A stretch of 64,000 bases of DNA from Ancylobacter sp. Lp-2 (lineage in GTDB: Bacteria > Pseudomonadota > Alphaproteobacteria > Rhizobiales > Xanthobacteraceae): contig NZ_JAJALI010000001.1 of NCBI RefSeq assembly GCF_020523795.1, forward strand, positions 62,001 through 126,000. Reading direction: 5' to 3'. The notes beneath the pieces were generated by a model, which was not told where the DNA came from, made no database searches, and saw nothing but the letters and a program-made list of their open reading frames with translations. The position numbers and the translations under genes were made by a program. Of this stretch, positions 1 to 64,000 are shown one piece after another. Position 1 is the first letter of the stretch. Each line of letters starts with the position of its first letter.

Positions 1-959
1 GTGAGCAACGGTGCTGTCGAGGATATCTCAGCGAGCGACGTCGGACGGGTCTCACCGACGTGAAGGTCCAGCATGGTCTGGTCTTCGATGGTGGCCACCT
101 GATACTGGTCGATCAGCTCTACGAGCGCCCTGCGTTGCTCAAAAGGCATCACGATGCCGGTCGGCGCGTGGCAGGTGGGAGTCACCATCACAAGGCGCGG
201 ACGGACGGTCTTAAGCAGGGTTTCGAGCCCATCGAGCACAAAGCCTGTCGGTTCAACGGGTAGCGTGGCCAAATTGGCACCGATCATGCGGAACGCGCTG
301 ATGGCGCCAGGATAGGTCGGGTTCTCCAGCACGACGCGCTCGCTATAGGGCGCATAAAGCTGTCCGATCAGCCAAATGGCCTGCTGCGAGCCCGAGGTGA
401 TGAGAATTTCGTCAGGTTGCGTGCGCAGCCCGCTTACGCGCTGGATGTAGTCCGACACCGTGCTACGCAACGCCATCAGGCCCAGGGGCTGATAGCCGCT
501 GCTGGCGGGAAGCGCGTGCAGCGCAGCCATCTGTTCAGCGGCAATGTCGCACAGCAAGGGACCGATGCTTGCTTGCCGCGACACGCTGAAATCGACGGTT
601 CCGGGCGGCGGCGGCGCCAATGGGCGCATCATCGGATTGCGTGCCATCGCCTTGACCACGTCCTGATTGACGTAGGGCGAGGGAATGTTGTGCTGCGGGT
701 GGCGGATCATATGGCCGCTGCCCTGGCGGCTTTCCAGCCAACCCTCCTCGCGCAGAATCCCGAACGACCGGATGACGGTCGTGCGGCTCACCTTCAGCGT
801 GTCGGCAAGCGTGCGCTCGGGCGGCAGCACGATGCCGGGCGCAATATCCCCGTTCGTCAGCGCCGCGCGCAGGGCAGCGGCAAGCCTGGCGTAAAGGGGG
901 CCCTCACCCTCCTGCCAGTTTCCAAGCATCTTCTGGAGCGATCGCGGTTTTTGCAGCAT
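1..959 (-). CDS. MocR-family GntR/aminotransferase regulator (partial)
   Basis: The reading frame is open from the ATG at 959 to the window edge, so the C-terminus is missing. The N-terminus is a GntR-type winged helix (GPLYARLAAALRAAL, then LPPERTLADTLKVSRTTVIR). A fold-type I PLP aminotransferase-like domain follows, with a SGSQQAIWL cofactor-loop segment and a PTCHAPTG segment in the place of the usual P-x-x-x-PTG motif. The PLP lysine would lie beyond the window. MocR proteins are PLP-sensing transcription factors that usually control the divergently transcribed neighbour, here the hydantoinase operon starting at 1210. Two direct repeats in the 250-bp gap fit the way this family binds DNA. 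Family assignment is firm; the effector is unknown. Confidence 0.88.
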   Translation of the reverse strand, partial: MLQKPRSLQKMLGNWQEGEGPLYARLAAALRAALTNGDIAPGIVLPPERTLADTLKVSRTTVIRSFGILREEGWLESRQGSGHMIRHPQHNIPSPYVNQDVVKAMARNPMMRPLAPPPPGTVDFSVSRQASIGPLLCDIAAEQMAALHALPASSGYQPLGLMALRSTVSDYIQRVSGLRTQPDEILITSGSQQAIWLIGQLYAPYSERVVLENPTYPGAISAFRMIGANLATLPVEPTGFVLDGLETLLKTVRPRLVMVTPTCHAPTGIVMPFEQRRALVELIDQYQVATIEDQTMLDLHVGETRPTSLAEISSTAPLL

Positions 960-1102
960 GGCAGGACGTCTCGGTCTGGCGGCATATGTCAACGGGTACG
1001 GTCGAGGGGCGTCACGCTCCGGGGAACCCGACCCAAGGGATACAAAGCCCTCGGACCTTCGGCGAGGCCAATTATGGCCAAAACAATCACATGACAAGAT
1101 CG

Positions 1103-1150
1103 AAGTCCAATTCATGCGATTGGCGCCTTGAGGTTAAGTCCAATTATGCG
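1103..1150. promoter_or_regulatory. Direct repeats, candidate MocR operator
   Basis: Two copies of a 15-16 bp sequence, AAGTCCAATTCATGCG at 1103-1118 and AAGTCCAATTATGCG at 1136-1150, start 33 bp apart, about three helical turns. They lie between the divergent mocR-like and hyuA starts. Direct repeats of this kind are typical MocR binding sites. A TTGACA hexamer follows at 1159-1164 without a convincing -10 partner. Confidence 0.5.
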
Positions 1151-1209
1151 CTCTAAATTTGACATTGGTTTTCGAGCGAATAGCCGGCGACCCAAAAAAG
1201 CGAGGGAAT

Positions 1210-3240
1210 ATGAGCACGACCAATATTCGAGTCGCCGTGGACGTGGGAGGCACGTTCACGGACATATGCATCTTCGACGATCGATCCGGAGCCATGCGCG
1301 TCGAAAAGCTTCCGTCCAGTGTCGATCCGATCGACGCCGTTCTGAAGGGCGTCAGCAATGCGGGTGTCGACCTGCACGACGTGGCTCTCTTTTCCCATGG
1401 CACCACGGTGGCGACGAATGCGCTGATCACCCGCCGCCTCCCGAGGGCCGCCATGGTCACGACCCGCGGCTTCCGCGACATCATCGAGATCCGCCGGGGA
1501 ACCAAGGAAGATCTCTGGGACGCCTACAAGGACGTTGCCCCGCCCTATATCAAGCGCCGCGACCGCATCGAGGTCACCGAGCGTGTCGACTATGCGGGCG
1601 AGATTCTCACGCAGCTGGACGAGGAAGATGCGCGCCGCGTCGCCGGGGTTCTGCGCCGCAAGGGCATTGAAACCATCGCGGTGTGCTTCATCAATGCTCA
1701 TGCCAATCCGGCGAATGAGCGCCGCATGCGCGACCTCCTCCTGGAGGAGCTGCCTGGAGCACGCGTGACCTGCTCCAGCGAGGTCCTGCCGGAGATCTTC
1801 GAGCATGAGCGCTTTTCCACCACCGTCGCGAATGCCGTGCTGGCCCCGCTGGTCAGCGGTTATGTCAACCGCTTGGGCGAGCGCCTGAAGACGGGCGGAT
1901 ATGACGGCGACCTGCTCATTCTCCATTCCGGCGGCGGCGTAATGACGCCGAAGACCGTCGAGAAGATGGGCGTGCGCCTCGCCGCGTCCGGCATCGCCGC
2001 GGGTGCGATCGCCAGCAGGCACATCGCGGCGCTGGCGGGCTTTCCTAATGCCATCGGCCTCGACATGGGCGGCACCAGCACCGACATCTCGCTCGTCGCA
2101 GGCGGTGAACTGCGCACGACCAAGGAGTGGTTCGTCGAATACGGCTATCCGATCTGCCTGCCGAGCATCGAAGTGCTGACTATCGGCGCCGGTGGCGGCT
2201 CGCTGGCATGGCTGGACGATGCGGGCGGCCTTCGTAACGGCCCGCAATCCGCTGGCGCCAATCCGGGACCGGCCGCTTATGGTCGGGGAGGCACCCAGCC
2301 GACCAACACGGATGCCAACCTCGTTCTTGGTCGGCTAGGTAGCGAGTTGATCGCCGGCGGGCTGAAACTCGACCAGGAGGCCGCAACCAATGCCGTCCAG
2401 AATGGTGTTGCCGAGCCGCTTGGTCTCTCCCTGACGCAGGCCGCGAACTCGGTGCTGCGTGTGGCCAATGCCAACATGGCCGACGCCGTACGGCTGATAT
2501 CCATTCGCCGCGGCTATGACCCTCGCGAATTCGTCCTTGTGGTATTCGGTGGCGCCGGACCTCTGCACGGCGTCGATCTTGCTCGCGAGCTCTCGATCCC
2601 GACGGTGCTGGTTCCTCCGCATCCCGGTGTCACCTCGGCGCTCGGCTGCCTTCTGGTCGACATCCAGCACGATCTGTCGTCGATGTTCCTTGGGCGAGTC
2701 GACGAGGTCGATCCCACCGATGTCGAGGCCGAGTTCAAGAACCTCGAACACGAGGCCTACCAGCGGCTGCTGGCGGAAGGCGTTGCGCCGGAAGACATGC
2801 AGCTGCTGCGCCATATCGACATGCGCTATGTCGGCCAATGGCGTTCCATGTCGATCTCCACGAGCGGCCCGCTCACCGATCTGGCCCCGATCGTCGAGCA
2901 GTTCCATGCTGAACATGCCCGCGAGCACAATTTCAGCCGGGTCGGCGTCAAGGTCGAGGTCTACCGCCTCACTGTCACCGCTATAGGAAAAGTGCCCAAG
3001 CCCGACCTTCCCAAGCATGAGCTGACCCAGTCCACGCCGGTGCCGGTCGCGACACGTCAGGTCTGGTTCCAAGATAGCCCGGACTCCGTCGATACGCCCG
3101 TGTTCGATCGTTCGAAGCTCACCGCCGGTACGGTGATCAAGGGACCCGCAATCATCGAGCAACTGGATTCGACGACCCCGGTCCCGCCGGGCGCAGTCGC
3201 CGAAGTCGACGCTTGGCACAATTTGAGGATATCGGTCTAA
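1210..3240 (+). CDS. hyuA: Hydantoinase/oxoprolinase subunit A (HyuA)
   Basis: A 676-residue protein of the ATP-dependent hydantoinase A / N-methylhydantoinase A / 5-oxoprolinase N-half family. It shows the N-terminal phosphate-binding motif DVGGTFTD (about residues 9-16) and the second ATPase-fold motif GLDMGGTSTDISLV near the middle. I chose the ATG at 1210 because GAGGG precedes it and VAVDVGGTFTD is then near the N-terminus, as usual. With HyuB it would hydrolyse a cyclic amide (hydantoin, oxoproline or lactam) with ATP. Its stop codon overlaps the hyuB start by one base. Acetone-carboxylase-like or lactamase activity cannot be excluded, because the substrate cannot be read from the sequence. 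Confidence 0.9.
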   Translation: MSTTNIRVAVDVGGTFTDICIFDDRSGAMRVEKLPSSVDPIDAVLKGVSNAGVDLHDVALFSHGTTVATNALITRRLPRAAMVTTRGFRDIIEIRRGTKEDLWDAYKDVAPPYIKRRDRIEVTERVDYAGEILTQLDEEDARRVAGVLRRKGIETIAVCFINAHANPANERRMRDLLLEELPGARVTCSSEVLPEIFEHERFSTTVANAVLAPLVSGYVNRLGERLKTGGYDGDLLILHSGGGVMTPKTVEKMGVRLAASGIAAGAIASRHIAALAGFPNAIGLDMGGTSTDISLVAGGELRTTKEWFVEYGYPICLPSIEVLTIGAGGGSLAWLDDAGGLRNGPQSAGANPGPAAYGRGGTQPTNTDANLVLGRLGSELIAGGLKLDQEAATNAVQNGVAEPLGLSLTQAANSVLRVANANMADAVRLISIRRGYDPREFVLVVFGGAGPLHGVDLARELSIPTVLVPPHPGVTSALGCLLVDIQHDLSSMFLGRVDEVDPTDVEAEFKNLEHEAYQRLLAEGVAPEDMQLLRHIDMRYVGQWRSMSISTSGPLTDLAPIVEQFHAEHAREHNFSRVGVKVEVYRLTVTAIGKVPKPDLPKHELTQSTPVPVATRQVWFQDSPDSVDTPVFDRSKLTAGTVIKGPAIIEQLDSTTPVPPGAVAEVDAWHNLRISV

Positions 3241-5246
3241 TGATCAAGCAATCCATCCGCAGCGGTGAAGACCGCACTGAAACGCTCGATCCGGTCACCT
3301 TCGAAGTTCTGAAGAATTCCTTCACGACAATCGTCGACCAGATGGCGGAGCAGATCCTGCGCACCTGCCACTCTTTCGTAATGTATGCCCGCGACTTCTC
3401 GTCCGCACTTTGCGATCGCGAAGGCAACACGGTGATGCAGGGCAGCGGCGATATCGCCGTCCATGTAGGCACCCTGCATTTCACCGCCAAGGCCGTGATC
3501 AATGCCTTCGGTGACGACATCGCGGAGGGCGATGTCTTCGCCATCAACGATCCCTATCTCGGCGGCACGCATTTCTGCGACGTGCGCATCGTGCGTCCGA
3601 TCTTCGCCGGTGGCGAGTTGATCGGCTTCTCGCAGTCCAACGGTCACTGGGCCGACATCGGCGGCAGCGTGCCTGGCTCGTTCGACGTGAATGCGAAGGA
3701 ACATTTCGGCGAGGGCCTGCGCATACCGCCGCTGCGCATCGTTCAGGGCGGGCGGGCGCTCACCGACGTGATGAAGATGATCGTCTCCAACACCCGCGCG
3801 CCCGAGGCGGCGGAAGGTGACCTTCATGCTCAGATGGAGGCGACCCGCATCGCCGAGATCGAGATGTTGCGGCTGGTCGCCAAATATGGCCAGGGCACGG
3901 TCGTCACCGCCATGGAAGAGGTGCAGAACTACGTCGAGCGCCTCACCCGCCAGCGCGTCGCCGAGATGCCGGATGGCACATGGGAGACGACCGACTACCT
4001 CGACTTCGACCCGGCCAAGGGAGAAGGTCTGGTGCCGGTCAAGGTCAAGATGACGATCAAGGGAGACACCATCTCCTACGATCTCTCCGGTTCGGCGGAA
4101 GTCGTGGCTACCTTCCTTAACGGCACCTTCGGCTCGTCCTTCTCGGGACTGGTGACCGGTACCAAGATGTTCTTCCCCGATCTTCCGCTCAATTCTGGAT
4201 TTTATCGGGTTCTTGACGTCAATCTCGGTCCGACAGGCACTGTCGTCAACGCGGTATGGCCGACGGCAGTCACCGGTTTCTGTTCCGGTTCTTACGGAAA
4301 AGTCGTCAACGCGGTCTTCGAACTGTGGTCCGAGGTGCAGCCCCAGCGCGCGATGGCCTGCTGCGTTGACATCGAATACCTGCTGGTTGGCGGCCGTGAT
4401 ACCCGGACTCCGAGTAACGACGTCTTCATGTGGTACGACTGGATGGTCGGCGGCTGGGGAGGCCGCAACGGCAAGGACGGCTCCGGCGCTACATCGGCCG
4501 TGTTTGGCGTCGGCGAGGCTGTTCAGCCGCTGGAAGGCCAAGAGCGCCTGTGCCCGGTAGTGACCACCGAACATCAGATCGCGACCGATTCCGGTGGTCC
4601 GGGACGCTTCCGCGGCGGCTGCGGCGTGCGCAAGGGCGGGACGCTAACCGGCGTGCGCAACACGGTTATGTCCTATTGCTGCGATCGCTCGCGCTCCATC
4701 ACCTGGGGCATGAAGGGCGGCCTGCCGTCCATTCCCCATGGAGTTTGGCTGACCCCCGAAGGTGGCGAGCCCAAGTACATGGGCGCCATTTTCTCCAACG
4801 TGTCTGTTGGGCCGGGCGATCACTTCACCCGCCCATCCGCTGGCGGCGGCGGGCTGGGAGATCCTCTGGAGCGTGATCCAGAGGCCGTGCTTGAAGACGT
4901 CATCGACGAATATGTCAGCGTGGAGCGGGCCCGGAAGGACTACGGCGTCGTCATTCGGGAAATCGACCGCGAGCTCGATCTGTTCGAGATCGATGCCGAG
5001 GCGACGGCCACCGAGCGACGATCCATCCGTGCCAAGCGCGTCGGCTGGCTCAGCGAAGACCCCGAACAGATCGCGCAACGGTTCCGGGAAGGCAAACTGA
5101 CCGTGCACGATCTGGTTCGGCAATATGCCGTGATCCTGGACTGGGGCACCGGGGAACTCCTGCCCAAAACAACCAAACAATTTCGTGAAATGATACAGCA
5201 GCGCACCGTTAAAGAGTGGCTGCCGGTGACAGCAGGTGCAGCATGA
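3240..5246 (+). CDS. hyuB: Hydantoinase B/oxoprolinase subunit (HyuB)
   Basis: A 668-residue hydantoinase B / N-methylhydantoinase B family protein. The opening segment DPVTFEVLKNSFTTIVDQMAEQ is characteristic, as are DFSSALCDREGNTV and the DPYLGGTHFCDV segment that follows. The C-terminal half holds the usual SGGPGRFRGGCGVRK segment. The ATG overlaps the last base of the hyuA stop (TAATG), and a GAGGA sits about ten bases upstream, so the two subunits are translationally coupled. Length and motif order match the family, and the gene looks intact. It is expected to be the catalytic partner of HyuA in a cytoplasmic complex. Confidence 0.9.
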   Translation: MIKQSIRSGEDRTETLDPVTFEVLKNSFTTIVDQMAEQILRTCHSFVMYARDFSSALCDREGNTVMQGSGDIAVHVGTLHFTAKAVINAFGDDIAEGDVFAINDPYLGGTHFCDVRIVRPIFAGGELIGFSQSNGHWADIGGSVPGSFDVNAKEHFGEGLRIPPLRIVQGGRALTDVMKMIVSNTRAPEAAEGDLHAQMEATRIAEIEMLRLVAKYGQGTVVTAMEEVQNYVERLTRQRVAEMPDGTWETTDYLDFDPAKGEGLVPVKVKMTIKGDTISYDLSGSAEVVATFLNGTFGSSFSGLVTGTKMFFPDLPLNSGFYRVLDVNLGPTGTVVNAVWPTAVTGFCSGSYGKVVNAVFELWSEVQPQRAMACCVDIEYLLVGGRDTRTPSNDVFMWYDWMVGGWGGRNGKDGSGATSAVFGVGEAVQPLEGQERLCPVVTTEHQIATDSGGPGRFRGGCGVRKGGTLTGVRNTVMSYCCDRSRSITWGMKGGLPSIPHGVWLTPEGGEPKYMGAIFSNVSVGPGDHFTRPSAGGGGLGDPLERDPEAVLEDVIDEYVSVERARKDYGVVIREIDRELDLFEIDAEATATERRSIRAKRVGWLSEDPEQIAQRFREGKLTVHDLVRQYAVILDWGTGELLPKTTKQFREMIQQRTVKEWLPVTAGAA

Positions 5247-6253
5247 CCAAATCATTCAACCTGGACACGCAGATCGCCTCGGCGCCGGAAGCGGTGCGTG
5301 CGATCCTTGCGACCGAGGTACCGAGACTCGATCCTGATCGTCCGATCATCTTCACCGGCATCGGGACCTCGCTGCATGCCGCGCGTGTCGCGGCCAGTTG
5401 GGTGAATGTGCTCAATGGCGGCAAAAACCGAGCGCAGGCGCTGGATGCCCATGACGTGGGCACCTGGTTGCCGATCCGCGCCGATGATCAGGTGGTGGTG
5501 ATCAGTCACCGGGGCAACAAGATATTCCCGACCGCCTCGCTAAACCGGGCGCGGAGCGCGGGCGCCAGCACCATAGCGATCGTCGGGCAGGCCGCGCCGG
5601 TTCAGCCGGCCGACAATACGGTGCGCACCTGTGCGAACGAGACGGCGGGCACCTTCACGGTGTCCTATCTGAGCTCACTCGCGGTTCTCGCTCGGCTGGC
5701 GTCGCAGTTCGACACATCGGCCGACCAGGCCTTCGCCACGGCGGTCGACGCCTTGCCGGAAGCGGTGGCGCAGACAATCGCTCTCGGCAATCCCGCCATC
5801 GCCGCCGAGAAGGTCAAGGCCGCCGAGACGCTCCTTATCATCGGCTTCGGCATCGATCTGCCGACGGCGCAAGAAGCAGCCTTGAAGATCAAGGAAGGCG
5901 CCTGGCAATGGACGGAAGCCATGCCCCCGGAATTCGCCCTCCACGGCACGCCGGCGAGTTTCCATCCTGGAATGGCCGCCGCGGTGATCGAGCCGGGCGA
6001 AGACGATAGCGGCCGTACCCAGCTGCTACTGACCGTGCTGGATCGTCTCGGTATCGAGACAGTCACGGTGAGCGAGCGCCGGGATACGGAACTGGCCTTC
6101 GTCACGCCGCATCCGCTGCTCCGGCCGGTCACTGGCATTGTGCCGCTGCAACGTCTGACTGCGGAGTTGGCGCGTTTGCGCGATACGGATCCGGACACCA
6201 TGCATGGCAACAGGGAGCCTTGGCGCTCCGTTATGACAAGTGTGAAGCTCTAG
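5243..6253 (+). CDS. SIS-domain sugar-phosphate isomerase-like protein
   Basis: A 336-residue protein whose ATG overlaps the hyuB stop by four bases (ATGA). It resembles the double-SIS isomerase half of glucosamine-6-phosphate synthase. FTGIGTSLHAARVAASW forms the first phosphosugar-binding loop. VVISHRGNKIFPTASLNRAR corresponds to the second strand and SxS-like loop. AALKIKEGAWQWTEAMPPEFALHG matches the GlmS-type segment holding the catalytic glutamate region. There is no glutaminase domain, so it is not a complete GlmS. A SIS protein coupled to hydantoinase genes is unusual; it may act on an amino- or amido-linked intermediate, but no substrate can be named. Confidence 0.8.
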   Translation: MTKSFNLDTQIASAPEAVRAILATEVPRLDPDRPIIFTGIGTSLHAARVAASWVNVLNGGKNRAQALDAHDVGTWLPIRADDQVVVISHRGNKIFPTASLNRARSAGASTIAIVGQAAPVQPADNTVRTCANETAGTFTVSYLSSLAVLARLASQFDTSADQAFATAVDALPEAVAQTIALGNPAIAAEKVKAAETLLIIGFGIDLPTAQEAALKIKEGAWQWTEAMPPEFALHGTPASFHPGMAAAVIEPGEDDSGRTQLLLTVLDRLGIETVTVSERRDTELAFVTPHPLLRPVTGIVPLQRLTAELARLRDTDPDTMHGNREPWRSVMTSVKL

Positions 6254-6351
6254 CTCCGCGCACATGCTGGGAAGTCTCGCCGCGAAAGAGATGAAGCGGT
6301 CCCGACCGCGGCGAGACTTGGAATATCGCGCCAAAGAACAGGGAATGGGTG

Positions 6352-7311
6352 ATGCCGAAAGTTCTTGCAGCCGTTGTTCAGACGGGAACGGAGGGGATCG
6401 ACGCGGAGGCGACGCTCGCCAAGGCCGAGCAGTTGATCGCCGAGTGCGGCGCGCGCGGCGTTAAGGTCGCGGTGTTTCCCGAAGCCTTCATCGGCGGCTA
6501 TCCGAAGGGCGCCAATTTCCATATCGTCATAGGCTCCCGCCTGCCGGTCGGCCGCGATGAATACGCGGCCTATGTTTCGCGCGCAGTCGTCGTGCCGGGC
6601 CCGGAAGTGACACGACTTGGCGACGCCGCCCGCAAGGCCGAATTGTTCCTGGTCATCGGCGTAATCGAGCGCGAAGGCGGCACACTCTACTGTACGGCAC
6701 TGTTCTTCGGGCCGGATGGCAGCCTTCTAGGCAAGCACCGCAAGACGATGCCCACGGCAGCGGAGCGTCTGTGCTGGGGGTTCGGCGACGGCTCGACGCT
6801 GACGACGGTCCCCACACCCTGGGGGCCGCTTGGGGCCGTGATCTGCTGGGAAAACTACATGCCTCTCTTGCGGACGGCGATGTACAGCAAGGGAATCGCG
6901 CTGTATTGCGCTCCGACTGCGGATGACCGTGACAGTTGGGCCGCGACCATGCGCCATATCGCACTTGAGGGACGCTGCTTCGTTCTCTCCGCATGCCAAT
7001 ACCTGACGCGCGATAACTTTCCGGTGGACATGCAGAACGCGATTCCTGAAGAGAACGGCGACGTTCTAATGCGCGGCGGCAGCCTGATCGTCAGCCCTTC
7101 GGGGCAAATCCTGGCGGGGCCTGTGTTCGATAGCGACGCAATCCTGACCGCCGAACTCGACCTGGAAGATGTGATCCGCGGCAAGTTCGATTTCGACGTG
7201 ACCGGGCACTATGCGCGCCCGGACCTGTTCAACCTGACCGTTGACGAGCGTATGCGCAGGCCGGTGACGCACGTTCAAGATGACCAGGCGTCACTCACGC
7301 CGTCCTCATAG
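6352..7311 (+). CDS. Nitrilase / carbon-nitrogen hydrolase
   Basis: A 319-residue nitrilase-superfamily enzyme with the full Glu-Lys-Cys triad: Glu in VAVFPEAFIGGYPKG, Lys in LGKHRKTMPT and Cys in GAVICWENYMPLLR. The FIGGYPKG and CWENYMPL contexts resemble true aliphatic or arylaliphatic nitrilases and cyanide-degrading enzymes more than amidases. A GTG three bases upstream (6349) is an alternative start. I prefer the ATG at 6352 because GGGA sits at a suitable distance. It follows the SIS gene by about 100 bp on the same strand, so it is likely part of the same catabolic operon, supplying carboxylates and ammonia from nitriles. Confidence 0.9.
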   Translation: MPKVLAAVVQTGTEGIDAEATLAKAEQLIAECGARGVKVAVFPEAFIGGYPKGANFHIVIGSRLPVGRDEYAAYVSRAVVVPGPEVTRLGDAARKAELFLVIGVIEREGGTLYCTALFFGPDGSLLGKHRKTMPTAAERLCWGFGDGSTLTTVPTPWGPLGAVICWENYMPLLRTAMYSKGIALYCAPTADDRDSWAATMRHIALEGRCFVLSACQYLTRDNFPVDMQNAIPEENGDVLMRGGSLIVSPSGQILAGPVFDSDAILTAELDLEDVIRGKFDFDVTGHYARPDLFNLTVDERMRRPVTHVQDDQASLTPSS

Positions 7312-7572
7312 AACACCTTCTCGGATATCTGGTTGGTTGTGTTCGGCGGCACAAACGTCGGTTGCAGGTGGACTATTTCGATAGCGCAGGGAAGCAACGA
7401 AGCAAGCTGGCGCTAGACAAGTGAGTGCCCGCCGGAACAGAGACTGCCGTATCAGGCCCGCGAAATAACCAATCCCAGTGCGGCACTTTGGCCGAAGCTC
7501 AAGATGTTGGCGCGGTCATCTGAAGATACCACCGCAGCTCATCAGGTCCGGCAATAAAAAGGATGAAAGACT

Positions 7573-8031
7573 ATGACGAAGACAACACATATCACGGTTC
7601 GGCGGATATCGCCCGAAGACGCAGCGGCTTGGCGGCTGCTTTATCGTGGCTATGTGGCCTTTTACAAACGGGAGATTACCGACGCCATCTTGGATCAGAC
7701 CTGGAGCTGGCTGCTAGACCAGACCCACCAGCTGGAGGGTCTCGTCGCCGTCGATGCGGACGGGCATCTGTTGGGCCTTGCCCACTATCGGCCTCAACCT
7801 AAACCCTTGATGGGGAGCTATGCGGGATTTCTGGACGATCTTTTCGTCGATCCGGGGATGCGCGGCCACGGCGTTGGACGCCAGCTGATCGAGCACCTTG
7901 CCATGATCGGCCGCGAGCGTGGGTGGTCCTCGATCCGCTGGATCACCGCCGCCGATAATGCAACTGCGCGGCGACTCTATGACGACGTGGCCGTGGCGAC
8001 GCAGTGGGTTACCTATGAGTTGACCCCGTAA
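7573..8031 (+). CDS. GNAT N-acetyltransferase
   Basis: A 152-residue single-domain GNAT acetyltransferase. The acetyl-CoA pyrophosphate-binding loop is visible in LFVDPGMRGHGVGRQLIEHL (R-G-x-G-x-G pattern), followed by the late strand and helix segment ITAADNATARRLYDDVA. The ATG at 7573 follows an AAGGA element at a good distance. The gene stands alone after the nitrilase, with a 260-bp gap upstream in which I see no gene. The acceptor substrate is unknown; small-molecule amine acetylation is the default expectation. Confidence 0.85.
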   Translation: MTKTTHITVRRISPEDAAAWRLLYRGYVAFYKREITDAILDQTWSWLLDQTHQLEGLVAVDADGHLLGLAHYRPQPKPLMGSYAGFLDDLFVDPGMRGHGVGRQLIEHLAMIGRERGWSSIRWITAADNATARRLYDDVAVATQWVTYELTP

Positions 8032-8399
8032 TCAGCACAGCCTTCGCCGAAGCCTTTCCGGACATCCGCCGGAACGCGAAATGACGCGAACACGCGGGTG
8101 GTCCTGATCAATGTGCGTCTGGCAGGTTCGGCTTGCGAAACGGAGGACGAGATCATCCTCCGCGAGATGCTATCCATCGACGAAGCTGGCCGGCCCCGAC
8201 TTCGGGACGGCTCTCACTTTGTGATGAACGACCGCGAGGCGTCATACCACCTTTATGTACAGCCGAGCGCAGCGCATCCGCCAGCTTAATGACGGCCACT
8301 TCCATTCCCAGGGGCGTATAGGTGGCAAACCCCATGGGGAGCCCGGCTTCGCCCCGTGCGAAAGCGTGGAGGGCAGACAGGCCGAAGTGGTCAACGCCG
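8032..8399. other. Region without a supportable gene
   Basis: Short open frames exist on both strands: a 63-codon frame on plus at 8098-8289 and a minus frame across 8153-8443 reading HFGLSALHAFARGEAGLPMG. None has a ribosome-binding site or a recognisable domain. The stretch runs into an insertion-sequence remnant and is probably degraded sequence. Confidence 0.4.
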
Positions 8400-8937
8400 A
8401 CGTGACCGGCTGGCCTCGATTGCGGCGCTCTCGGACAGGTCACAGATCAGCATGCAGGGCAAGGCTGGATCGCAGAGACAGCGCAGATCGACAGCCGCAA
8501 CGTCAGGGCGCACCGCTGTTCCGGCGGTGCAAAAGGGGCTCGAGCCCAAGCCATTGGTGCCTCGCGCGGTGGTCGGACGACGAAGATCCATGCGCTAGCC
8601 GATGTCCTGCGACGACCGCTGCGCCTCGCGCCGACGCCGGGCAGCACGTCTGATATCAAAGGGGCCGATCTGCTGATCGGCGACGCGACCAACATGAACC
8701 GGCTGATCGTTGACCGCGACTACGATGCCAATAGGCACGATCCCTGTCATCCCCGGCAGACGCAATCGCAGGCGTCCGATCCAGTATGACGTGAGATACT
8801 ACCGCGACCGCTGGCGCGTGGAAGCGATGTTCTGCCGCCTTAAGGACTTCCGCCGCATCGCCACACGATACGACAAGCTCGCCCGCAACTACGCCTCAGC
8901 GGTGGCCCTTGCCGCCGTCATTGCATTCTGGTGCTAA
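8400..8937 (+). pseudogene. IS5-family transposase remnant
   Basis: Out-of-frame pieces of an IS5-family DDE transposase are readable. Around 8460-8700 the pieces read IDSRNVRAHRC then RTTKIHALADVLRRPL, as in the catalytic domain. From about 8710 to 8937 the C-terminus reads IPGRRNRRRPIQYDVRYYRDRWRVEAMF then LKDFRRIATRYDKLARNYASAVALAAVIAFW, containing the final catalytic Glu. The frames are split by shifts and the N-terminal part is absent, so no active enzyme can be made. It differs in sequence from the intact IS5-type element at 9675. Confidence 0.8.
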
Positions 8938-8976
8938 TGAGCTCCGGGGCCTTCACTCCCTACCGCAGAGGTCTTG

Positions 8977-9669
8977 ATGTCGAATTTTCCTGATCGCTGG
9001 CCGTTCCCCGAGCGAAGGTCCATTGAAGGGCGGTACTGCCGCCTGGAGCCGCTCGATCCCGCTATCCATGGCGACGGATTGTTCGATGTCGTCTCGGGAT
9101 CCGAAGCCGATCGCCTGCATCGCTGGCTGCCAGACCCCGTTCCCGGCTCCCGTCCCGAATTTGACGAATGGCTCGTGTCGAAAGCTGCCTCAACCGACCC
9201 GATGTTCTACGCAGTGATTGACAAGGCTACGGGCCGCGTCGAGGGCCGGCAGGGCCTCATGGATATCAGCACCGCATACGGCAGTGCGGAGATCGGACAC
9301 ATCTTGTGGGGCCCACGGATTGCCGGCACGCGGGTCGCCACGGAGGCTTTCTTCCTTATGGCGGATTACGTGTTCGGGCTCGGCTACCGTCGCTACCAGT
9401 GGCGCTGTAACGCTAACAACGGGCCCTCGCGGCGCGCGGCCGAGCGTTTCGGCTACACATATGAGGGCGTCTTCCGCAACCACATGGTGGTGAAGGGTGA
9501 GAGCCGAGATACAGCTTGGTACTCAATCATTGACGAGGAATGGCCCCGCTATCGCGCGGCATACGAGCGTTGGCTTCAAGCTGACAACTTCGATAGCGAA
9601 GGCCGCCAAAGGGCCCGGCTCAATGAACTTCGGCAGGACGCTCTGCCCATCACGTCCGTCAATGATTGA
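8977..9669 (+). CDS. RimJ/RimL-type GNAT acetyltransferase
   Basis: A 230-residue GNAT of the RimJ/RimL type, related to proteins that acetylate ribosomal-protein N-termini or small molecules. The family pattern is visible in YCRLEPLDPAIHGDGLF (N-terminal strand), AEIGHILWGPRIAGTRVATEA (cofactor loop region) and WRCNANNGPSRRAAERFGYTYEGVFRNHMVVKGESRDTAWYSI (C-terminal core). The ATG at 8977 has AGAGG upstream. An IS5-type element is inserted only five bases past the stop codon, so the gene itself is intact. Confidence 0.88.
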   Translation: MSNFPDRWPFPERRSIEGRYCRLEPLDPAIHGDGLFDVVSGSEADRLHRWLPDPVPGSRPEFDEWLVSKAASTDPMFYAVIDKATGRVEGRQGLMDISTAYGSAEIGHILWGPRIAGTRVATEAFFLMADYVFGLGYRRYQWRCNANNGPSRRAAERFGYTYEGVFRNHMVVKGESRDTAWYSIIDEEWPRYRAAYERWLQADNFDSEGRQRARLNELRQDALPITSVND

Positions 9670-9671
9670 GT

Positions 9672-10453
9672 TTAGGAGGCGTTGACAAATTGGCGGGTCC
9701 ACAGGCGGATTGAGACGATGTGGATGAAGCCGAGGTAGCTGTCGGCGGTGTTGTCGTAGCGGGTTGCCAGCCTCCGGGCGTTCTTGAGCTTGTTGAAGCA
9801 GCGTTCGACCCTGTTGCGCAGGGCATAGATGGCGGCATCGACGGGCAGTTGGATCAGCCGGTTGCGCTTGGTCGGGATCATGGCGGTGCCGCCGCGCCTC
9901 TCCATATCTTCGCGAATGAAGTCAGCATCATAGCCCTTGTCGGCAAGCAGGACTTTGGGCGCTGGCCCATCGGCATCCATGACCGGCATATATCCCTTGA
10001 AGTCGGAGGCTTCACCCCCGGTCAGCGCCACCGCTATGGGCAGGCCCAGCGCATTGATGCGGAGATGGATCTTGGTCGTAAAGTCACCTTTTGAGCGGCC
10101 AAGACCCTGACGCGAAGTCCCTCTTTTGCGCCGGCTGAACAATGATGAGCCCGGATTATTGTGCTGTCGATCATCTGTAGGCTGGGGTTGCCGTCGCCAC
10201 TTTCGTTGAAGGCTTTCAGCAGCAACTCCCACAAGCCGGATAACGTCCATCGACGAAACTGGCGGTAAACCGATGACCATTTGCCGAAATGCTCATGCAG
10301 GTCACGCCAGGCTACGCCCGTTCGCGCGATCCAGAAAATTCCGTCCAAGACAAGGCGATGATCCCGCGGGCGCCGTCCGCTGCGCGCACCGCGCTCAATC
10401 ACGAACGGCTCAAGGCACGCCCATTCCTCATCGCTCATCAAACCACGGATCAC
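9672..10453 (-). CDS. IS5-type transposase in two overlapping frames
   Basis: The first frame (10453 to 10034) begins MIRGLMSDEEWACLEPFV and carries the first catalytic Asp in MIDSTI. The second frame (10280 to 9672) carries the second Asp in VLLADKGYDADFI and the Glu in LRNRVERCFNKLKN. Such elements make the full DDE transposase by programmed frameshifting in the overlap, here near the HHCSAGAK segment. The downstream frame's TAA stop uses the T of the flank and the TA target duplication, so the stop lies outside the element proper. It appears intact. Confidence 0.88.
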
Positions 10454-10523
10454 GGTCGCTTCCTCAAAAGCTACCCTGAATCAGAAACTACGCGATGTGG
10501 GAATCCCCGTTGTCAACACAACC
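9675..10523 (-). mobile_element. IS5-family (IS427-group-like) element, 849 bp
   Basis: A complete insertion sequence bounded by inverted ends of the pattern GG....G.GTTGACAA. The left end reads GGAGGCGTTGACAA, and the right end in reverse complement reads GGTTGTGTTGACAA. It is flanked by a 2-bp TA target duplication at 9673-9674 and 10524-10525. Size, TA duplication and two-frame transposase fit the IS427 group of IS5. It landed just behind the GNAT gene at 8977. Confidence 0.88.
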
Positions 10524-10705
10524 TAGTCTCAGGTCTGCCAAGGCCTCCTGTTGGGCGAACGTCGAATGTCCGATTTTGGGCCGCGGCCGTTGCCCGACCA
10601 ATGACCGAGATGGCGGCGCAAAGCGGACGTTCGCCGCCGCGTGACGGAGGTTCCGCTTAGGGTCAGATTCAGAAGGGGCCGAGCGCAGACGGACGCTGCC
10701 GTCTG

Positions 10706-11710
10706 CTACATCTTGGAGCGGAACTCCCGCGGTGCGCGGCCAGTCACCTTTCGAAAGGCGCGGGCGAAATTGGCGGGAGAGGAATATCCCAGCTCTGCCG
10801 AAACACGGGTGACCGAGCCATCCGTGTGCCGCAGCAATTCGGTGGCTCGCTGGATCCTTGCCGCGTTCGCCAGGCCGCGAAAATCGGTGCCAGCCCGATT
10901 GAGCTCGCGTTGCAGCGTGCGGACACTGGTGTCCATCGATTGCGCGGCGCTTTCAATGGACACGCTGCCGGTGAGGACCTGGGCGCGGATCTGCTCAGCG
11001 ACGACATCGAGCAGAGCCCGTGGAGCACCGGCTCCCCGGTCTCCCGCCACATCCTCAATGGTGACGCTCGGCCGCGAAGTACGCCTAGATACAGCGGATA
11101 AAAGATGGCGTTCCATGACGACGGTCACCGCCGGTGCGTTGAAAATGACCGGGCACTGGAACACATCTTCGAACAGCGCTGGCTGGCTCGGCTTATCGAT
11201 ATCGAGTTCAACGCGCAGCGGATGCCAGTCGACAGGCAAATAAGCCCTGAAGACACTCAGCAGCACCCCAGCCGCGGCGCTAGCGACAATGTCGTAGCCG
11301 GCGCGGCCGGCCAGGGCAAAGCCGTAGCTGAATCGCGCCTCGTCGCCGTCGATCGCGACCGACATCCTGTCATCCGTGCAGTGATAACGCAGCGCCGCTA
11401 TGGCGTGCTTGAGGGATTGGCCAAGGGTGTCGGCTCCGAGGATATAGCGCCCGAAAGTGCCATAATTGGCAACGTCCATCACCGGAGCCATCAGAATCCC
11501 GAGGTTGTGCTCGCCCGCCGCTCTCGCCGCGGCATCCACGAAAGCAAGCACCGCCGCGTGCGGAATGAAGCAATTCCCGTCCTCGATCAGTTCGAGGTCG
11601 AACCCTGCCGCGCGATTGGCCTGCAGAAGCGCCCTTTCCCCGATCTCTTGCCGCAGGAAAGCCGGCAGGCCGTGAAGTATGCGGTTCGAGATAACCGGTA
11701 TGTCAGCCAT
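10706..11710 (-). CDS. AraC-family regulator (Arabinose_bd/OruR-type)
   Basis: A 334-residue AraC-family activator. The N-terminal 200 residues resemble the arabinose-binding-like domain of OruR/ArgR-type regulators. The C-terminal 100 residues contain two helix-turn-helix units: SVSIESAAQSMDTSVRTLQRELNRAG, and GSVTRVSAELGYSSPANFARAFRKVTGRAPREFR, the latter a near-perfect AraC signature. No divergent enzyme gene starts next to it; the nearest plus-strand gene is the small secreted protein at 12033. Target and effector are unknown. Confidence 0.9.
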   Translation of the reverse strand: MADIPVISNRILHGLPAFLRQEIGERALLQANRAAGFDLELIEDGNCFIPHAAVLAFVDAAARAAGEHNLGILMAPVMDVANYGTFGRYILGADTLGQSLKHAIAALRYHCTDDRMSVAIDGDEARFSYGFALAGRAGYDIVASAAAGVLLSVFRAYLPVDWHPLRVELDIDKPSQPALFEDVFQCPVIFNAPAVTVVMERHLLSAVSRRTSRPSVTIEDVAGDRGAGAPRALLDVVAEQIRAQVLTGSVSIESAAQSMDTSVRTLQRELNRAGTDFRGLANAARIQRATELLRHTDGSVTRVSAELGYSSPANFARAFRKVTGRAPREFRSKM

Positions 11711-12032
11711 GCGCGGGATGCTCCGAGGATACCGCCATGATGGCGCAAAATGAGTGGTTCTGAAATCCGATTGCTGCTCTCTGCCTCCACATAAGTGTGT
11801 CGGGCCGATGGGGAAATCTATCTGCGGCCGTCGGCATGTCTTTGGCTATAGCCAAGGAAATTTGTCGACCGTGAGCGCGAGGAAATTGCCCATGCCAACC
11901 AATGGCCCTCTTGTGACTTCCCGGCCGACTAGGAGGCGCGTGAGTGCCATCGCCGCACCGCCGAGGTCGTGGGCTGCACTTGCCCTCGTTGCGACCTTGT
12001 TATGGCCGGGGCGCGCAGGCGGAGGATTCGTC
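11711..12032. other. Intergenic region between divergent genes
   Basis: About 320 bp between the AraC gene and the secreted protein. An upstream in-frame extension of the latter is open here but has no ribosome-binding site or domain. I see no RNA gene or clear repeat. Confidence 0.4.
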
Positions 12033-12419
12033 GTGCTAAACATATTCAAGCTAACGATCCTGTCTGCAGTGCTAGCTGTCCCAATGCTCTCGAGCACGCC
12101 GGCCCAGGCCTATCGGTCTGGCGGGGCGGCCTGTGGACCGCGAGGCTGCGCGGCAGCGGGCTGCGGCCCGCGCGGATGCGCAGCGGGCGCGGTCAGGCCA
12201 GGCTATGGAGCCCCAAGGTACCGTCCGCGTGGGGTAGTGGTCGTAAATCCTTATCGCTACTGGCGCCCGGGAGGCGCCATCGCGGCCGGCGCGGCCATGG
12301 GATTTGTTGCCGGTGCTGCAGCCGTTTCGATTGCCGGCACTCCGCCCAAGCCTGGATACTGCTGGTATTATACGACCCCCGCTCGAACTCAGGGCTTCTG
12401 GGACGTCTGCCCGCGATAG
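12033..12419 (+). CDS. Small secreted Gly/Ala/Cys-rich protein
   Basis: A 128-residue protein that starts at GTG 12033, seven bases after a strong GGAGG. A signal peptide is evident (KLTILSAVLAVPMLSSTPAQA, cleavage expected after AQA). The mature part opens with a repeated cysteine motif, ACGPRGCAAAGCGPRGCAAG. An RPG/RYRPRG basic stretch follows, then a Gly/Ala-rich hydrophobic segment (GGAIAAGAAMGFVAGAAAVSIAG) and YCWYYTTPARTQGFWDVCPR. It is probably periplasmic or surface-associated. I do not recognise a named family with certainty. A longer frame reaches back to 11754, but that extension lacks protein-like features. Confidence 0.7.
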   Translation: MLNIFKLTILSAVLAVPMLSSTPAQAYRSGGAACGPRGCAAAGCGPRGCAAGAVRPGYGAPRYRPRGVVVVNPYRYWRPGGAIAAGAAMGFVAGAAAVSIAGTPPKPGYCWYYTTPARTQGFWDVCPR

Positions 12420-12654
12420 TGATCTATCGCCGGTCAGAATAGGCGGAGAGATGATGAAGAAGGACGCCGACGGCTCGCTGTACTTTCGGGCGAAGGGAGA
12501 TGGCAGCCGCCGGCTTCAATGTGGCGCAATAGCTAGCCCCGACCATGCTAATGCGTGGTGCCGGATCACCATTCGGTTCTCAGGCTGTCCGGTCTTTGTG
12601 CCAGACCTTCGAGCCGCGACTACCAAGGCTAAAGAACCAAAGAGAGGACGACCT

Positions 12655-14280
12655 ATGAGACCGATCCACAGCAGGCTCTGCGGAGTGACGATGGTCCTCG
12701 CGGCATCGACTTTCCTCACCGGCACGATTGGAGCAGGCGCCCAAACGGCGATCCCACCTGCATCGATCCTGACTCCGGACAAAGTCGAGACGCGCATCGG
12801 CACACTCGACTTCAAGGACGGCATGCCGAGTAAGGAAACCATCGCCAAGGTCTATGACAATCTGGACTTCACGCACGCCTTCGAGGCGTTCGTGAACACT
12901 TTCCAGGGTGTCAGCATAGCGGCCCTTCACAAGGGGTTTCAGAACGCCGGGGTGAAGGACAATGAAGTCCTCATCTTTTCCGATCTGATGGATGCTAAGT
13001 CGCTGTTCCTGACGGCCAACGCGGACACGATCTATACCCTGGGAATGCTCGACCTCACCAAGGGACCCGTGGTGCTGGAGGTAGGCCCCGATATGTTGGG
13101 CGCTATCGACGACCAGTGGTTCCGCTGGGTTATTGATTTGGGCGCGCCCGGGGCTGATCGCGGCGAAGGAGGAAAGTATCTCATCCTGCCGCCCGGCTAC
13201 GAGGGTAACGTGCCCGAAGGTGGCTACTTTGTGGCCCGTGCCCGCACCAACTTCGTTATCTGGTTCGCTCGCGCGTTCATGGAGAACAACGACCCGAAGC
13301 CGGTCGTCGAAAAGATAAAGAAAACACTGAAGGTCTATCCGTACCAAGCCGGTGGCTACGGCACCCCCGTTGCCGAATTTCTTGCCGGTAAAACCAAACT
13401 TGGGCCGATCACCCCGCCGCCGCCGACTGTGTTCCACGAAGGCTCGGGTAAGGTGATGAACACGATTCCGCCCAACGACTATTCCTACTACGAGTGGCTC
13501 AACGAGGTCGTGCAGCAGGAGCCTGCAACGGCGCTCGACCCCGAGTTGATGGGCCCGATCGCCGCCATCGGCATCGTGAAAGGCAAACCCTTCGCGCCAG
13601 ATGCGCGGATGAAGAAAATCCTCACCGAAGCCGTGACGCTCGCCAACGCCACGTCGCGCACCCTGTTCATGGCTCCTCGCGCGGCGGACTGGTACTACTA
13701 CCCCGGTTCGAATTGGGTGAACCAGCTGTTTGTCAGCGGCTACGAGTTCGAGACGCCGATTCCGGAAATTACGCCTGAGGGCATCAAGCCCTTCCCGGCC
13801 ACCGGCTACCGCTTGCTGGACTCGCGAACCTCCTTCTTCTACGGCGTCACCGGCATCACGCCTGGCATGGCCATGCGTGTGCCCGGCATTGGCTCGCAAT
13901 ATCTGTGGGCGATATTGGATGCGGACAAGCAGCCTTTTGACGGTGCCAAGACCTACAAGGTGACCCTGCCGAAGGACATTCCGTACGCGAACTTCTGGTC
14001 CTTCATTCTCTATGACAACCAGACGCGCTCGATGCTCGATACCCCCCAGCGCTACCCGCGCGCAGGCAGCCAGAGCTATCCTTCACCCGCGGCCGAGGCC
14101 GCCGCCGACGGCACGACGACGGTTTGGTTCTCACCGACCCAACCCGCGGGCGTGAAGCGGGGCAACTGGATCCAGACCATGCCCGGCAAAGGTTTTATCC
14201 CGTGCCTGCGTCTTTACGGCCCGCTCGAACCATTCTTCACGAAGGCGTGGAGGCCAAGCGAGGTCGAACTGGTGAAGTGA
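12655..14280 (+). CDS. Secreted DUF1254/DUF1214 protein
   Basis: A 541-residue exported protein. The ATG at 12655 is preceded by AGAGAGGA, and a signal peptide follows (CGVTMVLAASTFLTGTIGAGAQT). The DUF1254 domain covers about residues 60-200 with FLTANADTIYTLGMLDLTKGPVVLEV. The DUF1214 domain lies near the C-terminus with NFWSFILYDNQTRSML and SQSYPSP. The arrangement and length match the common DUF1254-DUF1214 periplasmic proteins of proteobacteria, whose biochemical role is not established. A second, broken copy of its last 90 residues lies directly downstream. Confidence 0.85.
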   Translation: MRPIHSRLCGVTMVLAASTFLTGTIGAGAQTAIPPASILTPDKVETRIGTLDFKDGMPSKETIAKVYDNLDFTHAFEAFVNTFQGVSIAALHKGFQNAGVKDNEVLIFSDLMDAKSLFLTANADTIYTLGMLDLTKGPVVLEVGPDMLGAIDDQWFRWVIDLGAPGADRGEGGKYLILPPGYEGNVPEGGYFVARARTNFVIWFARAFMENNDPKPVVEKIKKTLKVYPYQAGGYGTPVAEFLAGKTKLGPITPPPPTVFHEGSGKVMNTIPPNDYSYYEWLNEVVQQEPATALDPELMGPIAAIGIVKGKPFAPDARMKKILTEAVTLANATSRTLFMAPRAADWYYYPGSNWVNQLFVSGYEFETPIPEITPEGIKPFPATGYRLLDSRTSFFYGVTGITPGMAMRVPGIGSQYLWAILDADKQPFDGAKTYKVTLPKDIPYANFWSFILYDNQTRSMLDTPQRYPRAGSQSYPSPAAEAAADGTTTVWFSPTQPAGVKRGNWIQTMPGKGFIPCLRLYGPLEPFFTKAWRPSEVELVK

Positions 14281-14394
14281 CGGGACACCTGTCCACGTCA
14301 GCCCAATTTCCAGTCGAGAGCTGAAGGACGCCTGCCGCAACGGTGAAGGAGGAGGTCAGGCTGAGTGCTTGACCTCCCGTTCTTTGCCGTTCGC

Positions 14395-14663
14395 TTTCTC
14401 AGCCAGACGCCGCAGAAATATCCGCGTACCGGCAGCCAGAGCTATCCCTCGCCCGCAGCCGACGGCCCGACCATAGTCCATTTCGCCCCCACCAGCTGAG
14501 TGGCGTGGCGCGCGGCAGCTGGTTCAGCCCGCCCCCGGGGAAGGGCTGGTTCACGATCCTGCGGCTCTACAGCCCGTTGCCATCGTTCTTCGACGAGAGC
14601 TGCCGGCCGAGCGAAATCGCCCTGATGAAGTGGCCTGCGGACTATAGCAGGCTGGCCTTCTAG
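14395..14663 (+). pseudogene. Remnant of a second DUF1214 C-terminus
   Basis: The sequence reads SQTPQKYPRTGSQSYPSPAADGPTIVHFAPTS, then a stop. After a frame change it continues GVARGSWFSPPPGKGWFTIL and then LRLYSPLPSFFDESCRPSEIALMK, ending at a TAG. This parallels the end of the intact gene just upstream (NQTRSMLDTPQRYPRAGSQSYPSP and beyond) but is clearly diverged. It is therefore the 3' end of an old paralogous copy whose 5' part was deleted. Confidence 0.8.
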
Positions 14664-15169
14664 CTTTTGCCAATCAGACCAAGAAGCAGCATGCCGAAAG
14701 CGGACCTTGGGAGGTTCCGCCCAGGGTCAGCACCGGCCGAGTGACCTTCGGTAGTGGCGTTACCGCTTCACGGTGGTGCCTGTCGAAAAACAGGTGTTAA
14801 TCGATCATCGCCGCCGCAGCTTGTGACCTCAGCCTCGGCAGCCCGAAAGGGTGCGCGAAAAACATCGTCGCATTGGCAGAATGTATGGAAATGCGCGGGC
14901 GACGTTTTCTGGTCAATAGGTCACCCGCCTGCGTCAGTTTAATCTACCAGGTATTTGCCGGCGATGCGGCGACATAACTGACTCTAAGGCCGTCGCTCGA
15001 AATGTCCGCTCACCGAAACAATTGTTGTACTGTCGACCCCAGCGAACTGCTCACGCAAAGTGTGGGTCTGGTTCGAAATATTCAATCAGCAGTTCGGCGC
15101 ACCTTCCGCGTGGGATACCGAGTAGGCGGGCGGACAACATGTGCCGCGGCAGACGGAGGCGGATAATCG
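14664..15169. other. Non-coding scrap
   Basis: About 500 bp in which I find no gene with a ribosome-binding site, domain or convincing codon pattern. A 62-codon plus frame at 14754-14942 has no recognisable features. Confidence 0.4.
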
Positions 15170-15570
15170 AACGCCCGGACATGGCGCTACGCCAGACGTT
15201 GCGCCCGTCATGACGCCGAGCGACAGCACGAGGCCCGCCCGCGCGGTCTCCAGCACCTGTGCCAGTTGATCCGGTGTCCGCACCAGTTCGAGATGCCGGC
15301 GACCGGCAAAGCGAGCACGGTGTCGAGGTTATCGCCCAGCCTGCCAGAATAGGAAGTCAGTATGAGCTTCGGCAGCGCATGAGCGAAGAAGCCATAGGCC
15401 TCCCACTGCGCCGCATGTGTCGCTACGTCGAGATCAAGCACCAGGCAGGGCTCGTTCATCTGGGCCCGTTCGGCACCGGAAGCGGAAAGCTGTCGCAACA
15501 CCTCGACATAGACCGGCAGCAAGCCGCCGAGTTGCACCGGACGAATCTGGCACGCTAGCGGCGTCGGCGG
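15170..15570 (-). pseudogene. metE fragment (cobalamin-independent methionine synthase)
   Basis: A minus-strand frame reads GGLLPVYVEVLRQLSASGAE, then QMNEPCLVLDLD, then LTSYSGRLGDNLDTVLALPVAGI. These match the late part of the N-terminal half of MetE. After a frame change near 15285 the homology continues as VRTPDQLAQVLETARAGLVLSLGVMTG. Both ends of the gene are missing. It is a dead relic of a housekeeping gene in a region full of mobile-element debris. Confidence 0.75.
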
Positions 15571-15896
15571 AGACCTTCGTAGACAAAGTGCCCTCCGCCG
15601 GTGCGACAATTGTGGGGAGTTCGTGGCACTTTACGGCGACGTGGGCATGGCCATCCCGGAACCGACCTACCGCGCGTGAAGTCGGCCCGGCAGGTCCCGC
15701 TCCACCTGCGTGGCGTCCTCGTCGAACGGGCCGCTCGGCTCGGCTTCCTGGATAGCGAAGCGGCTTGAATAGCATTCGGCGGAGCGATGCTGAGAGCGTT
15801 GGCCGTCTTTACGTGCATAGGCTACACCGTGATGCCGGTGGTGTGAAACGTCGGCTCCCCACTTTGGTCCTGATTCCGGCCGCTGCCACCCGCCGC
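15571..15896. other. Region without a supportable gene
   Basis: Between the metE relic and the IS3-type element end. Open frames on both strands look like GC-driven shadows, and no start signal or domain is visible. Confidence 0.35.
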
Positions 15897-15998
15897 TGAG
15901 CCTGCCCCCGATGTTGGACCGGCCTGCTGGCCGCTTCCAGGGGGTAATGAGCCTGCCCCCGATGTTGGACCGGCCTGCTGGCCGCTTCCAGGGGGTAA
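15897..15998. repeat. Perfect 51-bp tandem duplication at the IS end
   Basis: Two identical 51-bp units, 15897-15947 and 15948-15998, each start TGAGCCTGCCCCCGATGTTG and end CAGGGGGTAA. Each unit contains the left terminal repeat of the adjacent IS3-type element, so the element has two usable left ends in tandem. Confidence 0.9.
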
Positions 15999-16004
15999 CA
16001 ACGG

Positions 16005-16817
16005 TCACCGCGGGCTGCATGCCGGTGGCCGGTTGACGAGTGATATCGGGGGCTTGTTCCCAATCGCACTATGAGGTCGTAGCTCGTTGTAGTCTCTACG
16101 CCAAGCCTCCACTTTCTCCCGGGCATCGGGCAGGCTCATGAACCAGTGGGCGTTGAGGCATTCCGTGCGGAACTTGCCGTTGAACGACTCGATAAATGCA
16201 TTGTCCGTTGGCGTGCCGGGGCGCGAGAAGTCGAGGGTGACGCCACGCTGATAGGCCCACAGGTCGAGGTCTCGGCTGACGAACTCGGTGCCTTGGTCGA
16301 CCCGGATACTGGCCGGGAAGCCATGGGTAGCACCGACCTGCTCCAGCACTTCGACGACGTCGGCGCCGCGGAAGTTGAAGCGGACGTCCAGTGCCGGTGA
16401 GAACCGGCTGAAGGTATCGACGATGGTCAGCACCCGCAGCTTGCGACCGGTGGCGAGCTGGTCATGGACAAAATCCATCGCCCAGGTCTCGTTGGTCCGG
16501 GTCGCCGGACGGCGATCGTCACGCAGCTTCGCCTTGACGCGACGCTTGGGCGTCTTGTTTCTGAGCTGAAGGCCCAACTCCTTGTAAAGACGATAGATCC
16601 GCTTCGGATTGACATTCCAGCCCTCCCGTTTGAGCAGCACATGAATCCGGCGGTAGCCGTAACGCATGCGCGTCTCGGCGATTTCCTTGATCCGCTGGAT
16701 GAGGCCGGCCTGCCCGGTCCGTCGGGAGCGGTAGTGATAGGTCGAACGCTCGACTGGCAGAGCACGGCAAGCACGACGGATGCTCACCTGCCAGGTTGCG
16801 CGCACATGATCGATCAT
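16005..16817 (-). CDS. IS3-family transposase OrfB (integrase core)
   Basis: A 270-residue DDE transposase. An HTH_21-type segment (YGYRRIHVLLKREGW) precedes the integrase core. The first Asp is in TWAMDFVHDQL, the second in SIRVDQGTEFVSRDLD and the Glu in NAFIESFNGKFRTECL. The C-terminus has the usual YNELRPHSAIG segment. OrfAB fusion is normally made by -1 frameshifting at the end of orfA, consistent with the short gap to 16838. The gene appears intact. Confidence 0.9.
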   Translation of the reverse strand: MIDHVRATWQVSIRRACRALPVERSTYHYRSRRTGQAGLIQRIKEIAETRMRYGYRRIHVLLKREGWNVNPKRIYRLYKELGLQLRNKTPKRRVKAKLRDDRRPATRTNETWAMDFVHDQLATGRKLRVLTIVDTFSRFSPALDVRFNFRGADVVEVLEQVGATHGFPASIRVDQGTEFVSRDLDLWAYQRGVTLDFSRPGTPTDNAFIESFNGKFRTECLNAHWFMSLPDAREKVEAWRRDYNELRPHSAIGNKPPISLVNRPPACSPR

Positions 16818-16837
16818 CGACCGCTGGCGGGCAGGCC

Positions 16838-17104
16838 TCAGAGTTTTCGCCGGATGACGTCCTGCAGCATCTCCTTGTCCAGCGACAGGTCCGCCACGAT
16901 CCGCTTCAGTCGGGCATTCTCTTCCTCGAGCTGTCGCAGCCGCTTCATCTCCGAAGGCATCAGCCCCGCGTACTTCTTGCGCCAGTTGTAGAACGTTGCA
17001 TCGCTGATGCCGGCCTTCCGACAGACCTCGGGAACCGGTGTTCCCTCCTCAGCCTGCCGTAGGATGAAGGCGATCTGCGCCTCCGTGAACGTCGACTTCT
17101 TCAT
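16838..17104 (-). CDS. IS3-family transposase OrfA
   Basis: An 88-residue helix-turn-helix protein (FTEAQIAFILRQAEEG, VPEVCRKAGISDATFYNWRKKY) followed by a leucine-zipper-like helix, RLRQLEEENARLKRIVADLSLDKEMLQDVI. This is the standard OrfA of IS407-type elements. It binds the element ends and supplies the N-terminal part of the frameshifted transposase. Confidence 0.9.
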   Translation of the reverse strand: MKKSTFTEAQIAFILRQAEEGTPVPEVCRKAGISDATFYNWRKKYAGLMPSEMKRLRQLEEENARLKRIVADLSLDKEMLQDVIRRKL

Positions 17105-17189
17105 GCCAAAAAACTCCGTCCGCAGCCCATGCTGCTAAACTGGAATTTTCCAGCAAAGACCGGTCCAGAAAACCGGAGGCAGGTCACCG

Positions 17190-17434
17190 CCTGATCATCG
17201 CATAGGCGTCCGCCTGCATGGGGCGTTAGGTATTGGGTGCCACACGCGATCGTGCGGAACAGCCGCCCTTCGGATCGGTCGTCGGGGAGCAGCCGCCGAA
17301 ATAGGCGGCAGGTAGGGACCCAGATTGTGACGGTAGGGCATCTCATGCCGCTTGCCGCCCTTCTCATGCAGCGGCATCATACGTGCGGAAGGGGCGGAAG
17401 GGGACGCTAGGAAAATCCCAGCCGAAACCCACAA
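17190..17434 (-). pseudogene. Tyrosine recombinase (integrase) fragment
   Basis: A minus-strand frame reads MMPLHEKGGKRHEMPYRHNL. After a frame change it continues RSEGRLFRTIACGTQYLT. This matches the conserved catalytic-domain stretch of XerC/D-like integrases common in proteobacterial islands, which reads like LHEKGGKxHEMPxHHNLE and then GxLFRT. The catalytic R-H-R-Y core is not complete. It is a dead relic lying between the IS3-type element and the AT-rich island, and could mark an older island boundary. Confidence 0.65.
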
Positions 17435-17577
17435 TGAAACGAATTTATCAACTCCGATCGCCCACGCTCTTTAAGGGGCTTAGTCATGACCGTAGCTACC
17501 CGCCGCCAAACTTGACAGTACAATAAGTTTGCCTCGCGCTCTAAGACGACGAAGTCCGAAAATTACGCCGCTTCGCT

Positions 17578-18519
17578 CTATATCGACATCATATAAGATT
17601 CGATCTTCGGAACATATAACGGCAAAACCTGCCTATACGCAGACAATACGTCTGAATGTGAACTCTCTACTACGGTCGAAAACTCTGTCCGGCCGGACGC
17701 AAGTAAGGCAGAAAGGCATTGATGCCTGACACATCCGCCAATTCCTCGTCGGCGGAAAGCAGGATCGACGACCATAAACTCGATATAGGCGGAAGTCATC
17801 GTCATTGCCCTGTCGGTCGCGAGGCAAAACGCAACAGGTTTGCCGCCTATTATCGCGACGATCGATGCTCCATCAATAACGGTTTCGTCGAGAAATTCCT
17901 GAACAAAAAAGTCGATGGGCACCCTATCAGTAGCGAACCAACATGGTATGTCAGAGGCGCTGTTGCGCACCAATGCGGCGATATCATTCACTAGGGTGTC
18001 CTTAACGTCTCTCAGAGCGATCAGCGATACGTCAGGTGCGTCGTAGACTGGTCGAATACGGTCAATTTGCGTATGACTGAGGGGTAGCGTGATATCTAAC
18101 TCGCTCATTACCGATTTAAATCCACTATCCGCAAGCGTTTCAATAAGTCGTACATTCGAATTTTCGACCTGATAGGCTAGATACTTAGCGCCAATTTTCA
18201 TGGCCGCAGATATGCTGTCAGCCACAAAACCCGCTAGATCGCTGCTTTCCGTCTCGCTAGGCGTTCCAATATAGCCAAAGGCGAGATCCGGTCTGTAGAT
18301 CCACGGGTTGACCGCGACAGAAGCGATCGCCCGCGAGTGACTCCGCATGGAGTAGACGATATGGAAAGATGGCGCCCATTCCTGAATTCTCCGTCGATAT
18401 CGCTCCATATAGGCCGCAGCGGGAGCAGCGAATCCCGTGACTTCAAGAGCCGCTGCCAATGCGCCGTGGACAGGAGTTCCGTGGGGAAACTCCATGATCG
18501 CCTCTATCGACCGTGTCAT
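17578..18519 (-). CDS. Tandem GNAT-like protein, last gene of the island operon
   Basis: A 313-residue protein from ATG 18519, with GAGG just upstream; a frame extending to 18555 lacks that signal. The C-terminal half is a clear GNAT domain, with VAIIGGKPVAFCLATDRA and then IEFMVVDPAFRRRGIGGCVR (residues 247-264), the cofactor loop. The N-terminal half looks like a second, degenerate GNAT: LAFGYIGTPSE, then GAKYLAYQVENSNVRLIETLADSGFKSV at 110-137. Tandem GNAT folds include FemX/PacB-type ligases that take amino acids from aminoacyl-tRNA. Given the tRNA and synthetase-like gene in the same operon, such a role is attractive but unproven. Self-resistance acetylation is the simpler alternative. 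Confidence 0.75.
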   Translation of the reverse strand: MTRSIEAIMEFPHGTPVHGALAAALEVTGFAAPAAAYMERYRRRIQEWAPSFHIVYSMRSHSRAIASVAVNPWIYRPDLAFGYIGTPSETESSDLAGFVADSISAAMKIGAKYLAYQVENSNVRLIETLADSGFKSVMSELDITLPLSHTQIDRIRPVYDAPDVSLIALRDVKDTLVNDIAALVRNSASDIPCWFATDRVPIDFFVQEFLDETVIDGASIVAIIGGKPVAFCLATDRAMTMTSAYIEFMVVDPAFRRRGIGGCVRHQCLSALLASGRTEFSTVVESSHSDVLSAYRQVLPLYVPKIESYMMSI

Positions 18520-18716
18520 AATCACCTCGTCGTTGATACACACCGTCAAGCGCACAAAGGAAGTCGTTTGGCGATGGAGTTAGCCCGCTTTAGTCAATTT
18601 GAAATAAGGCAGGATCCCCACCGGGCCCGTCTGTCTACCGATAAACTCCTATCAGCCGGGATAGGCACGGGCTGGACATCGTTATTCAGAACTGGTCTCG
18701 GCCTCCCATCGGAAAC

Positions 18717-18745
18717 ATTATAAATAATTCGCGTAGAAGTTATAA
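18717..18745 (-). promoter_or_regulatory. Possible internal promoter before the GNAT gene
   Basis: On the minus strand a perfect TATAAT lies at 18717-18722, with TTATAA 17 bp further upstream at 18740-18745. It sits in the 244-bp gap after the 628-residue gene and about 200 bp ahead of the GNAT start. The -35 match is poor. Confidence 0.35.
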
Positions 18746-18763
18746 CAACAAGATTGTAACGCC

Positions 18764-20650
18764 CTAATATCGTAACTCGTCAAGTGACACCGCCTCGACG
18801 AGAGCTTCGTCGTGCAACTTGAACGTTTCAAGGTAGGGACGCATTGGGATTGACAGTAATTGAGGCGCAGAAATGGCGACAGGGACCAACCGCCTGAGGT
18901 GAAAAAATCTTAGCTGCCCATTCGCCCGTTGCCTTACCAACTCCGAAAAACGGCGCGGAGTATTGTTATAGGAAGCAAGAACATTGATAAGCACACCGCC
19001 GATATTCGAAAACGACGCGAGGTCTGAAATAGCCGAGAACACGTCCACAAATTTCTTTGAATTCTTGATGCTCTTATCTGATCCCTCAAGCGAGTCGACC
19101 AAGAGACGCACGTTTCGATGTTGATCCGTCACGAGACAGATATTTAATCTACACGTCAACTCATTGTTATCCCAGATCTCGATTTTATTCAAAGTACGAT
19201 CTTGCATTGCAAGTGGTGCACTATCCGCGGCATAGTCACCAAATCCAGTGCAGGAGTACATTCTATCAGATCGACCGTAATCACTCCATGGATCACGTCT
19301 CCATAGACAAAACCATAGTTTATTTGCCGAACGGCAGCGTCTCATATCAGCATCGTCCCCATTAACTAAGTTCTTTAGCGCGGATATCCGTTGATAAAAG
19401 TGTTTATCGCTTGTTTTCTCAAAAAGAATATCGCATATGCTAGATATTCTATCATCCGTAAAAATAAGTGACCTATCGAATAGAGATGGATGGGAACGAA
19501 CCAGTCTAATGCGCGACGACCTGTCCAACATACCTCCCATAATGGAAGTAAGTTCATCTCGTGCAAACGTTATATCTGTCCTTCTCCCACAAAACGCCCA
19601 GGGGCCACACCATCCCGGTCCGAAAGCTCCCCCGAACATCTCAGCATCATACCGAGAGCTAGATGCTGCTTTGCCCTGCATCGCTTCAACTGAAGACTCG
19701 AGCTGTGAAATGATCAACATTTGCGAGTGATAGGATAGGTCGCGCCAATTGTGTAGGAGTGCCGCAACATCGGCATTGGAAAATAGCTGCGGAGACGAGC
19801 TCAATCGATTTGCATCATAATTCCGCAGCGCGTCTATGACCGCAGGCCTGGTGAAAGAAGCCGCATGATTAATATCTAGATCCGATTTGATACCATTCAT
19901 GATATAAAAACAGAGGTAGTCTTCGCCGAATGAAGCCACATCCGTTAATTTATTGAAGACATCATCCAGATTCTCTTTCAACACATTGATCGATAGATAT
20001 TCCAGCAATGTTGTCGTAACGCGCAAACCAAACCGCGTTTGAATTCGCGCAAGCTTCTGGACCTCTTGACCGATATCCAGAGCCGCGACCCGTGCACTGA
20101 GTACGGCAGCGGAAATCATTATGTGGGAGCAGGCAGGGCCCAGACTCTCACGATTATTTGCAACGGCACACATCAATGAACGATAATATTCTACACCGCA
20201 GATCGAAATATTCTTTTCGATGTCGGGGACCGATGAAGAGGTGTTCCCGATTACATATGCCAGCCCGCGACCCGTGTAATGTCTTATAGAATCAAGAAAC
20301 TCGACAATGTCGAGAAGCAATCCAAAACGTTTAAGAAATGGAATCTTACTTAGGATGTAAACCAGTGCGAACGGACTTGACCTGGAAATTGATTCAAATT
20401 TGTCGATCAATTTAAACCATTCGTCTTGTTCAACAAGTATAAGATTGTCCATGCTCTTGAGTGCTTCGAACGTCAACACGAAGCTTCCATGACAAGAATC
20501 ATCCAGCATAGAACGAAATCGACCAGAAATATCCGTCGTGCTATTAGACCCAATGACCGCGTAAACGGCCTCAACGCGCCTTTGCAGAGCGGAAATGAGA
20601 TGTGACCCGCAGCCTAGGTGGTTGGTTGGTGTACTTTCCGGCCGCGACAT
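18764..20650 (-). CDS. Unrecognised 628-residue protein of the island
   Basis: I do not recognise this protein. It starts at ATG 20650 with AGGGAG eight bases upstream. The first 320 residues are predicted largely helical and Leu-rich, with no signal peptide. A Gly/Trp/Cys cluster follows (MFGGAFGPGWCGPWAFCGRR, around residues 340-360). A second aromatic, Cys-containing patch comes near 435-475 (KLWFCLWRRDPWSDYGRS and YSCTGFGDYAAD), then an alternating strand/helix region (IEIWDNNELTCRLNI, RNVRLLVDSLEG). No Walker, PLP, SAM or radical-SAM motif is visible. It lies between the MATE exporter and the tandem GNAT and is probably co-transcribed. A transferase, synthetase or scaffold role is possible. 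Confidence 0.75.
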   Translation of the reverse strand: MSRPESTPTNHLGCGSHLISALQRRVEAVYAVIGSNSTTDISGRFRSMLDDSCHGSFVLTFEALKSMDNLILVEQDEWFKLIDKFESISRSSPFALVYILSKIPFLKRFGLLLDIVEFLDSIRHYTGRGLAYVIGNTSSSVPDIEKNISICGVEYYRSLMCAVANNRESLGPACSHIMISAAVLSARVAALDIGQEVQKLARIQTRFGLRVTTTLLEYLSINVLKENLDDVFNKLTDVASFGEDYLCFYIMNGIKSDLDINHAASFTRPAVIDALRNYDANRLSSSPQLFSNADVAALLHNWRDLSYHSQMLIISQLESSVEAMQGKAASSSRYDAEMFGGAFGPGWCGPWAFCGRRTDITFARDELTSIMGGMLDRSSRIRLVRSHPSLFDRSLIFTDDRISSICDILFEKTSDKHFYQRISALKNLVNGDDADMRRCRSANKLWFCLWRRDPWSDYGRSDRMYSCTGFGDYAADSAPLAMQDRTLNKIEIWDNNELTCRLNICLVTDQHRNVRLLVDSLEGSDKSIKNSKKFVDVFSAISDLASFSNIGGVLINVLASYNNTPRRFSELVRQRANGQLRFFHLRRLVPVAISAPQLLSIPMRPYLETFKLHDEALVEAVSLDELRY

Positions 20651-20784
20651 ATCGTGAATCTCCCTGCATGACGTGATTCAACAGTCGTGATCATCAAACG
20701 CACGTTTCTATCGCAGGTCTGCCGGGCCCCGCACGATCGTACAAGGTCTATTAACAACAGTACGGAACACATCCGCCCACGTCA

Positions 20785-22206
20785 TCACGAACTTTCAGGT
20801 CGCGGCTCAAGGAAACTCTGTTGTGCACCCTTAACAATTAGCGCCAGTCTCGTCGCGAGGATCGCTACAGCCAACAGATTACCTACAACCACGCCGAACC
20901 ATAATCCCAAAACGCCATAATTTAATTGGACGGAGATATAGTATCCAGAACCAATGCCCAAAACTATATAACAAACAAACCCGATAACGAGCGGTGCACG
21001 AGTTTTCCTCAACCCCTTCAGTGCGGCGATGAGGGGAATCTGTATACTGTCGATAACCAGGTAGGCGGCCGCATAAGCGAAGATCCAACGCGCCCACTCT
21101 ACGGCGTCGGCATTGGTTAACGTGTCGGGGTCGATGAAAATTCGTGTCAGTAAAAGTGGAAAGAACAGCATCATCACGAGAAATGGTGCCACGAATATCA
21201 GATTTGATACGGCCCCTATCATCGCGATGGTCCACACAGAATTTGACCCCTGCAAACCTAGGAAGCGTGCCGCGCGTATGGCCACCGCCTCCCGCATTCC
21301 CTCTGGAATGATCAATGCCAGAAGTACAACGCCTATTACAATCTGGTGACCAGCCAAGGCACTTCCACCGTAAGTGCCCACTAATAGATTCAGTGTTAAC
21401 CATAACGACGTTAGAACGAGACTGTTCAGGACTACAGGAATGCCCACACGAAAGTAATCCGCGACAATTTTTACGTCATAGGTAAACGCCGATAATGCGT
21501 GCCTCAGAGATGGATTCATAGGGCGGATATACTGTGACGCGATCTCGGCGGCCAACACACCCCATGCGATCAGAGAACTCGCTACACCTGCGCCGAACAT
21601 ACCCAATGGAGGGATACCATAACCTCCGAACACCAATAGAGTGACCAGGGCGAATTTAGTCAAAGCGGCTATCGAAATCAGCCATACTACCCCCCGTAGA
21701 TCGGACAGGATAGCGCGAAAATCTCTCAACACGGTGAATAGTACTAACGGTAGAACAGCCCACGCGGCACCCCGGCCGTACTCACCAGCCAGGCTAGAGA
21801 CATTGGGTGACTGCCCCATGGCGAGCAGTGCGTCTCCTATGTTATAGGACAGCAACATGACCGGCGCCGACAGTACTATCGAGAGTAGTATGGAATGTCC
21901 GATGACCTGGTGGGTGATTCTGATATTTTCCCTAGCGATCGCATTGCTCGCAAGTATATTGCCAATACCCAAAATGCACAGGCAAAGAGAATACATCATG
22001 TCGCCCGTCACCCGAGTCGCAAGCCCGAGAGCAGCGAGGGGCTCGGCCCCCAGCCGGCCGACGACAATCTTATCAACCAAATACATCACTGTTTCGATCG
22101 CAAAAACTGCAGCGAGAGGAAGCGATATCGCATGCAGGGAGCGCGCCTCTCTAATAATCAACAACGGCATCATACGGCCGACGCATTCAGAAACTCTGTT
22201 CTTCAT
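20785..22206 (-). CDS. MATE-family efflux transporter
   Basis: A 473-residue integral membrane protein with about twelve hydrophobic segments in two repeats. Family features include LPLAAVFAIETVMYLVDKIVVGRLGAEPLAALGLA at the N-terminus and the corresponding IPVVLNSLVLTSLWLTLNLLVGTYGGSALAGHQI of the second half. MATE proteins export cationic or amphipathic small molecules using Na+ or H+ gradients. It starts 13 bp after the methyltransferase stop, in the same operon. No strong ribosome-binding site precedes ATG 22206, so coupling to the upstream gene or a later ATG (residue 12) is possible. It is likely the exporter of the island's product. Confidence 0.9.
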   Translation of the reverse strand: MKNRVSECVGRMMPLLIIREARSLHAISLPLAAVFAIETVMYLVDKIVVGRLGAEPLAALGLATRVTGDMMYSLCLCILGIGNILASNAIARENIRITHQVIGHSILLSIVLSAPVMLLSYNIGDALLAMGQSPNVSSLAGEYGRGAAWAVLPLVLFTVLRDFRAILSDLRGVVWLISIAALTKFALVTLLVFGGYGIPPLGMFGAGVASSLIAWGVLAAEIASQYIRPMNPSLRHALSAFTYDVKIVADYFRVGIPVVLNSLVLTSLWLTLNLLVGTYGGSALAGHQIVIGVVLLALIIPEGMREAVAIRAARFLGLQGSNSVWTIAMIGAVSNLIFVAPFLVMMLFFPLLLTRIFIDPDTLTNADAVEWARWIFAYAAAYLVIDSIQIPLIAALKGLRKTRAPLVIGFVCYIVLGIGSGYYISVQLNYGVLGLWFGVVVGNLLAVAILATRLALIVKGAQQSFLEPRPESS

Positions 22207-22219
22207 GATATGATGCGAC

Positions 22220-22873
22220 TCAGTCTTGCTCGTTCTTGCTATTAACGAATATCAAAATTGTCGTGTGTTGATACCCATATAAATTAAAATTTTCGGAGGA
22301 CTCACACACCACGAATTCTCCCAAAAATATATACAACTTCGATAGTATTTCAACGTACTGGGATATTAGAGGACGCGTCACAACGCCCCCTAATCTTATG
22401 TTAACACATTCTACCAACACGTGAGCATCACGTCTCAGATACCGACGCATACCGCTAAATATGTCCATCAGCGTGACGAGATAGCTGGCGCCTACTGCCG
22501 AGATCAAGGACTTTTCCTCGAAAGGCGGGCTGGTCAGCATCAGGTCGCAAAGCGGGAGGTCGTAGAGCGTTGCATTCTGTGCAACATCATTGAATACATT
22601 CGCATCGGACTGGTGCAGACGACAAACGTCGTATAAGCGTGGATCTGGCTCGAAACCGACTCCAGAAATTCCAAACTCGCTCGCCACCCTAAACGTCGTA
22701 CCTACGCCAGCGAATGGATCCAAAATGTATTCTGCGTCTGAGCCGAATCGCTCGATCAGAAGGCGAACCAATTGATCCGGCATCCGACTTACCGTTGAAC
22801 GAGATGACGTATCGTCGTCAGGTATAGCGGTATTAAGGACACACCATGATCGTGTGGACTTATGATCAAACAC
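22220..22873 (-). CDS. SAM-dependent methyltransferase, DNA-methylase-like fold
   Basis: A 217-residue class I methyltransferase. It has the SAM-binding loop LDPFAGVGTT (residues 51-60), an acidic strand end (GVGFEPDPRL, 71-80) and the catalytic-type motif LTSPPF (113-118), as in amino-methylating N4-cytosine/N6-adenine or Trm11-like enzymes. The short N-terminal VSRMPDQLVRLLIERF helix also resembles that group. It starts with GTG 22873, preceded by GAAGG. The target could be the tRNA just upstream, another nucleic acid or a small-molecule amine. Its place next to a tRNA gene inside a biosynthetic-looking operon makes tRNA or amino-group methylation worth considering. Confidence 0.8.
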   Translation of the reverse strand: MFDHKSTRSWCVLNTAIPDDDTSSRSTVSRMPDQLVRLLIERFGSDAEYILDPFAGVGTTFRVASEFGISGVGFEPDPRLYDVCRLHQSDANVFNDVAQNATLYDLPLCDLMLTSPPFEEKSLISAVGASYLVTLMDIFSGMRRYLRRDAHVLVECVNIRLGGVVTRPLISQYVEILSKLYIFLGEFVVCESSENFNLYGYQHTTILIFVNSKNEQD

Positions 22874-22969
22874 GTGTTCTGCCTTCGTGCATTACTATAA
22901 TGGATCTTTAACATGTATTAGGAGCACTCAATACCAACGCGCCGCATAACAACAACTACGACTCTAGAG

Positions 22970-22991
22970 CGCTGTCAATGAAATGACAGCG
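22970..22991 (-). other. Stem-loop 3' of the tRNA gene
   Basis: A perfect 8-bp stem (CGCTGTCA at 22970-22977, TGACAGCG at 22984-22991) encloses a 6-base loop. It begins 29 bases past the encoded CCA of the tRNA on the minus strand. No T-run follows, so it may be a processing or partial-termination signal between tRNA and methyltransferase gene. Confidence 0.5.
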
Positions 22992-23020
22992 GAATCATAA
23001 CTGAATGCAGCAGTTGTAAT

Positions 23021-23110
23021 TGGCGGAGGGGGGTGAGATTTGAACTCACGATAGGACCATGTCCATAGCTTAGAAAGCTATCGCCTTGAACCACCCGGCG
23101 CCCGCCCCCC
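23021..23110 (-). tRNA. Non-standard class II tRNA, anticodon UCU, encoded CCA
   Basis: Read 23110 to 23021. D-stem GCC/GGC with GG in the loop. Anticodon stem ATAGC/GCTAT with loop TTTCTAA (anticodon TCT at 23074-23072). Long variable arm with stem GGAC/GTCC. T-arm GTGAG-TTCAAAT-CTCAC. 3' end CCCCCTCC-G-CCA. G73 and the long arm are serine-tRNA features, yet UCU is an arginine anticodon that arginine tRNAs carry on class I bodies. Eight bases lie between T-stem and G73 instead of seven, so an 8-bp acceptor is possible with one C-C mismatch. U70 faces a G in any register because the 5' end is all G. The gene lies inside the minus-strand operon. The exact 5' end (23108-23110) is uncertain. Confidence 0.85.
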
Positions 23111-23183
23111 AATTTTTGACGACACTTGAGCGTTTACTCCGAAGGCGTCGAAACGCCGACAGAAATCTCAGAAACTCTGACAG

Positions 23184-24095
23184 CTAATCGCCGGAGTCAG
23201 CACTATTAACGTCGAGTGATGCATAATTTTCTATCGACCGTATGGAAACCTCTGCCAACGACGCCCAGTCTTTGTTACCATCCCCCTCCTGGATTCCAGA
23301 CAGATGCCGGTCACGGAGTACGTCGCCAAACGGCATAGTCAGGCCCACCGATTTACCCGCCTCTATCGCGAGGAGCACGTCCTTCAAACCAAGCTTCAGC
23401 GTAAACGCCGGAGGCTCGTATCGTCGCGATGCAATCAATGAGCCGTAAGTTATATGAACTGGTGCAGTAAATACTGTTTGCGTAAGCGTGTCAATTGTCT
23501 CATGAGCCGAAATCCCGTGCGACCGCGCCAGCGCAACGGCCTCTCCAAACGCCTCAATCGTAGATGCAGTGATAAAATTACCTGCTATTTTTAGTGCATT
23601 AGCCTTGTAAGGCTGTGCGCCTAGATTCCAGGTTCTAACCCCTATCGAGGCGAATACTGCGTCCAGTTTGACAATTGTGTTCTGGTCGCCAGCGGCCAAG
23701 ATATGGAGTCCAGCGGCCTCGGCTATTTCTGTTCGGCCGAAAACAGGCGCCGCGATATAGATCATTTCGCTACTCGCGTGAAGTGCGGTAAGGGAGCGAG
23801 CGAGTGCCACGGATATAGTTGCCATGTTCACATGTACACAACCGGGTCGAGCACAATTGAGGACCATGCTATCGACAAATATCTCGGTGACGGCTGCGTC
23901 ATCTGCAAGCATTGAAATCACGATATCCGATTGGAATACATCAGCCGGTTGATCGACAAGCGAGAGGCCGGGAATGCTCCGGTCCGCGTTAGACAGGGGC
24001 GATCTGTTCCAGCCTACAATCGAGTGGCCGGAATTAATCAAGTTCTTCGAGATCGCTATTCCCATACGGCCGAGGCCAATAAAACCGATTTTCAT
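23184..24095 (-). CDS. Beta-hydroxyacid dehydrogenase (HIBADH-like)
   Basis: A 303-residue NAD(P)-dependent beta-hydroxyacid dehydrogenase / 6-phosphogluconate-dehydrogenase-like protein. The Rossmann motif GFIGLGRMGIAISKNLINSGH is at residues 4-24. The catalytic-Lys helix reads NALKIAGNFITAS (about 165-178), with Lys and Asn in the family spacing. The usual substrate-loop GG motif is replaced by VFGRTEIAEAAGL, so the substrate may differ from 3-hydroxyisobutyrate. Imine reductases belong to this superfamily too. AGGTG precedes the ATG, and the gene follows the synthetase-like gene by 23 bp. In the operon it could reduce a keto, semialdehyde or imine intermediate. Confidence 0.85.
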   Translation of the reverse strand: MKIGFIGLGRMGIAISKNLINSGHSIVGWNRSPLSNADRSIPGLSLVDQPADVFQSDIVISMLADDAAVTEIFVDSMVLNCARPGCVHVNMATISVALARSLTALHASSEMIYIAAPVFGRTEIAEAAGLHILAAGDQNTIVKLDAVFASIGVRTWNLGAQPYKANALKIAGNFITASTIEAFGEAVALARSHGISAHETIDTLTQTVFTAPVHITYGSLIASRRYEPPAFTLKLGLKDVLLAIEAGKSVGLTMPFGDVLRDRHLSGIQEGDGNKDWASLAEVSIRSIENYASLDVNSADSGD

Positions 24096-24118
24096 GCGTC
24101 ACCTGATACACGTTATAG

Positions 24119-25429
24119 CTATTTTATGCGCCCCTGGTCTCCCTTCGAGACATGTCGATGTTGAGCGTAAACATTTTTGTAGTCCTCTCCTATCACTTTG
24201 CCACCTCGCCCCTCGACGACGGCGATGGCAATATCCCGAGGGAGGCCATGTCGGCCGTTTAGACTGATAAGGTCCGTCTCGCTGACTTCCAAGGATTGCC
24301 GTCCGAGTAATTCGTCCAAATCGTCCATGCCGCGTCTGAGTGGAGTTTCAAACGAACGAATCTCCCCTGCGACTGTAATAGACGTCTGGTAAAGCGTCGC
24401 TTTGAGATGCGGATAACGCCTGCCCAGCTGGTCAGTCGCTAGATGAAGAAGATCGGAAAGATCGTTATCCCACTCTCCATGTGCTGCAAATACAGCGTAG
24501 GCGCGCCTTATTAATCGACGTAGTACATGTGAGGGACCGTCCCGCCCTGGCTTGACGCCCTCAGCCGCAATCGCTGATATTGCACGAATATGATCTACGA
24601 CCTTCCGCCCCTGAGAGAGATCACGCCCTGTGGAGTGCAATCTGCAATCAGCTCTGACCTGCGCCAATAAAATAGACATCTCATCGGTATCATATACGGA
24701 GGGCACCTCTTGAACCACAGACGCCAAACGTTCAAGGCCGGCACCCGCCGCCAAGCCAGGGCCCGCTATGGACTGCATGTGCCCATCCGCGGACTTGTGG
24801 TATTCCAAGAATACACCTGCGTTCCATATTTCCATGAAACGCTCGTCGGTGTCGTCCTCCGGGAATCTTTCCGGCAAGGGGCCTCCTAAACGATCGTAGT
24901 GGATTTCTGTACATGGACCGCACGGACCATCCGCGCCGGCCGGCCCCCAGAAATTATCTTTGCCGAGAAAGAAAATCTGATCCGAGCGCAGTCCGAGCTC
25001 TCTCCAGATATCAATTGAAGTGATGTCAGGTGGTATATTTTTTTCCGTATCTCCTTTAAATACCGTCACAACGAGTCGATTCGCTGGGATTCGGAGAGTT
25101 TCTGTTAGGAATAACCATGCATTTGTGATGCTTCCGCGGCGATCAACGTTACCAAACGACCAGTTTCCTAGCATCTCAAAGTACGTGAGATGCTTGACAT
25201 CGCCGACATCGACCAAGTCGACGGTTCTGATGCACGGTTGAGCATTATACATTCGGCTGTGCGGCGCTTTTGCGTCTCCACAGAAATACTTTTTAAACGG
25301 CACCATCCCGCTTATGATAAACATAAGATCTGGATCGTCATTTGCAACAACGGGAACGGGTTTAATAAATTTCCGACCGGAACGTTCATAGCATTCAAGG
25401 AATTTGTTATGTAGATCAGTAATAAGCAT
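24119..25429 (-). CDS. Half-length alanyl-tRNA-synthetase-like protein
   Basis: A 436-residue AlaRS paralogue with only the class II catalytic core and part of the tRNA-recognition domain. The editing domain and C-Ala (normally to about 875 residues) are absent. Motif 2 is QPCIRTVDLVDVGDV then YFEMLGNWSFG. The adenylate region is DNFWGPAGADGPCGPCTEI. Motif 3 is GAGLERLASV at 229-238. The domain VVDHIRAISAIAAEGVKPG then VLRRLIRRA follows. Aligned by eye with recalled E. coli AlaRS, the amino-group-gripping Asp235 is Ala227 (ungapped context). The G3:U70-reading Asn303 and Asp400 correspond to Arg296 and Gly392. Activation of an unusual acid, charging the neighbouring tRNA or acting without tRNA, is inferred. 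Confidence 0.88.
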   Translation of the reverse strand: MLITDLHNKFLECYERSGRKFIKPVPVVANDDPDLMFIISGMVPFKKYFCGDAKAPHSRMYNAQPCIRTVDLVDVGDVKHLTYFEMLGNWSFGNVDRRGSITNAWLFLTETLRIPANRLVVTVFKGDTEKNIPPDITSIDIWRELGLRSDQIFFLGKDNFWGPAGADGPCGPCTEIHYDRLGGPLPERFPEDDTDERFMEIWNAGVFLEYHKSADGHMQSIAGPGLAAGAGLERLASVVQEVPSVYDTDEMSILLAQVRADCRLHSTGRDLSQGRKVVDHIRAISAIAAEGVKPGRDGPSHVLRRLIRRAYAVFAAHGEWDNDLSDLLHLATDQLGRRYPHLKATLYQTSITVAGEIRSFETPLRRGMDDLDELLGRQSLEVSETDLISLNGRHGLPRDIAIAVVEGRGGKVIGEDYKNVYAQHRHVSKGDQGRIK

Positions 25430-25471
25430 GTTACCGCCCCGGTACTGAGATGGAAGATAGATTCGTATGTA

Positions 25472-26473
25472 TTATATTTTATAGTATGACGGTTCGCCTC
25501 CCCCCTCGAAATGATACATCAGTGACTTTGTTGCGCTATCTGCCATTTCCGACCACGAGTCTGGCGTCAAGCAACCTACGTATGGCGTCGTCAGAAAGCG
25601 GTTATCGGGAAGCTCAAGAATCTCTCTGGGTAGATTTATGCCTCTGCCATCTTTTAAAATGGGTGCCACATCCCAGTTGAAGTCGTCGATTGATGCCCCC
25701 GCAATTTGACCATTGCGCAATGCATCATAAAGCGCTGGCCCGTCGACGAGCGCAGCATGCGCTGTATTAATCAGAATAGCATCTGACTTCATTCGGTTAA
25801 GTTTATCACCATCTATCATAGCCATGGTCGATTGATTTAGTTCGCACATTAGTACGATCACATCACAGTTCGATACCAGAACATCGATGTCAACGTACCG
25901 AATGTTTAATTCCTGTTCAATTTCCATGTGTCTTCTTCGGCTATTATAAACTACGACGGCCCCGAATCCACTCGATAATGTTCTCGCTAGACGTTTCCCA
26001 GCATTTCCCATACCGATAATTCCGACGGTCGAATTCGACAGCTGTGGGGCGAATTCCTGAATAATGCGACCTGATTTTTGGTTGTTATTTAAGTATGTTA
26101 TTTGTCTGCGTAGGGATAGGATATGAGCAATAGCAAGTTCCGACATCGCGGAACGCATTGCTTGCATTCCGGGGGTATTCGTTACCTTCACACCCATTTC
26201 GATGGCAGCACTAACGTCGATCAGATGTTCGGCGCCGATCGCCAAGCATGCGATCAATTTTAGCCGCGTTGATCGTGCAATAATCTCACGTGTGACGAAC
26301 TCGTCTCCACCCAGTAGATATCCATCGGCGTTGCGAACCGCGCTTTCTAAGCGCTCTGGATCGGGGGATATCTCATCGAATATTGTCAACTCATAGAGAT
26401 TAGTTGAGAGTCGGTCGATATATCGCCTATTGATACGGCGACCGCCTGTGACCACAATTTTGATTTCCGCCAT
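25472..26473 (-). CDS. D-2-hydroxyacid-dehydrogenase-like protein with altered active site
   Basis: A 333-residue protein from ATG 26473, with GGAG upstream; a longer frame to 26527 lacks such a signal. The NAD-binding motif is TVGIIGMGNAGKRLARTL, and the overall fold order matches D-2-hydroxyacid dehydrogenases. All three catalytic residues appear changed. The Arg of the NTARG motif is His (INTAHAALVD, about residue 239). The Glu of DVFxxEP is Asp (IDDFNWDVAP). The acid-base His of TPHxG is Tyr (TTPYVGCLTPDSW). It may reduce a different group or bind without the standard chemistry. It follows the aminotransferase by 23 bp in the operon. Confidence 0.82.
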   Translation of the reverse strand: MAEIKIVVTGGRRINRRYIDRLSTNLYELTIFDEISPDPERLESAVRNADGYLLGGDEFVTREIIARSTRLKLIACLAIGAEHLIDVSAAIEMGVKVTNTPGMQAMRSAMSELAIAHILSLRRQITYLNNNQKSGRIIQEFAPQLSNSTVGIIGMGNAGKRLARTLSSGFGAVVVYNSRRRHMEIEQELNIRYVDIDVLVSNCDVIVLMCELNQSTMAMIDGDKLNRMKSDAILINTAHAALVDGPALYDALRNGQIAGASIDDFNWDVAPILKDGRGINLPREILELPDNRFLTTPYVGCLTPDSWSEMADSATKSLMYHFEGGGEPSYYKI

Positions 26474-26496
26474 AAAACGCTCCGTTATGACGAATT

Positions 26497-27624
26497 CTAT
26501 ATACGAACGGTGCTTAATATATCGCAAGCCGTTCTAAATACTTTGTCTGATTTCAGTAGTGAAAACCGTACATATCGTTTACCTAGTTCTCTATTTCGCC
26601 AATAAAAATACCGCCCTGGCAGGCAGCCAACGCGAGACTTCATTAGTAAATCCACAACATCGACGTCGCACACGCTCGGGTCAGCTATTTCGATCCAGTC
26701 GACCGGCAGAATGTTATCGACTGAGCTATCCGGAACCGAAAATATCGACTTGTCGAGTGATGACCTTAGCCGGCTTCGCCGTTGCCTTACGAGCCTCCAC
26801 AGACCATCCGAAAGCCCCGAGTTCAGCGTGCTCTTAACGAACTCTCCAGCTACCATCGTCGTAAATGGGGAAATATGTAGAATGATCTCTGCATAAATAT
26901 TTTCTAGCTCATTAGATAAATTCTTCGAATACGTCAGCACACTAACCTTCATATCCAGCGTCGGCCATGTTTTTCCTGTGTCTTCGATCGCTATATAACT
27001 TACACCCGCGTCTCGAAGTAACTGAAAAACATCACCCACTGGCGGCGCAAAGAATCGGAAACAGAAATCGAATATTAACACTTTACTATTTTTACGCGCC
27101 CAAACAGCCAATCGCTCGTAGAATGCGAAGTTTGGATAACGACCCGTTGGATTATTTGGGCAGACAATTAATATTGCATCGACTTCAAGGCGATCAAAAT
27201 TTGAAGTAAATTCATCATGATAGAGCAAATCCTCATTAATCGGAGTCGTGTGCACACTCCATCTTTGCATTATTTGAGATAGATTGTCGAATGTTGGCTC
27301 AATCAGTCCAAGAGTCAGTGAATTACGCGACAGCCATGCGGCTACCATATCGATTGACTGAGATGCGCTTGTGCAAAGCCGAAAGAACGTATTATCAATT
27401 TGAGATCGTTGCTCGGCGAGCGTATAAAATGCGTTTACGAAATCTAGTTCGATAGACGAATGTTTGGAATTCTTTGAGGTACTCCATAAACTTGATAGAC
27501 GGTCAATTACCTTTTGCTGTTCTTCGTCCGGATCATGGTATGCATGACCATCAGCCAAGCTGAAGGTATGATCTAATGCAAAATCTTCAGCCATCGTTAG
27601 GCAATATGTTCGTTTGTCGACCAT
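26497..27624 (-). CDS. Fold-type I PLP aminotransferase
   Basis: A 375-residue class I/II-like aminotransferase. The cofactor-binding features are CPNNPTGRY (Asn-Pro-Thr-Gly loop), IFDFCFRFF (Asp pairing with the pyridine nitrogen, with Phe where Tyr is usual), the PLP lysine in EDTGKTWPTL (about residue 218) and a C-terminal RYVRFSLL arginine for the substrate carboxylate. ATG 27624 (or TTG 27627) follows AGAGG at a rather long distance. It is the first gene of the island operon. Relatives include aspartate-type aminotransferases and PLP enzymes such as capreomycidine synthase. It probably makes or removes the amino group of the pathway's building block. Confidence 0.83.
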   Translation of the reverse strand: MVDKRTYCLTMAEDFALDHTFSLADGHAYHDPDEEQQKVIDRLSSLWSTSKNSKHSSIELDFVNAFYTLAEQRSQIDNTFFRLCTSASQSIDMVAAWLSRNSLTLGLIEPTFDNLSQIMQRWSVHTTPINEDLLYHDEFTSNFDRLEVDAILIVCPNNPTGRYPNFAFYERLAVWARKNSKVLIFDFCFRFFAPPVGDVFQLLRDAGVSYIAIEDTGKTWPTLDMKVSVLTYSKNLSNELENIYAEIILHISPFTTMVAGEFVKSTLNSGLSDGLWRLVRQRRSRLRSSLDKSIFSVPDSSVDNILPVDWIEIADPSVCDVDVVDLLMKSRVGCLPGRYFYWRNRELGKRYVRFSLLKSDKVFRTACDILSTVRI

Positions 27625-27692
27625 CAATTCGGTGCCTCTTACTGGAGGAGCTAAATCTATTAGCGTTGATGAAGTCGTGAGAGGACATAGAT

Positions 27693-27721
27693 ATTATTTA
27701 TGGAATGATTTATGCCGTCAA
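27693..27721 (-). promoter_or_regulatory. Sigma-70-like promoter of the island operon
   Basis: On the minus strand TTGACG (27721-27716) and AATAAT (27698-27693) are separated by exactly 17 bp. Both hexamers match consensus at five of six positions. It lies about 70 bp upstream of the aminotransferase start and points into the cluster. Confidence 0.65.
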
Positions 27722-27729
27722 CTCTGAGT

Positions 27730-28249
27730 TTCCGATTGTTAGCGGACGAATCTTTAGTTGTAAAGTGGATTCGGATACGTGGAAGCGAAAATGATTTCGA
27801 TCAAGAAAAAAGCTGAAGTTATATTGGTAATGATTCGATTGTTGATTCAATTCGATTTGATTGTAGCTAAGAGGGGCGGCTCCCTGTGATGGGCTGACAT
27901 TGCATCTTTCACGGAGTCGACTAATTATTAGTCCGTCCGCCTGGTCACAGCCTTGTCACGAACCTGCAATTTTCGTTTGTCCGTGAGGAAATGGAATGCG
28001 AATATTTTCAAGGTGTGTGTTACGGGAAATCACAGCCCCTATGTGGCGTATGCGAGAGGCAATCGCTTCCTCGGCAGTGAGGGCAGTTTATCGAGAAGAC
28101 GTTGCACCTGAGCGCTTGGATCATGCATGGATCAGTAGCGGCCGCAGAAGGCGCAGCGCCAGCGCTACACAATGACTGCATGGAAGGCAGCGCCCTAAGA
28201 ACACCGTCGGCCAGCTTGGCCTGCCCCGATTGAGTGCTCCGGTTTCAAT
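27730..28249. other. Gene-free AT-rich flank with a short palindrome
   Basis: About 520 bp between the operon promoter and the degenerate IS3-type transposase. I find no gene. A perfect inverted repeat, GACTAAT-T-ATTAGTC, lies at 27919-27933, about 200 bp upstream of the promoter. It could be an operator or a relic of a mobile-element end. Confidence 0.4.
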
Positions 28250-29095
28250 CTAATGCATGGTCGGCTTCACGGCCACGCTTGACGGCGGCATGATAGTAAC
28301 CGGCGCTGGCGGCTTGTAGCCGAGCGAAGAGTGCGGGCGCCTGGTGTTGTAGTGCTGGCGCCAGCTCTCGATGACAGTCTTCGCCTCGGCGAGGCTGTAG
28401 AAGATCTCACCGTCCAGAAGCTCGTCACGGAGCTTCGCGTTGAAGCTCTCGCAATAGCCATTTTCCCACGGCAAGCCCGGCTCGATGAAGGCCGTCTTCG
28501 CTCCGACGGCTGCGATCCAGTCCCTAACCGCTTTGGCGACGAACTCGGGGCCATTGTCTGAACGCACATGACCCGGCACGCCGCGCAGGATGAAGAGGTC
28601 CGAGAGGACGTCGATGACATCGGTCGACCTGAGCCGCCTATCGATGCGGATCACCAGGCATTCCCGGGTGAACTCGTCGATCACGTCGGCGCAAACGCGG
28701 AGCGTTTGTCGCGAGCATGCGGAACTTCCGGCCGTTGTGGGTGCGGTCCTCGACAAAGTCATAGGACCAGACGTGGTTGGGATGCTCTGGCCGCAGCCGC
28801 ACGCAAGATCCGTCGTTCAGCCAGAGACGCCCCTTCTTCGGCTGCCGCTGAGGCACTTTGAGCCCCTCTCGCCGCCAGATCCGCTCGACGCGCTTGACGT
28901 TCACTGCCCAGCCGGCGGCATGCAGCAACGCTGTGATCCGCCGATGGCCGTAGTGCCCATATTGGGTGGCGAGCTCGACGATATCAGCCGTCAACGCCGC
29001 TTCGTCGGCTCGCCCCATTGGCTGCTTTCGCTGTGTCGAACGCGGCTTCGCAAGGATGCTGCCCCAGAACCCGGCATGCCAATCGCTCCGAAACC
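28250..29095 (-). pseudogene. IS3-family transposase OrfB remnant
   Basis: An OrfB of the IS3 family spread over three frames. From 5' to 3' on the minus strand it reads YGHYGHRRITALLHAAGWAVNVKRVERIWRREGL, LRPEHPNHVWSYDFVEDRTHNGRKFRML, a frame change near 28690, then VIDEFTRECLVIRIDRRLRSTDVIDVL. The second Asp is in VRSDNGPEFVAKAVRDW and the Glu in NGYCESFNAKLRDELLDG. The N-terminus and OrfA are missing because the sequence joins the truncated trbB near 29095. It is a different element from the IS3-type copy at 15948, so the two do not make a composite transposon. Confidence 0.85.
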
Positions 29096-29764
29096 CGGAG
29101 CTTCGGGGCGCAGGCGCAAGCTGGAGCGAACGAGATCCGACAGGGACGCCACGCCATCCTTGGTGCGCATGGCAACGAGGTTCGGCGCGGCGCATTGCAG
29201 TTCACGCGTGTCCTCGATGATGACGACGCGATCGGAGGTCTTCGCCACTTCGGCCAAGAGGGCATTGGTCAGCGTCGTCTTGCCGGTGGACGTCCCGCCT
29301 GCCACGAGGATGTTGGCGCGGGACGCGACGCCTGCACGCAGCGTCTCGGCTTGGCGCGCGGACATGATCCTGGCCTGGACGTAATCGTCGAGCGTGAACA
29401 CGGCGACTGCGGGCTTACGGATGGCGAAGGCCGGCGCCGCCACCACGGGCGGCAGCAGGCCCTCGAACCTCTCTCCTGTCTCCGGCAGTTCGGCCGAGAC
29501 ACGCGGAGCGCCGGCATGAACCTCGGCGCCGACATGGTGCGCGACCAGGCGCACGATCCGCTCCCCATCGGCGGGTGACAGTCGCTCGCCGGTGTCGGAC
29601 AGTCCTTCGGAAAGTCGGTCGATCCAGATGCGCCCGTCCGGGTTCAGCATCACCTCGACGACGGCGGCGTCTTCGAGGAACCGGGCGATGGCCGGGCCGA
29701 GCGCGGTGCGCAGCATCCGCGCGCCCCGCGCCAAGCCTTCCGATTTGTGATGTGCAACGGCCAT
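29096..29764 (-). pseudogene. trbB: trbB, conjugative-transfer ATPase, C-terminus lost
   Basis: A VirB11-type ATPase of the Trb mating-pore system. The N-terminal domain and Walker A (ILVAGGTSTGKTTLTNALL) and B (RVVIIEDTRELQC) are intact. The start at ATG 29764 follows GGGGA. Family similarity stops after LVRSSLRLRPEA near 29095, just where TrbB proteins continue with the RxGEVRG-type segment and His box. The frame then runs to 28991 through transposase sequence. About the last quarter of the enzyme is missing, so it should be inactive. The genes that normally follow (trbC, D, E, J, L, F, G, I) are absent from the window. Confidence 0.88.
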
Positions 29765-29933
29765 CTGATCCCCGTGTCCGCCGGGGAGACATCAGACGGT
29801 CCCCGGACGGGGATAATTAAAAGAGCCGGAAATTAGGCTGATTCAACAAGTATCTAACACCCGGCGGCCATAGCGAAGAAACGGCGGTAATCGGCGGGAT
29901 TGAATACTTCCGCCGGTGGCCACTGGACTTCGG

Positions 29934-30371
29934 CTATTCTGGATCGGCGGCCCCGTCACGGCGTGAGTCGATGTCGCGCGACAGGTCTTTGAGGAACCGA
30001 TCGCCTGTCGCAAGCCGCCGGCCCAGGGATTGCAGGAAGCCCTCGAACCGTTCTGCACCCTTGGCTCTCGCCGCCGCCTGCGCGCTGTCAGGCAGTGGCG
30101 GTGTGACGGTCAGCCAGAAGCGAATGAACAGCGACAGCGTTTCGCCGATAATGGCGACATCCTCGTCCAGCCCGTCGATCTGGCGACTGATCTTGTCCAT
30201 GCGCCGGGCGAACACCGCCTCCAGCCGCTCCGACGCGTCGGCCGACAGGAACGACGCCACGGCCGCTTCTATCACGGCGGATTTGGAGATGTTGCGGCGA
30301 AGCGCCAGCGCCTCGACCTTCTTTAGAAGCTCCGGCTCGAAATAGACGTTCATGCGGGTCTTGGTCTGCAT
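29934..30371 (-). CDS. CopG/RHH-type regulator of the traG-trbB region
   Basis: A 145-residue protein whose first 55 residues form a ribbon-helix-helix domain (TRMNVYFEPELLKKVEALALRRNISKSAVIEAAVASFL). A coiled, predominantly helical tail follows (FARRMDKISRQIDGLDEDVAIIGETLSLFIRFWLTV). ATG 30371 is preceded by GAGG, and the gene lies ten bases after traG. CopG-type proteins at this position, between traG and trbB, are a standard part of such integrative elements and are presumed to regulate transfer. It appears intact. Confidence 0.85.
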   Translation of the reverse strand: MQTKTRMNVYFEPELLKKVEALALRRNISKSAVIEAAVASFLSADASERLEAVFARRMDKISRQIDGLDEDVAIIGETLSLFIRFWLTVTPPLPDSAQAAARAKGAERFEGFLQSLGRRLATGDRFLKDLSRDIDSRRDGAADPE

Positions 30372-30381
30372 GGCCGTCACC

Positions 30382-32370
30382 TCAAAGCTCGATGCCGTCG
30401 GCAGGGTCCATCGTTGCCTGCCGGGCGACGGACGTGACCTGCTGACGAAGGCTGCGCGCCTTGGCGGCGTCCACGTCGGGTTCGTCGTCCAACACGTCGA
30501 ACTCGTGCCCGGCGGGACGTTCCTGCTGCGCGATCTCCTCATGTTCGGGCAATTCCGGTTCGCGGCGGATGCCGGCGTTTGCCGGATCAGTGCGCGCGCC
30601 CGCGGCGCTGCCCTGCGCCGCGCTTGCCGATGCAAGGGGGATCGTCAACGCTGACCAGTCGTCGGCCGGCGGCGTCGATCGCTTCGGACTCGCTGGCTTT
30701 GGCGGCGGGAGAAGCCGCTCCCTGAACCGGGCATCCTCGTAGTAGCGTGCCTTCTTCGCCCGGACCGGCGGCACGCCCGCGACCAGCAGCAATTCGTCGG
30801 TTGGCGGAAGCTGCATCACCTCGCCGGTCGTGAGCAGCGGCCGGGCCGTCTCCTGCCGTGAGACCATGAGATGCCCCAGCCAGGGCGACAGCCGATGGCC
30901 GGCATAGTTGGTGGAATCGCGCATTTCGGTCGCGGTGCCAAGCGCATCCGACACGCGCTTGGCGGTCCGCTCGTCATTGGTGGCGAAGGCGACGCGCACA
31001 TGACAGTTGTCGAGCACGCTGTTGTTTGCGCCATAAGCCTTCTCGATCTGATTGAGGCTCTGCGCGATCAGAAAGCTCTTGATGCCGTAGCCCGCCATGA
31101 ACGCCAGGGCGCTCTCGAAGAAGTCGAGCCGGCCGAGCGCCGGAAACTCGTCCAGCATCAGCAAGAGCCGATGACGATTGGCGGATGTGTTGAGATCTTC
31201 GGTCAGGCGGCGACCGACCTGATTGAGAAGAAGACGGATGAGCGGTTTGGTGCGGTTGATGTCGGACGGCGGCACCACGAGGTAAAGGCTGACGGGCCGC
31301 TCTCCCGACACCAGATCGGCAATGCGCCAATCGCAGCGCGCCGTTACTTTCGCCACCACGGGATCGCGATAAAGCCCGAGGAATGACATCGCGGTGGAAA
31401 GCACGCCCGAGCGTTCGTTGTCGGACTTGTTCAGCAGCTCGCGCGCCGATGACGCGATAACGGGATGAATGCCGGCCTCGCCGAGATGCGGGGTGTTCAT
31501 CATGGCGCGCAATGTCGCCTCGACGGGGCGCTTCGGATCGGAGAGGAAGTTGGCGACGCCGGCGAGCGTCTTGTCGGCTTCCGCATAGAGGACGTGAAGG
31601 ATCGCGCCGACTAGTAGCGAATGGCTGGTCTTTTCCCAGTGATTCCGCTTGTCGAGCGCGCCTTCTGGATCGACCAAAATGTCGGCGATATTCTGCACGT
31701 CGCGGACTTCCTTATCGCCGCGCCGTACCTCCAGCAGCGGATTGTAAGCCGATGATGCGGGATTGGTCGGATCGAACAGCAGCGTCCGGCCGTGACGCGA
31801 GCGGAAGCCTGCCGTCAGCCCCCAGTTCTCTCCCTTGATGTCGTGAATGATGGTGCTGCCGGGCCAGGTCAGTAGCGTTGGAACGACGAGACCAACGCCC
31901 TTGCCGCTCCGCGTCGGCGCGAAGCACAACACATGCTCCGGCCCGTCATGGCGCAGATAGTCGCGATCAAGCCGGCCGAGCACCACGCCGTCCGGGCCGA
32001 GCAACCTGGCCGCCCTGATCTCCTCCGGCTCCGCCCATCGCGCCGAACCGTAGGTCGCGACGTTCTTCGCCTGCCGCGCCCGAACAAGAGAAAGTCCGAT
32101 GGCGACGGCGATGGAGATGAAGCCGCCGGAGGCAGCGATGATCGCCCCCTCGACGAAGATGGAGGGAGCATAGGCGTCGTAGAAATACCACCACCAGAAG
32201 AAGGCGGGCGGATAGTGGATCGGCCAGCCCACCACGATGAACCATGGTTCGCCGAGTTGAGCCTGAAAGCCGAGCCGCCAAGCCGTCCATTGCGTCGCCG
32301 TCCATGTGGTTAGAAGGACGATGGTGAAAACGACGGCGACCTGGCCCCAAAGGATCTGACCTCCACGCAT
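30382..32370 (-). CDS. traG: TraG/VirD4-type coupling protein
   Basis: A 662-residue type IV coupling protein. Two or three N-terminal membrane segments (VAVVFTIVLLTTWTATQW, FWWWYFYDAYAPS, AIIAASGGFISIAVAIGL) are followed by the ATPase domain, with Walker A CFAPTRSGKGVGLVVPTLL and Walker B LLLMLDEFPALGRL. It links the relaxosome to the mating channel and pumps DNA at the inner membrane. I chose ATG 32370 (GGAG upstream) over the TTG at 32388. The gene looks complete although the mating-pore genes are gone, so it might serve a channel supplied by another element. Confidence 0.93.
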   Translation of the reverse strand: MRGGQILWGQVAVVFTIVLLTTWTATQWTAWRLGFQAQLGEPWFIVVGWPIHYPPAFFWWWYFYDAYAPSIFVEGAIIAASGGFISIAVAIGLSLVRARQAKNVATYGSARWAEPEEIRAARLLGPDGVVLGRLDRDYLRHDGPEHVLCFAPTRSGKGVGLVVPTLLTWPGSTIIHDIKGENWGLTAGFRSRHGRTLLFDPTNPASSAYNPLLEVRRGDKEVRDVQNIADILVDPEGALDKRNHWEKTSHSLLVGAILHVLYAEADKTLAGVANFLSDPKRPVEATLRAMMNTPHLGEAGIHPVIASSARELLNKSDNERSGVLSTAMSFLGLYRDPVVAKVTARCDWRIADLVSGERPVSLYLVVPPSDINRTKPLIRLLLNQVGRRLTEDLNTSANRHRLLLMLDEFPALGRLDFFESALAFMAGYGIKSFLIAQSLNQIEKAYGANNSVLDNCHVRVAFATNDERTAKRVSDALGTATEMRDSTNYAGHRLSPWLGHLMVSRQETARPLLTTGEVMQLPPTDELLLVAGVPPVRAKKARYYEDARFRERLLPPPKPASPKRSTPPADDWSALTIPLASASAAQGSAAGARTDPANAGIRREPELPEHEEIAQQERPAGHEFDVLDDEPDVDAAKARSLRQQVTSVARQATMDPADGIEL

Positions 32371-32486
32371 ACAAGCTCCGATCGGCAAGAGAGACGGAGC
32401 CGATCAGAGAATAGCCGTTCCGGCGATAGGCAACAGAAAATCCGACAGGTCGGGGTTTCGGATACTATAGCGAAGAAAAAGGATGG

Positions 32487-32780
32487 TCAGTTCCTAGTTG
32501 ATCGCGCTTCGGCCGTCGCTTGCTCCAGTATCCTGAGGTAGCCGGTCTTGGTCATCCAGTGCGCGCGCTCAAGATGGCTTTGCCAACAAAGGCGCGCGTG
32601 TTCGTCGGATGGGTCACGGTGCAGCACGATTTGCGCCACCTCCTGCCAGTCGGCACCGTCCGCCGCAGCGTCAAGCAGGCGCAGATAGGTGACGAAGTGT
32701 CTCTCGTCGTAGATCGTGACCTCCGGCTCGGTGGGGGCCAGATCGTCTACATCGGGATCGAGTTCGGGGCGCACACGCAT
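32487..32780 (-). CDS. DUF2285-type small protein
   Basis: A 97-residue protein resembling the small DUF2285-type proteins upstream of traG in these elements: VTIYDERHFVTYLRLLDAAADGADWQEVAQIVLHRDP and then WQSHLERAHWMTKTGYLRIL. The function is not established; it is probably a regulatory or accessory protein of the element. It starts at ATG 32780 on the same strand as traG, 116 bp before it. Confidence 0.75.
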   Translation of the reverse strand: MRVRPELDPDVDDLAPTEPEVTIYDERHFVTYLRLLDAAADGADWQEVAQIVLHRDPSDEHARLCWQSHLERAHWMTKTGYLRILEQATAEARSTRN

Positions 32781-32939
32781 TCGTCGGTTCTCCTTTCGGC
32801 ACCGCGACGGCGTTCACGCTTTAACTCAAATCGCTCTGGAATACGAGCGACCGGCCCCGCGCATTTCCTCTAGCGCGGCAAGCAAAGCGTCGGCGGCAGA
32901 CAATAACTGTCCGGCTTTTATCACGCCATACGGCGAATA

Positions 32940-32968
32940 GGAACGATCATTCCTGGAATGATCGTTCC
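32940..32968. promoter_or_regulatory. Palindromic operator upstream of the XRE gene
   Basis: Perfect 12-bp arms, GGAACGATCATT (32940-32951) and AATGATCGTTCC (32957-32968), flank a 5-bp centre. It lies 20 bp ahead of the XRE regulator start and between divergent genes, so autorepression by that regulator and control of the DUF2285-traG side are likely. Confidence 0.75.
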
Positions 32969-32988
32969 GACGCAGGCTCCTGTCAAGC

Positions 32989-33210
32989 ATGGACCTGAAA
33001 GAGATCATGGCGATCAATCTGCGTCGGATGCGTCATGACAGAGGCATGACGCAGGAAGAACTGGCTGATCACGCTGGCCTGAGCGCGCGCTATATCGGCG
33101 CCATCGAGCGTGCGGACGTATCTGCGAGCGTCACGGTGCTGGGGCAGATTGCCGAAGCGCTTGGCGTGGAACCGGGTGAGCTTTTGAAGTGGTCAGCCGG
33201 ATCGCGCTGA
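32989..33210 (+). CDS. XRE-family helix-turn-helix regulator
   Basis: A 73-residue Cro/CI-type protein consisting of a single HTH_3 domain (INLRRMRHDRGMTQEELADHAGLSARYIGAIERADVSASVTVLGQIAEALGVEPGELL). The ATG at 32989 follows the 29-bp palindrome. It is divergent from the DUF2285 and traG genes and is a likely transfer or maintenance switch of the element. Its last 18 bp overlap the 3' end of the convergent LysR gene. Confidence 0.9.
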   Translation: MDLKEIMAINLRRMRHDRGMTQEELADHAGLSARYIGAIERADVSASVTVLGQIAEALGVEPGELLKWSAGSR

Positions 33211-34155
33211 CTTCGCCATGTCAGCCGCGAGATCGAGCAGGTTCCTGAGCGCGGCGTTTCGGTTATGCGGCGACCAGATCGCGCTGAACCTAGCCTGTTC
33301 GGTTTCGTCGGCAATCGGGCGGAAAGCGATGCCGGGAAATGGGACGCCGCTAGCGGCTTCCGTCGTCAAGGTGATCCCATCGCCCGAAGCCACTAGATGC
33401 ATCAGCGTATCACGGCCGACATCGCAACGCTGAACCTTCGGAATCTGGCCGCGCTCGGTGACGCGGCGCACCACATGGTCGAACATCTGCGGTCCTGAAG
33501 CTCCTTGCCGGGCGAGGAAAACTTCTGTTGCCAGATCGTCCCATGTGACGCATGTAGCGACCGCGAGAGGATGATCGGCCGCAAGCGCGGCGACGATCGG
33601 CTCCCGCCACAAGTCGCGTGAATGACAGTCGGGCGGCGCTGGCGTGTTGACGACGAAGGCCACGTCGAGCTTGCCGTCGCGGACGAGGCTGATCGTCTCG
33701 ACGGATTTCCTCTCGGTGATGATCTGCTCGATACCGGGATAGGCAGATCTATACCGCTGGCGCAGATCGGTGAGGAAGCCGGAGGCGATCGACGTATGCA
33801 GGCCGATGGCGAGTTTCCCTTCGACCCCGACCGCGAGTGCCCCCGCCATCTGGATGGCATGATCGAGATGGTCGATTCCGACCGACACCTCGGCGACGAA
33901 GCGGCGTCCGGCTTCGGTCAGCCGGACGCCGCGATGCCGGCGCTCGAACAGGAGGACGCCCAGCGTCTCCTCCAACGCCTTGATCCGTGTGCTAACGCTC
34001 GACTGTGTTGTGCCAAGGACATTTGCGGCATGACGAAAGTTCAGAAGTTCGGCAACAGCCAATGTGTGTCGTAAAGACACCAACGGAATTCGAGGTCCAA
34101 ACCAATCGGGATCTTGGCGCATCAGATGCTTATTCGATGCTTTTCTTCGCCTCAT
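33193..34155 (-). CDS. LysR-family regulator, last gene of the efflux operon
   Basis: A 320-residue LysR regulator. The winged HTH reads SLRHTLAVAELLNFRHAANVLGTTQSSVSTRIKALEETLGVLLFER, followed by a typical effector-binding domain (IGLHTSIASGFLTDLRQRY and onward). ATG 34155 overlaps the stop of the NodT gene by four bases (ATGA) and follows GGAG. Being translated at the end of the efflux operon is unusual for a LysR protein, which is more often divergent. It suggests a feedback regulator of the pump. Confidence 0.9.
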   Translation of the reverse strand: MRRRKASNKHLMRQDPDWFGPRIPLVSLRHTLAVAELLNFRHAANVLGTTQSSVSTRIKALEETLGVLLFERRHRGVRLTEAGRRFVAEVSVGIDHLDHAIQMAGALAVGVEGKLAIGLHTSIASGFLTDLRQRYRSAYPGIEQIITERKSVETISLVRDGKLDVAFVVNTPAPPDCHSRDLWREPIVAALAADHPLAVATCVTWDDLATEVFLARQGASGPQMFDHVVRRVTERGQIPKVQRCDVGRDTLMHLVASGDGITLTTEAASGVPFPGIAFRPIADETEQARFSAIWSPHNRNAALRNLLDLAADMAKSARSG

Positions 34156-35543
34156 TCCCACCCTCCGCCTAAGGCCAGGAAAAGGTCGATCTGACGATCC
34201 ACCAGTTCGGCTCGCGCGACTGACAGGCTTGCCTGTGTCTGCGCATAGTCCGTTTGGGCATTCAACACATCCAAAAGTGGTGTTTGGCCCAATCGTCTCG
34301 ATTTTTCGGCGTAACGACTGGCTTTTTCAGCGGCTTCGGCCGCCGATTGGAGATCATTCAGGCGATCACGGGCACGACCGTAGGCAGAAAGGGCTGTCTC
34401 TGTATGTTGGAGGGCGTTGAGTACGGACCCATCAAAATTTGCGAGCGCAGCGTCCGCGTCAGCACCCGCCCGCTCAATGCGAGCGTGTACTGCCTTCCTA
34501 TTTGGGAAGGACCACGAGATCAACGGGCCTATACTGAACCCAAACGAAGACGGCGCCAACAATCCGCCTAACGGGCCTGCCGTCCCCGCTGTTCCTCCGA
34601 TGTTGACCTTCGGATAAAGCTCGGCCTCTTCGATTCCGATATTTGCTGTTGCCGCAGCCAGCATTCGCTCGGCCATCCTGATGTCAGGACGGCGTTTGAT
34701 CAAAGCTGCCCCATCGCCAACCGGGATCGGCCGCATAATCGACGGGGCCTTGTCGCAAGTCTCAATTTCCTTTGGGTATTGGGACGGCGCTCGCCCCATA
34801 AGCGCAGCCAGTTCCAACAGAGCCGCCTGCCTTTCGGCGATAATCTGCGGTATCAAAGCACTACTATTGTAGGCGGCCGCACGGGCGCGTTCCACTTCCA
34901 TTCGGGAGCCGAGTCCGCCTTGGGCCAGTCGCGTCGAAACCGCGAGCGCTTCCTGCCGGGTCTCGGCGACACGACGTGCGGCCATCAATCCTATGTTCGC
35001 TGTGCAGACTCGCGCATAGCTGCGCGTCACGGCGGCTGCGACGACGACACGCACCTGATCGCGGGCGGCAAGCGTTGCTTCGGCTTGCGCGCCGGTGGCC
35101 TCGATCCCCCGACGGATGCTCCCAGCCAGATCGAGAGAGTAGCTAAGCTCCAATCCGAGCGAATAGCTGAGCGATGCGGGCAAGTCGCTGGTCGGTCCTG
35201 CGACACGCGAACCGAGCGCTTGACCGCTCACGCCACTGCTCAAGCTCCTCGCAGCCTCAGCCTCGCGAACGATCGCCGTGGCGCGACGGAGGTTCGCCTC
35301 CGCCACCCGTAGATCGGTGTTGGCCTTCAGGGCCTCCTCGACATATGAGTCGAGCCTCGGGTCGCCATAGAGGCGCCACCAGCGAGGCGGCAGTTTTTCC
35401 TGGCTTACTGTCGCACCACTTCCGAGAAATGGCGCGGCGGCGTCAGGACGTTCCGCCATGGCGTTGCGCGGCACATGATAGTTCGGCCCCGCGACGCAAC
35501 TCGCAAGCAAAGGGGCGGACAGGAAGGGGAGCGCGCGCTTCAC
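34152..35543 (-). CDS. NodT-family outer-membrane efflux lipoprotein
   Basis: A 463-residue outer-membrane factor of the RND/MFP type. The GTG at 35543 overlaps the HlyD stop (GTGA) and gives a lipoprotein signal, LPFLSAPLLASCVAGPNY, with LASC lipobox. Two OEP repeats follow with long helical hairpins (LRVAEANLRRATAIVREAEAARSL and the second-half equivalent YAEKSRRLGQTPLLDVLNAQTDYAQTQASLSVARAELVDRQIDLFLALGGGW). It forms the exit duct for the FUSC/HlyD pump encoded upstream. Confidence 0.92.
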   Translation of the reverse strand: MKRALPFLSAPLLASCVAGPNYHVPRNAMAERPDAAAPFLGSGATVSQEKLPPRWWRLYGDPRLDSYVEEALKANTDLRVAEANLRRATAIVREAEAARSLSSGVSGQALGSRVAGPTSDLPASLSYSLGLELSYSLDLAGSIRRGIEATGAQAEATLAARDQVRVVVAAAVTRSYARVCTANIGLMAARRVAETRQEALAVSTRLAQGGLGSRMEVERARAAAYNSSALIPQIIAERQAALLELAALMGRAPSQYPKEIETCDKAPSIMRPIPVGDGAALIKRRPDIRMAERMLAAATANIGIEEAELYPKVNIGGTAGTAGPLGGLLAPSSFGFSIGPLISWSFPNRKAVHARIERAGADADAALANFDGSVLNALQHTETALSAYGRARDRLNDLQSAAEAAEKASRYAEKSRRLGQTPLLDVLNAQTDYAQTQASLSVARAELVDRQIDLFLALGGGWE

Positions 35544-36436
35544 GGCCGTTCCCCCGTCGCGGGTTCGCCAATCGCGGGGGTGATCTCGACCGTTGCCGTC
35601 ATACCCGCCGCGAGTTCGACACCGGTCGGTACCCGATCGATGTGGATGCGCACCGGGATGCGCTGGGCAAGACGGACCCAAGAAAATGTGGCTGCGACAC
35701 TGGGCAGGCCGAGATGACCGGGCGCGTCGTTGCTGTTGTCGATTCCCCGGCCGGTGCTATCGACATGGCCAGATACAGGCTGATCAAAGCCCATCAACAT
35801 GATCCGTGCAGGGTCACCAACGCGAATCTGTCGTATTTTGGTCTCCTCGAAATAGCCGGTGATCCAGAAGCTGGCGGCGTCTAGGACAGCGACTTTCGTC
35901 ACACCAGCCGTAGCGTAATCGCCGGGCCGAAGCCTCAGATTGGTGACGTAGCCGTCGACCGGGGCGCGGACAGTCGAGCGGGCAAGATTGAGTTTGGCCA
36001 GATCGAGCGCCACCACCGCTGACTGATAGGCGGCGCTGGCAACCGCAGCAGCGCCGCTCGATTGCTGAGCCGCCTCCTGGGAGACGACGTCCTTGAGCTG
36101 GCTGTGCCGCCGCGCTGTTGCCTGACGAACGATCAGATCCTGGCGCTTCGCTTCAACCTCAGCCTCAGCCAACGACACTGCCAACCTGAGCCGCTCGGGG
36201 TCTATCTCGTAAAGGATATCGCCCCGACGCACATATTGATTATCAACCACGGAAACTGCGCTGACCGTGCCGGAGACTTCCGGCGCGATCTGCACGACAT
36301 CGACGCCAACTCGCCCGTCGCGGGTCCAAGGCGTTCGCTCGTAATGGCTCCACGCCTTTAGCGCGATAAAGGCGGAGACGGCGACGAGGCAAAGGGTCAG
36401 AGCATAGCGCCCAAGCAGGGATAGAACAGGTTTCAA
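35540..36436 (-). CDS. HlyD-type membrane fusion protein
   Basis: A 298-residue periplasmic adaptor. One N-terminal membrane anchor (YALTLCLVAVSAFIALKAW) precedes a split lipoyl domain (VQIAPEVSGTVSAVSVVDNQYVRRGDILYEID and later STVRAPVDGYVTNLRLRPGDYATAG) around a helical hairpin, then a beta-barrel. It resembles the AaeA/EmrA-like adaptors that pair with FUSC proteins. ATG 36436 overlaps the DUF1656 stop by four bases. Confidence 0.92.
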   Translation of the reverse strand: MKPVLSLLGRYALTLCLVAVSAFIALKAWSHYERTPWTRDGRVGVDVVQIAPEVSGTVSAVSVVDNQYVRRGDILYEIDPERLRLAVSLAEAEVEAKRQDLIVRQATARRHSQLKDVVSQEAAQQSSGAAAVASAAYQSAVVALDLAKLNLARSTVRAPVDGYVTNLRLRPGDYATAGVTKVAVLDAASFWITGYFEETKIRQIRVGDPARIMLMGFDQPVSGHVDSTGRGIDNSNDAPGHLGLPSVAATFSWVRLAQRIPVRIHIDRVPTGVELAAGMTATVEITPAIGEPATGERP

Positions 36437-36648
36437 GGGAGGAGTCCGATCGATGGCAGGTACTGCACGAGCAGACCGTAGATGATGACGAACGTGGCGA
36501 GCTCGACGAGCGGCCGATAAGCGAACAGGCGATGGAGGCTAGCGGCGGCGAACAACCGGAGCACCGCCATGGTGACGATCAGCGCGATAAACGCGAGCAC
36601 CACCAGGCCGGGGATGAGGACGCCTCCGAGATTGAGATCAACGATCAT
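36433..36648 (-). CDS. DUF1656 small membrane protein
   Basis: A 71-residue protein (MIVDLNLGGVLIPGLVVLAFIALIVTMAVL) with two transmembrane helices, the standard DUF1656 companion (AaeX-like) of FUSC pumps. ATG 36648 lies inside the last codons of the FUSC gene (11-bp overlap). The longer upstream frame is only the FUSC shadow. Confidence 0.88.
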   Translation of the reverse strand: MIVDLNLGGVLIPGLVVLAFIALIVTMAVLRLFAAASLHRLFAYRPLVELATFVIIYGLLVQYLPSIGLLP

Positions 36649-38752
36649 AGGTCGTGGTCCTCCCGTCTGCCGGAAAGCCGAGCGCGAACCGCAGGTCGGT
36701 GAGCAGGTCGACAATCCGCAGTCGCTTCCTGAGAGCGCTGCCCGCCATCTTCCCGATCAGGGTCTCAATGCGCTGATCGAGATCGAGAAGGTCGGCGGGT
36801 GTTAACGGCTTTCTGCCGCCGAAGCGCTTGGCGATCACGGATAGAAGCTCGCTCAGTTCGACGCCGGCGTCGCCCTTGATCTGCGGGATCGTCTTGCGAA
36901 GCTGTCCGGCGGCATGCCCGATACGAAGATGGTGCAGCGTATCGTCGAGCACATCCGGATAGGTTTTGCCGGTCAGCCGCAACCTTGGCAGCAACAAAGC
37001 TGTCCGATCGATCATCAGACTCGTCCAGCGCGCTTCGTTGGGCGCAACGCCGAGCGCGCGCCGCCCGACATCCCGGCGGCTCAAGCGAAGCACGCGGTTG
37101 ATCGCCCCGTCGACCGGCACGGTCTGGAACAGAGACATACTCACCGCGCCGAAGCCGACCGCAGCAAACAGCGCGATCACACTGTTGAGTGAGGTGGCGA
37201 AATCGCCGGTGTAGTAAGGGCCGAGCGCCGAGAGGATCGGAATGGTTAGCGTGATGCCGAGTGCCATGAAGGTCGTCGGCAGGCGTGCCTGCAGCGAACC
37301 GGCAAACAGGAAGGCCGGAGCGAGCACTGCGACAAGAATCCGAAAGTCCGTGACCTGGGGCAGGATGACGAAGCTGTAGACGAGGCTGATCACGACCCCG
37401 TAGATCGAGCCGACGATATATTTGACGACAAAGGGCACAGGCGCGTCGAAATTGCCGAACAGGGTACAGCACACGCCGAGAATAGAGACGGCCATTCCCC
37501 CCTCAGGCCAAGCTGACCAGATCCAGAAGGCGCACCCGATGAGGATGCCGGCGATGGCGCCAAGCGCTGCGCGACCCGCCATCCAGGGATCGCGGTGATA
37601 CACATAGCCCTTCGCCCGCTTCGGCCCATGAAGCGACGCCGTGTCGTGCAGGCGCCCGCTCGCCGCGATGATCCGTCCAAGCCTATCGCAGTCCTGCAGC
37701 AGACCAATCATCTCGGCCAGATGGCCGGCGAGGTTGGCCGCAAGCCTGTCGCCGGGCGTCGCGGCGTCTGCGCTAAAATGCTTCTGGACGGACCGCGCGT
37801 GTCCGATCAGTTCGGCTGCGCCAGCCTCCCGGTCTTCCGGCTCGACGCTCGCAACCCAGGCCCCGACGTCACCTATCAAGGCGACGAGTTCATCAGGCGT
37901 ATCTGCGTCCCCTATGCCAAGGGCGTGAACCCGGTCTTCGATCTCTGCTGCAAGCGATATCAAGCGGGCGAGCCGATCATGGATGAGTCGCAGTATCTGG
38001 CGTGGTGGCGTTGGCACCGGATCATAGGGCAGATGCGTCGCAAGCCCCTCGAGTACGAGCAGGTCCGCTGCGAGTTGGTGACGGTCGAGCTGGCTTTCTC
38101 CCGGCGTTCCGCTCAGGGCATCGCCCACCAGCCGACGGGCGTCCCGCAGCGTCGTCGACAGCTTGCCCGTGAACTGGCCCGTCATGGGTTTCGGCAGGAC
38201 GTAGCGATGGATTAGGACTGCGCACAGAATCCCTATCGAGATTTCCTGGACGCGCAACGATGCCGTCTCGAAAACCGAGCCTGGATCGAGCACGCTCGGG
38301 AACCCGATCAGGCTCGCAGTATAGCCGGCAAGAACGAAGGCATAGGCTCGTGGCGTGCGATCGAGCAGCGAGAAAAACAGGCACAGGCCGATCCAGCCCG
38401 CGAGCACGATGCTGCACAGCATCGGATCGTTCACGAAATTCGGGACGATCGCGACTGTTGCTATGGCGCCGACGAGCGTTCCGGCAAAGCGATAGACCCC
38501 CCGGCTGAATGACGCCCCGGCGGAGGTCTGCGAGACAATGTAGACGGTAATGATCGCCCAGAACGGCTTGGGAAGCCCGATCCGCAGCGAAACATAGTAG
38601 GCCAGCATCGCTGCGGCGAAACTTTTCGCCGAAAACAGGATCGCATCCGCATCCGCCTTCATGGTGGGCGTGCGCAGGAAGCTCGTTCTAGCTTTAAACC
38701 GGGCTGCAACGGTCTTGCTTGAGGGGGTGATTATGGGCTCCGTAGTGTTCAT
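36638..38752 (-). CDS. FUSC-family aromatic-acid exporter
   Basis: A 704-residue inner-membrane protein of the FUSC/AaeB type. Two sets of about six membrane helices (first block residues 40-190, second block about 390-530) are separated by a cytoplasmic region, with a soluble C-terminus. The N-terminal block has LPKPFWAIITVYIVSQ and then GVYRFAGTLVGAIATV, typical of the family. It heads an operon in which every junction overlaps: FUSC, DUF1656, HlyD, NodT, LysR. Substrates are probably aromatic carboxylates or similar toxic compounds. Confidence 0.92.
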   Translation of the reverse strand: MNTTEPIITPSSKTVAARFKARTSFLRTPTMKADADAILFSAKSFAAAMLAYYVSLRIGLPKPFWAIITVYIVSQTSAGASFSRGVYRFAGTLVGAIATVAIVPNFVNDPMLCSIVLAGWIGLCLFFSLLDRTPRAYAFVLAGYTASLIGFPSVLDPGSVFETASLRVQEISIGILCAVLIHRYVLPKPMTGQFTGKLSTTLRDARRLVGDALSGTPGESQLDRHQLAADLLVLEGLATHLPYDPVPTPPRQILRLIHDRLARLISLAAEIEDRVHALGIGDADTPDELVALIGDVGAWVASVEPEDREAGAAELIGHARSVQKHFSADAATPGDRLAANLAGHLAEMIGLLQDCDRLGRIIAASGRLHDTASLHGPKRAKGYVYHRDPWMAGRAALGAIAGILIGCAFWIWSAWPEGGMAVSILGVCCTLFGNFDAPVPFVVKYIVGSIYGVVISLVYSFVILPQVTDFRILVAVLAPAFLFAGSLQARLPTTFMALGITLTIPILSALGPYYTGDFATSLNSVIALFAAVGFGAVSMSLFQTVPVDGAINRVLRLSRRDVGRRALGVAPNEARWTSLMIDRTALLLPRLRLTGKTYPDVLDDTLHHLRIGHAAGQLRKTIPQIKGDAGVELSELLSVIAKRFGGRKPLTPADLLDLDQRIETLIGKMAGSALRKRLRIVDLLTDLRFALGFPADGRTTTYDR

Positions 38753-38830
38753 TCCGCCAGTTGTGATCGATTTGCAAAAGCATTTAAATTCGTTATTGTG
38801 ACATAAAATATCTAAAAACGGTCATTTATC

Positions 38831-39652
38831 ATGTCTGTGTTGCGATCTGCTGTTTCCGTTTTTGATCCTGACCTCACCCTTCTGCCTGCGGTCGCCCACA
38901 AGCTCGACTTCGCGGACCATGAGTCGGAAGTGCCTCTGCACGTCCATCGCAAAGGTCAGTTGATCCTCGCTCTGCATGGAGCCGTCACCTGCACTGCGGG
39001 CAACGAAATCTGGATAGTACCCCCCAATTGCGGGGTCTGGATTCCCGGTGGCGTGCCACACAGCGCGCGCGCGACCGCGAACGCCCGGCTCAACTATCTG
39101 TTTGTCGAACCGGATGCTGCGAATCTGCCCGAAACCAGTTGCACGCTATCGGTCTCCCCCATGATCCGCGAGATGGTCGATCGGCTTGCCGGCGAGGGCG
39201 CGGACTATCTCGCCGACAGCCACGCCGCCCGCATCGCGCGTGTGATCCTCGACGAACTTGCACAGATGCCGCGTGAGCGGTTCAATCTTCCTATCTCCGG
39301 CCATCCGAAGATCCGGGCGATAGCGGACGCTCTGGCGATCGAGCCTTCGGACCGCAGTACGTTGAGCGATTGGGCGAACCGGGTTGCGATGAGCGAGCGG
39401 TCGCTGGCGCGCCTGTTGATCCATGAGACGGGACTGACGTTCGGGCGCTGGCGGCAGCAACTCCACCTCGTCGTCGCGCTACGCGAATTGGCCAGCGGCG
39501 AGACGGTGCAGAATGTCGCTGCCGAACTGGGATACGAATCGGTCAACGCGTTCATCACGATGTTCAAGAAGGCTCTGGGCACCACGCCGGCGCAATATTT
39601 TTCGCAACGCAATGCACTGGCTCAGCCATATCAGAAATCAAGCGACGATTGA
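38831..39652 (+). CDS. AraC-family regulator of the efflux operon
   Basis: A 273-residue AraC/XylS regulator with an N-terminal cupin domain (VPLHVHRKGQLILALHGAVTCTAGNEIWIVPPNCGVWIPGGVPH) and a C-terminal double HTH. The second HTH is ELASGETVQNVAAELGYESVNAFITMFKKALGTTPAQYF. It is transcribed divergently from the FUSC operon with only 78 bp between the start codons, so it probably controls that operon. Confidence 0.9.
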   Translation: MSVLRSAVSVFDPDLTLLPAVAHKLDFADHESEVPLHVHRKGQLILALHGAVTCTAGNEIWIVPPNCGVWIPGGVPHSARATANARLNYLFVEPDAANLPETSCTLSVSPMIREMVDRLAGEGADYLADSHAARIARVILDELAQMPRERFNLPISGHPKIRAIADALAIEPSDRSTLSDWANRVAMSERSLARLLIHETGLTFGRWRQQLHLVVALRELASGETVQNVAAELGYESVNAFITMFKKALGTTPAQYFSQRNALAQPYQKSSDD

Positions 39653-39734
39653 TCTTTCCGCGCTCATCAAGCTACTTCGACTATGGCGGCACGCCTGTCG
39701 AATTGCTGGCATGCTCCACCCAAAAGTCCTTCGC

Positions 39735-40496
39735 CTATTTGCCGCCAGTAACGTCCAGGAATGTGCCGGTGATAAAGGAAGCTTCCTCGCTCGCCAGCCA
39801 CAGGATTGCGCGCGCGACCTCTTCGGGCTGGCCACCCCTTCCCATCGGGATCGTGTCCCTGACCCGATCCACCCGTCCTGGCTCTCCGCCACTGGCGTGC
39901 ATCTCGGTATAGATGTGGCCGGGACGAATGCAGCAGACGCGTATGCCCTCCCGCGCCACTTCCTTTGAGAAGCCGATGGTGAATGTTTCGAGGGCACCTT
40001 TCGAAGCGGCGTAGTCGACATATTCGTTCGGGCTGCCTAGCCGGGCCGATGCAGACGAGATGTTGATCACGACACCACCCCGCCCGTTGTGGCGGGTGGA
40101 CATCCGCCTGACCGCCTGCTGGGCGCAGAGCATCGGGCCGATCGCGTTGACCGCGAATATCCGTTGCATGCGCTCGAAGCCGAGATTTTCTAGCCGGGAT
40201 TGCTGCGCAATGATCCCCGCATTGTTCACCAGCACATCGATTCGGCCAAATTCCCGGTCGATCGTGGAGAAAAGCCGGATGATTTGTTCGGGGTCGGCAC
40301 TGTCTGCGCGCACGGCCAAAGCCCGGTGCCCGGCTGCTTCCACATCGGCTGTGACCGCATGAGCGGCGGCCTCATTGGAAACAAACGTGATGACGACATC
40401 ATAGCCTTTGGCCGCGGCAAGCCGCGCAGTCGCAGCACCCACGCCACGGCTTCCTCCGGTTATCAACATCAGGGGGGGCTGCGAAACGGTATTCAT
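39735..40496 (-). CDS. Short-chain dehydrogenase/reductase
   Basis: A 253-residue classical SDR. The cofactor loop is TGGSRGVGAATARLAA, the structural motif is NNAGI, and the catalytic triad lies in INISSASARLGSPNEYVDYAASKGALE (Ser, Tyr-x-x-x-Lys). Length and C-terminal SFITGTFLDVTGGK match glucose-1-dehydrogenase/FabG-like enzymes. It follows an MFS transporter gene by 69 bp on the same strand. The substrate is unknown. Confidence 0.92.
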   Translation of the reverse strand: MNTVSQPPLMLITGGSRGVGAATARLAAAKGYDVVITFVSNEAAAHAVTADVEAAGHRALAVRADSADPEQIIRLFSTIDREFGRIDVLVNNAGIIAQQSRLENLGFERMQRIFAVNAIGPMLCAQQAVRRMSTRHNGRGGVVINISSASARLGSPNEYVDYAASKGALETFTIGFSKEVAREGIRVCCIRPGHIYTEMHASGGEPGRVDRVRDTIPMGRGGQPEEVARAILWLASEEASFITGTFLDVTGGK

Positions 40497-40565
40497 TCTC
40501 CGGCCTTTCTCAGGGGATTGAATGAGGCCAGCCAGGAGCCGACCGTTTATTGGGTTTCAGATTGG

Positions 40566-41747
40566 CTATGCGACAGTTGTAACCTCGGCTGTCCGGCTGC
40601 GCAGATGGGGGCCAAGTGCCAGGACAAGCGGAATGATCAAAACGGCGGTGGCGGCCGCCGAGAGAACGCCGACCGTTCGGCTGCTGTGATCGGCGATAGC
40701 CCCATAAAGGATCGGGGCGAGACCACCGGAGCCGATAACACTCGTATAGAAGATCGCGAAAGCCCGGCCTGTATCGCCGTCCGACAGCTCAGGCACGGTG
40801 CCGTAGAGCACGGACGATGTGCCGTTGAGAACAATGCCGAGCAGCGGCAGCAGGATGAGCGTCAAGGGCAGCGGCGTGAACAGCGTCGTGACGATCAGCG
40901 AAGCTGTCACGGCCTCGGCCATCATCACGGTCCTGACGACGCCCAGCCGCTCTCCAAGGTCACCGAAAACTGCTTTCCCGAACGCTCCACCGATAAACAG
41001 CAGGGCAAGTGCGATGCCGACTGTTGGCAACCCGCCACCCCGTCCCTGAACAAGAAAAGGAAGAAACAGCAGATATCCCATGCGGGTGGCGGTATCGAAG
41101 CCGCCGATCGCCGTGAGAACACGAAAGCCGCCGCGTGGGCGGCTGATGGTCGCCTGTCTCACGCATTCTCTGCGGGCGGAAACGGGCGGTACCAGTCGAA
41201 CCAGAGTAAAGATCAAAGCGGCTCCGAGCATCGCCATCATCCCGAGCACTGGTTGCCACGCCAGGGCTGTCAGCAGCAACGCGACAAGCGCCGGCAATAC
41301 AGCCTTTCCAAGATCGCCCGCGAAATTATAGATACCCAAAGGACGTCGCGCGGCTTGCCCATAGCTTTCTGTGACTAGCAGGGAGGCGCGCGGGTGCTGA
41401 ATGCTCGACCCGATGCCGGCCACAACGAGGCCGACGCAGAGCCCCGCCAGCCCAAATGGCAGAGCCATGATCACCAGCCCGGTCGCCGCGATGGTCGTCG
41501 AAAGGATCAGAGCGGCGCGGGCCGACCAGACGCGCAGAAGCCGATTGGCAGGGAGCTGAAGACCGCCCATGGTCGCGTAATAGAAGGCACGGATAACGGC
41601 AAGCGCCGCATAGGAAAGCCCGAACTGCGCCTGCCATACTGGCATGAAGGCATAGAGGGCATCCGTGTAACCATCATGCAGGGCATGTGTGAGACTGGCG
41701 CCGACAAGGCTACGCTTTTGACTATTCCATCGATTGCTGCGGGACAT
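40566..41747 (-). CDS. MFS transporter, fosmidomycin-resistance-like
   Basis: A 393-residue major facilitator protein with twelve predicted helices. The start VGASLTHALHDGYTDALYAFMPVWQAQFGLSYAALAVIRAFYY and the GIGSSIQHPRASLLVTESY segment resemble the Fsr (fosmidomycin resistance) branch. With the downstream SDR gene it forms a two-gene operon divergent from the LysR regulator at 41884, likely for export of a toxic compound. Confidence 0.9.
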   Translation of the reverse strand: MSRSNRWNSQKRSLVGASLTHALHDGYTDALYAFMPVWQAQFGLSYAALAVIRAFYYATMGGLQLPANRLLRVWSARAALILSTTIAATGLVIMALPFGLAGLCVGLVVAGIGSSIQHPRASLLVTESYGQAARRPLGIYNFAGDLGKAVLPALVALLLTALAWQPVLGMMAMLGAALIFTLVRLVPPVSARRECVRQATISRPRGGFRVLTAIGGFDTATRMGYLLFLPFLVQGRGGGLPTVGIALALLFIGGAFGKAVFGDLGERLGVVRTVMMAEAVTASLIVTTLFTPLPLTLILLPLLGIVLNGTSSVLYGTVPELSDGDTGRAFAIFYTSVIGSGGLAPILYGAIADHSSRTVGVLSAAATAVLIIPLVLALGPHLRSRTAEVTTVA

Positions 41748-41883
41748 CTCTCACTGGTCTGCTCGGAGGGCTGATTGTCGTGCCGTGTCTGGCCATCTTC
41801 TTATTGGACGGTATACGTGTGAGCTTTCATCGACTAGTATGGATTTTCTCACACATAACGTTCGCTTTCCTCACGGGTTTAGC

Positions 41884-42813
41884 ATGCGCCGTCTCCCCCC
41901 CTTGAATGCCCTGCGCATATTCGAAGTCGCTGCCCGGATGGGCAGCTATGCCGAGGCAGGAGTTGAACTTGGCCTTACCCATGGCGCGGTGAGCCGACAG
42001 ATCGCCGCATTGGAAGGCTGGCTCGGTAAGAAGCTGTTCGTGCGGGATGGGCGCCGGATGGTTGCTACGCCAACGGCGAAAATCTTCGCCGCCGAGGTCG
42101 GCCTTTCATTCGACCGTCTGGCGGTCGCAGCAGAAGCCTGCGGCCGGCCGAACGCGCGCCGCATCCTGCGCGTGAGCGCCCCGACCAGCCTGGCGATGCG
42201 CTGGCTCATCCCTCGACTTGGGAGCTACCACGCCAATCACCCGCACATCGAAGTCGTCGTTACGACGGTGTCCTGTGTTCAGGAAGAATTGCGCGGTGGC
42301 GTGGATCTCTCGATCCGGCGTGGTGTGGTTAGGGAAGATATATGGCCCCAGCATCATGTCATTCCGGTTCTAGATGACGTGGATACGCTGATCATGAGCC
42401 CTGCCTTGTTTGCCAAGCGCCCGATCCTCAAGCCTGCGGACATTGAGGGGCATACGCTGCTTTCGAGTGAAACCCGTCCCGGCGATTGGTTGAACTGGCT
42501 TGAAGCGGCAAACCTCCAGCATCTGGCCGGCCTGCCGCGTCAGACATTCGACCACTTCTTCGTCGCCCGCCAGGCCGTGGAAGATGGGCTTGGCATCGGG
42601 ATCGGCCCGCTTCCCATGCTGGATATCGACATCGCCAGCGGAAGTCTGATGACGCCTCTGCCTGACATCCGGGTTTCGAGAACGGGATATGTCGCGGTCA
42701 TCCCCCAACAGGCCGATCCTGTAAGTCTGGTTCGTGGTTTCGTTGAATGGCTGATTGACGAGGCGTCCGGCGAAAACAAGGTCTACGCAGAAGGTCGTCA
42801 CGCGGCGGAATAG
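41884..42813 (+). CDS. LysR-family regulator (GcvA-like)
   Basis: A 309-residue LysR regulator from ATG 41884 (MRRLPPLNALRIFEVAARMGSYAEAGVELGLTHGAVSRQIAALEGWLGKKLFVR). A longer frame extends to 41734 but overlaps the divergent MFS gene and lacks domain content. The GcvA-type HTH and the substrate-binding domain are complete. It is placed to regulate the divergent MFS-SDR operon. Confidence 0.88.
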   Translation: MRRLPPLNALRIFEVAARMGSYAEAGVELGLTHGAVSRQIAALEGWLGKKLFVRDGRRMVATPTAKIFAAEVGLSFDRLAVAAEACGRPNARRILRVSAPTSLAMRWLIPRLGSYHANHPHIEVVVTTVSCVQEELRGGVDLSIRRGVVREDIWPQHHVIPVLDDVDTLIMSPALFAKRPILKPADIEGHTLLSSETRPGDWLNWLEAANLQHLAGLPRQTFDHFFVARQAVEDGLGIGIGPLPMLDIDIASGSLMTPLPDIRVSRTGYVAVIPQQADPVSLVRGFVEWLIDEASGENKVYAEGRHAAE

Positions 42814-42819
42814 CATTCC

Positions 42820-43090
42820 CTACAATCCCATTCCCCGCTGCCGTCCCAACTCCCACGACACCGTTCCGCCTTGGACTATCCCCATGACTTCCTTGCAGAG
42901 CTGGTGGCCGATGACCGGCCGCCACGGGAGAAACGTGAACTCGGGGGACTTCTCCACGATGGCGAGCTTGCCGCCTGAAAGCTGAAAGGTACCGGTGACG
43001 GTCTCGCCATCGGCCGCCATGCGGAACGGCAGCGCCTTACTTGCAGCAAGCTCATCACCGGTTCGGATCGCGGATACACGGACGATCAGA
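42820..43090 (-). pseudogene. 3' fragment of a second DUF3363 relaxase gene
   Basis: The minus strand reads ALPFRMAADGETVTGTFQLS, then GGKLAIVEKSPEFTFLPWRPVIGHQL, ending VQGGTVSWELGRQRGMGL and a stop. This matches the last 70 or so residues of the intact relaxase at 45933 (KPFRAAADGETVAGTF through GRQRGLGL), with many substitutions. No start or upstream part exists here. It is the tail of a related but distinct relaxase gene, separated from the intact one by the 3-kb cargo block 43108-45914. Confidence 0.88.
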
Positions 43091-43107
43091 CAACGGGTGC
43101 AACACGC

Positions 43108-43947
43108 TCATTCCTCATAAGCGACGCCATAGTTTTCGCCGTCTCGCTTGATGTGCGCAAAGCCGAGTTCGCCCAAGTGCATACCTGCGACTGGCAACCG
43201 ATCGGAGCTTACGAGGTCCAGCAGCCGCGACCGTGTTTCGGCGGCGATATGTGCGTCCTGGTCGAACGCGATCGACACCTCCGGGCGCGGAACCTGAATT
43301 TGCGGGAAATGAACGATGTCGCCCCAAACCAGCAGGCTCTTGTCACCTGAATCGAGCCGATATCCGGTGTGCCCGGCGGTGTGGCCCGGAAGTGGAACCG
43401 CCGTCAGGCCGGGAAACACCTCACCAGCGCCAAAGGTGCGCAGCCTGTCGCGGTAACCCTCGAACGCCTGACGCGCCACGAGGAAGTTGCCACGTGCGCG
43501 CTCGGGCGCCCGGCTCAGATTGCCGTCGTCTTCCCAGAACGCGACTTCCCGATGGTGGACGACAAGCTCGGCATTCGGAAAGACGGCTTCCCCGGATGCA
43601 TCCATTAAACCCCCGACATGATCGGGATGGGCATGGGTCAACAGGATTGCGTAGATTTCCGAAGGGTGAATGCCAGCGAGTAGCAGGTTGGTAGTTAATC
43701 GACCGCCCCATTGCTTGAAACCACCAGCGCCTGCATCGATCAGGATCGAGCGACCGCCTCCACGGACAAGGTAGCAGTTGATATGGATCGAGGTATGATC
43801 CGTTATCCCCGCATTTTCCTGCATACGGGCGGCATCGACCGGGTCGATATTCGCGAGGAAGTCGAAACTGGCGTGGAGATAGCCATCGCTGACTGCGGTG
43901 ATTGTTAAGTCACCGATCTGTTGGCTGGGTAATGCGAAACTAGACAT
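43108..43947 (-). CDS. Metallo-beta-lactamase-fold hydrolase
   Basis: A 279-residue MBL-fold enzyme with the metal-binding motif LLTHAHPDHVGGLMD and downstream ligands in VPLPGHTAGHTGYRL and WGDIVHFPQIQ. It resembles AHL-lactonase/PpaA-like or general thioester/lactone hydrolases. No signal peptide is seen, so it should be cytoplasmic. It is the third gene of a minus-strand operon with a tautomerase and an EthD-like protein. Hydrolysis of an aromatic-degradation lactone is plausible. Confidence 0.9.
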   Translation of the reverse strand: MSSFALPSQQIGDLTITAVSDGYLHASFDFLANIDPVDAARMQENAGITDHTSIHINCYLVRGGGRSILIDAGAGGFKQWGGRLTTNLLLAGIHPSEIYAILLTHAHPDHVGGLMDASGEAVFPNAELVVHHREVAFWEDDGNLSRAPERARGNFLVARQAFEGYRDRLRTFGAGEVFPGLTAVPLPGHTAGHTGYRLDSGDKSLLVWGDIVHFPQIQVPRPEVSIAFDQDAHIAAETRSRLLDLVSSDRLPVAGMHLGELGFAHIKRDGENYGVAYEE

Positions 43948-43968
43948 TGGTTTTCTCCTGGCATCCGC

Positions 43969-44295
43969 TCAGTTCCACGCGTGAATGCTCGACGCTTCAT
44001 AGCCAAAGCAGCGGATGCGCGCGGTGAGGCCGGTATTGCGCTTGATGGCGTCGTCCAGCTCTTCCATGAACCGATCCATGACTGGCGGCGTCCGAAAAAG
44101 CTCAAGACGGTATTGGATTTCTGCAAAGGCGGGGTGTCCCCGGCCGTGCCGGACAGCGACATAGATGACATGCACATTCACCAGTGCAGCCCGGAGAATA
44201 CCGGTGCAGAGTTCGGTGCATTGCTCGACGAGCTCTGCGAGGGCTTCGTCCGGCGGCATCCTGTCTGCCGGGATGTAGATCGTGACATTCGGCAT
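43969..44295 (-). CDS. Tautomerase-family protein
   Basis: A 108-residue protein beginning Met-Pro (MPNVTIYIPADRMP), so Pro would become the catalytic N-terminal residue after Met removal, as in 4-oxalocrotonate tautomerase/MIF-type enzymes. The spacing to the long C-terminal part fits a single tautomerase unit with an extension. It lies seven bases after the EthD-like gene and 21 bp before the MBL gene. Confidence 0.78.
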   Translation of the reverse strand: MPNVTIYIPADRMPPDEALAELVEQCTELCTGILRAALVNVHVIYVAVRHGRGHPAFAEIQYRLELFRTPPVMDRFMEELDDAIKRNTGLTARIRCFGYEASSIHAWN

Positions 44296-44301
44296 TGGGG
44301 C

Positions 44302-44847
44302 CTACTGAGCCTTCCCGACAGCGGCGTCTCCGTCACGCGTCAACTGCGCCGTCATCGGTGCATAGACATGAACCCCTCCCGGCAGATGCTTGATGTCAGG
44401 CGTCTTGCCGCGCTCCACCTTGGCGAGCCAGCGCTGTTCCGGGAACTTCTCCATTGCGACCGCCTGCATCGCATAGGGGGTGAGGCCCAACCGGATCATA
44501 GGCTCGGGGCCTGTTGCGCTAAACGCCAGGTATTCGCCCTCACCAATGGCCGGCGCGCGCTCGACGCCGCCATAGAGGTTCCGGTGCCAGTCAGTGATGT
44601 GCTGCTGCCAGCGTGCAAAATTGCCGCCGCCCTTCTGGCGGTATTCCTCGCCCGTCAGAATATCAAGGCCGTCGATCGAGTGGACGGCGAGATAGACGGG
44701 GCAGCCACCGCTCAATGCCTTGAAACGCTGCGAGGTGTGGAAGCCGCTTACCGAAATCAGGGCTGGCAGCTTGTCCAGGCTGTAAAAGTCATTCCATTCC
44801 GCTTCGCTGCCGGAGTCGGCAAAGCTGCATTCGACCGTGTAGATCAT
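44302..44847 (-). CDS. EthD/dimeric alpha-beta-barrel-like protein
   Basis: A 181-residue protein starting MIYTVECSFADSGSEAEWNDFYSLDKLPALISVSGFHTSQRFKAL. The pattern of small residues and of W/F-Y-x-x-x-x-L-P resembles EthD or DUF4286-type dimeric alpha-beta-barrel proteins often found with aromatic or ether degradation enzymes. AAGGTG precedes the ATG. It is the first gene of the three-gene operon, divergent from a LysR regulator. Function is not assigned. Confidence 0.65.
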   Translation of the reverse strand: MIYTVECSFADSGSEAEWNDFYSLDKLPALISVSGFHTSQRFKALSGGCPVYLAVHSIDGLDILTGEEYRQKGGGNFARWQQHITDWHRNLYGGVERAPAIGEGEYLAFSATGPEPMIRLGLTPYAMQAVAMEKFPEQRWLAKVERGKTPDIKHLPGGVHVYAPMTAQLTRDGDAAVGKAQ

Positions 44848-45014
44848 TATTTCACCTTCGACCGGAAGTTTGTCCTTCCGGTCTTGTCTTTCGTTGATAT
44901 TTTCTCATGATAAACTGCCAATCCATGCCTATATATCGACAATGGATCATGCTTCAGTGATCTAATATCAAGGTGGCGGCAGATCGAATGCCGAACCGCC
45001 CTGTCAGGATCGTC

Positions 45015-45914
45015 ATGCGCCGCAAGATTCCCAGTAATTCCGCACTCATGGCGTTCGAGGCGTCGGCGCGTCATGGGAGCTTCGCCCGCGCGGCCGACGA
45101 ACTGGCCCTGACCGAAGGCGCGATCAGCCGGCAGATAGGCCGGCTGGAAGCGTTCCTCGGCGTCACGCTGTTCGAGCGAGTCGGCAATCGCGTCCGGCTT
45201 TTACCGAATGGAGAGCGTTATGCGGTTCAGGTCCGCGAGACGCTCGACCGGCTGGAGCGTGACAGTCAATATCTGATGGGGCAGCCCAGCGACGGCGCGA
45301 GCCTCGACATCGCAATCCTGCCGACGTTCGCGACGCGTTGGCTCATCCCGCGTCTGAAGCCGTTCCAGGAGCGGCATCCGAATATCACCCTGCATCTTGC
45401 GGAACGGATGGAGCCATTCGTTCTCACAGGCAGCGGCTTCGACGCCGCCATCCATTTTGAGCATCCTGCTTGGACGGGGATGCGGACACACCGCTTGCTG
45501 CATGAGGTGCTAGTTCCGGTCTGCCATCCGGCGCTGATCAGGGGCCGAGACCCTGCGGCAGCCCTCGATGCACTGCCGCGGCTCCATCGCCGCCAGAACC
45601 CGGACGCCTGGCAACGCTATGCGGAAGAAACCGGGATCGTGCTGACCAATCCTGCGGTTGGTGCCCGTTACGATCTTCACTCCATGCAAATCGAAGCCGC
45701 GCTGGCCGGTCTCGGCGTTGCGCTGGTGCCGCGCCTCTATATCGAAACCGAGTTGGCGGAGGGGCGACTGGTCGCGCCTTGGCCCGACGGCATGTCGATA
45801 TCCAAGACCTTTTCTCTCGTCCTGCCGGAGCCGATCCGGTTGAGTGAGGGGCCAATACAGGTGTTCGCGAACTGGCTTCTCAAGGAAGCTCGGTCGTCAA
45901 ACCCAGTGTTATGA
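45015..45914 (+). CDS. LysR-family regulator
   Basis: A 299-residue LysR regulator (MRRKIPSNSALMAFEASARHGSFARAADELALTEGAISRQIGRLEAFLGVTLFER). I chose ATG 45015 because AGGA precedes it, although GTG 44973 and ATG 44988 are possible. It is divergent from the EthD-like/tautomerase/MBL operon and very probably regulates it. It ends 18 bp before the convergent relaxase gene. Confidence 0.88.
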   Translation: MRRKIPSNSALMAFEASARHGSFARAADELALTEGAISRQIGRLEAFLGVTLFERVGNRVRLLPNGERYAVQVRETLDRLERDSQYLMGQPSDGASLDIAILPTFATRWLIPRLKPFQERHPNITLHLAERMEPFVLTGSGFDAAIHFEHPAWTGMRTHRLLHEVLVPVCHPALIRGRDPAAALDALPRLHRRQNPDAWQRYAEETGIVLTNPAVGARYDLHSMQIEAALAGLGVALVPRLYIETELAEGRLVAPWPDGMSISKTFSLVLPEPIRLSEGPIQVFANWLLKEARSSNPVL

Positions 45915-45932
45915 TGCCGGCCGTTACCTCCG

Positions 45933-47981
45933 TTACAATCCGAGCCCCCTCTGCCGCCCGAACTGCCACGACACCGATCCGCCCTGCACGATGCCTGCGA
46001 CCTCTCGCCCGAGCTGACGGTCGATGACAGGCCGCCATGGGACAAGCGTGAACTCCTGGGACTTTTCGACGATGGCGAACTTGCCGCTCGATAGCTGCAC
46101 CGTCCCGGTGAAGGTGCCCGCGACGGTTTCGCCATCGGCGGCAGCTCGGAAAGGCTTCGCTCTCTCCTCCGCCAGAGCCACGCCGATGCGGGCCACTTCG
46201 CGCTCCTGAAGTGTGGCGATCAGATTGCGCCGATATGCGATGCGACCGTCCGTCTGACGGATGGCATCGCCTCGGTCGATCAGAGTCTCGCGTCGCCGCT
46301 CCATCGCCTCGCGCACCTGCTCGCCGAAACCGGCAGGCGACAGGTCCAACGCGCCTGCACCGACCAACCGCCGATCGAGCCAGGTCGCGCCGTCCGATCC
46401 GATCTGGCGCTCGAGGTCGAAGGTCGAAAGGATACGGATATTGGCACGGGCATTCCGGCCCGCGTCATAGGCGGCGGCGCGCGCCACGAAATCCTCCGGG
46501 ATGCGCCATTGATCGGCGTCGATCCGCTCCGCGATCCCGGCCCGCCGCAACGCTTCCAGGCGACGGACATGGGCATCGACGAAGCCCTCATAGTTCCCGC
46601 CCGGCACACCATCGAACCGGGCCTGCTCCAGATGCCGGCTCGGCCGATAGATGCCGTCCTCGGCCATCCCGGCGATGGCCCGATCGGATGGACGGACGGC
46701 GCTGTCGGGTGCCCCGATCTCGATGACGCTGCCGATCCGAGCGTCTTCGACGCGGGCCGGGTCGATGCCGGCGACATGGTGCGTGCGCCCGTCGATCCCA
46801 TCGACCACCAGCGTCAGGCTCTCCCCCAGCTCGTCGGAGAGGTGCTTGTCGATGACGCGGCCGACGATTGGCCTCGCGGGTGCGGCGTCATGAATCTCGA
46901 AGCTCATCGGATCGCGCTCGGCGCCCTCGGCCCGGAGCGCCTTCTGCATGGTGCGGATGATATCGCCGCGTTCGCCCATCTCGCGCAGGGTCGGCTCCAA
47001 CCGTTCGCTCAACTCCCAGACGCCGGGCGCATGTTCTGTGGCGAGGCCCATGTCGCCGAGCTTGCCGAGACGGCGCAGCCGTATGGTCCGATCGGATTGG
47101 CCGCGCAGATCGTCCGGTTCATGGCGCAGGTCAATGAAGCGGTCCTGGCTTTCCGCGATCATCGCCCGGTCGATGCGGGTGAACCGGTCCTGGTCGATCT
47201 CCGCCGTGAGCTTGCGGCGCTGCTCGATCTCGGTGATGGGACCAAGTTCCAGCGTCGCCAGTTCGCCCGCCCGTTCGCGGATGCCGCCCGCGAGATAATC
47301 GCCGTTGATGACGAGATCCTCGCCCACGGCGTCGCGGCCATTGACGATGACATGGACATGCGGATGGCCAGTGTTGTGGTGGTTGACGGCGACCCAATCG
47401 AGCTTGGTGCCGAGGTCGACCTCGACCTGCGCCATCAGTTCGCGGGTGTAGCCAGTGAGGTCCGCAAGATCGGCGGCGTCTTCAGGCGACACGATGAAGC
47501 GGAACTGGTGGCGATCGTCCTTGCCGCGATCGACGAAAGCATCGCCATCGGCGCGATCCTCACCCGCTGAATAGAGCCGGCCGCGCTCGCCATTGCGGGC
47601 GGTGCCGTCCCGCTGAATATAGCGCAGATGCGCGGCGGCCTTACCGCTGCGACCGGCCGCGCGAACCGACCGCGATTTGACGATGACACGGCGGCTGCCG
47701 GGCTGGCGATGGCTCCAGCCGTTCGACAGATTGCGGGCACGCACGAAGGCCGCGCCGCGCCCGCGCTGGACGCCCCTGCCGGAAGCGATGATGCTCTTGC
47801 CCTTGGCCGCACGACCGGAGCTGCCGCCTTTGGCCGACCGGCTTCGGCCGGAAGCGGCCTGCTGCTGGCGCGTGATCTTGCGAATCTTGCTGAGGAAGCT
47901 CTTGGCCTGGCCCGCCTTCGGCGCGTCGGATCGCACACGGCCGGGCCTTGGCCGGAAACGGTTGTCGTCGTCGCGGCTCAT
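45933..47981 (-). CDS. Conjugative relaxase, VirD2-like with DUF3363
   Basis: A 682-residue relaxase from ATG 47981. A basic N-terminus is followed by the relaxase domain with the metal-binding histidines in VAVNHHNTGHPHVHVIVNG (3-His motif, about residue 200). The long C-terminal DUF3363 region ends in GQRRGLGL-like sequence (GRQRGLGL). It nicks the element at oriT and leads the strand through TraG. Typical of Sphingomonadales/Rhizobiales integrative elements. It appears complete. A diverged tail of a second such gene lies at 42820. Confidence 0.92.
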   Translation of the reverse strand: MSRDDDNRFRPRPGRVRSDAPKAGQAKSFLSKIRKITRQQQAASGRSRSAKGGSSGRAAKGKSIIASGRGVQRGRGAAFVRARNLSNGWSHRQPGSRRVIVKSRSVRAAGRSGKAAAHLRYIQRDGTARNGERGRLYSAGEDRADGDAFVDRGKDDRHQFRFIVSPEDAADLADLTGYTRELMAQVEVDLGTKLDWVAVNHHNTGHPHVHVIVNGRDAVGEDLVINGDYLAGGIRERAGELATLELGPITEIEQRRKLTAEIDQDRFTRIDRAMIAESQDRFIDLRHEPDDLRGQSDRTIRLRRLGKLGDMGLATEHAPGVWELSERLEPTLREMGERGDIIRTMQKALRAEGAERDPMSFEIHDAAPARPIVGRVIDKHLSDELGESLTLVVDGIDGRTHHVAGIDPARVEDARIGSVIEIGAPDSAVRPSDRAIAGMAEDGIYRPSRHLEQARFDGVPGGNYEGFVDAHVRRLEALRRAGIAERIDADQWRIPEDFVARAAAYDAGRNARANIRILSTFDLERQIGSDGATWLDRRLVGAGALDLSPAGFGEQVREAMERRRETLIDRGDAIRQTDGRIAYRRNLIATLQEREVARIGVALAEERAKPFRAAADGETVAGTFTGTVQLSSGKFAIVEKSQEFTLVPWRPVIDRQLGREVAGIVQGGSVSWQFGRQRGLGL

Positions 47982-48273
47982 GGCCGCCGATCCACTCGAA
48001 ATCGCCGCTTTCGGCGCAGGGTGCCGCGAGAAGTCCGGGAAATGCTGTCTTTGCCGCGCCTCGCGGCACCATGAAGGCCCGGCGACGGTGCCGCCCCAAA
48101 CAGTGTGCAGACAAGGGCTTGGCCCCCGGATCGGACCCATAGGGTGCCGTCCGCTTTAATCTTGCCCTCCCGCCTGCCTTCCCGTTCTGCCCCTCCAGTC
48201 CAGGAATGAGACTGCCGCCAGCCGCATTCCCTGCACACAACAATCCGCCGTGCCATGCCGCCGACCATGATGC
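47982..48273. other. Candidate oriT region upstream of the relaxase
   Basis: A 290-bp GC-rich gap between the relaxase start and the lytic transglycosylase stop, the usual place for oriT in this type of element. On the plus strand ATCTTGCC at 48159-48166 resembles the ATCCTG/C core of IncP-type nic sites, but without an experimentally known relative this is weak. Short inverted repeats (for example TGCCGCGAGAAG against GCCTCGCGGCA, 48020-48065) are present. Confidence 0.35.
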
Positions 48274-49203
48274 TCATGGCCGTGGTCCCGTGTTCGCCCG
48301 CGCGACGAACAGGCCATCGGACTGCGGCGCGATGTCGGAAATATCGCGCACCGCGACCGCCGCTGGCACGTCATTCGATGGACGATCGGCCGGCACCGGA
48401 TCGGCAACGGACGCGCGATCCGGCTGCGCGATGAACAAGGGCGCGCGGGTCCATGCCAGCGGATCGGCCGCCGCGACTATGACGGGCGTGACGATCGCGT
48501 TGCCGTCGATGATCGGCGCGATAGCGGCGACATAGGCGCGGGTCTCGGCCGGCAATGGCCGACCGGAAAGCGACGCCTCATAGCGTCCGGGACCGGCATT
48601 ATAAGCAGCGAGCATGGCGGTGACGCTGCCGTAGCGGTCGTGCAGTTCGCGCAGATAGGCGGTGCCGGCAAGGATGTTGTCGCGCGGATCGTAAACGTCG
48701 CCGCCGAGCCGATGCCGGACGCGCAACTCCGCCCATGTGGCGGGCATGATCTGCATCAGCCCCATCGCGCCGGCCGAAGAGATGGCGCGTGGATCGCCCG
48801 CGCTTTCGGCGCGCATGACCGCTCTGATCCATGCCGCCGGGACGCCGAATCGCTGCGAGGCTTCCACGATATGGGGAGCATAGGGATCAGCGGGTGCGGC
48901 CCGCTCCGCCGGTTGGGGCTGCGCCACTGCTGCGACGGGCAAGATGGAAGCGAACAGCACCGCTACCATCAGGACCGCGTATCGGACGTGCGCGCCTTCT
49001 CCGCTGCGAGGCCAGCCTGCCAGCGTGCTCGCTGCGGTCAAGGGTGCGCGCGAAGCGCCGGCCAATGGCGGCCCTTGACCTTCGCTGCGCGCGCCGGCCG
49101 ACCTGCGTTCGAGTGGGACGAAGGGATGAGACGGCTTTCCCGCGAACAAAGGGATGATGGATCGGAACGGGATCGCTTGCGCGAGCAGGCTGACGGGCGG
49201 CAT
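48274..49203 (-). CDS. Conjugation-associated lytic transglycosylase
   Basis: A 309-residue SLT-family protein. A hydrophobic export segment (YAVLMVAVLFASILPVAAVAQ) lies unusually far from the N-terminus, at about residues 74-95. The catalytic domain reads IRAVMRAESAGDPRAISSAGAMGLMQIMPATWAELRVRHRLGGD with the catalytic Glu, then YDPRDNILAGTAYLRELHDRYGSVTAMLAAYNAGPGRYE. GGGAGGG precedes ATG 49203, but ATG at the export segment would be the more usual start; the 75-residue leader is odd. It opens peptidoglycan for the mating channel. Confidence 0.85.
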   Translation of the reverse strand: MPPVSLLAQAIPFRSIIPLFAGKPSHPFVPLERRSAGARSEGQGPPLAGASRAPLTAASTLAGWPRSGEGAHVRYAVLMVAVLFASILPVAAVAQPQPAERAAPADPYAPHIVEASQRFGVPAAWIRAVMRAESAGDPRAISSAGAMGLMQIMPATWAELRVRHRLGGDVYDPRDNILAGTAYLRELHDRYGSVTAMLAAYNAGPGRYEASLSGRPLPAETRAYVAAIAPIIDGNAIVTPVIVAAADPLAWTRAPLFIAQPDRASVADPVPADRPSNDVPAAVAVRDISDIAPQSDGLFVARANTGPRP

Positions 49204-49207
49204 GATG

Positions 49208-49543
49208 TCAATCCCTCCCGTCGCGCTTTTGCGGGCGGCTCCAGTGCAGGGACCAAGCGCTGCCGGCATCGTCGTCGCGGAACAGATTGGCGCGGATCGG
49301 TTGCGGTAGAGCAGGATCGTCGATCAGCAATGCGACGTATTCGCCCGCACGCTCGCCAGTGCGTTTCCAGCCCGCGCCGATCTCCGGGCCTTCGTCATTG
49401 CCGTGATGAATGCGGTAGTCCGGGGCGTTCTCGGTGTCGGACGGTTCGGCCGGAACGACGGTGACTTCGCGATAGATGGTGAAGGTATGAATGCGGCCGA
49501 CAAAGCCGGAGTCCTCGCGCGTGAATGTGCCGATCTGCGGCAT
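49208..49543 (-). CDS. DUF736 protein
   Basis: A 111-residue DUF736 protein (MPQIGTFTREDSGFVGRIHTFTIYREVTVVPAEPSDTENAPDYRIHHG). AAGGAGG precedes the ATG. DUF736 proteins are ubiquitous single-domain cargo of such elements with no established role. A second one lies at 55377. Confidence 0.88.
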   Translation of the reverse strand: MPQIGTFTREDSGFVGRIHTFTIYREVTVVPAEPSDTENAPDYRIHHGNDEGPEIGAGWKRTGERAGEYVALLIDDPALPQPIRANLFRDDDAGSAWSLHWSRPQKRDGRD

Positions 49544-49587
49544 GGAAACCTCCTTGGGATTGCGATGGCGGGGAAAGAGCGCGGCGG

Positions 49588-50133
49588 TCAGCGTGTCGCC
49601 GCACGCCAGACGAAGCGGCCGTCGCCGTCCTCGTCGGTGTAGATCGGCGTCGCCTTGCCGATGACGGTGCGCGCCGGAATCGGGCCGAAGTAACGGCCGT
49701 CCAGGCTGTCGCGAACGTCGGGATTCATCAGGAAGATGTCGCCGTCCGCGATGCGCCGGCAGCCCTGCCAGATGGGCAGTTCGCGGCCGTGCCGGTCTCG
49801 GTCGAGTGCGTCGCCGAGCGGCACGGCGTCGACGGTCACGGCGTTGCCGGTACGGCAAACCCGTTGACCGGAAAGCCCCATGACGCGCTTCATCAGCGGC
49901 ACGTCGCGGCCGATATACCCGCGCTCCACCATGAAATCGGCAAGCGGCTTGTCCGGCATGACGGCGACCAGATCGCCAACAGCCAGGTCGCTTGGGCGTT
50001 CGAGGTCGTAGAGACCGATCGGCACGCTGGCCGAGGCGTTCCAGACAAGGCGCAGCGGCGTCGGAATAAACGCGGCGATGGCGACGCCCATCGTCGCAAA
50101 ATACGTCACCATGACGTACCCGAAGCGGGTCAT
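49588..50133 (-). CDS. traF: TraF-type S26 signal peptidase
   Basis: A 181-residue conjugal-transfer peptidase. An N-terminal membrane helix (YVMVTYFATMGVAIAAFIP) is followed by the catalytic Ser in WNASASVPIGLY and Lys in VPLMKRVMGLSG. In IncP-like systems TraF matures the TrbC pilin by cyclisation; here trbC is not seen. ATG 50133 overlaps the DUF2840 stop by four bases. Confidence 0.9.
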   Translation of the reverse strand: MTRFGYVMVTYFATMGVAIAAFIPTPLRLVWNASASVPIGLYDLERPSDLAVGDLVAVMPDKPLADFMVERGYIGRDVPLMKRVMGLSGQRVCRTGNAVTVDAVPLGDALDRDRHGRELPIWQGCRRIADGDIFLMNPDVRDSLDGRYFGPIPARTVIGKATPIYTDEDGDGRFVWRAATR

Positions 50134-50651
50134 TGCCCGATCTCCCGCCGCTTGAGCCACGCCTGATGGCGATCCACCGTGTAGGGGCGCGGCGTATGGC
50201 CGGCGCCGATCCGGTTGCCGACATGCCGCCAGTGGTCGGGCGCGACCTCGCAAGCGTCGATGCCGACGGCCTCCACAGCGTCGATATGGCGGAGCACCTG
50301 TTCGACCTTCGGCCAGCCTTCGATCTTCAGAAGGATGTCACCGCCGGGGCGCACGAAAGGAAGCGTCTGATAGGCTTCACCTGACTCGACGGCGCGCACG
50401 ATGTCGATGCGCGAGATGATGGTTCCGAAGTCGTTCGCCGCCCAGCGCACGAAGGCAAAGACGCTGCCGGGGCGATAGGAGAAGAGGCGGCGGCGGCGGT
50501 CGAGAACCTGTTCGTGCGCCTCTCGGCCGAACCTGATCCAGTTCTCGATCCGCTTCTCGATATGCGTCAGCTCGACATGGGTAAGGCTGTCGGATGGCAA
50601 CGCGGACGGCATGGGGCCGCCGCGCGCGCGGGGCACCGCTGCGCTCGTCAT
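50130..50651 (-). CDS. DUF2840 protein
   Basis: A 173-residue protein with the family features THVELTHIEKRIENWIRFGREAHEQVLDRRRRLFSYRPGSVFAFVRWAANDFGTIISRIDIVRAV. It lies between the RHH gene and traF with ATGA overlaps on both sides. The role is unknown, but it is a constant member of this replication-transfer operon. Confidence 0.88.
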   Translation of the reverse strand: MTSAAVPRARGGPMPSALPSDSLTHVELTHIEKRIENWIRFGREAHEQVLDRRRRLFSYRPGSVFAFVRWAANDFGTIISRIDIVRAVESGEAYQTLPFVRPGGDILLKIEGWPKVEQVLRHIDAVEAVGIDACEVAPDHWRHVGNRIGAGHTPRPYTVDRHQAWLKRREIGQ

Positions 50652-50902
50652 GATGGGTCTCCTTCGGTGGCTGGGGGAAATTCGCGCGCGAGCAGATCGC
50701 GAAGCATGTCGGCGACGGTGACGCCGCGCCGGAACGCGGCGATCTTGATCCGGCCGCGCAGATCCTGCGTCACGTCGATGGTCAGCCGCGCGTTGAAGCC
50801 ACCGGCATCGCTGTCACGCGGGGGAGCGTCGGACGCCTTGATCCAATGCTCGGGATCGACCGGCCGTGATGCGAACCTGCGGCGGGACGTTCGCTCGCTC
50901 AT
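50648..50902 (-). CDS. Ribbon-helix-helix partition accessory protein
   Basis: An 84-residue basic protein with a predicted RHH segment (FNARLTIDVTQDLRGRIKIAAFRRGVTVADMLRDLLAREF). It is coupled to parA by an ATGA overlap, so it is a plausible centromere-binding partner (ParB substitute) of the ParA protein. Confidence 0.8.
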   Translation of the reverse strand: MSERTSRRRFASRPVDPEHWIKASDAPPRDSDAGGFNARLTIDVTQDLRGRIKIAAFRRGVTVADMLRDLLAREFPPATEGDPS

Positions 50903-51552
50903 GGCGACGCCCTCCCGATGCCGAGGGCGTCGATCGCTACTGCCAGCGCCGCGATCTCGCGCGCGGCGGGCGTGTCATCATCCAGTTCGGACACCAACCG
51001 TCCCGACTGTGCGGCGGCGGCAAAGGCGATGCGCTGACCTATGGTGGCAGCAAGGACCGGCGGATCATGCTCGGCCAGTGTCTCGGCCGTCTCGCGGGCC
51101 AGCACGGTGCGCGCGCCGCAGCGATTGAGCACGAAGCGGGCGACCAATTCGGACCGGTAGATGCACGCCTCAGTGATGAGCGCCAGCATTTCGGCCGAAG
51201 CCCAGCCATCGAATGGCGACGGCTGCACCGGGATCAACACCAGGTCGGCGGCGAGTAGCGCCGAGCGCATCAGGGCAGCGACACGCGGCGGCCCGTCGAT
51301 CACGACGTGATCGGCGTCACGGGCCAGCTCCGGCGCTTCCCGGTGCAGGGTGTCGCGAGCCAGGCCGACGACGCCGAATGTGCGGGCCAGACCCTCGCGG
51401 GCGCGCTGTTGCGACCAGTCCAGCGCCGAGCCTTGCGGGTCCGCGTCGATCAGCGTGACGCGCTTGCCCTGCCGCGCCCATTCTCCGGCGAGGTTCAGCG
51501 CCAGCGTCGTCTTCCCGACGCCGCCCTTCTGATTGAGGAGCGCGACGATCAT
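50899..51552 (-). CDS. parA: ParA-type partition ATPase
   Basis: A 217-residue ParA/MinD ATPase with deviant Walker A LLNQKGGVGKTTLALNLAG, DADPQGSALDWS and the Walker B-like VVIDGPPRV. The short form without N-terminal HTH (type Ib-like) fits its pairing with an RHH protein. It overlaps repA (51549) and the RHH gene (50902) by ATGA. Confidence 0.93.
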   Translation of the reverse strand: MIVALLNQKGGVGKTTLALNLAGEWARQGKRVTLIDADPQGSALDWSQQRAREGLARTFGVVGLARDTLHREAPELARDADHVVIDGPPRVAALMRSALLAADLVLIPVQPSPFDGWASAEMLALITEACIYRSELVARFVLNRCGARTVLARETAETLAEHDPPVLAATIGQRIAFAAAAQSGRLVSELDDDTPAAREIAALAVAIDALGIGRASP

Positions 51553-52628
51553 GGCGCACCTCGCCGGGTGGCACCGGCACTGTGCCTCGCAGGCGCGCGC
51601 GTCAAAGAAGAAGAGTTAGATTCTTTGTTAGACTCTAAGTTAGCAGTCGGATTCCGCGTTTCAGGCCAGAGACTTAACTGTGGTTCGTGCGCCCGAAATC
51701 CCGATAGTCCTGCGCCCGAAGTCCCGATACCGTTTGCGCCCGAAGTCACGAGTGTTTCCACAGCGCTGTCCACAGGCACTGTGGACAGACCGTAGGGGCG
51801 GATTTGCATCATCTCGCGCCGCCCTTCGCGCCAGATGTCGAGGCGATAACCGGGCAGCGGCTGACGGGCGGCGATGCGGCGCAGGTCGAGCGCGAAATCG
51901 GAGATGCGCGCGAGGCTGCCCGACTTCTCGTGCAGATGGACGACTTCGAACAGCCAGCCATGCTGCTGGCGGCCAGCGTGCTTGCGGGCGACGCGATAGA
52001 GCCAGCGTTCGATGCCGCCGGTCAGCCGGAAATAGAGCGGGTCGATGGTCAGGACCAGCGAGCGGTCGATGACGCCGCGATAGAACCAGTCGGGCAGGAC
52101 GAACTCCATGCCCTCGACGCGGCCGTCGCGGGTGGTCAGTTCTTCCCATTCGTTGATCCAGGAGAATTGATGCCGCCGCCAATGCTCGCCGTGACGGATG
52201 GTGGTGCGGATGACGGTCGATTGTAGGCGGGCGAGCGCGCCCTTCAGCAGGCGGTATTCGCGCGCGCCGGTGGCGCGGCCGATCGCCTGCAAAAGCTGAT
52301 AGGGCGTGAAGCGCAGGAAGCGCGACGTGCGCAGGCCGTGGTTCTCGGCCTCGACGATCTGGCTGGCGGCCCAGATGAGCACGTCCGCATCCCAGATGGT
52401 GGCCATGCCGTGTTCGGGCATCCCGAAGACTTCGACACGCTGGCCGCCGGCCTCGTAGAGGATCGGAGCGACCCGCTTGGCCTTGGCGAGCGAGAAGAAC
52501 GGCCGCTCCATGAGGTCGCGCTGATCGCGTGGGGATGCGTCGCCGGTGGCGACCACGAACGGATCGAGCCGTTCGCGCTCGCTGCCTCGTGCGAAGCGTC
52601 CTCTGCCGGAGGTGACATCACCGGGCAT
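51549..52628 (-). CDS. RepA-like replication initiator
   Basis: A 359-residue replication initiator A family protein (LMERPFFSLAKAKRVAPILYEAGGQRVEVFGMPEHGMATIWDADVLIWAASQI, then RLTGGIERWLYRVARKHAGRQ). The last 70 residues are low-complexity (SGANGIGTSGAGLSGFRAHEP, NLESNKESNSSS) and are encoded by repeated DNA that looks like an origin. It may permit autonomous replication of the excised element. The gene lies two bases after the HTH gene and overlaps parA. Confidence 0.88.
   Translation of the reverse strand: MPGDVTSGRGRFARGSERERLDPFVVATGDASPRDQRDLMERPFFSLAKAKRVAPILYEAGGQRVEVFGMPEHGMATIWDADVLIWAASQIVEAENHGLRTSRFLRFTPYQLLQAIGRATGAREYRLLKGALARLQSTVIRTTIRHGEHWRRHQFSWINEWEELTTRDGRVEGMEFVLPDWFYRGVIDRSLVLTIDPLYFRLTGGIERWLYRVARKHAGRQQHGWLFEVVHLHEKSGSLARISDFALDLRRIAARQPLPGYRLDIWREGRREMMQIRPYGLSTVPVDSAVETLVTSGANGIGTSGAGLSGFRAHEPQLSLWPETRNPTANLESNKESNSSSLTRAPARHSAGATRRGAP
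51609..51783. repeat. Iteron-like repeats, DnaA-box-like sites and AT-rich patch inside repA
   Basis: Three 19-bp direct repeats, TGCGCCCGAARTCCCGATA-like, at 51688-51706, 51711-51729 and 51735-51753, spaced 23-24 bp. On one side is a roughly 40-bp AT-rich tract (51609-51645). On the other side TTTCCACAG (51755-51763), TGTCCACAG (51768-51776) and CTGTGGACA (51779-51787) resemble DnaA boxes. The arrangement is that of an iteron origin within the coding sequence. Confidence 0.6.
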
Positions 52629-52629
52629 C

Positions 52630-52899
52630 TCAGCGTGACGCCTTTTCGGCGGGTGTCAGCGGACGGGCCGGGAAAACGCGCGTGGCGGTCTTCTCGGACG
52701 CGGACTTGCGGATGCCGTCCTCGGTCCACGCCTGAAGGTCATCGACGGAGTAGACGATCCGCCCGCCGATCTTGCGGTAGGTCGGGCCGGTGCCGTAGGT
52801 GCGGTGCTTTTCCAGCGTACGAATGGAAATGCCGAGGAAGCGGGCCGCATCGGGAGCGCGCAGGTATCGGGGCGGCAGCCCCGTCTTCGGATCTATCAT
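52630..52899 (-). CDS. AlpA/HTH_17-type regulator or excisionase
   Basis: An 89-residue MerR-superfamily HTH protein (RYLRAPDAARFLGISIRTLEKHRTYGTGPTYRKIGGRIVYSVDDLQAWTEDG). Proteins of this kind act as recombination directionality factors or activators (RdfS-like) in integrative elements. It is the first gene of the operon HTH-repA-parA-RHH-DUF2840-traF, all on the minus strand. Confidence 0.88.
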   Translation of the reverse strand: MIDPKTGLPPRYLRAPDAARFLGISIRTLEKHRTYGTGPTYRKIGGRIVYSVDDLQAWTEDGIRKSASEKTATRVFPARPLTPAEKASR

Positions 52900-53056
52900 G
52901 ATCGGATCTCCGGTCGGGTTCGAGCGGGCTACCGGTGGCGGCAGCGGGCTGTGGCGAACCGTGGCGGAGAAATGGCGGCTTGCAGCGTGCCGGATTTAAG
53001 GGGGCGCGATTCCGGCACCCCGACCGATTGCCACGTCTTCGGCAGCGCGATGGTGA

Positions 53057-53849
53057 TTAGCGCCAGTATGCGGAATGGATGGGATAGCGAAGCAAGTCGC
53101 GGTAGCCGCCCCGCATGTAGCGCAAGCCATCGGCAACCAGGCGGCGCGTCTGGTTCTTGCGCGAATCTGCTTCCCAGTCGGCTTTGGTGCCAGCGAAGCC
53201 AAGGAGCTTTTCGGCGATCTGGCGATAACTTGCGCCTTCAAGATGGCCGTCGAGCGCGCGCAGGACCAGAATGAACCGATCGCGCGTCTGCTGTGGCAGG
53301 ACCCGCGGTCCCTCGCCGATGGGCCGATCAGACAGGGCGCGCCAGATGCGCAAAAGCGCCTCGGCGCGAAGTTCCAACAGGGCGTCAAGGGGCAGAACAA
53401 CGCAGTAGGTCGCTCGATCGTCTGGTGGCGTTTCGGCGAGCCAGAACTGATGGCTCAAGTCAGTCGATTGCCAAAGGCCATGCCATCCTCCGTCCACATC
53501 CGGGCGAGCATCGAGGCCGGACAGGCCCGGCAGATCGATCGGCATGGCGGCGGGATCGTCGCCGACTTTGGTGGTACACCGAAGCTCGATGGCCTCAGGC
53601 AGCAGCGCGGGCATCCAGAACAACGGGACGTGGCCCGCTGGCTGGTGCGGATCGGCCGGGAAATCGTAACCCCCAGCGCTCGGAGAAACTTCTCCGGGCG
53701 GCGGCTTGATGTTGAGGAAGAGCTTTCACGCGATGAAAGTCACGATGATAGTCGTCATCGCGGCGTAGAAACTCCCAGGCAAAGCCGGCGGTGGAGATGC
53801 TATGCGCATGTCCGTAAGCGGCCGGCGCGCGCCAATCAGAACTCGGCAT
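53057..53849 (-). pseudogene. DUF6499-DUF2285 gene split by a frameshift
   Basis: The 5' part (from ATG 53849: MPSSDWRAPAAYGHAHSISTAGFAWEFLRRDDDYHRDF) is a DUF6499 domain. The 3' part (53057-53623 frame: FWMPALLPEAIELRCTTKVGDD and onward to RYMRGGYRDLLRYPIHSAYWR) is a DUF2285 domain. In this family they are one protein. The frames join at a run of five C/G bases (53669-53673). Removing one base gives a continuous RWGYDFPADPHQPAGHVPLFWMPALL. It is either a recent frameshift or a sequencing error at a homopolymer. Confidence 0.8.
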
Positions 53850-54045
53850 GGCGTCACCCCTAATCTTGCGCCGCCTCGCGACACTAGAAAGAAGAAAGGT
53901 GAACAACCTCAGATGTATTTTGCAGATATTGTTTAGAGATATGTTGATCGTTTAATGCGATCAATATTGGTTAATGTTTTACTATCAGAATAGACGTTCT
54001 CTGGCGAGCCGGGCGTGCCCGGCGAGCCGTTTTTTGCGCAGCAAG

Positions 54046-54075
54046 CCCGCCGATCCGCGAAAGCGGATCGGCGGG
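54046..54075. other. Perfect 13-bp stem-loop with GAAA tetraloop
   Basis: CCCGCCGATCCGC (54046-54058), loop GAAA, GCGGATCGGCGGG (54063-54075). A GNRA tetraloop on a perfect GC-rich stem is very stable. No T-run follows, so it may be structural RNA or part of a two-hairpin terminator with the next feature. Confidence 0.6.
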
Positions 54076-54106
54076 AAATCGGAAATCCGATGTTGGGCAA
54101 AGGCGG

Positions 54107-54142
54107 AAAGCCGTAGAACCGGAGTGGCGGTTCTACGGCTTT
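54107..54142. terminator. Bidirectional terminator-like hairpin after the DUF932 gene
   Basis: A perfect 15-bp stem, AAAGCCGTAGAACCG (54107-54121) and CGGTTCTACGGCTTT (54128-54142), with a 6-base loop. It lies five bases past the stop codon of the minus-strand DUF932 gene; the terminal A/T runs are short. Confidence 0.7.
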
Positions 54143-54146
54143 GCGA

Positions 54147-54989
54147 TCAGGCGGTTTTCAGGCGCTGCATTCCCTCGGCCAGCGTCCACAGGGCTCGATT
54201 GAGGCCGACATTCTGGTCGATGCCGTTGATGGCTCGGGTCTGGCTGCGGCGGATACGACCGTCTGACGTCTGGCGGCGTCCGCTGAGTCCGCCCCGGATG
54301 AGGTTTTCCTGAATGACGTTGAAGGTCTGCCACAGGCTTTGCCCGATATCCTCGCGGCGGCGCGGAGCGATAATCTGGTCCGGGCGAAGGGGGCTTTCGT
54401 CCTCGCCATAGCGGGCGACGAGGCTCGCTTCCCCCAACACCTGCTGTTCGGCCTGCGACAACCGGGTTTCCTTCATCGTCTCAGTCGCATCGATCAAGCG
54501 CGGGAAATCCTCCGCGACAGTGTAAACGCCTTCGATGATCTGATCCTGTATCCCGCCTTTGTGCGGAACGCGGACTTCCTCGAACCGCTCGCCCGCGATC
54601 ATGCTGTTTGTGCAGACGAAACGCAGCACGCCCGCGAACATCTGATAGGCTGACGTACCGTCATGTGAATTGACGATGATGACTTCCGCCGCCTCCGGCT
54701 TGCCGATGCCATCGTCCCGGCGCAGGCGCAGCATGTGCTTGGCGTGGCCCATGCGCTCACCATCGCGCGGAACCGCCTGCACGGCGAAGAACGGGAACCA
54801 TCCTTCCCGGCGCAGCCCCTCCACAATCTCGATGGTGGGAACATAGACATAGCGCTCCGAGCGGCTGTCATGGGCTTCGCGGGCGAAGATGGACGGGACG
54901 TGTCGATAGAGGGTTTCGTTGTCGAGGGCTTCGCGCCCGCTGATCTGGTGGGAGTTGCGGCCGAACCGGGTGGCGAGGCTGTAGGTCAT
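54147..54989 (-). CDS. DUF932 protein
   Basis: A 280-residue DUF932 (phage/plasmid-like TIGR03299-related) protein: RFVCTNSMIAGERFEEVRVPHKGG, VYTVAEDFPRLIDATETMKETRLS, and FNVIQENLIRGG near the end. ATG 54989 follows GAGG and a structured leader. Roles in DNA protection or replication of mobile elements have been suggested for the family but are not settled. The leader is shared with the ParB-like gene at 58084. Confidence 0.88.
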   Translation of the reverse strand: MTYSLATRFGRNSHQISGREALDNETLYRHVPSIFAREAHDSRSERYVYVPTIEIVEGLRREGWFPFFAVQAVPRDGERMGHAKHMLRLRRDDGIGKPEAAEVIIVNSHDGTSAYQMFAGVLRFVCTNSMIAGERFEEVRVPHKGGIQDQIIEGVYTVAEDFPRLIDATETMKETRLSQAEQQVLGEASLVARYGEDESPLRPDQIIAPRRREDIGQSLWQTFNVIQENLIRGGLSGRRQTSDGRIRRSQTRAINGIDQNVGLNRALWTLAEGMQRLKTA

Positions 54990-55215
54990 GATCTTGATCC
55001 TCATTGGCTTGGGTTGGAGCGCAGCGCTGCGCTGCAACCCTGGCCGTCGCCGAGACCGGGGGGTGCAAGGAGCAAGGGCGGCCGGGCCGGAGGGGGATCA
55101 CCCGGCCTGCACGGAACGGCGGAACGACGTGGAGGAAGGCTGGGGAGACCGGCCCGGACGAGCGTCAGCGATCCCTTGCGCCGCGCCAGGGGGCAGCGCC
55201 CCCAAGCAAGCTTGC
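54990..55215 (-). ncRNA. Structured leader shared with the ParB-like gene (copy 1)
   Basis: The 5' leader of the DUF932 gene. It is almost identical over about 125 bp to the leader at 60121, then both share a downstream GGGGGC-AGC-GCCCCC hairpin (55189-55203). Next to the gene is a 30-bp near-perfect palindrome, GGGTTG-g-AGCGCAGC-GCTGCGCT-g-CAACCC (55011-55040), ending 22 bases before the ATG. A cis-acting RNA regulator or a protein-binding operator is likely. Confidence 0.6.
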
Positions 55216-55334
55216 CGGCGTGAGCGCCAGCGGGAGCCGGGCACAAAGCTGGATCAGGATGTGCAAAGCCGCCGAGACTGAAAGCCGCATATCCTGATTG
55301 CCGTATTCCCCTCAGGACGGCGGATAAGCATGAA

Positions 55335-55359
55335 GAAGCCCCGCGCGCGGCGGGGCTTC
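55335..55359. terminator. Terminator-like hairpin after the DUF736 gene
   Basis: A 10-bp stem GAAGCCCCGC (55335-55344) / GCGGGGCTTC (55350-55359) with a 5-base loop, 18 bp past the stop of the minus-strand DUF736 gene. Confidence 0.6.
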
Positions 55360-55376
55360 GTCGGCGATATCCGTTT

Positions 55377-55697
55377 TCAATCGCCGTTGCGGCGGGACCA
55401 GATCAGATTGTGGCTTTCGCCGCTCTCGTCCTCGACCAGGCTGGCGTAGATCGGGGCCGGAAAGCTCGGATCGTCCAGCTTGACCGAGAGATATTCGCGG
55501 CCGGTCTCGCGAGCGGTTTTCTTCCAGGCTGCACCGAACTCGACGGATGGGCCGGCGATGATGCGATAATCAGGGCCGCGTTCGCTTTCGCCTTCGGTGG
55601 GGACGAGCTTGGCCTTGACGTTGAGGGTCAGGGTTTTGACCGTGCCGGTGAAGCCCGCGCCATTGTCGTTCTTGGTAAAGGTGCCGATGGTCGCCAT
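55377..55697 (-). CDS. DUF736 protein (second copy)
   Basis: A 106-residue DUF736 protein ([49 protein letters not shown]). GGAG precedes ATG 55697. It is clearly diverged from the copy at 49208 (about half of positions alike by eye), so the two are old paralogues or independent acquisitions. Confidence 0.9.
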
Positions 55698-56430
55698 TGT
55701 CGTTACTCCGTTCCACGGGCCGCGCCTATCGCGACCTCGATGGTGGTCGTGCGACCGGAGACGATCGGCCCGCACCCTTCAGGGCTGGAACGCAGTGGAA
55801 GGCGGCCGGCGGCGGCTTTTTTGGCTCGCGGTGCAAAGCGCGCTCGCGCGCGGCGGAAAAAAGCTCGCGACGGACGTTGCGGGAAATCGATCGAGGCGAA
55901 GCCGGTCTTCGGTCAGACCCATGCCATTCGAGGGCGCCGTGGGCGCGGCCCTGCAGAAGGAAACGTGACCTTGGCGATGATGCCCCTTGTCCGACGCGAT
56001 GCGCGCCATGAACCGGCAGATCGAGATCCGACCTTCAGGCGTTGGATGGCCTTTCCACACTTTGGCGGTAACGTGCAGACCGCCGCGGCATCCTCCGTTC
56101 ACGCGATACGGGTGCTGAATGCTCGCCGCCGGGCCGGCTTTGCAGTTCAGTCGGTCGGGCTAGGCGACCCGAGCGCCCATCCTGATTTCAGCTTCGTGAT
56201 CGGAGGACGCGGGAAAGATTCGCGGCAAATCCGCTGCAACTGCGATTGAAAACGGATATCGCCGAAGCGGCCCCCTCCCGTGCGAGGCTTTGTGTAGTCC
56301 GCCAATTTTTCGCCTTAGCGATCGAAGCCGAATGGCGGAAACGCGCCATCGCGTGGTTCCGGCGCAGCCGAGAGCGCGGCCCGAAGGGCAACGCCTAAAC
56401 TTGTTCGGAAGAAACGCCTCTCCGATCGAG
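55698..56430. other. Region without a supportable gene
   Basis: About 730 bp of GC-rich sequence. Open frames run on both strands but without ribosome-binding sites or domains. An inverted repeat GCTTTTTT (55815-55822) / AAAAAAGC (55857-55864) with a GC-rich interior could be a terminator. Confidence 0.35.
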
Positions 56431-56721
56431 TCAGGCCGGAAACGCATCCATGAGGATGAACGTCGCTTTCTGCCGCTGGTGAGCATTGATGAGCGGGACC
56501 AGCCGCGTGAAATGCTCGGTCCTGCAATGGGCGTCCAGCGCCGCTCGATCCGGCCATTCCTCGATGAAGATGAAATGTCCGGGGTCTTTCTGGTCGGTGA
56601 AGAGGTCGTAGGAGATGCAGAGGTCTTCCTGCCGGGTCTTCTCGACCAGCTCGCGGTAAAGCGGCAGGACGATCTCAACCGCTTCCGATTTGATGAAATC
56701 CTCGGCGATGACCTTGAGCAT
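56431..56721 (-). CDS. Antibiotic-biosynthesis-monooxygenase (ABM) domain protein
   Basis: A 96-residue ABM/YgiN-like protein (MLKVIAEDFIKSEAVEIVLPLYRELVEKTRQEDLCISYDLFTDQKDPGHFIFIEEWPDRAALDAHCRTEHFTRLVPLI). ATG 56721 has GGAG eight bases upstream; a longer frame to 56781 overlaps the toxin gene. Such proteins oxidise quinols or small aromatics, or simply dimerise as accessory folds. Confidence 0.85.
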   Translation of the reverse strand: MLKVIAEDFIKSEAVEIVLPLYRELVEKTRQEDLCISYDLFTDQKDPGHFIFIEEWPDRAALDAHCRTEHFTRLVPLINAHQRQKATFILMDAFPA

Positions 56722-56762
56722 AAGGCGGCTCTCCATTTCGCAATCGGGCGATGCTCCGATGC

Positions 56763-57185
56763 TCAGCGTCCGGCCGTCCAAGGGTCGATGATCGGGAGAC
56801 CCGCCGCCTTGAAGGCGCTGGCGTCACGCGTGGCGACCGCAAAGCCGTGGGCGGTCGCGATGGCCGCGATGTAACCGTCCGGTGTCGGAAAGCCCTTGCC
56901 AGCGTTGCGCGCCGCAACGGCGAGGTCGGCATAGCGGCGGGCCGCGTCCGTATCGAAGGGGAGGATTCTGCCGTCGAACAGGCCGAGGAGTCCGTCGAGG
57001 GTTGCGGCGAGCTTCTGCTTGCGCTGCCCGTCCGGCATCGCGCCGATGCCGAACAGGAGTTCCGCGACGGTGACGCTGGAGAGATAAAGGGTTTCGGCAG
57101 CCTGCTCGTCCAGCCAGTCGCGCACGGCGGGAGCCGGTTCCGGCTTCATCGCCTCGGAGACGACATTCGTATCCAAAACGATCAT
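56763..57185 (-). CDS. VapC/FitB-type PIN-domain toxin
   Basis: A 140-residue PIN ribonuclease. Acidic residues are in place in MIVLDTNVVSEAMK, AELLFGIG, and FPTPDGYIAAIATAHGFAVATRDASAF. It would cleave RNA, commonly initiator tRNA, when freed. ATG 57185 overlaps the antitoxin stop by four bases. Confidence 0.93.
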   Translation of the reverse strand: MIVLDTNVVSEAMKPEPAPAVRDWLDEQAAETLYLSSVTVAELLFGIGAMPDGQRKQKLAATLDGLLGLFDGRILPFDTDAARRYADLAVAARNAGKGFPTPDGYIAAIATAHGFAVATRDASAFKAAGLPIIDPWTAGR

Positions 57186-57436
57186 TCAAAGCTCATGGGC
57201 ACGGCGGGCGTCCGGTCGCGGGCCTGTTCCAGCGCCTCGAAATCGGCATTGGTCAGCCCGGCCTCCCGGCTCAACGCTGCTAGGGCGGAACCGATGCGCA
57301 GGCGGTTGGCGGGACGAACCGCCTCTTCCAGAATGTCCCGGATTTCGGCTTCGGTGCTGCGGCCATGATGGGCCGCACGCACCTTGAGGGCGCGGTGCGC
57401 CTCGTCGGACAGGTTGCGAATGGTGACGGCGGGCAT
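57182..57436 (-). CDS. FitA-type RHH antitoxin
   Basis: An 84-residue antitoxin (MPAVTIRNLSDEAHRALKVRAAHHGRSTEAEIRDILEEAVRP) with an N-terminal ribbon-helix-helix and a C-terminal toxin-binding tail. GGAG precedes ATG 57436 at a slightly long distance. It neutralises the PIN toxin and, as a complex, represses the operon; the TTGAT-ATC-ATCAA inverted repeat at 57486-57498 is a good operator candidate. Confidence 0.93.
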   Translation of the reverse strand: MPAVTIRNLSDEAHRALKVRAAHHGRSTEAEIRDILEEAVRPANRLRIGSALAALSREAGLTNADFEALEQARDRTPAVPMSFE

Positions 57437-57485
57437 CTGATGGCGTCTCCGGCTAGGTGATAGCGACGCCATCAACATAGTTAAG

Positions 57486-57498
57486 TTGATATCATCAA
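57486..57498. promoter_or_regulatory. Inverted-repeat operator of the toxin-antitoxin pair
   Basis: TTGAT (57486-57490), ATC, ATCAA (57494-57498), 50 bp upstream of the antitoxin start in the only AT-rich patch nearby. Confidence 0.5.
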
Positions 57499-57532
57499 TC
57501 AAGATGTGACGGCCACAAGAGGCGCGGTTGCG

Positions 57533-57949
57533 CTATCTGGTGGGCGGGCTGATGTCTGCCGCCAATCGCAACCACGCCGCTAGGCCAACGAAGCCGCCGC
57601 CGATGATCGAGAAGACTTGCCGCCAGACTTCGGACGGCACGGCTTGCGTGGCGATGCCATGAACCAGCGCGTAGCCCGCGATGGCAGCGGGCGCGGCGAA
57701 GACGAGCGCCACGGCAAGGCGCAGGATCGGCGCGCGCACCGCCATGAACAGGACGATCAGCAGGCCATAGGCGGCTGCACCCGCCACCAGCCCGACCAAG
57801 CCCGCGCCGATGAGGCCGGAGCCGGAGGCGTAGGCCCAGCGCGCCGCCTCAACACCGATCATGAAAGGCAGCGCATAGACGGCGAGCGTATAGGCCAGAA
57901 TGCAAAGGCCGGCGACCACTGCGATGGCCATCAGCATGAGCACGAACAT
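57533..57949 (-). CDS. Small integral membrane protein
   Basis: A 138-residue protein with four predicted transmembrane helices (MLMAIAVVAGLCILAYTLAVYALPFMIGV, GLIGAGLVGLVAGAAAYGLLIVLFMAV, ILRLAVALVFAAPAAIAGYALVHGI, VFSIIGGGFVGLAAWLRLAA). No family recognised. It is located between the toxin-antitoxin operon and the ParB-like gene, on the same strand. It is a common hypothetical of these elements. Confidence 0.72.
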   Translation of the reverse strand: MFVLMLMAIAVVAGLCILAYTLAVYALPFMIGVEAARWAYASGSGLIGAGLVGLVAGAAAYGLLIVLFMAVRAPILRLAVALVFAAPAAIAGYALVHGIATQAVPSEVWRQVFSIIGGGFVGLAAWLRLAADISPPTR

Positions 57950-58083
57950 CGCAAGTTCCTCCTGAACCGATGACGGTCACGGTCATCGGCGGGTCGCGGG
58001 GGGCGATCCCCGCGCGACCGCGATTTTTTTCCGAGAGTGAAGAAAGGAAGGCCGGGACCGCGTGCACGATCCCGGCCCGGTCC

Positions 58084-60120
58084 TCACTCGGCGGCTTGGA
58101 GGTAGGCGTCCGCGTCCGGCTCGGCGTCGAGCCATGCGGGTCGCGTGGTGCGCAGCACGGTCGGCAGCCAGCCGGTTCCGGCCAGAAGCTGTTCGGCGGC
58201 TTGCGCCATCTCCGGCTTCTTCAAGCCCGCGATCCGCTCGGCGGCTTCATCGCTGACGGCTTCCCGCACGGCGGCGAGGATATGCGCCTTGGTCACACGC
58301 CCGAGATAGGTCTGCCCGGTCGGGGTCCAGTGCGCCGACATGTCCAGTGTCGTCGCCGTCGCCAGTTTCTCCGCCGTCGCGCGGGCGTTCGGCTTCTGCT
58401 CCCATGGCAACTTGACCGCATTGACGGTCATGGCGGCGCAATGGGCGAGCAAGGCCATGAGGCTCGCATGGTCCAGCCCGGCGATGAAAGTCCAAAGGTC
58501 CGCCACGTTGCGAGGCATATCCGACGCCCATCCGGCATGACGATCGGCCAGCGCCTTCGCGGCGGGCGTGTCCTCGATCCCGTCCGCGTGGGAGGCGAGA
58601 TAGGCGCTGGTCAACCGGATTTCGAGGCAGGAAGCTTCCCCGCCACGATAGAAGGTCTGCGCCGCCAGCGCATGAACCACGGCGACAAGCGCCATATCCG
58701 GCTGCTCGCCAAGAGCGAGGCGAAGGCCAAGGGTGCGATGGGCCGTCAGGTCGCGGATGAGAAGATCCGATAGCGACTTGCCCGCATCCCCGGCGTCCTC
58801 GTCCTCCGTGTGCGGTTCGGCTTCCTCGTCCTCACCGTCTCCCTCGTTCCCGATGATCTCCCCATCCTCGGTGACGATCACGCCGTCCACGATGCCGGGT
58901 TCTTCCTCTGGTTCAGGGGCCTCGTCCTCGGCGCGAATGAAGCCGCGTTCGATCCGAGCCGTGCCGTCATGATTGAGGATAACGAACACGCCGCCGCGCG
59001 CGATCTCGCCGGCGTCATAGGCATGGCGCTTGGCGTCGATCCGCTCGATCTCCGCTTCCAACTCCCCGAACCGCTGGTCCACCTCGTCCGGCAATTCGTC
59101 ATAGCCGTCATATTCGGCGGTCAGACGGTCGTATTCCTCCTGTGATGCGTCATAGGCAGTGGCATCTTCCTCCGACAGGTCCACCGGATGCGGATAGGTG
59201 CGGCGCATTCCGTGTGCATGGGGGAAGTCGATGTGAACGGCAGTCCACTTCCACCCCTCTGCCGTCTGCACCTCGGCGGCAACGCCTTCCAACTTGTTGA
59301 TGACAAGCCGGTCGAGTAGCGCGGCATCCTCGAAATAGCCGCTCCGATCCTCGGTGAAGAGGTCGCGGATGATGGTGCCACCAGCCTCAGCGTAACTGTC
59401 CGCTCCGACGAAGATCGCGCGCCGGTCGGTCGCCGCGACATTCATTTTGGTCAGGTCACGCCGAATGGTCGCGGGATCGCGGTTCCATGACAGGTTCTCA
59501 TAAACCTGCTCCTGCCGATCGTGGTCCTCGGTGATGGCAAAGGCCATCAACTGGTCCAGCGACAAGCTGCCGTCTCGATAGACCCGCATCAGCTTGGGGC
59601 TGACCGCACCAAGCCGAAGCCGCTGCTTCACGACATGCGCCGAAACCCCGAACCGGGCGGCGATTTCCTCCGCGCCCCATCCCCTGCGCTCGGAAAGCTC
59701 CCGGAATCGTTCGAACTGATCGGCGGGCGACATGCTTTCACGGGTAATGTTCTCATCAAGGCTGATTTCCGCCGCATCATTCTCGGTATCCAGCACGCAG
59801 CGGATGGCCTCTGTCTTCTTGATCTGCTTGCGCTTCACGCGCAGCAACTGCGCCAGCCTGCGGCCTTCGCCAATGGTCACGAAATAGCTTCCGGTGGGCT
59901 CGCCTTCCGCGTTCGTTTCTGGCTCCACCACCAGATTTTGCAGCATTCCCTTGGCCGCGATGCTGGCCGCCAGCGCCTCGATATGGGCTTCGCTGTGCGG
60001 GGTCTTGCGGGCGTTCTTAAGCGACTTCTTCAACTTGTTCAGCGGCACGAACAACACCGCGCCGTTTTCGATGGCGGGGGCTTCGGAAACCGTGGCGGTG
60101 GTTTCGACAGTGTAGGTCAT
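58084..60120 (-). CDS. ParB-domain protein, large
   Basis: A 678-residue protein with an N-terminal ParB/Srx domain (GAVLFVPLNKLKKSLKNARKTPHSEAHIEALAASIAAKGMLQNLVVEP then GEGRRLAQLLR) and a KorB-like HTH (SPADQFERFRELSERRGWGAEEIAARFGVSAHVVKQRLRLGAVSPKLM). A long, acidic C-terminal part has a stretch rich in Glu/Asp (EAPEPEEEPGIVDG, EGDGEDEEAEPHTEDEDAGD at about 430-490). Family members are common in integrative elements. ATG 60120 follows the same leader as the DUF932 gene. Confidence 0.9.
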   Translation of the reverse strand: MTYTVETTATVSEAPAIENGAVLFVPLNKLKKSLKNARKTPHSEAHIEALAASIAAKGMLQNLVVEPETNAEGEPTGSYFVTIGEGRRLAQLLRVKRKQIKKTEAIRCVLDTENDAAEISLDENITRESMSPADQFERFRELSERRGWGAEEIAARFGVSAHVVKQRLRLGAVSPKLMRVYRDGSLSLDQLMAFAITEDHDRQEQVYENLSWNRDPATIRRDLTKMNVAATDRRAIFVGADSYAEAGGTIIRDLFTEDRSGYFEDAALLDRLVINKLEGVAAEVQTAEGWKWTAVHIDFPHAHGMRRTYPHPVDLSEEDATAYDASQEEYDRLTAEYDGYDELPDEVDQRFGELEAEIERIDAKRHAYDAGEIARGGVFVILNHDGTARIERGFIRAEDEAPEPEEEPGIVDGVIVTEDGEIIGNEGDGEDEEAEPHTEDEDAGDAGKSLSDLLIRDLTAHRTLGLRLALGEQPDMALVAVVHALAAQTFYRGGEASCLEIRLTSAYLASHADGIEDTPAAKALADRHAGWASDMPRNVADLWTFIAGLDHASLMALLAHCAAMTVNAVKLPWEQKPNARATAEKLATATTLDMSAHWTPTGQTYLGRVTKAHILAAVREAVSDEAAERIAGLKKPEMAQAAEQLLAGTGWLPTVLRTTRPAWLDAEPDADAYLQAAE

Positions 60121-60350
60121 GGTCTTGATCCTCATTGGCTTGGGTTGGAGCGCAGCGCTGCGCTGCAACCCTGGCCGTCGCCGAGACCGGGGGGTGCAAG
60201 GCGCAAGGGCGGCCGGGCGGAGGGGGATCACCCGGCCTGCACAAGCGGATCGAAGTCATGACGAGAGTGCGCAGCACATATCCGCGCGGAAGGCTGGGGA
60301 TACCGCCCGTCCGCCCTTGTGCCGCGCCAGGGGGCAGCGCCCCCAAGCAA
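60121..60350 (-). ncRNA. Structured leader shared with the DUF932 gene (copy 2)
   Basis: Same element as at 54990. The palindrome GGGTTG-g-AGCGCAGC-GCTGCGCT-g-CAACCC lies at 60142-60171, and the GGGGGC-AGC-GCCCCC hairpin at 60330-60344. Differences from copy 1 are concentrated between the two conserved parts. Confidence 0.6.
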
Positions 60351-60473
60351 CCGGCCCGGCCAGAGCAAAGCGGAGGCCGGGGAGATAGATTGGACCAGGA
60401 TATGAGCGCGCGGGAGGCTGGAGACCCTAGATCCTGATCGCCGTTCTTTACGGAACGATCTCTCTAGGCAGAT

Positions 60474-60492
60474 GTGTATCCATTGGGTACAC
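60474..60492. promoter_or_regulatory. Imperfect palindrome before the RHH gene
   Basis: GTGTATCC (60474-60481), ATT, GGGTACAC (60485-60492): one mismatch per arm, 7 bp before the RHH start codon. Likely autoregulation by the RHH protein. Confidence 0.6.
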
Positions 60493-60499
60493 TCCTGGC

Positions 60500-60694
60500 A
60501 TGACCAAAAAAGATGTCGGGTTGCGCATCAGGTTGGACCGGGATCTTCGGGACGAATTCGTCGCGGCGTGCCAGGTCCATGATCGTCCAGCGGCACAAGT
60601 GCTTAGGGAGTTCATGCGCGAGTACGTCCGCGAAAGTGTCGCGTCCTCTGCGATCAGAGCTCCGGAACGAGAATCGAGAGGGAACGAAGAATGA
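60500..60694 (+). CDS. Ribbon-helix-helix regulator
   Basis: A 64-residue CopG/MetJ-type RHH protein (KDVGLRIRLDRDLRDEFVAACQVHDRPAAQVLREFMREYVRE). It heads a plus-strand operon and lies next to the palindrome at 60474. There is no good ribosome-binding site, so translation may be leaderless or inefficient. Its stop overlaps the start of a 22-codon ORF (ATGA). Confidence 0.85.
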   Translation: MTKKDVGLRIRLDRDLRDEFVAACQVHDRPAAQVLREFMREYVRESVASSAIRAPERESRGNEE

Positions 60695-60759
60695 CATCGG
60701 CGAGCCTGTCCAGATACAAGGCAGACGACGGCCCGACCGACGTGAGCGAGGCGGCATGA
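60691..60759 (+). CDS. 22-codon ORF coupling the RHH and ATPase genes
   Basis: Reads MTSASLSRYKADDGPTDVSEAA. The ATG overlaps the RHH stop (ATGA at 60691-60694), and its stop overlaps the ATPase start (ATGA at 60756-60759). This double overlap is unlikely by chance and points to reinitiation-based coupling of the two larger genes. The peptide itself may have no function. Confidence 0.55.
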   Translation: MTSASLSRYKADDGPTDVSEAA

Positions 60760-62762
60760 GCAATGTCAACGTCAGGCGGCTGGTCGAGAACATCCGATCC
60801 GGGACTAACGTCTATACGCCTTTGGTTGAGCTAGTGGTGAACGCCATTCAGGCCATCGACCAAAAGGGCGTCAAGAATGGTCTGATCCAGATCGAAATCC
60901 TGCGAAGCGGACAGGCGGACATCATCGACCGTCTTGAGGATATCGATGGTTTTATCGTCAAGGACAACGGGGTCGGCTTCACGAAAAGCAACCGCGATTC
61001 CTTTGATACACTCTATACCGAACAGAAGATTGCTGATGGCGGTAAAGGATTCGGCCGTTTCACCTGCCTCAAGTATTTCAATTATGTGAAGGTCGCAAGC
61101 ACCTTCGCTGTCGACGATGCGTTCCATGATCGATCCTTCAGGATGGGCCTAGATAAAGACATCATCGTTGAAGAGGAAACGTCTGCTTCGGAAAAGCGGG
61201 AGACGGGTACGGCAGTCGAGATTTCCGGAATCAAGTCGGTCAAGTTCCCCGACAAGCGCCTCGATACCGTCAGCCGCGTTATCGTCGAACGGTTGCTGCC
61301 TTATTTCGTGGACAAAGAGCGGGCTTGTCCGCGCATCTTGATCCGGGAAGCGAGCGAGCCATCCGGCGGCGTCTCTCTCAACGATTATCTGGGGAAGGAC
61401 AACAGCCAGATTGTGGAGATGCGAGTTGAACAGGGCACGTTCACGCTCCCGGCCAACGAAGAGGCTAAAGACTTTCAAGTCCGCGTCTTTAAGTTCTATG
61501 CGCCGAGGTCGGCCAAGAGCAAAGTTAGCCTTGTCGCGCACCGGCGCGAGGTGACGGACAATCCGCTTCAAGCCTACATACCTGAATTTGCCGAGGAGTT
61601 TTATGAGGCCGGCCCCGACCAGGACCTGTCCAAGGGGCGCAACTTCGTCGTCAAATCCTATGTATTCGGCGACTACCTTAATGACAACGTGTCGCTCGAA
61701 CGAGGCGAATTCCGCTTCCAGACCGACAACGACCTGCTGAGCGGCATTTCTCAAAGCGAGATCGAGCAAAAGGCCGCCGAGATCGCGCAGTCGGCGCTGG
61801 GCTCGGAAATTACCGAGCGGAAGAGGCGCAAGCAGGCGCGCATCGCCGACTATGTGTCGGCCGATGCGCCCTGGCACCGGACGCTAGCGAACGAGGTCGA
61901 TTTCGACGCCCTGCCCATGCGTCCGTCCAACCAAGATATCGAGCTTCATCTCCAAAAGAAGAAGTACGAAAAGGAAATCCAGACGCGCTCACAGGTGGCC
62001 GCGCTACTGAAATCAGAAAACCCCGATGAGTTGGGCGAGAAGATCATTCAGCTTATGGATAGCATTTCTGACACCAGCAAGAACGATCTCATCCACTACG
62101 TTTCCATGAGAAAGTGCGTTCTCGACCTCTTTTCCAAGTCTCTAGAAATCGATGCCGATGGAAAACATAAATCGGAAGGCGACGTGCATGACATCATCAT
62201 GCGGCGCAAGAAGGATTCAGAAGACCTCGACTATGATGCGCATAATCTCTGGATGCTGGATGAGCGGCTGAATTTTTCGTCCTACGTGTCTTCCGACAAG
62301 CCGCTGAACAGAGCCAATGGCGACAGGACCGATATCACTATCTACAACCGGCGTGTCGCCTTTCGTGGTGAGAACGAGGCCAGCAATCCCATCACGATCT
62401 TCGAGTTCAAGAAGCCGCAGCGCGACAACTTCGCTGATCCTTCATCGAAGGAAGACCCAATTCAGCAGATCGTTCGCTATGTGAACCAGATTAGAGACGG
62501 GAAGTTCAAGACCCCCACCGGACGGGACATTATCGTCAACGGCACGACGCCATTTTACGGATACGTGGTTTGCGACCTAACCGCCAAGGTCAGGAAATGG
62601 CTTGAATTCGAGAAAGACTTTACACCTATGCCTGACGGACTTGGATGGTTTCGATGGTTCGGTAATAATAGTCTCTATATGGAGGTTTTAAGCTGGACTA
62701 AGCTCCTTCGAGACGCAGAAATGCGAAACAAGATATTCTTCAATAAACTCGGAATAGACTGA
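60756..62762 (+). CDS. GHKL ATPase with C-terminal PD-(D/E)xK-like nuclease motif
   Basis: A 668-residue protein. The Bergerat ATP-binding fold is clear: E25-N29 in VELVVNAIQAID (N box), KDNGVGF (69-75, G1) and GGKGFGRFTCLKYF (95-108, G2). A long middle region follows without recognised motifs. Near the C-terminus GDRTDITIYNRR (about 520-531) and ITIFEFKKPQRD (about 546-557) have the D and E-x-K spacing of PD-(D/E)xK nucleases. Hsp90/MORC-type ATPase fused to a nuclease suggests a genome-defence effector. ATG 60756 has GAGG upstream. It is co-transcribed with the RHH gene and the partner at 62793. Confidence 0.8.
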   Translation: MSNVNVRRLVENIRSGTNVYTPLVELVVNAIQAIDQKGVKNGLIQIEILRSGQADIIDRLEDIDGFIVKDNGVGFTKSNRDSFDTLYTEQKIADGGKGFGRFTCLKYFNYVKVASTFAVDDAFHDRSFRMGLDKDIIVEEETSASEKRETGTAVEISGIKSVKFPDKRLDTVSRVIVERLLPYFVDKERACPRILIREASEPSGGVSLNDYLGKDNSQIVEMRVEQGTFTLPANEEAKDFQVRVFKFYAPRSAKSKVSLVAHRREVTDNPLQAYIPEFAEEFYEAGPDQDLSKGRNFVVKSYVFGDYLNDNVSLERGEFRFQTDNDLLSGISQSEIEQKAAEIAQSALGSEITERKRRKQARIADYVSADAPWHRTLANEVDFDALPMRPSNQDIELHLQKKKYEKEIQTRSQVAALLKSENPDELGEKIIQLMDSISDTSKNDLIHYVSMRKCVLDLFSKSLEIDADGKHKSEGDVHDIIMRRKKDSEDLDYDAHNLWMLDERLNFSSYVSSDKPLNRANGDRTDITIYNRRVAFRGENEASNPITIFEFKKPQRDNFADPSSKEDPIQQIVRYVNQIRDGKFKTPTGRDIIVNGTTPFYGYVVCDLTAKVRKWLEFEKDFTPMPDGLGWFRWFGNNSLYMEVLSWTKLLRDAEMRNKIFFNKLGID

Positions 62763-62792
62763 AAAGATACGAGTAAAAAACTAGGGGGGTGT

Positions 62793-64000
62793 ATGGGAAC
62801 GGCGAGCGACAAGGAAATCAAGGGCGCGTGGGTAATCCACCACGGTCGCAAGCTCGTTCTGGATGTGAACGGGCCAGCGGAGTTTCCCGCCATTAACGAG
62901 GCGGCGAAGGCCGCGACCCTCCTCACTAAGCTCGGCCAAACAAACCAGGCAACCGTCACCAAGCTTGAAGCGCGCGCTATCGCTGTGGCCTCGGGTCTCG
63001 ATCCCCGGTTGGAGCTAAATGGGCTTCTCCAGGTGCTTGAGCGCAAGCGCCTGATCGACCAGTCCAAGGACGACATCTCTATTCTGGGCGTCACGACGCG
63101 CGGCTCGCTTGGTCATGCCACCGACATCTACAACGAGGCCGAGCCGAGCACCTACGAAGAAGCGTCAATCACGCTGGCGGAAGTTGCTTCGGAGGCACCC
63201 ATCCGGCGCGCCGATGTTTCGCAACGGATCGGCGATACGCACAAGCTCACCAATGCTCAGGTCGGCGATTTTCTCGATCGTGCCGAAGGCATCGGATTTG
63301 TCGACAAAGAGGGTGATGGAAACGACCGGCTGCTGTTTAACGGCAACCTTTTCCGCCGGTCGTCCGTCGTCAAAACCCAGAAGGTACTAACCTCCCTCAC
63401 CGATGCCGAACAGCGTTTGATCAGCGAGATCTCCGAACAACTGTCCAAGAGCGGATGCTTGAGCGTCCAGCACGTTGAGCACGTTCTGTCGAAGCCGCTC
63501 TTCGAGAAGCTGGTTGCGGCAGCCGTCTATGATCTCAACGAGGTCACGAACGAGCAGGGCAGCCATGTCTACGTCACTGCACCCGCCGCCTTTCATAAGT
63601 TTGTCGATCCGATGGTTGATGATTGCTTCGACATGGCGAAGTCGCTTGTGGCGGCGCTCACCTACGGCATGGTTTCTCGGTCATCCTCCCAAGGCCGGAT
63701 CACGCAGCTTCCTGCACTTGTGAGCAAGCTAATCTCGGGCCGTGAGGTTGGGCCGACAACTTCCATTGGACAGGACTATCGGGTTCTTGAGGTCAACGGC
63801 GTCGTCAAGCTCCGGCGTGACGCGAATTATGCTAATCGTTACTATCTGCGGCTGCTCAAGAGGGAGGTAGGAGAGCTTGCGTTGCAGGTGCTTACGCAAG
63901 GTAATGCCTATGCCCAATCTCTAGCCGATCTGCCCAGCGCGCCCATGGCAGGATACGTTGGCCCCGAAGAGAGCCGAACCTCAATTCGTAAGAACCAATC
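62793..64000 (+). CDS. Partner protein of the GHKL cassette (partial)
   Basis: The frame from ATG 62793 (AGGGGGG just upstream) is open to the window edge, over 400 residues. It starts MGTASDKEIKGAWVIHHGRKLVLDVNGPAEFPAINEAAKAATLLTKLGQT. The rest is largely helical with possible winged-helix segments (PIRRADVSQRIGDTHKLTNAQVGDFLDRAEGIGFVD; SVQHVEHVLSKPLFEKLVAAAVYDL). I do not recognise the family. It follows the ATPase gene by 30 bp and is probably its functional partner. Confidence 0.7.
   Translation, partial: MGTASDKEIKGAWVIHHGRKLVLDVNGPAEFPAINEAAKAATLLTKLGQTNQATVTKLEARAIAVASGLDPRLELNGLLQVLERKRLIDQSKDDISILGVTTRGSLGHATDIYNEAEPSTYEEASITLAEVASEAPIRRADVSQRIGDTHKLTNAQVGDFLDRAEGIGFVDKEGDGNDRLLFNGNLFRRSSVVKTQKVLTSLTDAEQRLISEISEQLSKSGCLSVQHVEHVLSKPLFEKLVAAAVYDLNEVTNEQGSHVYVTAPAAFHKFVDPMVDDCFDMAKSLVAALTYGMVSRSSSQGRITQLPALVSKLISGREVGPTTSIGQDYRVLEVNGVVKLRRDANYANRYYLRLLKREVGELALQVLTQGNAYAQSLADLPSAPMAGYVGPEESRTSIRKNQ

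What the first reader, a model, noticed from the sequence alone, without database searches (positions are those of the whole stretch)
23021..23110. Chimeric tRNA: serine-type body, UCU anticodon, G facing U70, possible 8-bp acceptor
Seen: long variable arm, G73, encoded CCA, anticodon TCT, eight bases between T-stem and G73, and a run of six Gs at the 5' end so U70 must face G. Known: the G3:U70 pair is the main alanine identity element; 8-bp acceptors occur in tRNA-Sec and in so-called allo-tRNAs. Serine tRNA with CCCCTCC would normally have A opposite U70, so a single A-to-G-type change could have created the alanine signal. The gene probably derives from tRNA-Ser(GCU) by one anticodon change.
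Basis: partly seen in the sequence, partly recalled or inferred. Interest (0 to 1): 0.93.

Follow-up and report, generated by a model that had tools for sequence, protein, structure and literature searches.

The report
Odd tRNA in a biosynthesis operon
A transfer RNA of unusual shape sits inside a foreign-looking gene operon that seems to make a small arginine-derived molecule, next to an altered copy of the alanine-charging enzyme, which suggests that this tRNA may feed amino acids into chemistry rather than into protein synthesis.

Summary
The minus strand of 23110-23021 encodes a complete 90-nt tRNA: serine-type body, variable arm, UCU anticodon, eight bases between T-stem and G73, encoded CCA, and G facing U70. 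Of 43 host tRNAs examined, only tRNA-Sec shares the 8-base 3' acceptor and only three tRNA-Ala share G3:U70. Acceptor plus T stem make 13 pairs, as in tRNA-Sec, not 12 as in allo-tRNAs.

It lies in a same-strand, low-G+C operon: arginine-oxidase homologue, reductase, a 436-aa AlaRS paralogue, second dehydrogenase, methyltransferase-like, MATE exporter, orphan 628-aa protein, GNAT protein.

The AlaRS paralogue lacks an Asp kept by 97 of 97 relatives and the residues that read G3:U70, so it probably does not use that signal. Its motif-2 Arg is an AGA codon, which argues against recoding of AGA.

Best reading (0.5): a dedicated aminoacyl donor tRNA, kept from EF-Tu by its long acceptor, for tRNA-dependent biosynthesis. 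Charging, expression and product are untested; no second copy of the pair was found. New variant of a known kind.

The parts
23021..23110 (-). tRNA(UCU), 90 nt, n1-n90 = 23110-23021
23102..23110 (-). 5' acceptor strand GGGGGGCGG; G3 is 23108; C7 bulged or mismatched
23082..23100 (-). D arm: 4-pair stem CGCC/GGCG, 11-nt loop GGGUGGUUCAA (position 20 is U)
23065..23081 (-). anticodon arm AUAGC-UUUCUAA-GCUAU; anticodon UCU at 23074-23072
23050..23064 (-). variable region, 4-pair stem GGAC/GUCC, loop AUG, then 4-nt linker UAUC
23033..23049 (-). T arm, 5 of 5 pairs, loop UUCAAAU
23021..23032 (-). 3' acceptor strand CCCCCUCC (8 nt; U70 at 23027), G73 at 23024, encoded CCA
22970..22991 (-). 8-pair perfect hairpin 29 nt downstream of the tRNA (possible processing or stability element)
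26497..27627 (-). PLP-dependent arginine-oxidase homologue (MppP kin)
25472..26527 (-). 2-hydroxyacid-dehydrogenase-family protein, overlaps the oxidase gene; His where the family has the Arg of INTAR
24119..25429 (-). AlaRS-like protein, 436 aa, aminoacylation and tRNA-recognition part only; Asp-to-Ala, Asn303-to-Arg and Asp/Glu400-to-Gly changes
23184..24095 (-). 3-hydroxyisobutyrate-dehydrogenase-family protein
22220..22873 (-). N6/N4-type methyltransferase-like protein, 217 aa; substrate unknown
20785..22206 (-). MATE efflux transporter
18764..20650 (-). 628-aa protein; no family or relative found in the searches made
17578..18555 (-). GNAT protein, 325 aa; GNAT domain recognised in the C-terminal half only
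27693..27721 (-). promoter-like site upstream of the first operon gene (10 of 12 bases; the region holds 13 such sites, shuffles 16.4 on average, so it may be chance)

Best explanation
The gene is a functional, non-decoding tRNA that belongs to a horizontally acquired biosynthetic operon. Shown: its shape (Ser-type body, 13-pair acceptor/T branch, G3:U70, G73, CCA), its place inside the operon, and the altered AlaRS paralogue two genes upstream. Inferred: (1) it is transcribed with the operon and cut out as a mature tRNA; (2) a host synthetase (SerRS by variable arm and G73, or AlaRS by G3:U70), or the island AlaRS-like protein by a G3:U70-independent route, loads its CCA end; (3) the long acceptor weakens EF-Tu binding, as in tRNA-Sec, so the charged tRNA is spared from the ribosome and AGA codons stay Arg; (4) the GNAT protein or the AlaRS-like protein moves the aminoacyl group onto an arginine-derived amine made by the oxidase/reductase pair, in place of the ATP-grasp ligases that stand beside such a pair in both plasmid clusters examined; (5) the MATE pump exports the product.
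For: Operon: eight genes on one strand, gaps -31 to 208 nt apart from the 310-nt gap that holds the tRNA; G+C 0.486 against 0.62 in ten flanking ORFs that I chose, with a trough at 17-28 kb. Oxidase: best solved relatives 7n79, 6c3a, 5dj1 (MppP), E 1.4e-62 to 1.8e-47. An oxidase and a reductase of this kind stand together in the three related loci examined, adjacent in the two plasmids and about 5 kb apart in G848; none of the four reductases has Arg at the INTAR column (His, Asp, His, Asn). ATP-grasp genes lie beside the pair in both plasmids; none was recognised in the island. AlaRS-like: Asp 97 of 97 to Ala, Asn303 95 of 97 to Arg, Asp/Glu400 95 of 97 to Gly; longest end branch of 98 rows (9.19). 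Its motif-2 Arg68 (97 of 97 Arg) is an AGA codon. The longer acceptor of tRNA-Sec lowers EF-Tu affinity about 100-fold (PMC7609411, passages). Precedent for donor tRNAs that escape EF-Tu: S. aureus tRNA-Gly (PMC4052509, passages).
Against: No second copy of the AlaRS-like/tRNA pair was found, so nothing shows conservation of the tRNA. Only one GNAT domain is recognised in the GNAT protein, and sequence search links it to no FemX-type structure; its model is worthless (pLDDT 33.5). The 628-aa protein has no known family, so it could itself be a ligase that needs no tRNA. The oxidase scores 148.5 bits on the MppP model, below its cut-off of 450. C7 has no partner, and position 14 is G, not A. 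The host has a tRNA-Sec, so a SelB that binds 8-pair tRNAs may be present (not searched). EF-Tu exclusion, charging and expression are inferred.
Confidence: 0.5

Rival explanations
1. A relic or hitch-hiker: a tRNA gene carried in with the island (for instance as an old integration target) that is decaying and has no task.
For: Unpaired C7, G at position 14, G and C at positions 8-9; lowest Rfam score of the class II tRNAs apart from Sec; no full-length relative in 299 related genomes.
Against: T, anticodon, variable and D stems are fully paired, T loop and CCA are intact; it keeps a G-rich acceptor in a 48.6% G+C island; it lies between two operon genes, neither of them an integrase.
Confidence: 0.22
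2. An accessory decoding tRNA: it reads AGA codons, which are frequent in the island, like tRNAs carried by phages and conjugative elements (likeness recalled).
For: AGA is 36 of 212 Arg codons in the island against 16 of 488 in ten flanking ORFs; the anticodon has C35, an Arg identity element (PMC9976931, passages).
Against: No A20, the other major bacterial Arg element; Ser-type body; the host has its own tRNA-Arg(UCU); charging with Ser or Ala would put these residues at AlaRS-like Arg68, Arg in 97 of 97 relatives; the 13-pair branch should weaken EF-Tu binding.
Confidence: 0.15
3. A self-protection device: the AlaRS-like protein and the tRNA are decoys or resistant stand-ins for the target of the operon's product, an inhibitor of a host synthetase.
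For: Synthetase copies in such clusters can give self-resistance (AcmD, SbzA; PMC12945691, sections 4 and 6).
Against: A stand-in AlaRS should keep the conserved Asp and the G3:U70 residues; this one has lost them.
Confidence: 0.08
4. The AlaRS-like protein has become a binding protein for the tRNA, and the tRNA is a regulatory RNA for the operon.
For: Strong structure around the tRNA (z -3.8 for 261 nt, 0 of 200 shuffles), hairpin just downstream.
Against: The encoded CCA points to aminoacylation; no Rfam family but tRNA reaches its cut-off in the window.
Confidence: 0.05

Closest known systems
allo-tRNAs (8/4 and 9/3; Mukai et al. 2017 not held; seen through passages of PMC7609411 and PMC7590224)
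   Same: Ser-type class II body, G73, non-Ser anticodon; [quoted passage not shown] coli
   Different: 13-pair acceptor/T branch instead of 12; 4-pair D stem instead of the long D stem of the 9/3 type; lies in an operon with an AlaRS paralogue
bacterial tRNA-Sec (8/5)
   Same: 8 acceptor pairs plus 5 T-stem pairs, variable arm, G73; same 8-base 3' strand as the host's own tRNA-Sec
   Different: UCU anticodon, 4-pair D stem with 11-nt loop, short variable stem, G3:U70 instead of A3:U70; host has a separate tRNA-Sec
non-proteinogenic tRNA-Gly of Staphylococcus aureus (cell-wall donor; PMC4052509, passages)
   Same: works like it in the proposed sense: a tRNA weakened for EF-Tu that supplies amino acids to an off-ribosome transferase
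   Different: different sequence changes (T stem, positions 18 and 19); an ordinary tRNA-Gly otherwise, not in a biosynthetic operon (recalled)
AcmD/AcmF (ascamycin) and SbzA (SB-203208)
   Same: synthetase-like proteins in natural-product clusters; AcmF is a truncated AlaRS without the Asp-plus-Asn G3:U70 reader
   Different: AcmF has Gln and Glu where the island protein has Asn and Ala; no cluster-encoded tRNA is mentioned in the sections read
VlmL/VlmA (valanimycin) and related GNAT-fold transferases
   Same: cluster with a synthetase and an aminoacyl-tRNA-dependent transferase
   Different: seryl-tRNA system with tRNA-Ser; kinship of the island GNAT protein with VlmA could not be shown
arginine oxidases MppP, RohP, Ind4
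   Same: island oxidase is homologous and stands with a reductase gene
   Different: product of the island enzyme unknown; score below the MppP model's cut-off

Membership tests
allo-tRNA | 12-pair acceptor/T branch (8/4 or 9/3) | tested here: not met
   8+5 (or 9+4) = 13; T stem 5 of 5 pairs
allo-tRNA | SerRS identity: long variable arm and G73, with non-Ser anticodon | tested here: met
   15-nt variable region with 4-pair stem, G73, UCU; serylation itself not testable
tRNA-Sec (bacterial) | 8-pair acceptor with 5-pair T stem | tested here: met
   8 pairs with bulged C7 in the minimum-energy fold; 7 of 8 without bulge
tRNA-Sec (bacterial) | 6-pair D stem with 4-nt loop, usual UCA anticodon | tested here: not met
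   4-pair stem, 11-nt loop, UCU
tRNA-Ser | long variable arm, G73, 4-pair D stem with 8-11-nt loop | tested here: met
   four best host matches are the four tRNA-Ser
tRNA-Ser | 7/5 branch and Ser anticodon | tested here: not met
tRNA-Ala | G3:U70 | tested here: met
   n3 G faces n84 U
tRNA-Ala | A73, G20, class I body | tested here: not met
   G73, U20, class II
tRNA-Arg(UCU) | A20 with C35 | tested here: not met
   C35 present, position 20 is U (identity set from PMC9976931)
alanyl-tRNA synthetase | catalytic-domain homology | tested here: met
   PF01411, E 8.3e-87
alanyl-tRNA synthetase | conserved Asp of the VDTG motif (amino-group binding, role recalled) | tested here: not met
   Asp in 97 of 97 relatives, Ala in island
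[quoted passage not shown]
   Asn-Gly-Arg-His-Gly; Asn303 to Arg (peptide rule from PMC6451123)
alanyl-tRNA synthetase | TIGR00344 / NF002436 curated score | tested here: not met
   316 against 457; 251 against 529; a truncated protein scores less on full-length models
AcmF-type transferase | Asn-to-Gln and Asp-to-Glu active-site changes | tested here: not met
   Asn kept, Asp to Ala (AcmF facts; that the positions correspond is my inference, AcmF's sequence was not aligned)
PLP arginine oxidase (MppP/RohP/Ind4) | sequence homology over most of the length | tested here: met
PLP arginine oxidase (MppP/RohP/Ind4) | curated score of MppP model TIGR04462 | tested here: not met
   148.5 against 450
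PLP arginine oxidase (MppP/RohP/Ind4) | O2-dependent oxidation of L-Arg | not testable with these tools
   needs enzyme assay
FemX/VlmA-type aminoacyl-tRNA transferase | double GNAT fold and tRNA helix | tested here: inconclusive
   one GNAT domain by Pfam; unusable model

The most novel reading that the evidence does not exclude
The island carries an orthogonal synthetase-like/tRNA couple evolved for small-molecule biosynthesis: the AlaRS paralogue, having lost both the conserved Asp of the alanine pocket and the G3:U70 reader, loads the dedicated 13-pair tRNA with a non-standard acid, perhaps one made by the operon's own dehydrogenases, and a transferase passes it on, wholly outside translation.
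Probability: 0.2. Interest if true: 0.93.

Novelty: new variant of a known kind. Interest (0 to 1): 0.7.

Why it matters
How aminoacyl-tRNA is steered from the ribosome into tRNA-dependent antibiotic biosynthesis was stated in 2014 to be unknown for valanimycin (PMC4052509, passages). A cluster that brings its own, EF-Tu-unfriendly tRNA would be a direct answer, and the island offers a compact set of parts to test it. If the AlaRS paralogue charges this tRNA with something other than alanine, it would also be a natural orthogonal pair useful for genetic-code work. In the listings of my searches for a tRNA gene serving as donor inside a biosynthetic cluster I saw no such title or abstract (1 paper; 3; 9; 12 listed of 189); I did not read those papers apart from passages or sections of two, and most subscription papers are not in the library.

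Tried and rejected
Relatives of the AlaRS-like protein: the one scan of genome contigs kept the best 80 of 435 loci; 78 of the 80 titles are clostridial, and the best in my own blastp scores 254 bits (the best 12 frames are 584-887 aa, that is, ordinary AlaRS). Plasmids: 69 and 76 records, of which 40 and 60 rows were listed; mostly named alaS or unannotated, some Streptomyces 'AlaRS-related' proteins. I examined four short ones (390-398 aa): all keep the Asp, and ARAGORN finds no tRNA in the 13-31 kb held. Class: 366 of 385 genomes match, best after the own copy 242 bits (the end of the match list was not shown). Viral contigs: none.

Relatives of the 628-aa protein: none in plasmids or viral contigs, and none but the own copy in 200 relatives and 398 genomes of the phylum. 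GNAT: none in plasmids or viral contigs; in 299 relatives one weak 56-residue hit besides the own copy. Oxidase: none in viral contigs.

The tRNA as a DNA query in 299 relatives: 15 genomes with partial hits of 26-35 nt, none full length. A 3'-end pattern in viral contigs: none. Phages, nucleotide search of 23950-25450: none. No tRNA in the Bartonella, Streptomyces or G848 loci by ARAGORN.

Structure predictions of the GNAT and the 628-aa protein from single sequences gave pLDDT 33.5 and 35.6; I did not search folds with them.

Rejected: recoding of AGA in the island (Arg68 of the AlaRS-like protein is AGA). Corrected: my first checkpoint note says two host tRNA-Arg(UCU) and a complete tRNA set. 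L112 and L113 overlap and show the same gene, so one Arg(UCU) was seen; and three of the 46 host tRNA matches (C13:3275, C31:208589, C2:21018) were not fetched. The 65-nt match on C1 gives no ARAGORN gene.

The AlaRS tree (quick method) has a very long island branch (9.19) and cannot place it.

Full report
What is there. The minus strand of 23110-23021 encodes a 90-nt tRNA. Acceptor: G1-G6, C7, G8, G9 against CCCCCUCC; G3 faces U70. The minimum-energy structure pairs all eight 3' bases with C7 bulged; without a bulge C7 faces C66 and 7 of 8 pair. A 9/4 reading, in which G9 takes the first T-stem position, is also possible by eye and also gives 13 pairs. D arm of 4 pairs and 11-nt loop; anticodon stem 5 pairs, loop UUUCUAA; variable stem 4 pairs; T stem 5 of 5 with loop UUCAAAU; G73; CCA encoded. 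Positions 8, 9 and 14 (G, C, G if GCC of the D stem is 10-12) depart from the usual U8 and A14 (usual bases recalled).

How unusual. In the host genome RF00005 gives 48 matches: this one, a 65-nt fragment, and 46 others, of which I fetched 43. Of these 43 distinct tRNAs, 42 have a 7-base 3' acceptor and one, tRNA-Sec, has 8; G3:U70 occurs in the three tRNA-Ala only; all four tRNA-Ser and the tRNA-Sec have A3:U70 and G73. The island tRNA is the only one with both features. By global alignment its four best matches among 46 records (43 distinct) are the four tRNA-Ser: 62 of 95, 59 of 94, 58 of 94 and 59 of 98 columns. So the body is serine-type, but not one change from host Ser(GCU).

Surroundings. 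Eight genes, all minus, run from 27627 to 17578, with the tRNA in the gap between the dehydrogenase at 24095-23184 and the methyltransferase-like gene at 22873-22220. G+C is 0.486 in these genes against 0.62 in ten flanking ORFs that I chose. Transposase genes lie on both sides (16005-17104 and 28250-29195; rve and HTH Pfam matches), and beyond the right one a T2SSE-type ATPase frame and a TraG/VirD4-type gene. The island is therefore probably imported. No promoter was shown: 13 promoter-like sites in 17000-28500, 16.4 expected.

The pathway. The first gene is homologous to PLP-dependent arginine oxidases (MppP model TIGR04462 at 148.5 bits, below its cut-off of 450; solved relatives 7n79, 6c3a and 5dj1; that 6c3a is RohP and 7n79 an Ind4 is recalled). 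MppP, RohP and Ind4 oxidise L-arginine (PMC7497351, passages). The second gene overlaps the first. The reductases are 25-29% identical to each other, and at the column of the INTAR arginine they have His (island), Asp, His and Asn (that this Arg is catalytic, and that Ind5 is the indolmycin counterpart, is recalled). I examined only those three loci: both plasmid records that matched, and the one strong hit in 397 genomes of the order (72 of 397 had some match, the own genome included; apart from it only G848, 222 bits, exceeded 32 bits). ATP-grasp genes lie beside the pair in the two plasmids; G848 was not searched by profile. In the island no such gene is recognised by Pfam, although the 628-aa protein has no family and could hide one; an AlaRS paralogue, a tRNA and a GNAT protein are there instead. 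Hence the proposal that bond formation there is tRNA-dependent.

The AlaRS-like protein. It ends at 436 aa, so it has the aminoacylation and tRNA-recognition parts but no room for editing and C-Ala domains. Against 97 relatives (80 genome-contig loci, 9 class genomes, host and G848 AlaRS, E. coli, Salmonella, four short Streptomyces-type proteins; many are near-copies and most are clostridial), the Asp of the VDTG motif is 97 of 97 and Ala here; Asn303 is 95 of 97 and Arg here; position 400 is Asp 41, Glu 54, Gln 1, gap 1 and Gly here. In all, it departs from 22 of 86 near-invariant columns. That this Asp binds the amino group, and that Asn303 and Asp400 read G3:U70 in E. coli, is recalled; [quoted passage not shown] The island has Asn-Gly-Arg-His-Gly. 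The short motif-2 loop is no sign of loss, since clostridial AlaRS share it. Motif-2 Arg68 and motif-3 Arg234 are kept, so ATP chemistry is not excluded. The protein resembles AcmF in being truncated and in lacking the Asp-plus-Asn reader (PMC12945691, sections 4 and 5), but does not show AcmF's two reported changes; AcmF's own sequence was not at hand.

Does it decode AGA? AGA makes up 36 of 212 island Arg codons (17.0%) and 16 of 488 in the flanking ORFs (3.3%), so an accessory decoder is conceivable. But the body is not that of tRNA-Arg, position 20 is not A, and if the tRNA carried Ala or Ser and reached the ribosome it would corrupt AlaRS-like Arg68, an AGA codon at a 97-of-97 Arg column. 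The longer acceptor of tRNA-Sec lowers EF-Tu binding about 100-fold (PMC7609411, passages). I take this as the likely way in which the island tRNA is kept off the ribosome; it is inference.

Which amino acid? G73 and the variable arm point to SerRS; G1:C72, G2:C71, G3:U70 and G4:C69, identical to the end of the host tRNA-Ala, point to AlaRS. PMC6451123 says that changing A73 did not impair alanylation (passage). Natural allo-tRNAs with G3:U70 inserted mainly Ala and Ser in E. coli, with other residues also detected (PMC7609411, passages). FemX of Weissella needs G2:C71 (PMC4052509, passage), which is present. I cannot decide between Ser, Ala and a non-standard acid.

Limits. One island, one genome, no second copy found, no expression data. 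The six-G run could hide an assembly error; reads were not available. The two structure predictions failed for want of relatives.

Noticed in passing
L138 (Bartonella kosoyi plasmid pTLV-1), 6930-16969: A cluster with an arginine-oxidase homologue, reductase, FAD oxidoreductase, ATP-grasp, phenylacetate-CoA-ligase-like and MATE genes on a plasmid typed as mobilizable; looks like an arginine-derived natural-product cluster.
   Followed up: partly
   Followed up: partly
L124 (G000 C1:171909-171973): A 65-nt tRNA fragment whose 3' part matches the host initiator tRNA-Met by eye; perhaps the remnant of an integration site.
   Followed up: no
window 22970-22991: Perfect 8-pair inverted repeat just downstream of the tRNA; the 261-nt region around the tRNA folds with z -3.8.
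   Followed up: partly
window 23050-23082: GAUAG (n29-33) at the anticodon stem could also pair with CUAUC (n57-61), an alternative to the cloverleaf, seen by eye; not in the minimum-energy fold.
   Followed up: no
window 28991-29764: A T2SSE-type ATPase reading frame that runs into the right-hand transposase region; the conjugation gene seems to be cut there.
   Followed up: no
L128, L174, L175, L176: Short (390-398 aa) AlaRS-related proteins on Streptomyces and Streptantibioticus plasmids, without a tRNA in the stretch held; function unknown.
   Followed up: partly
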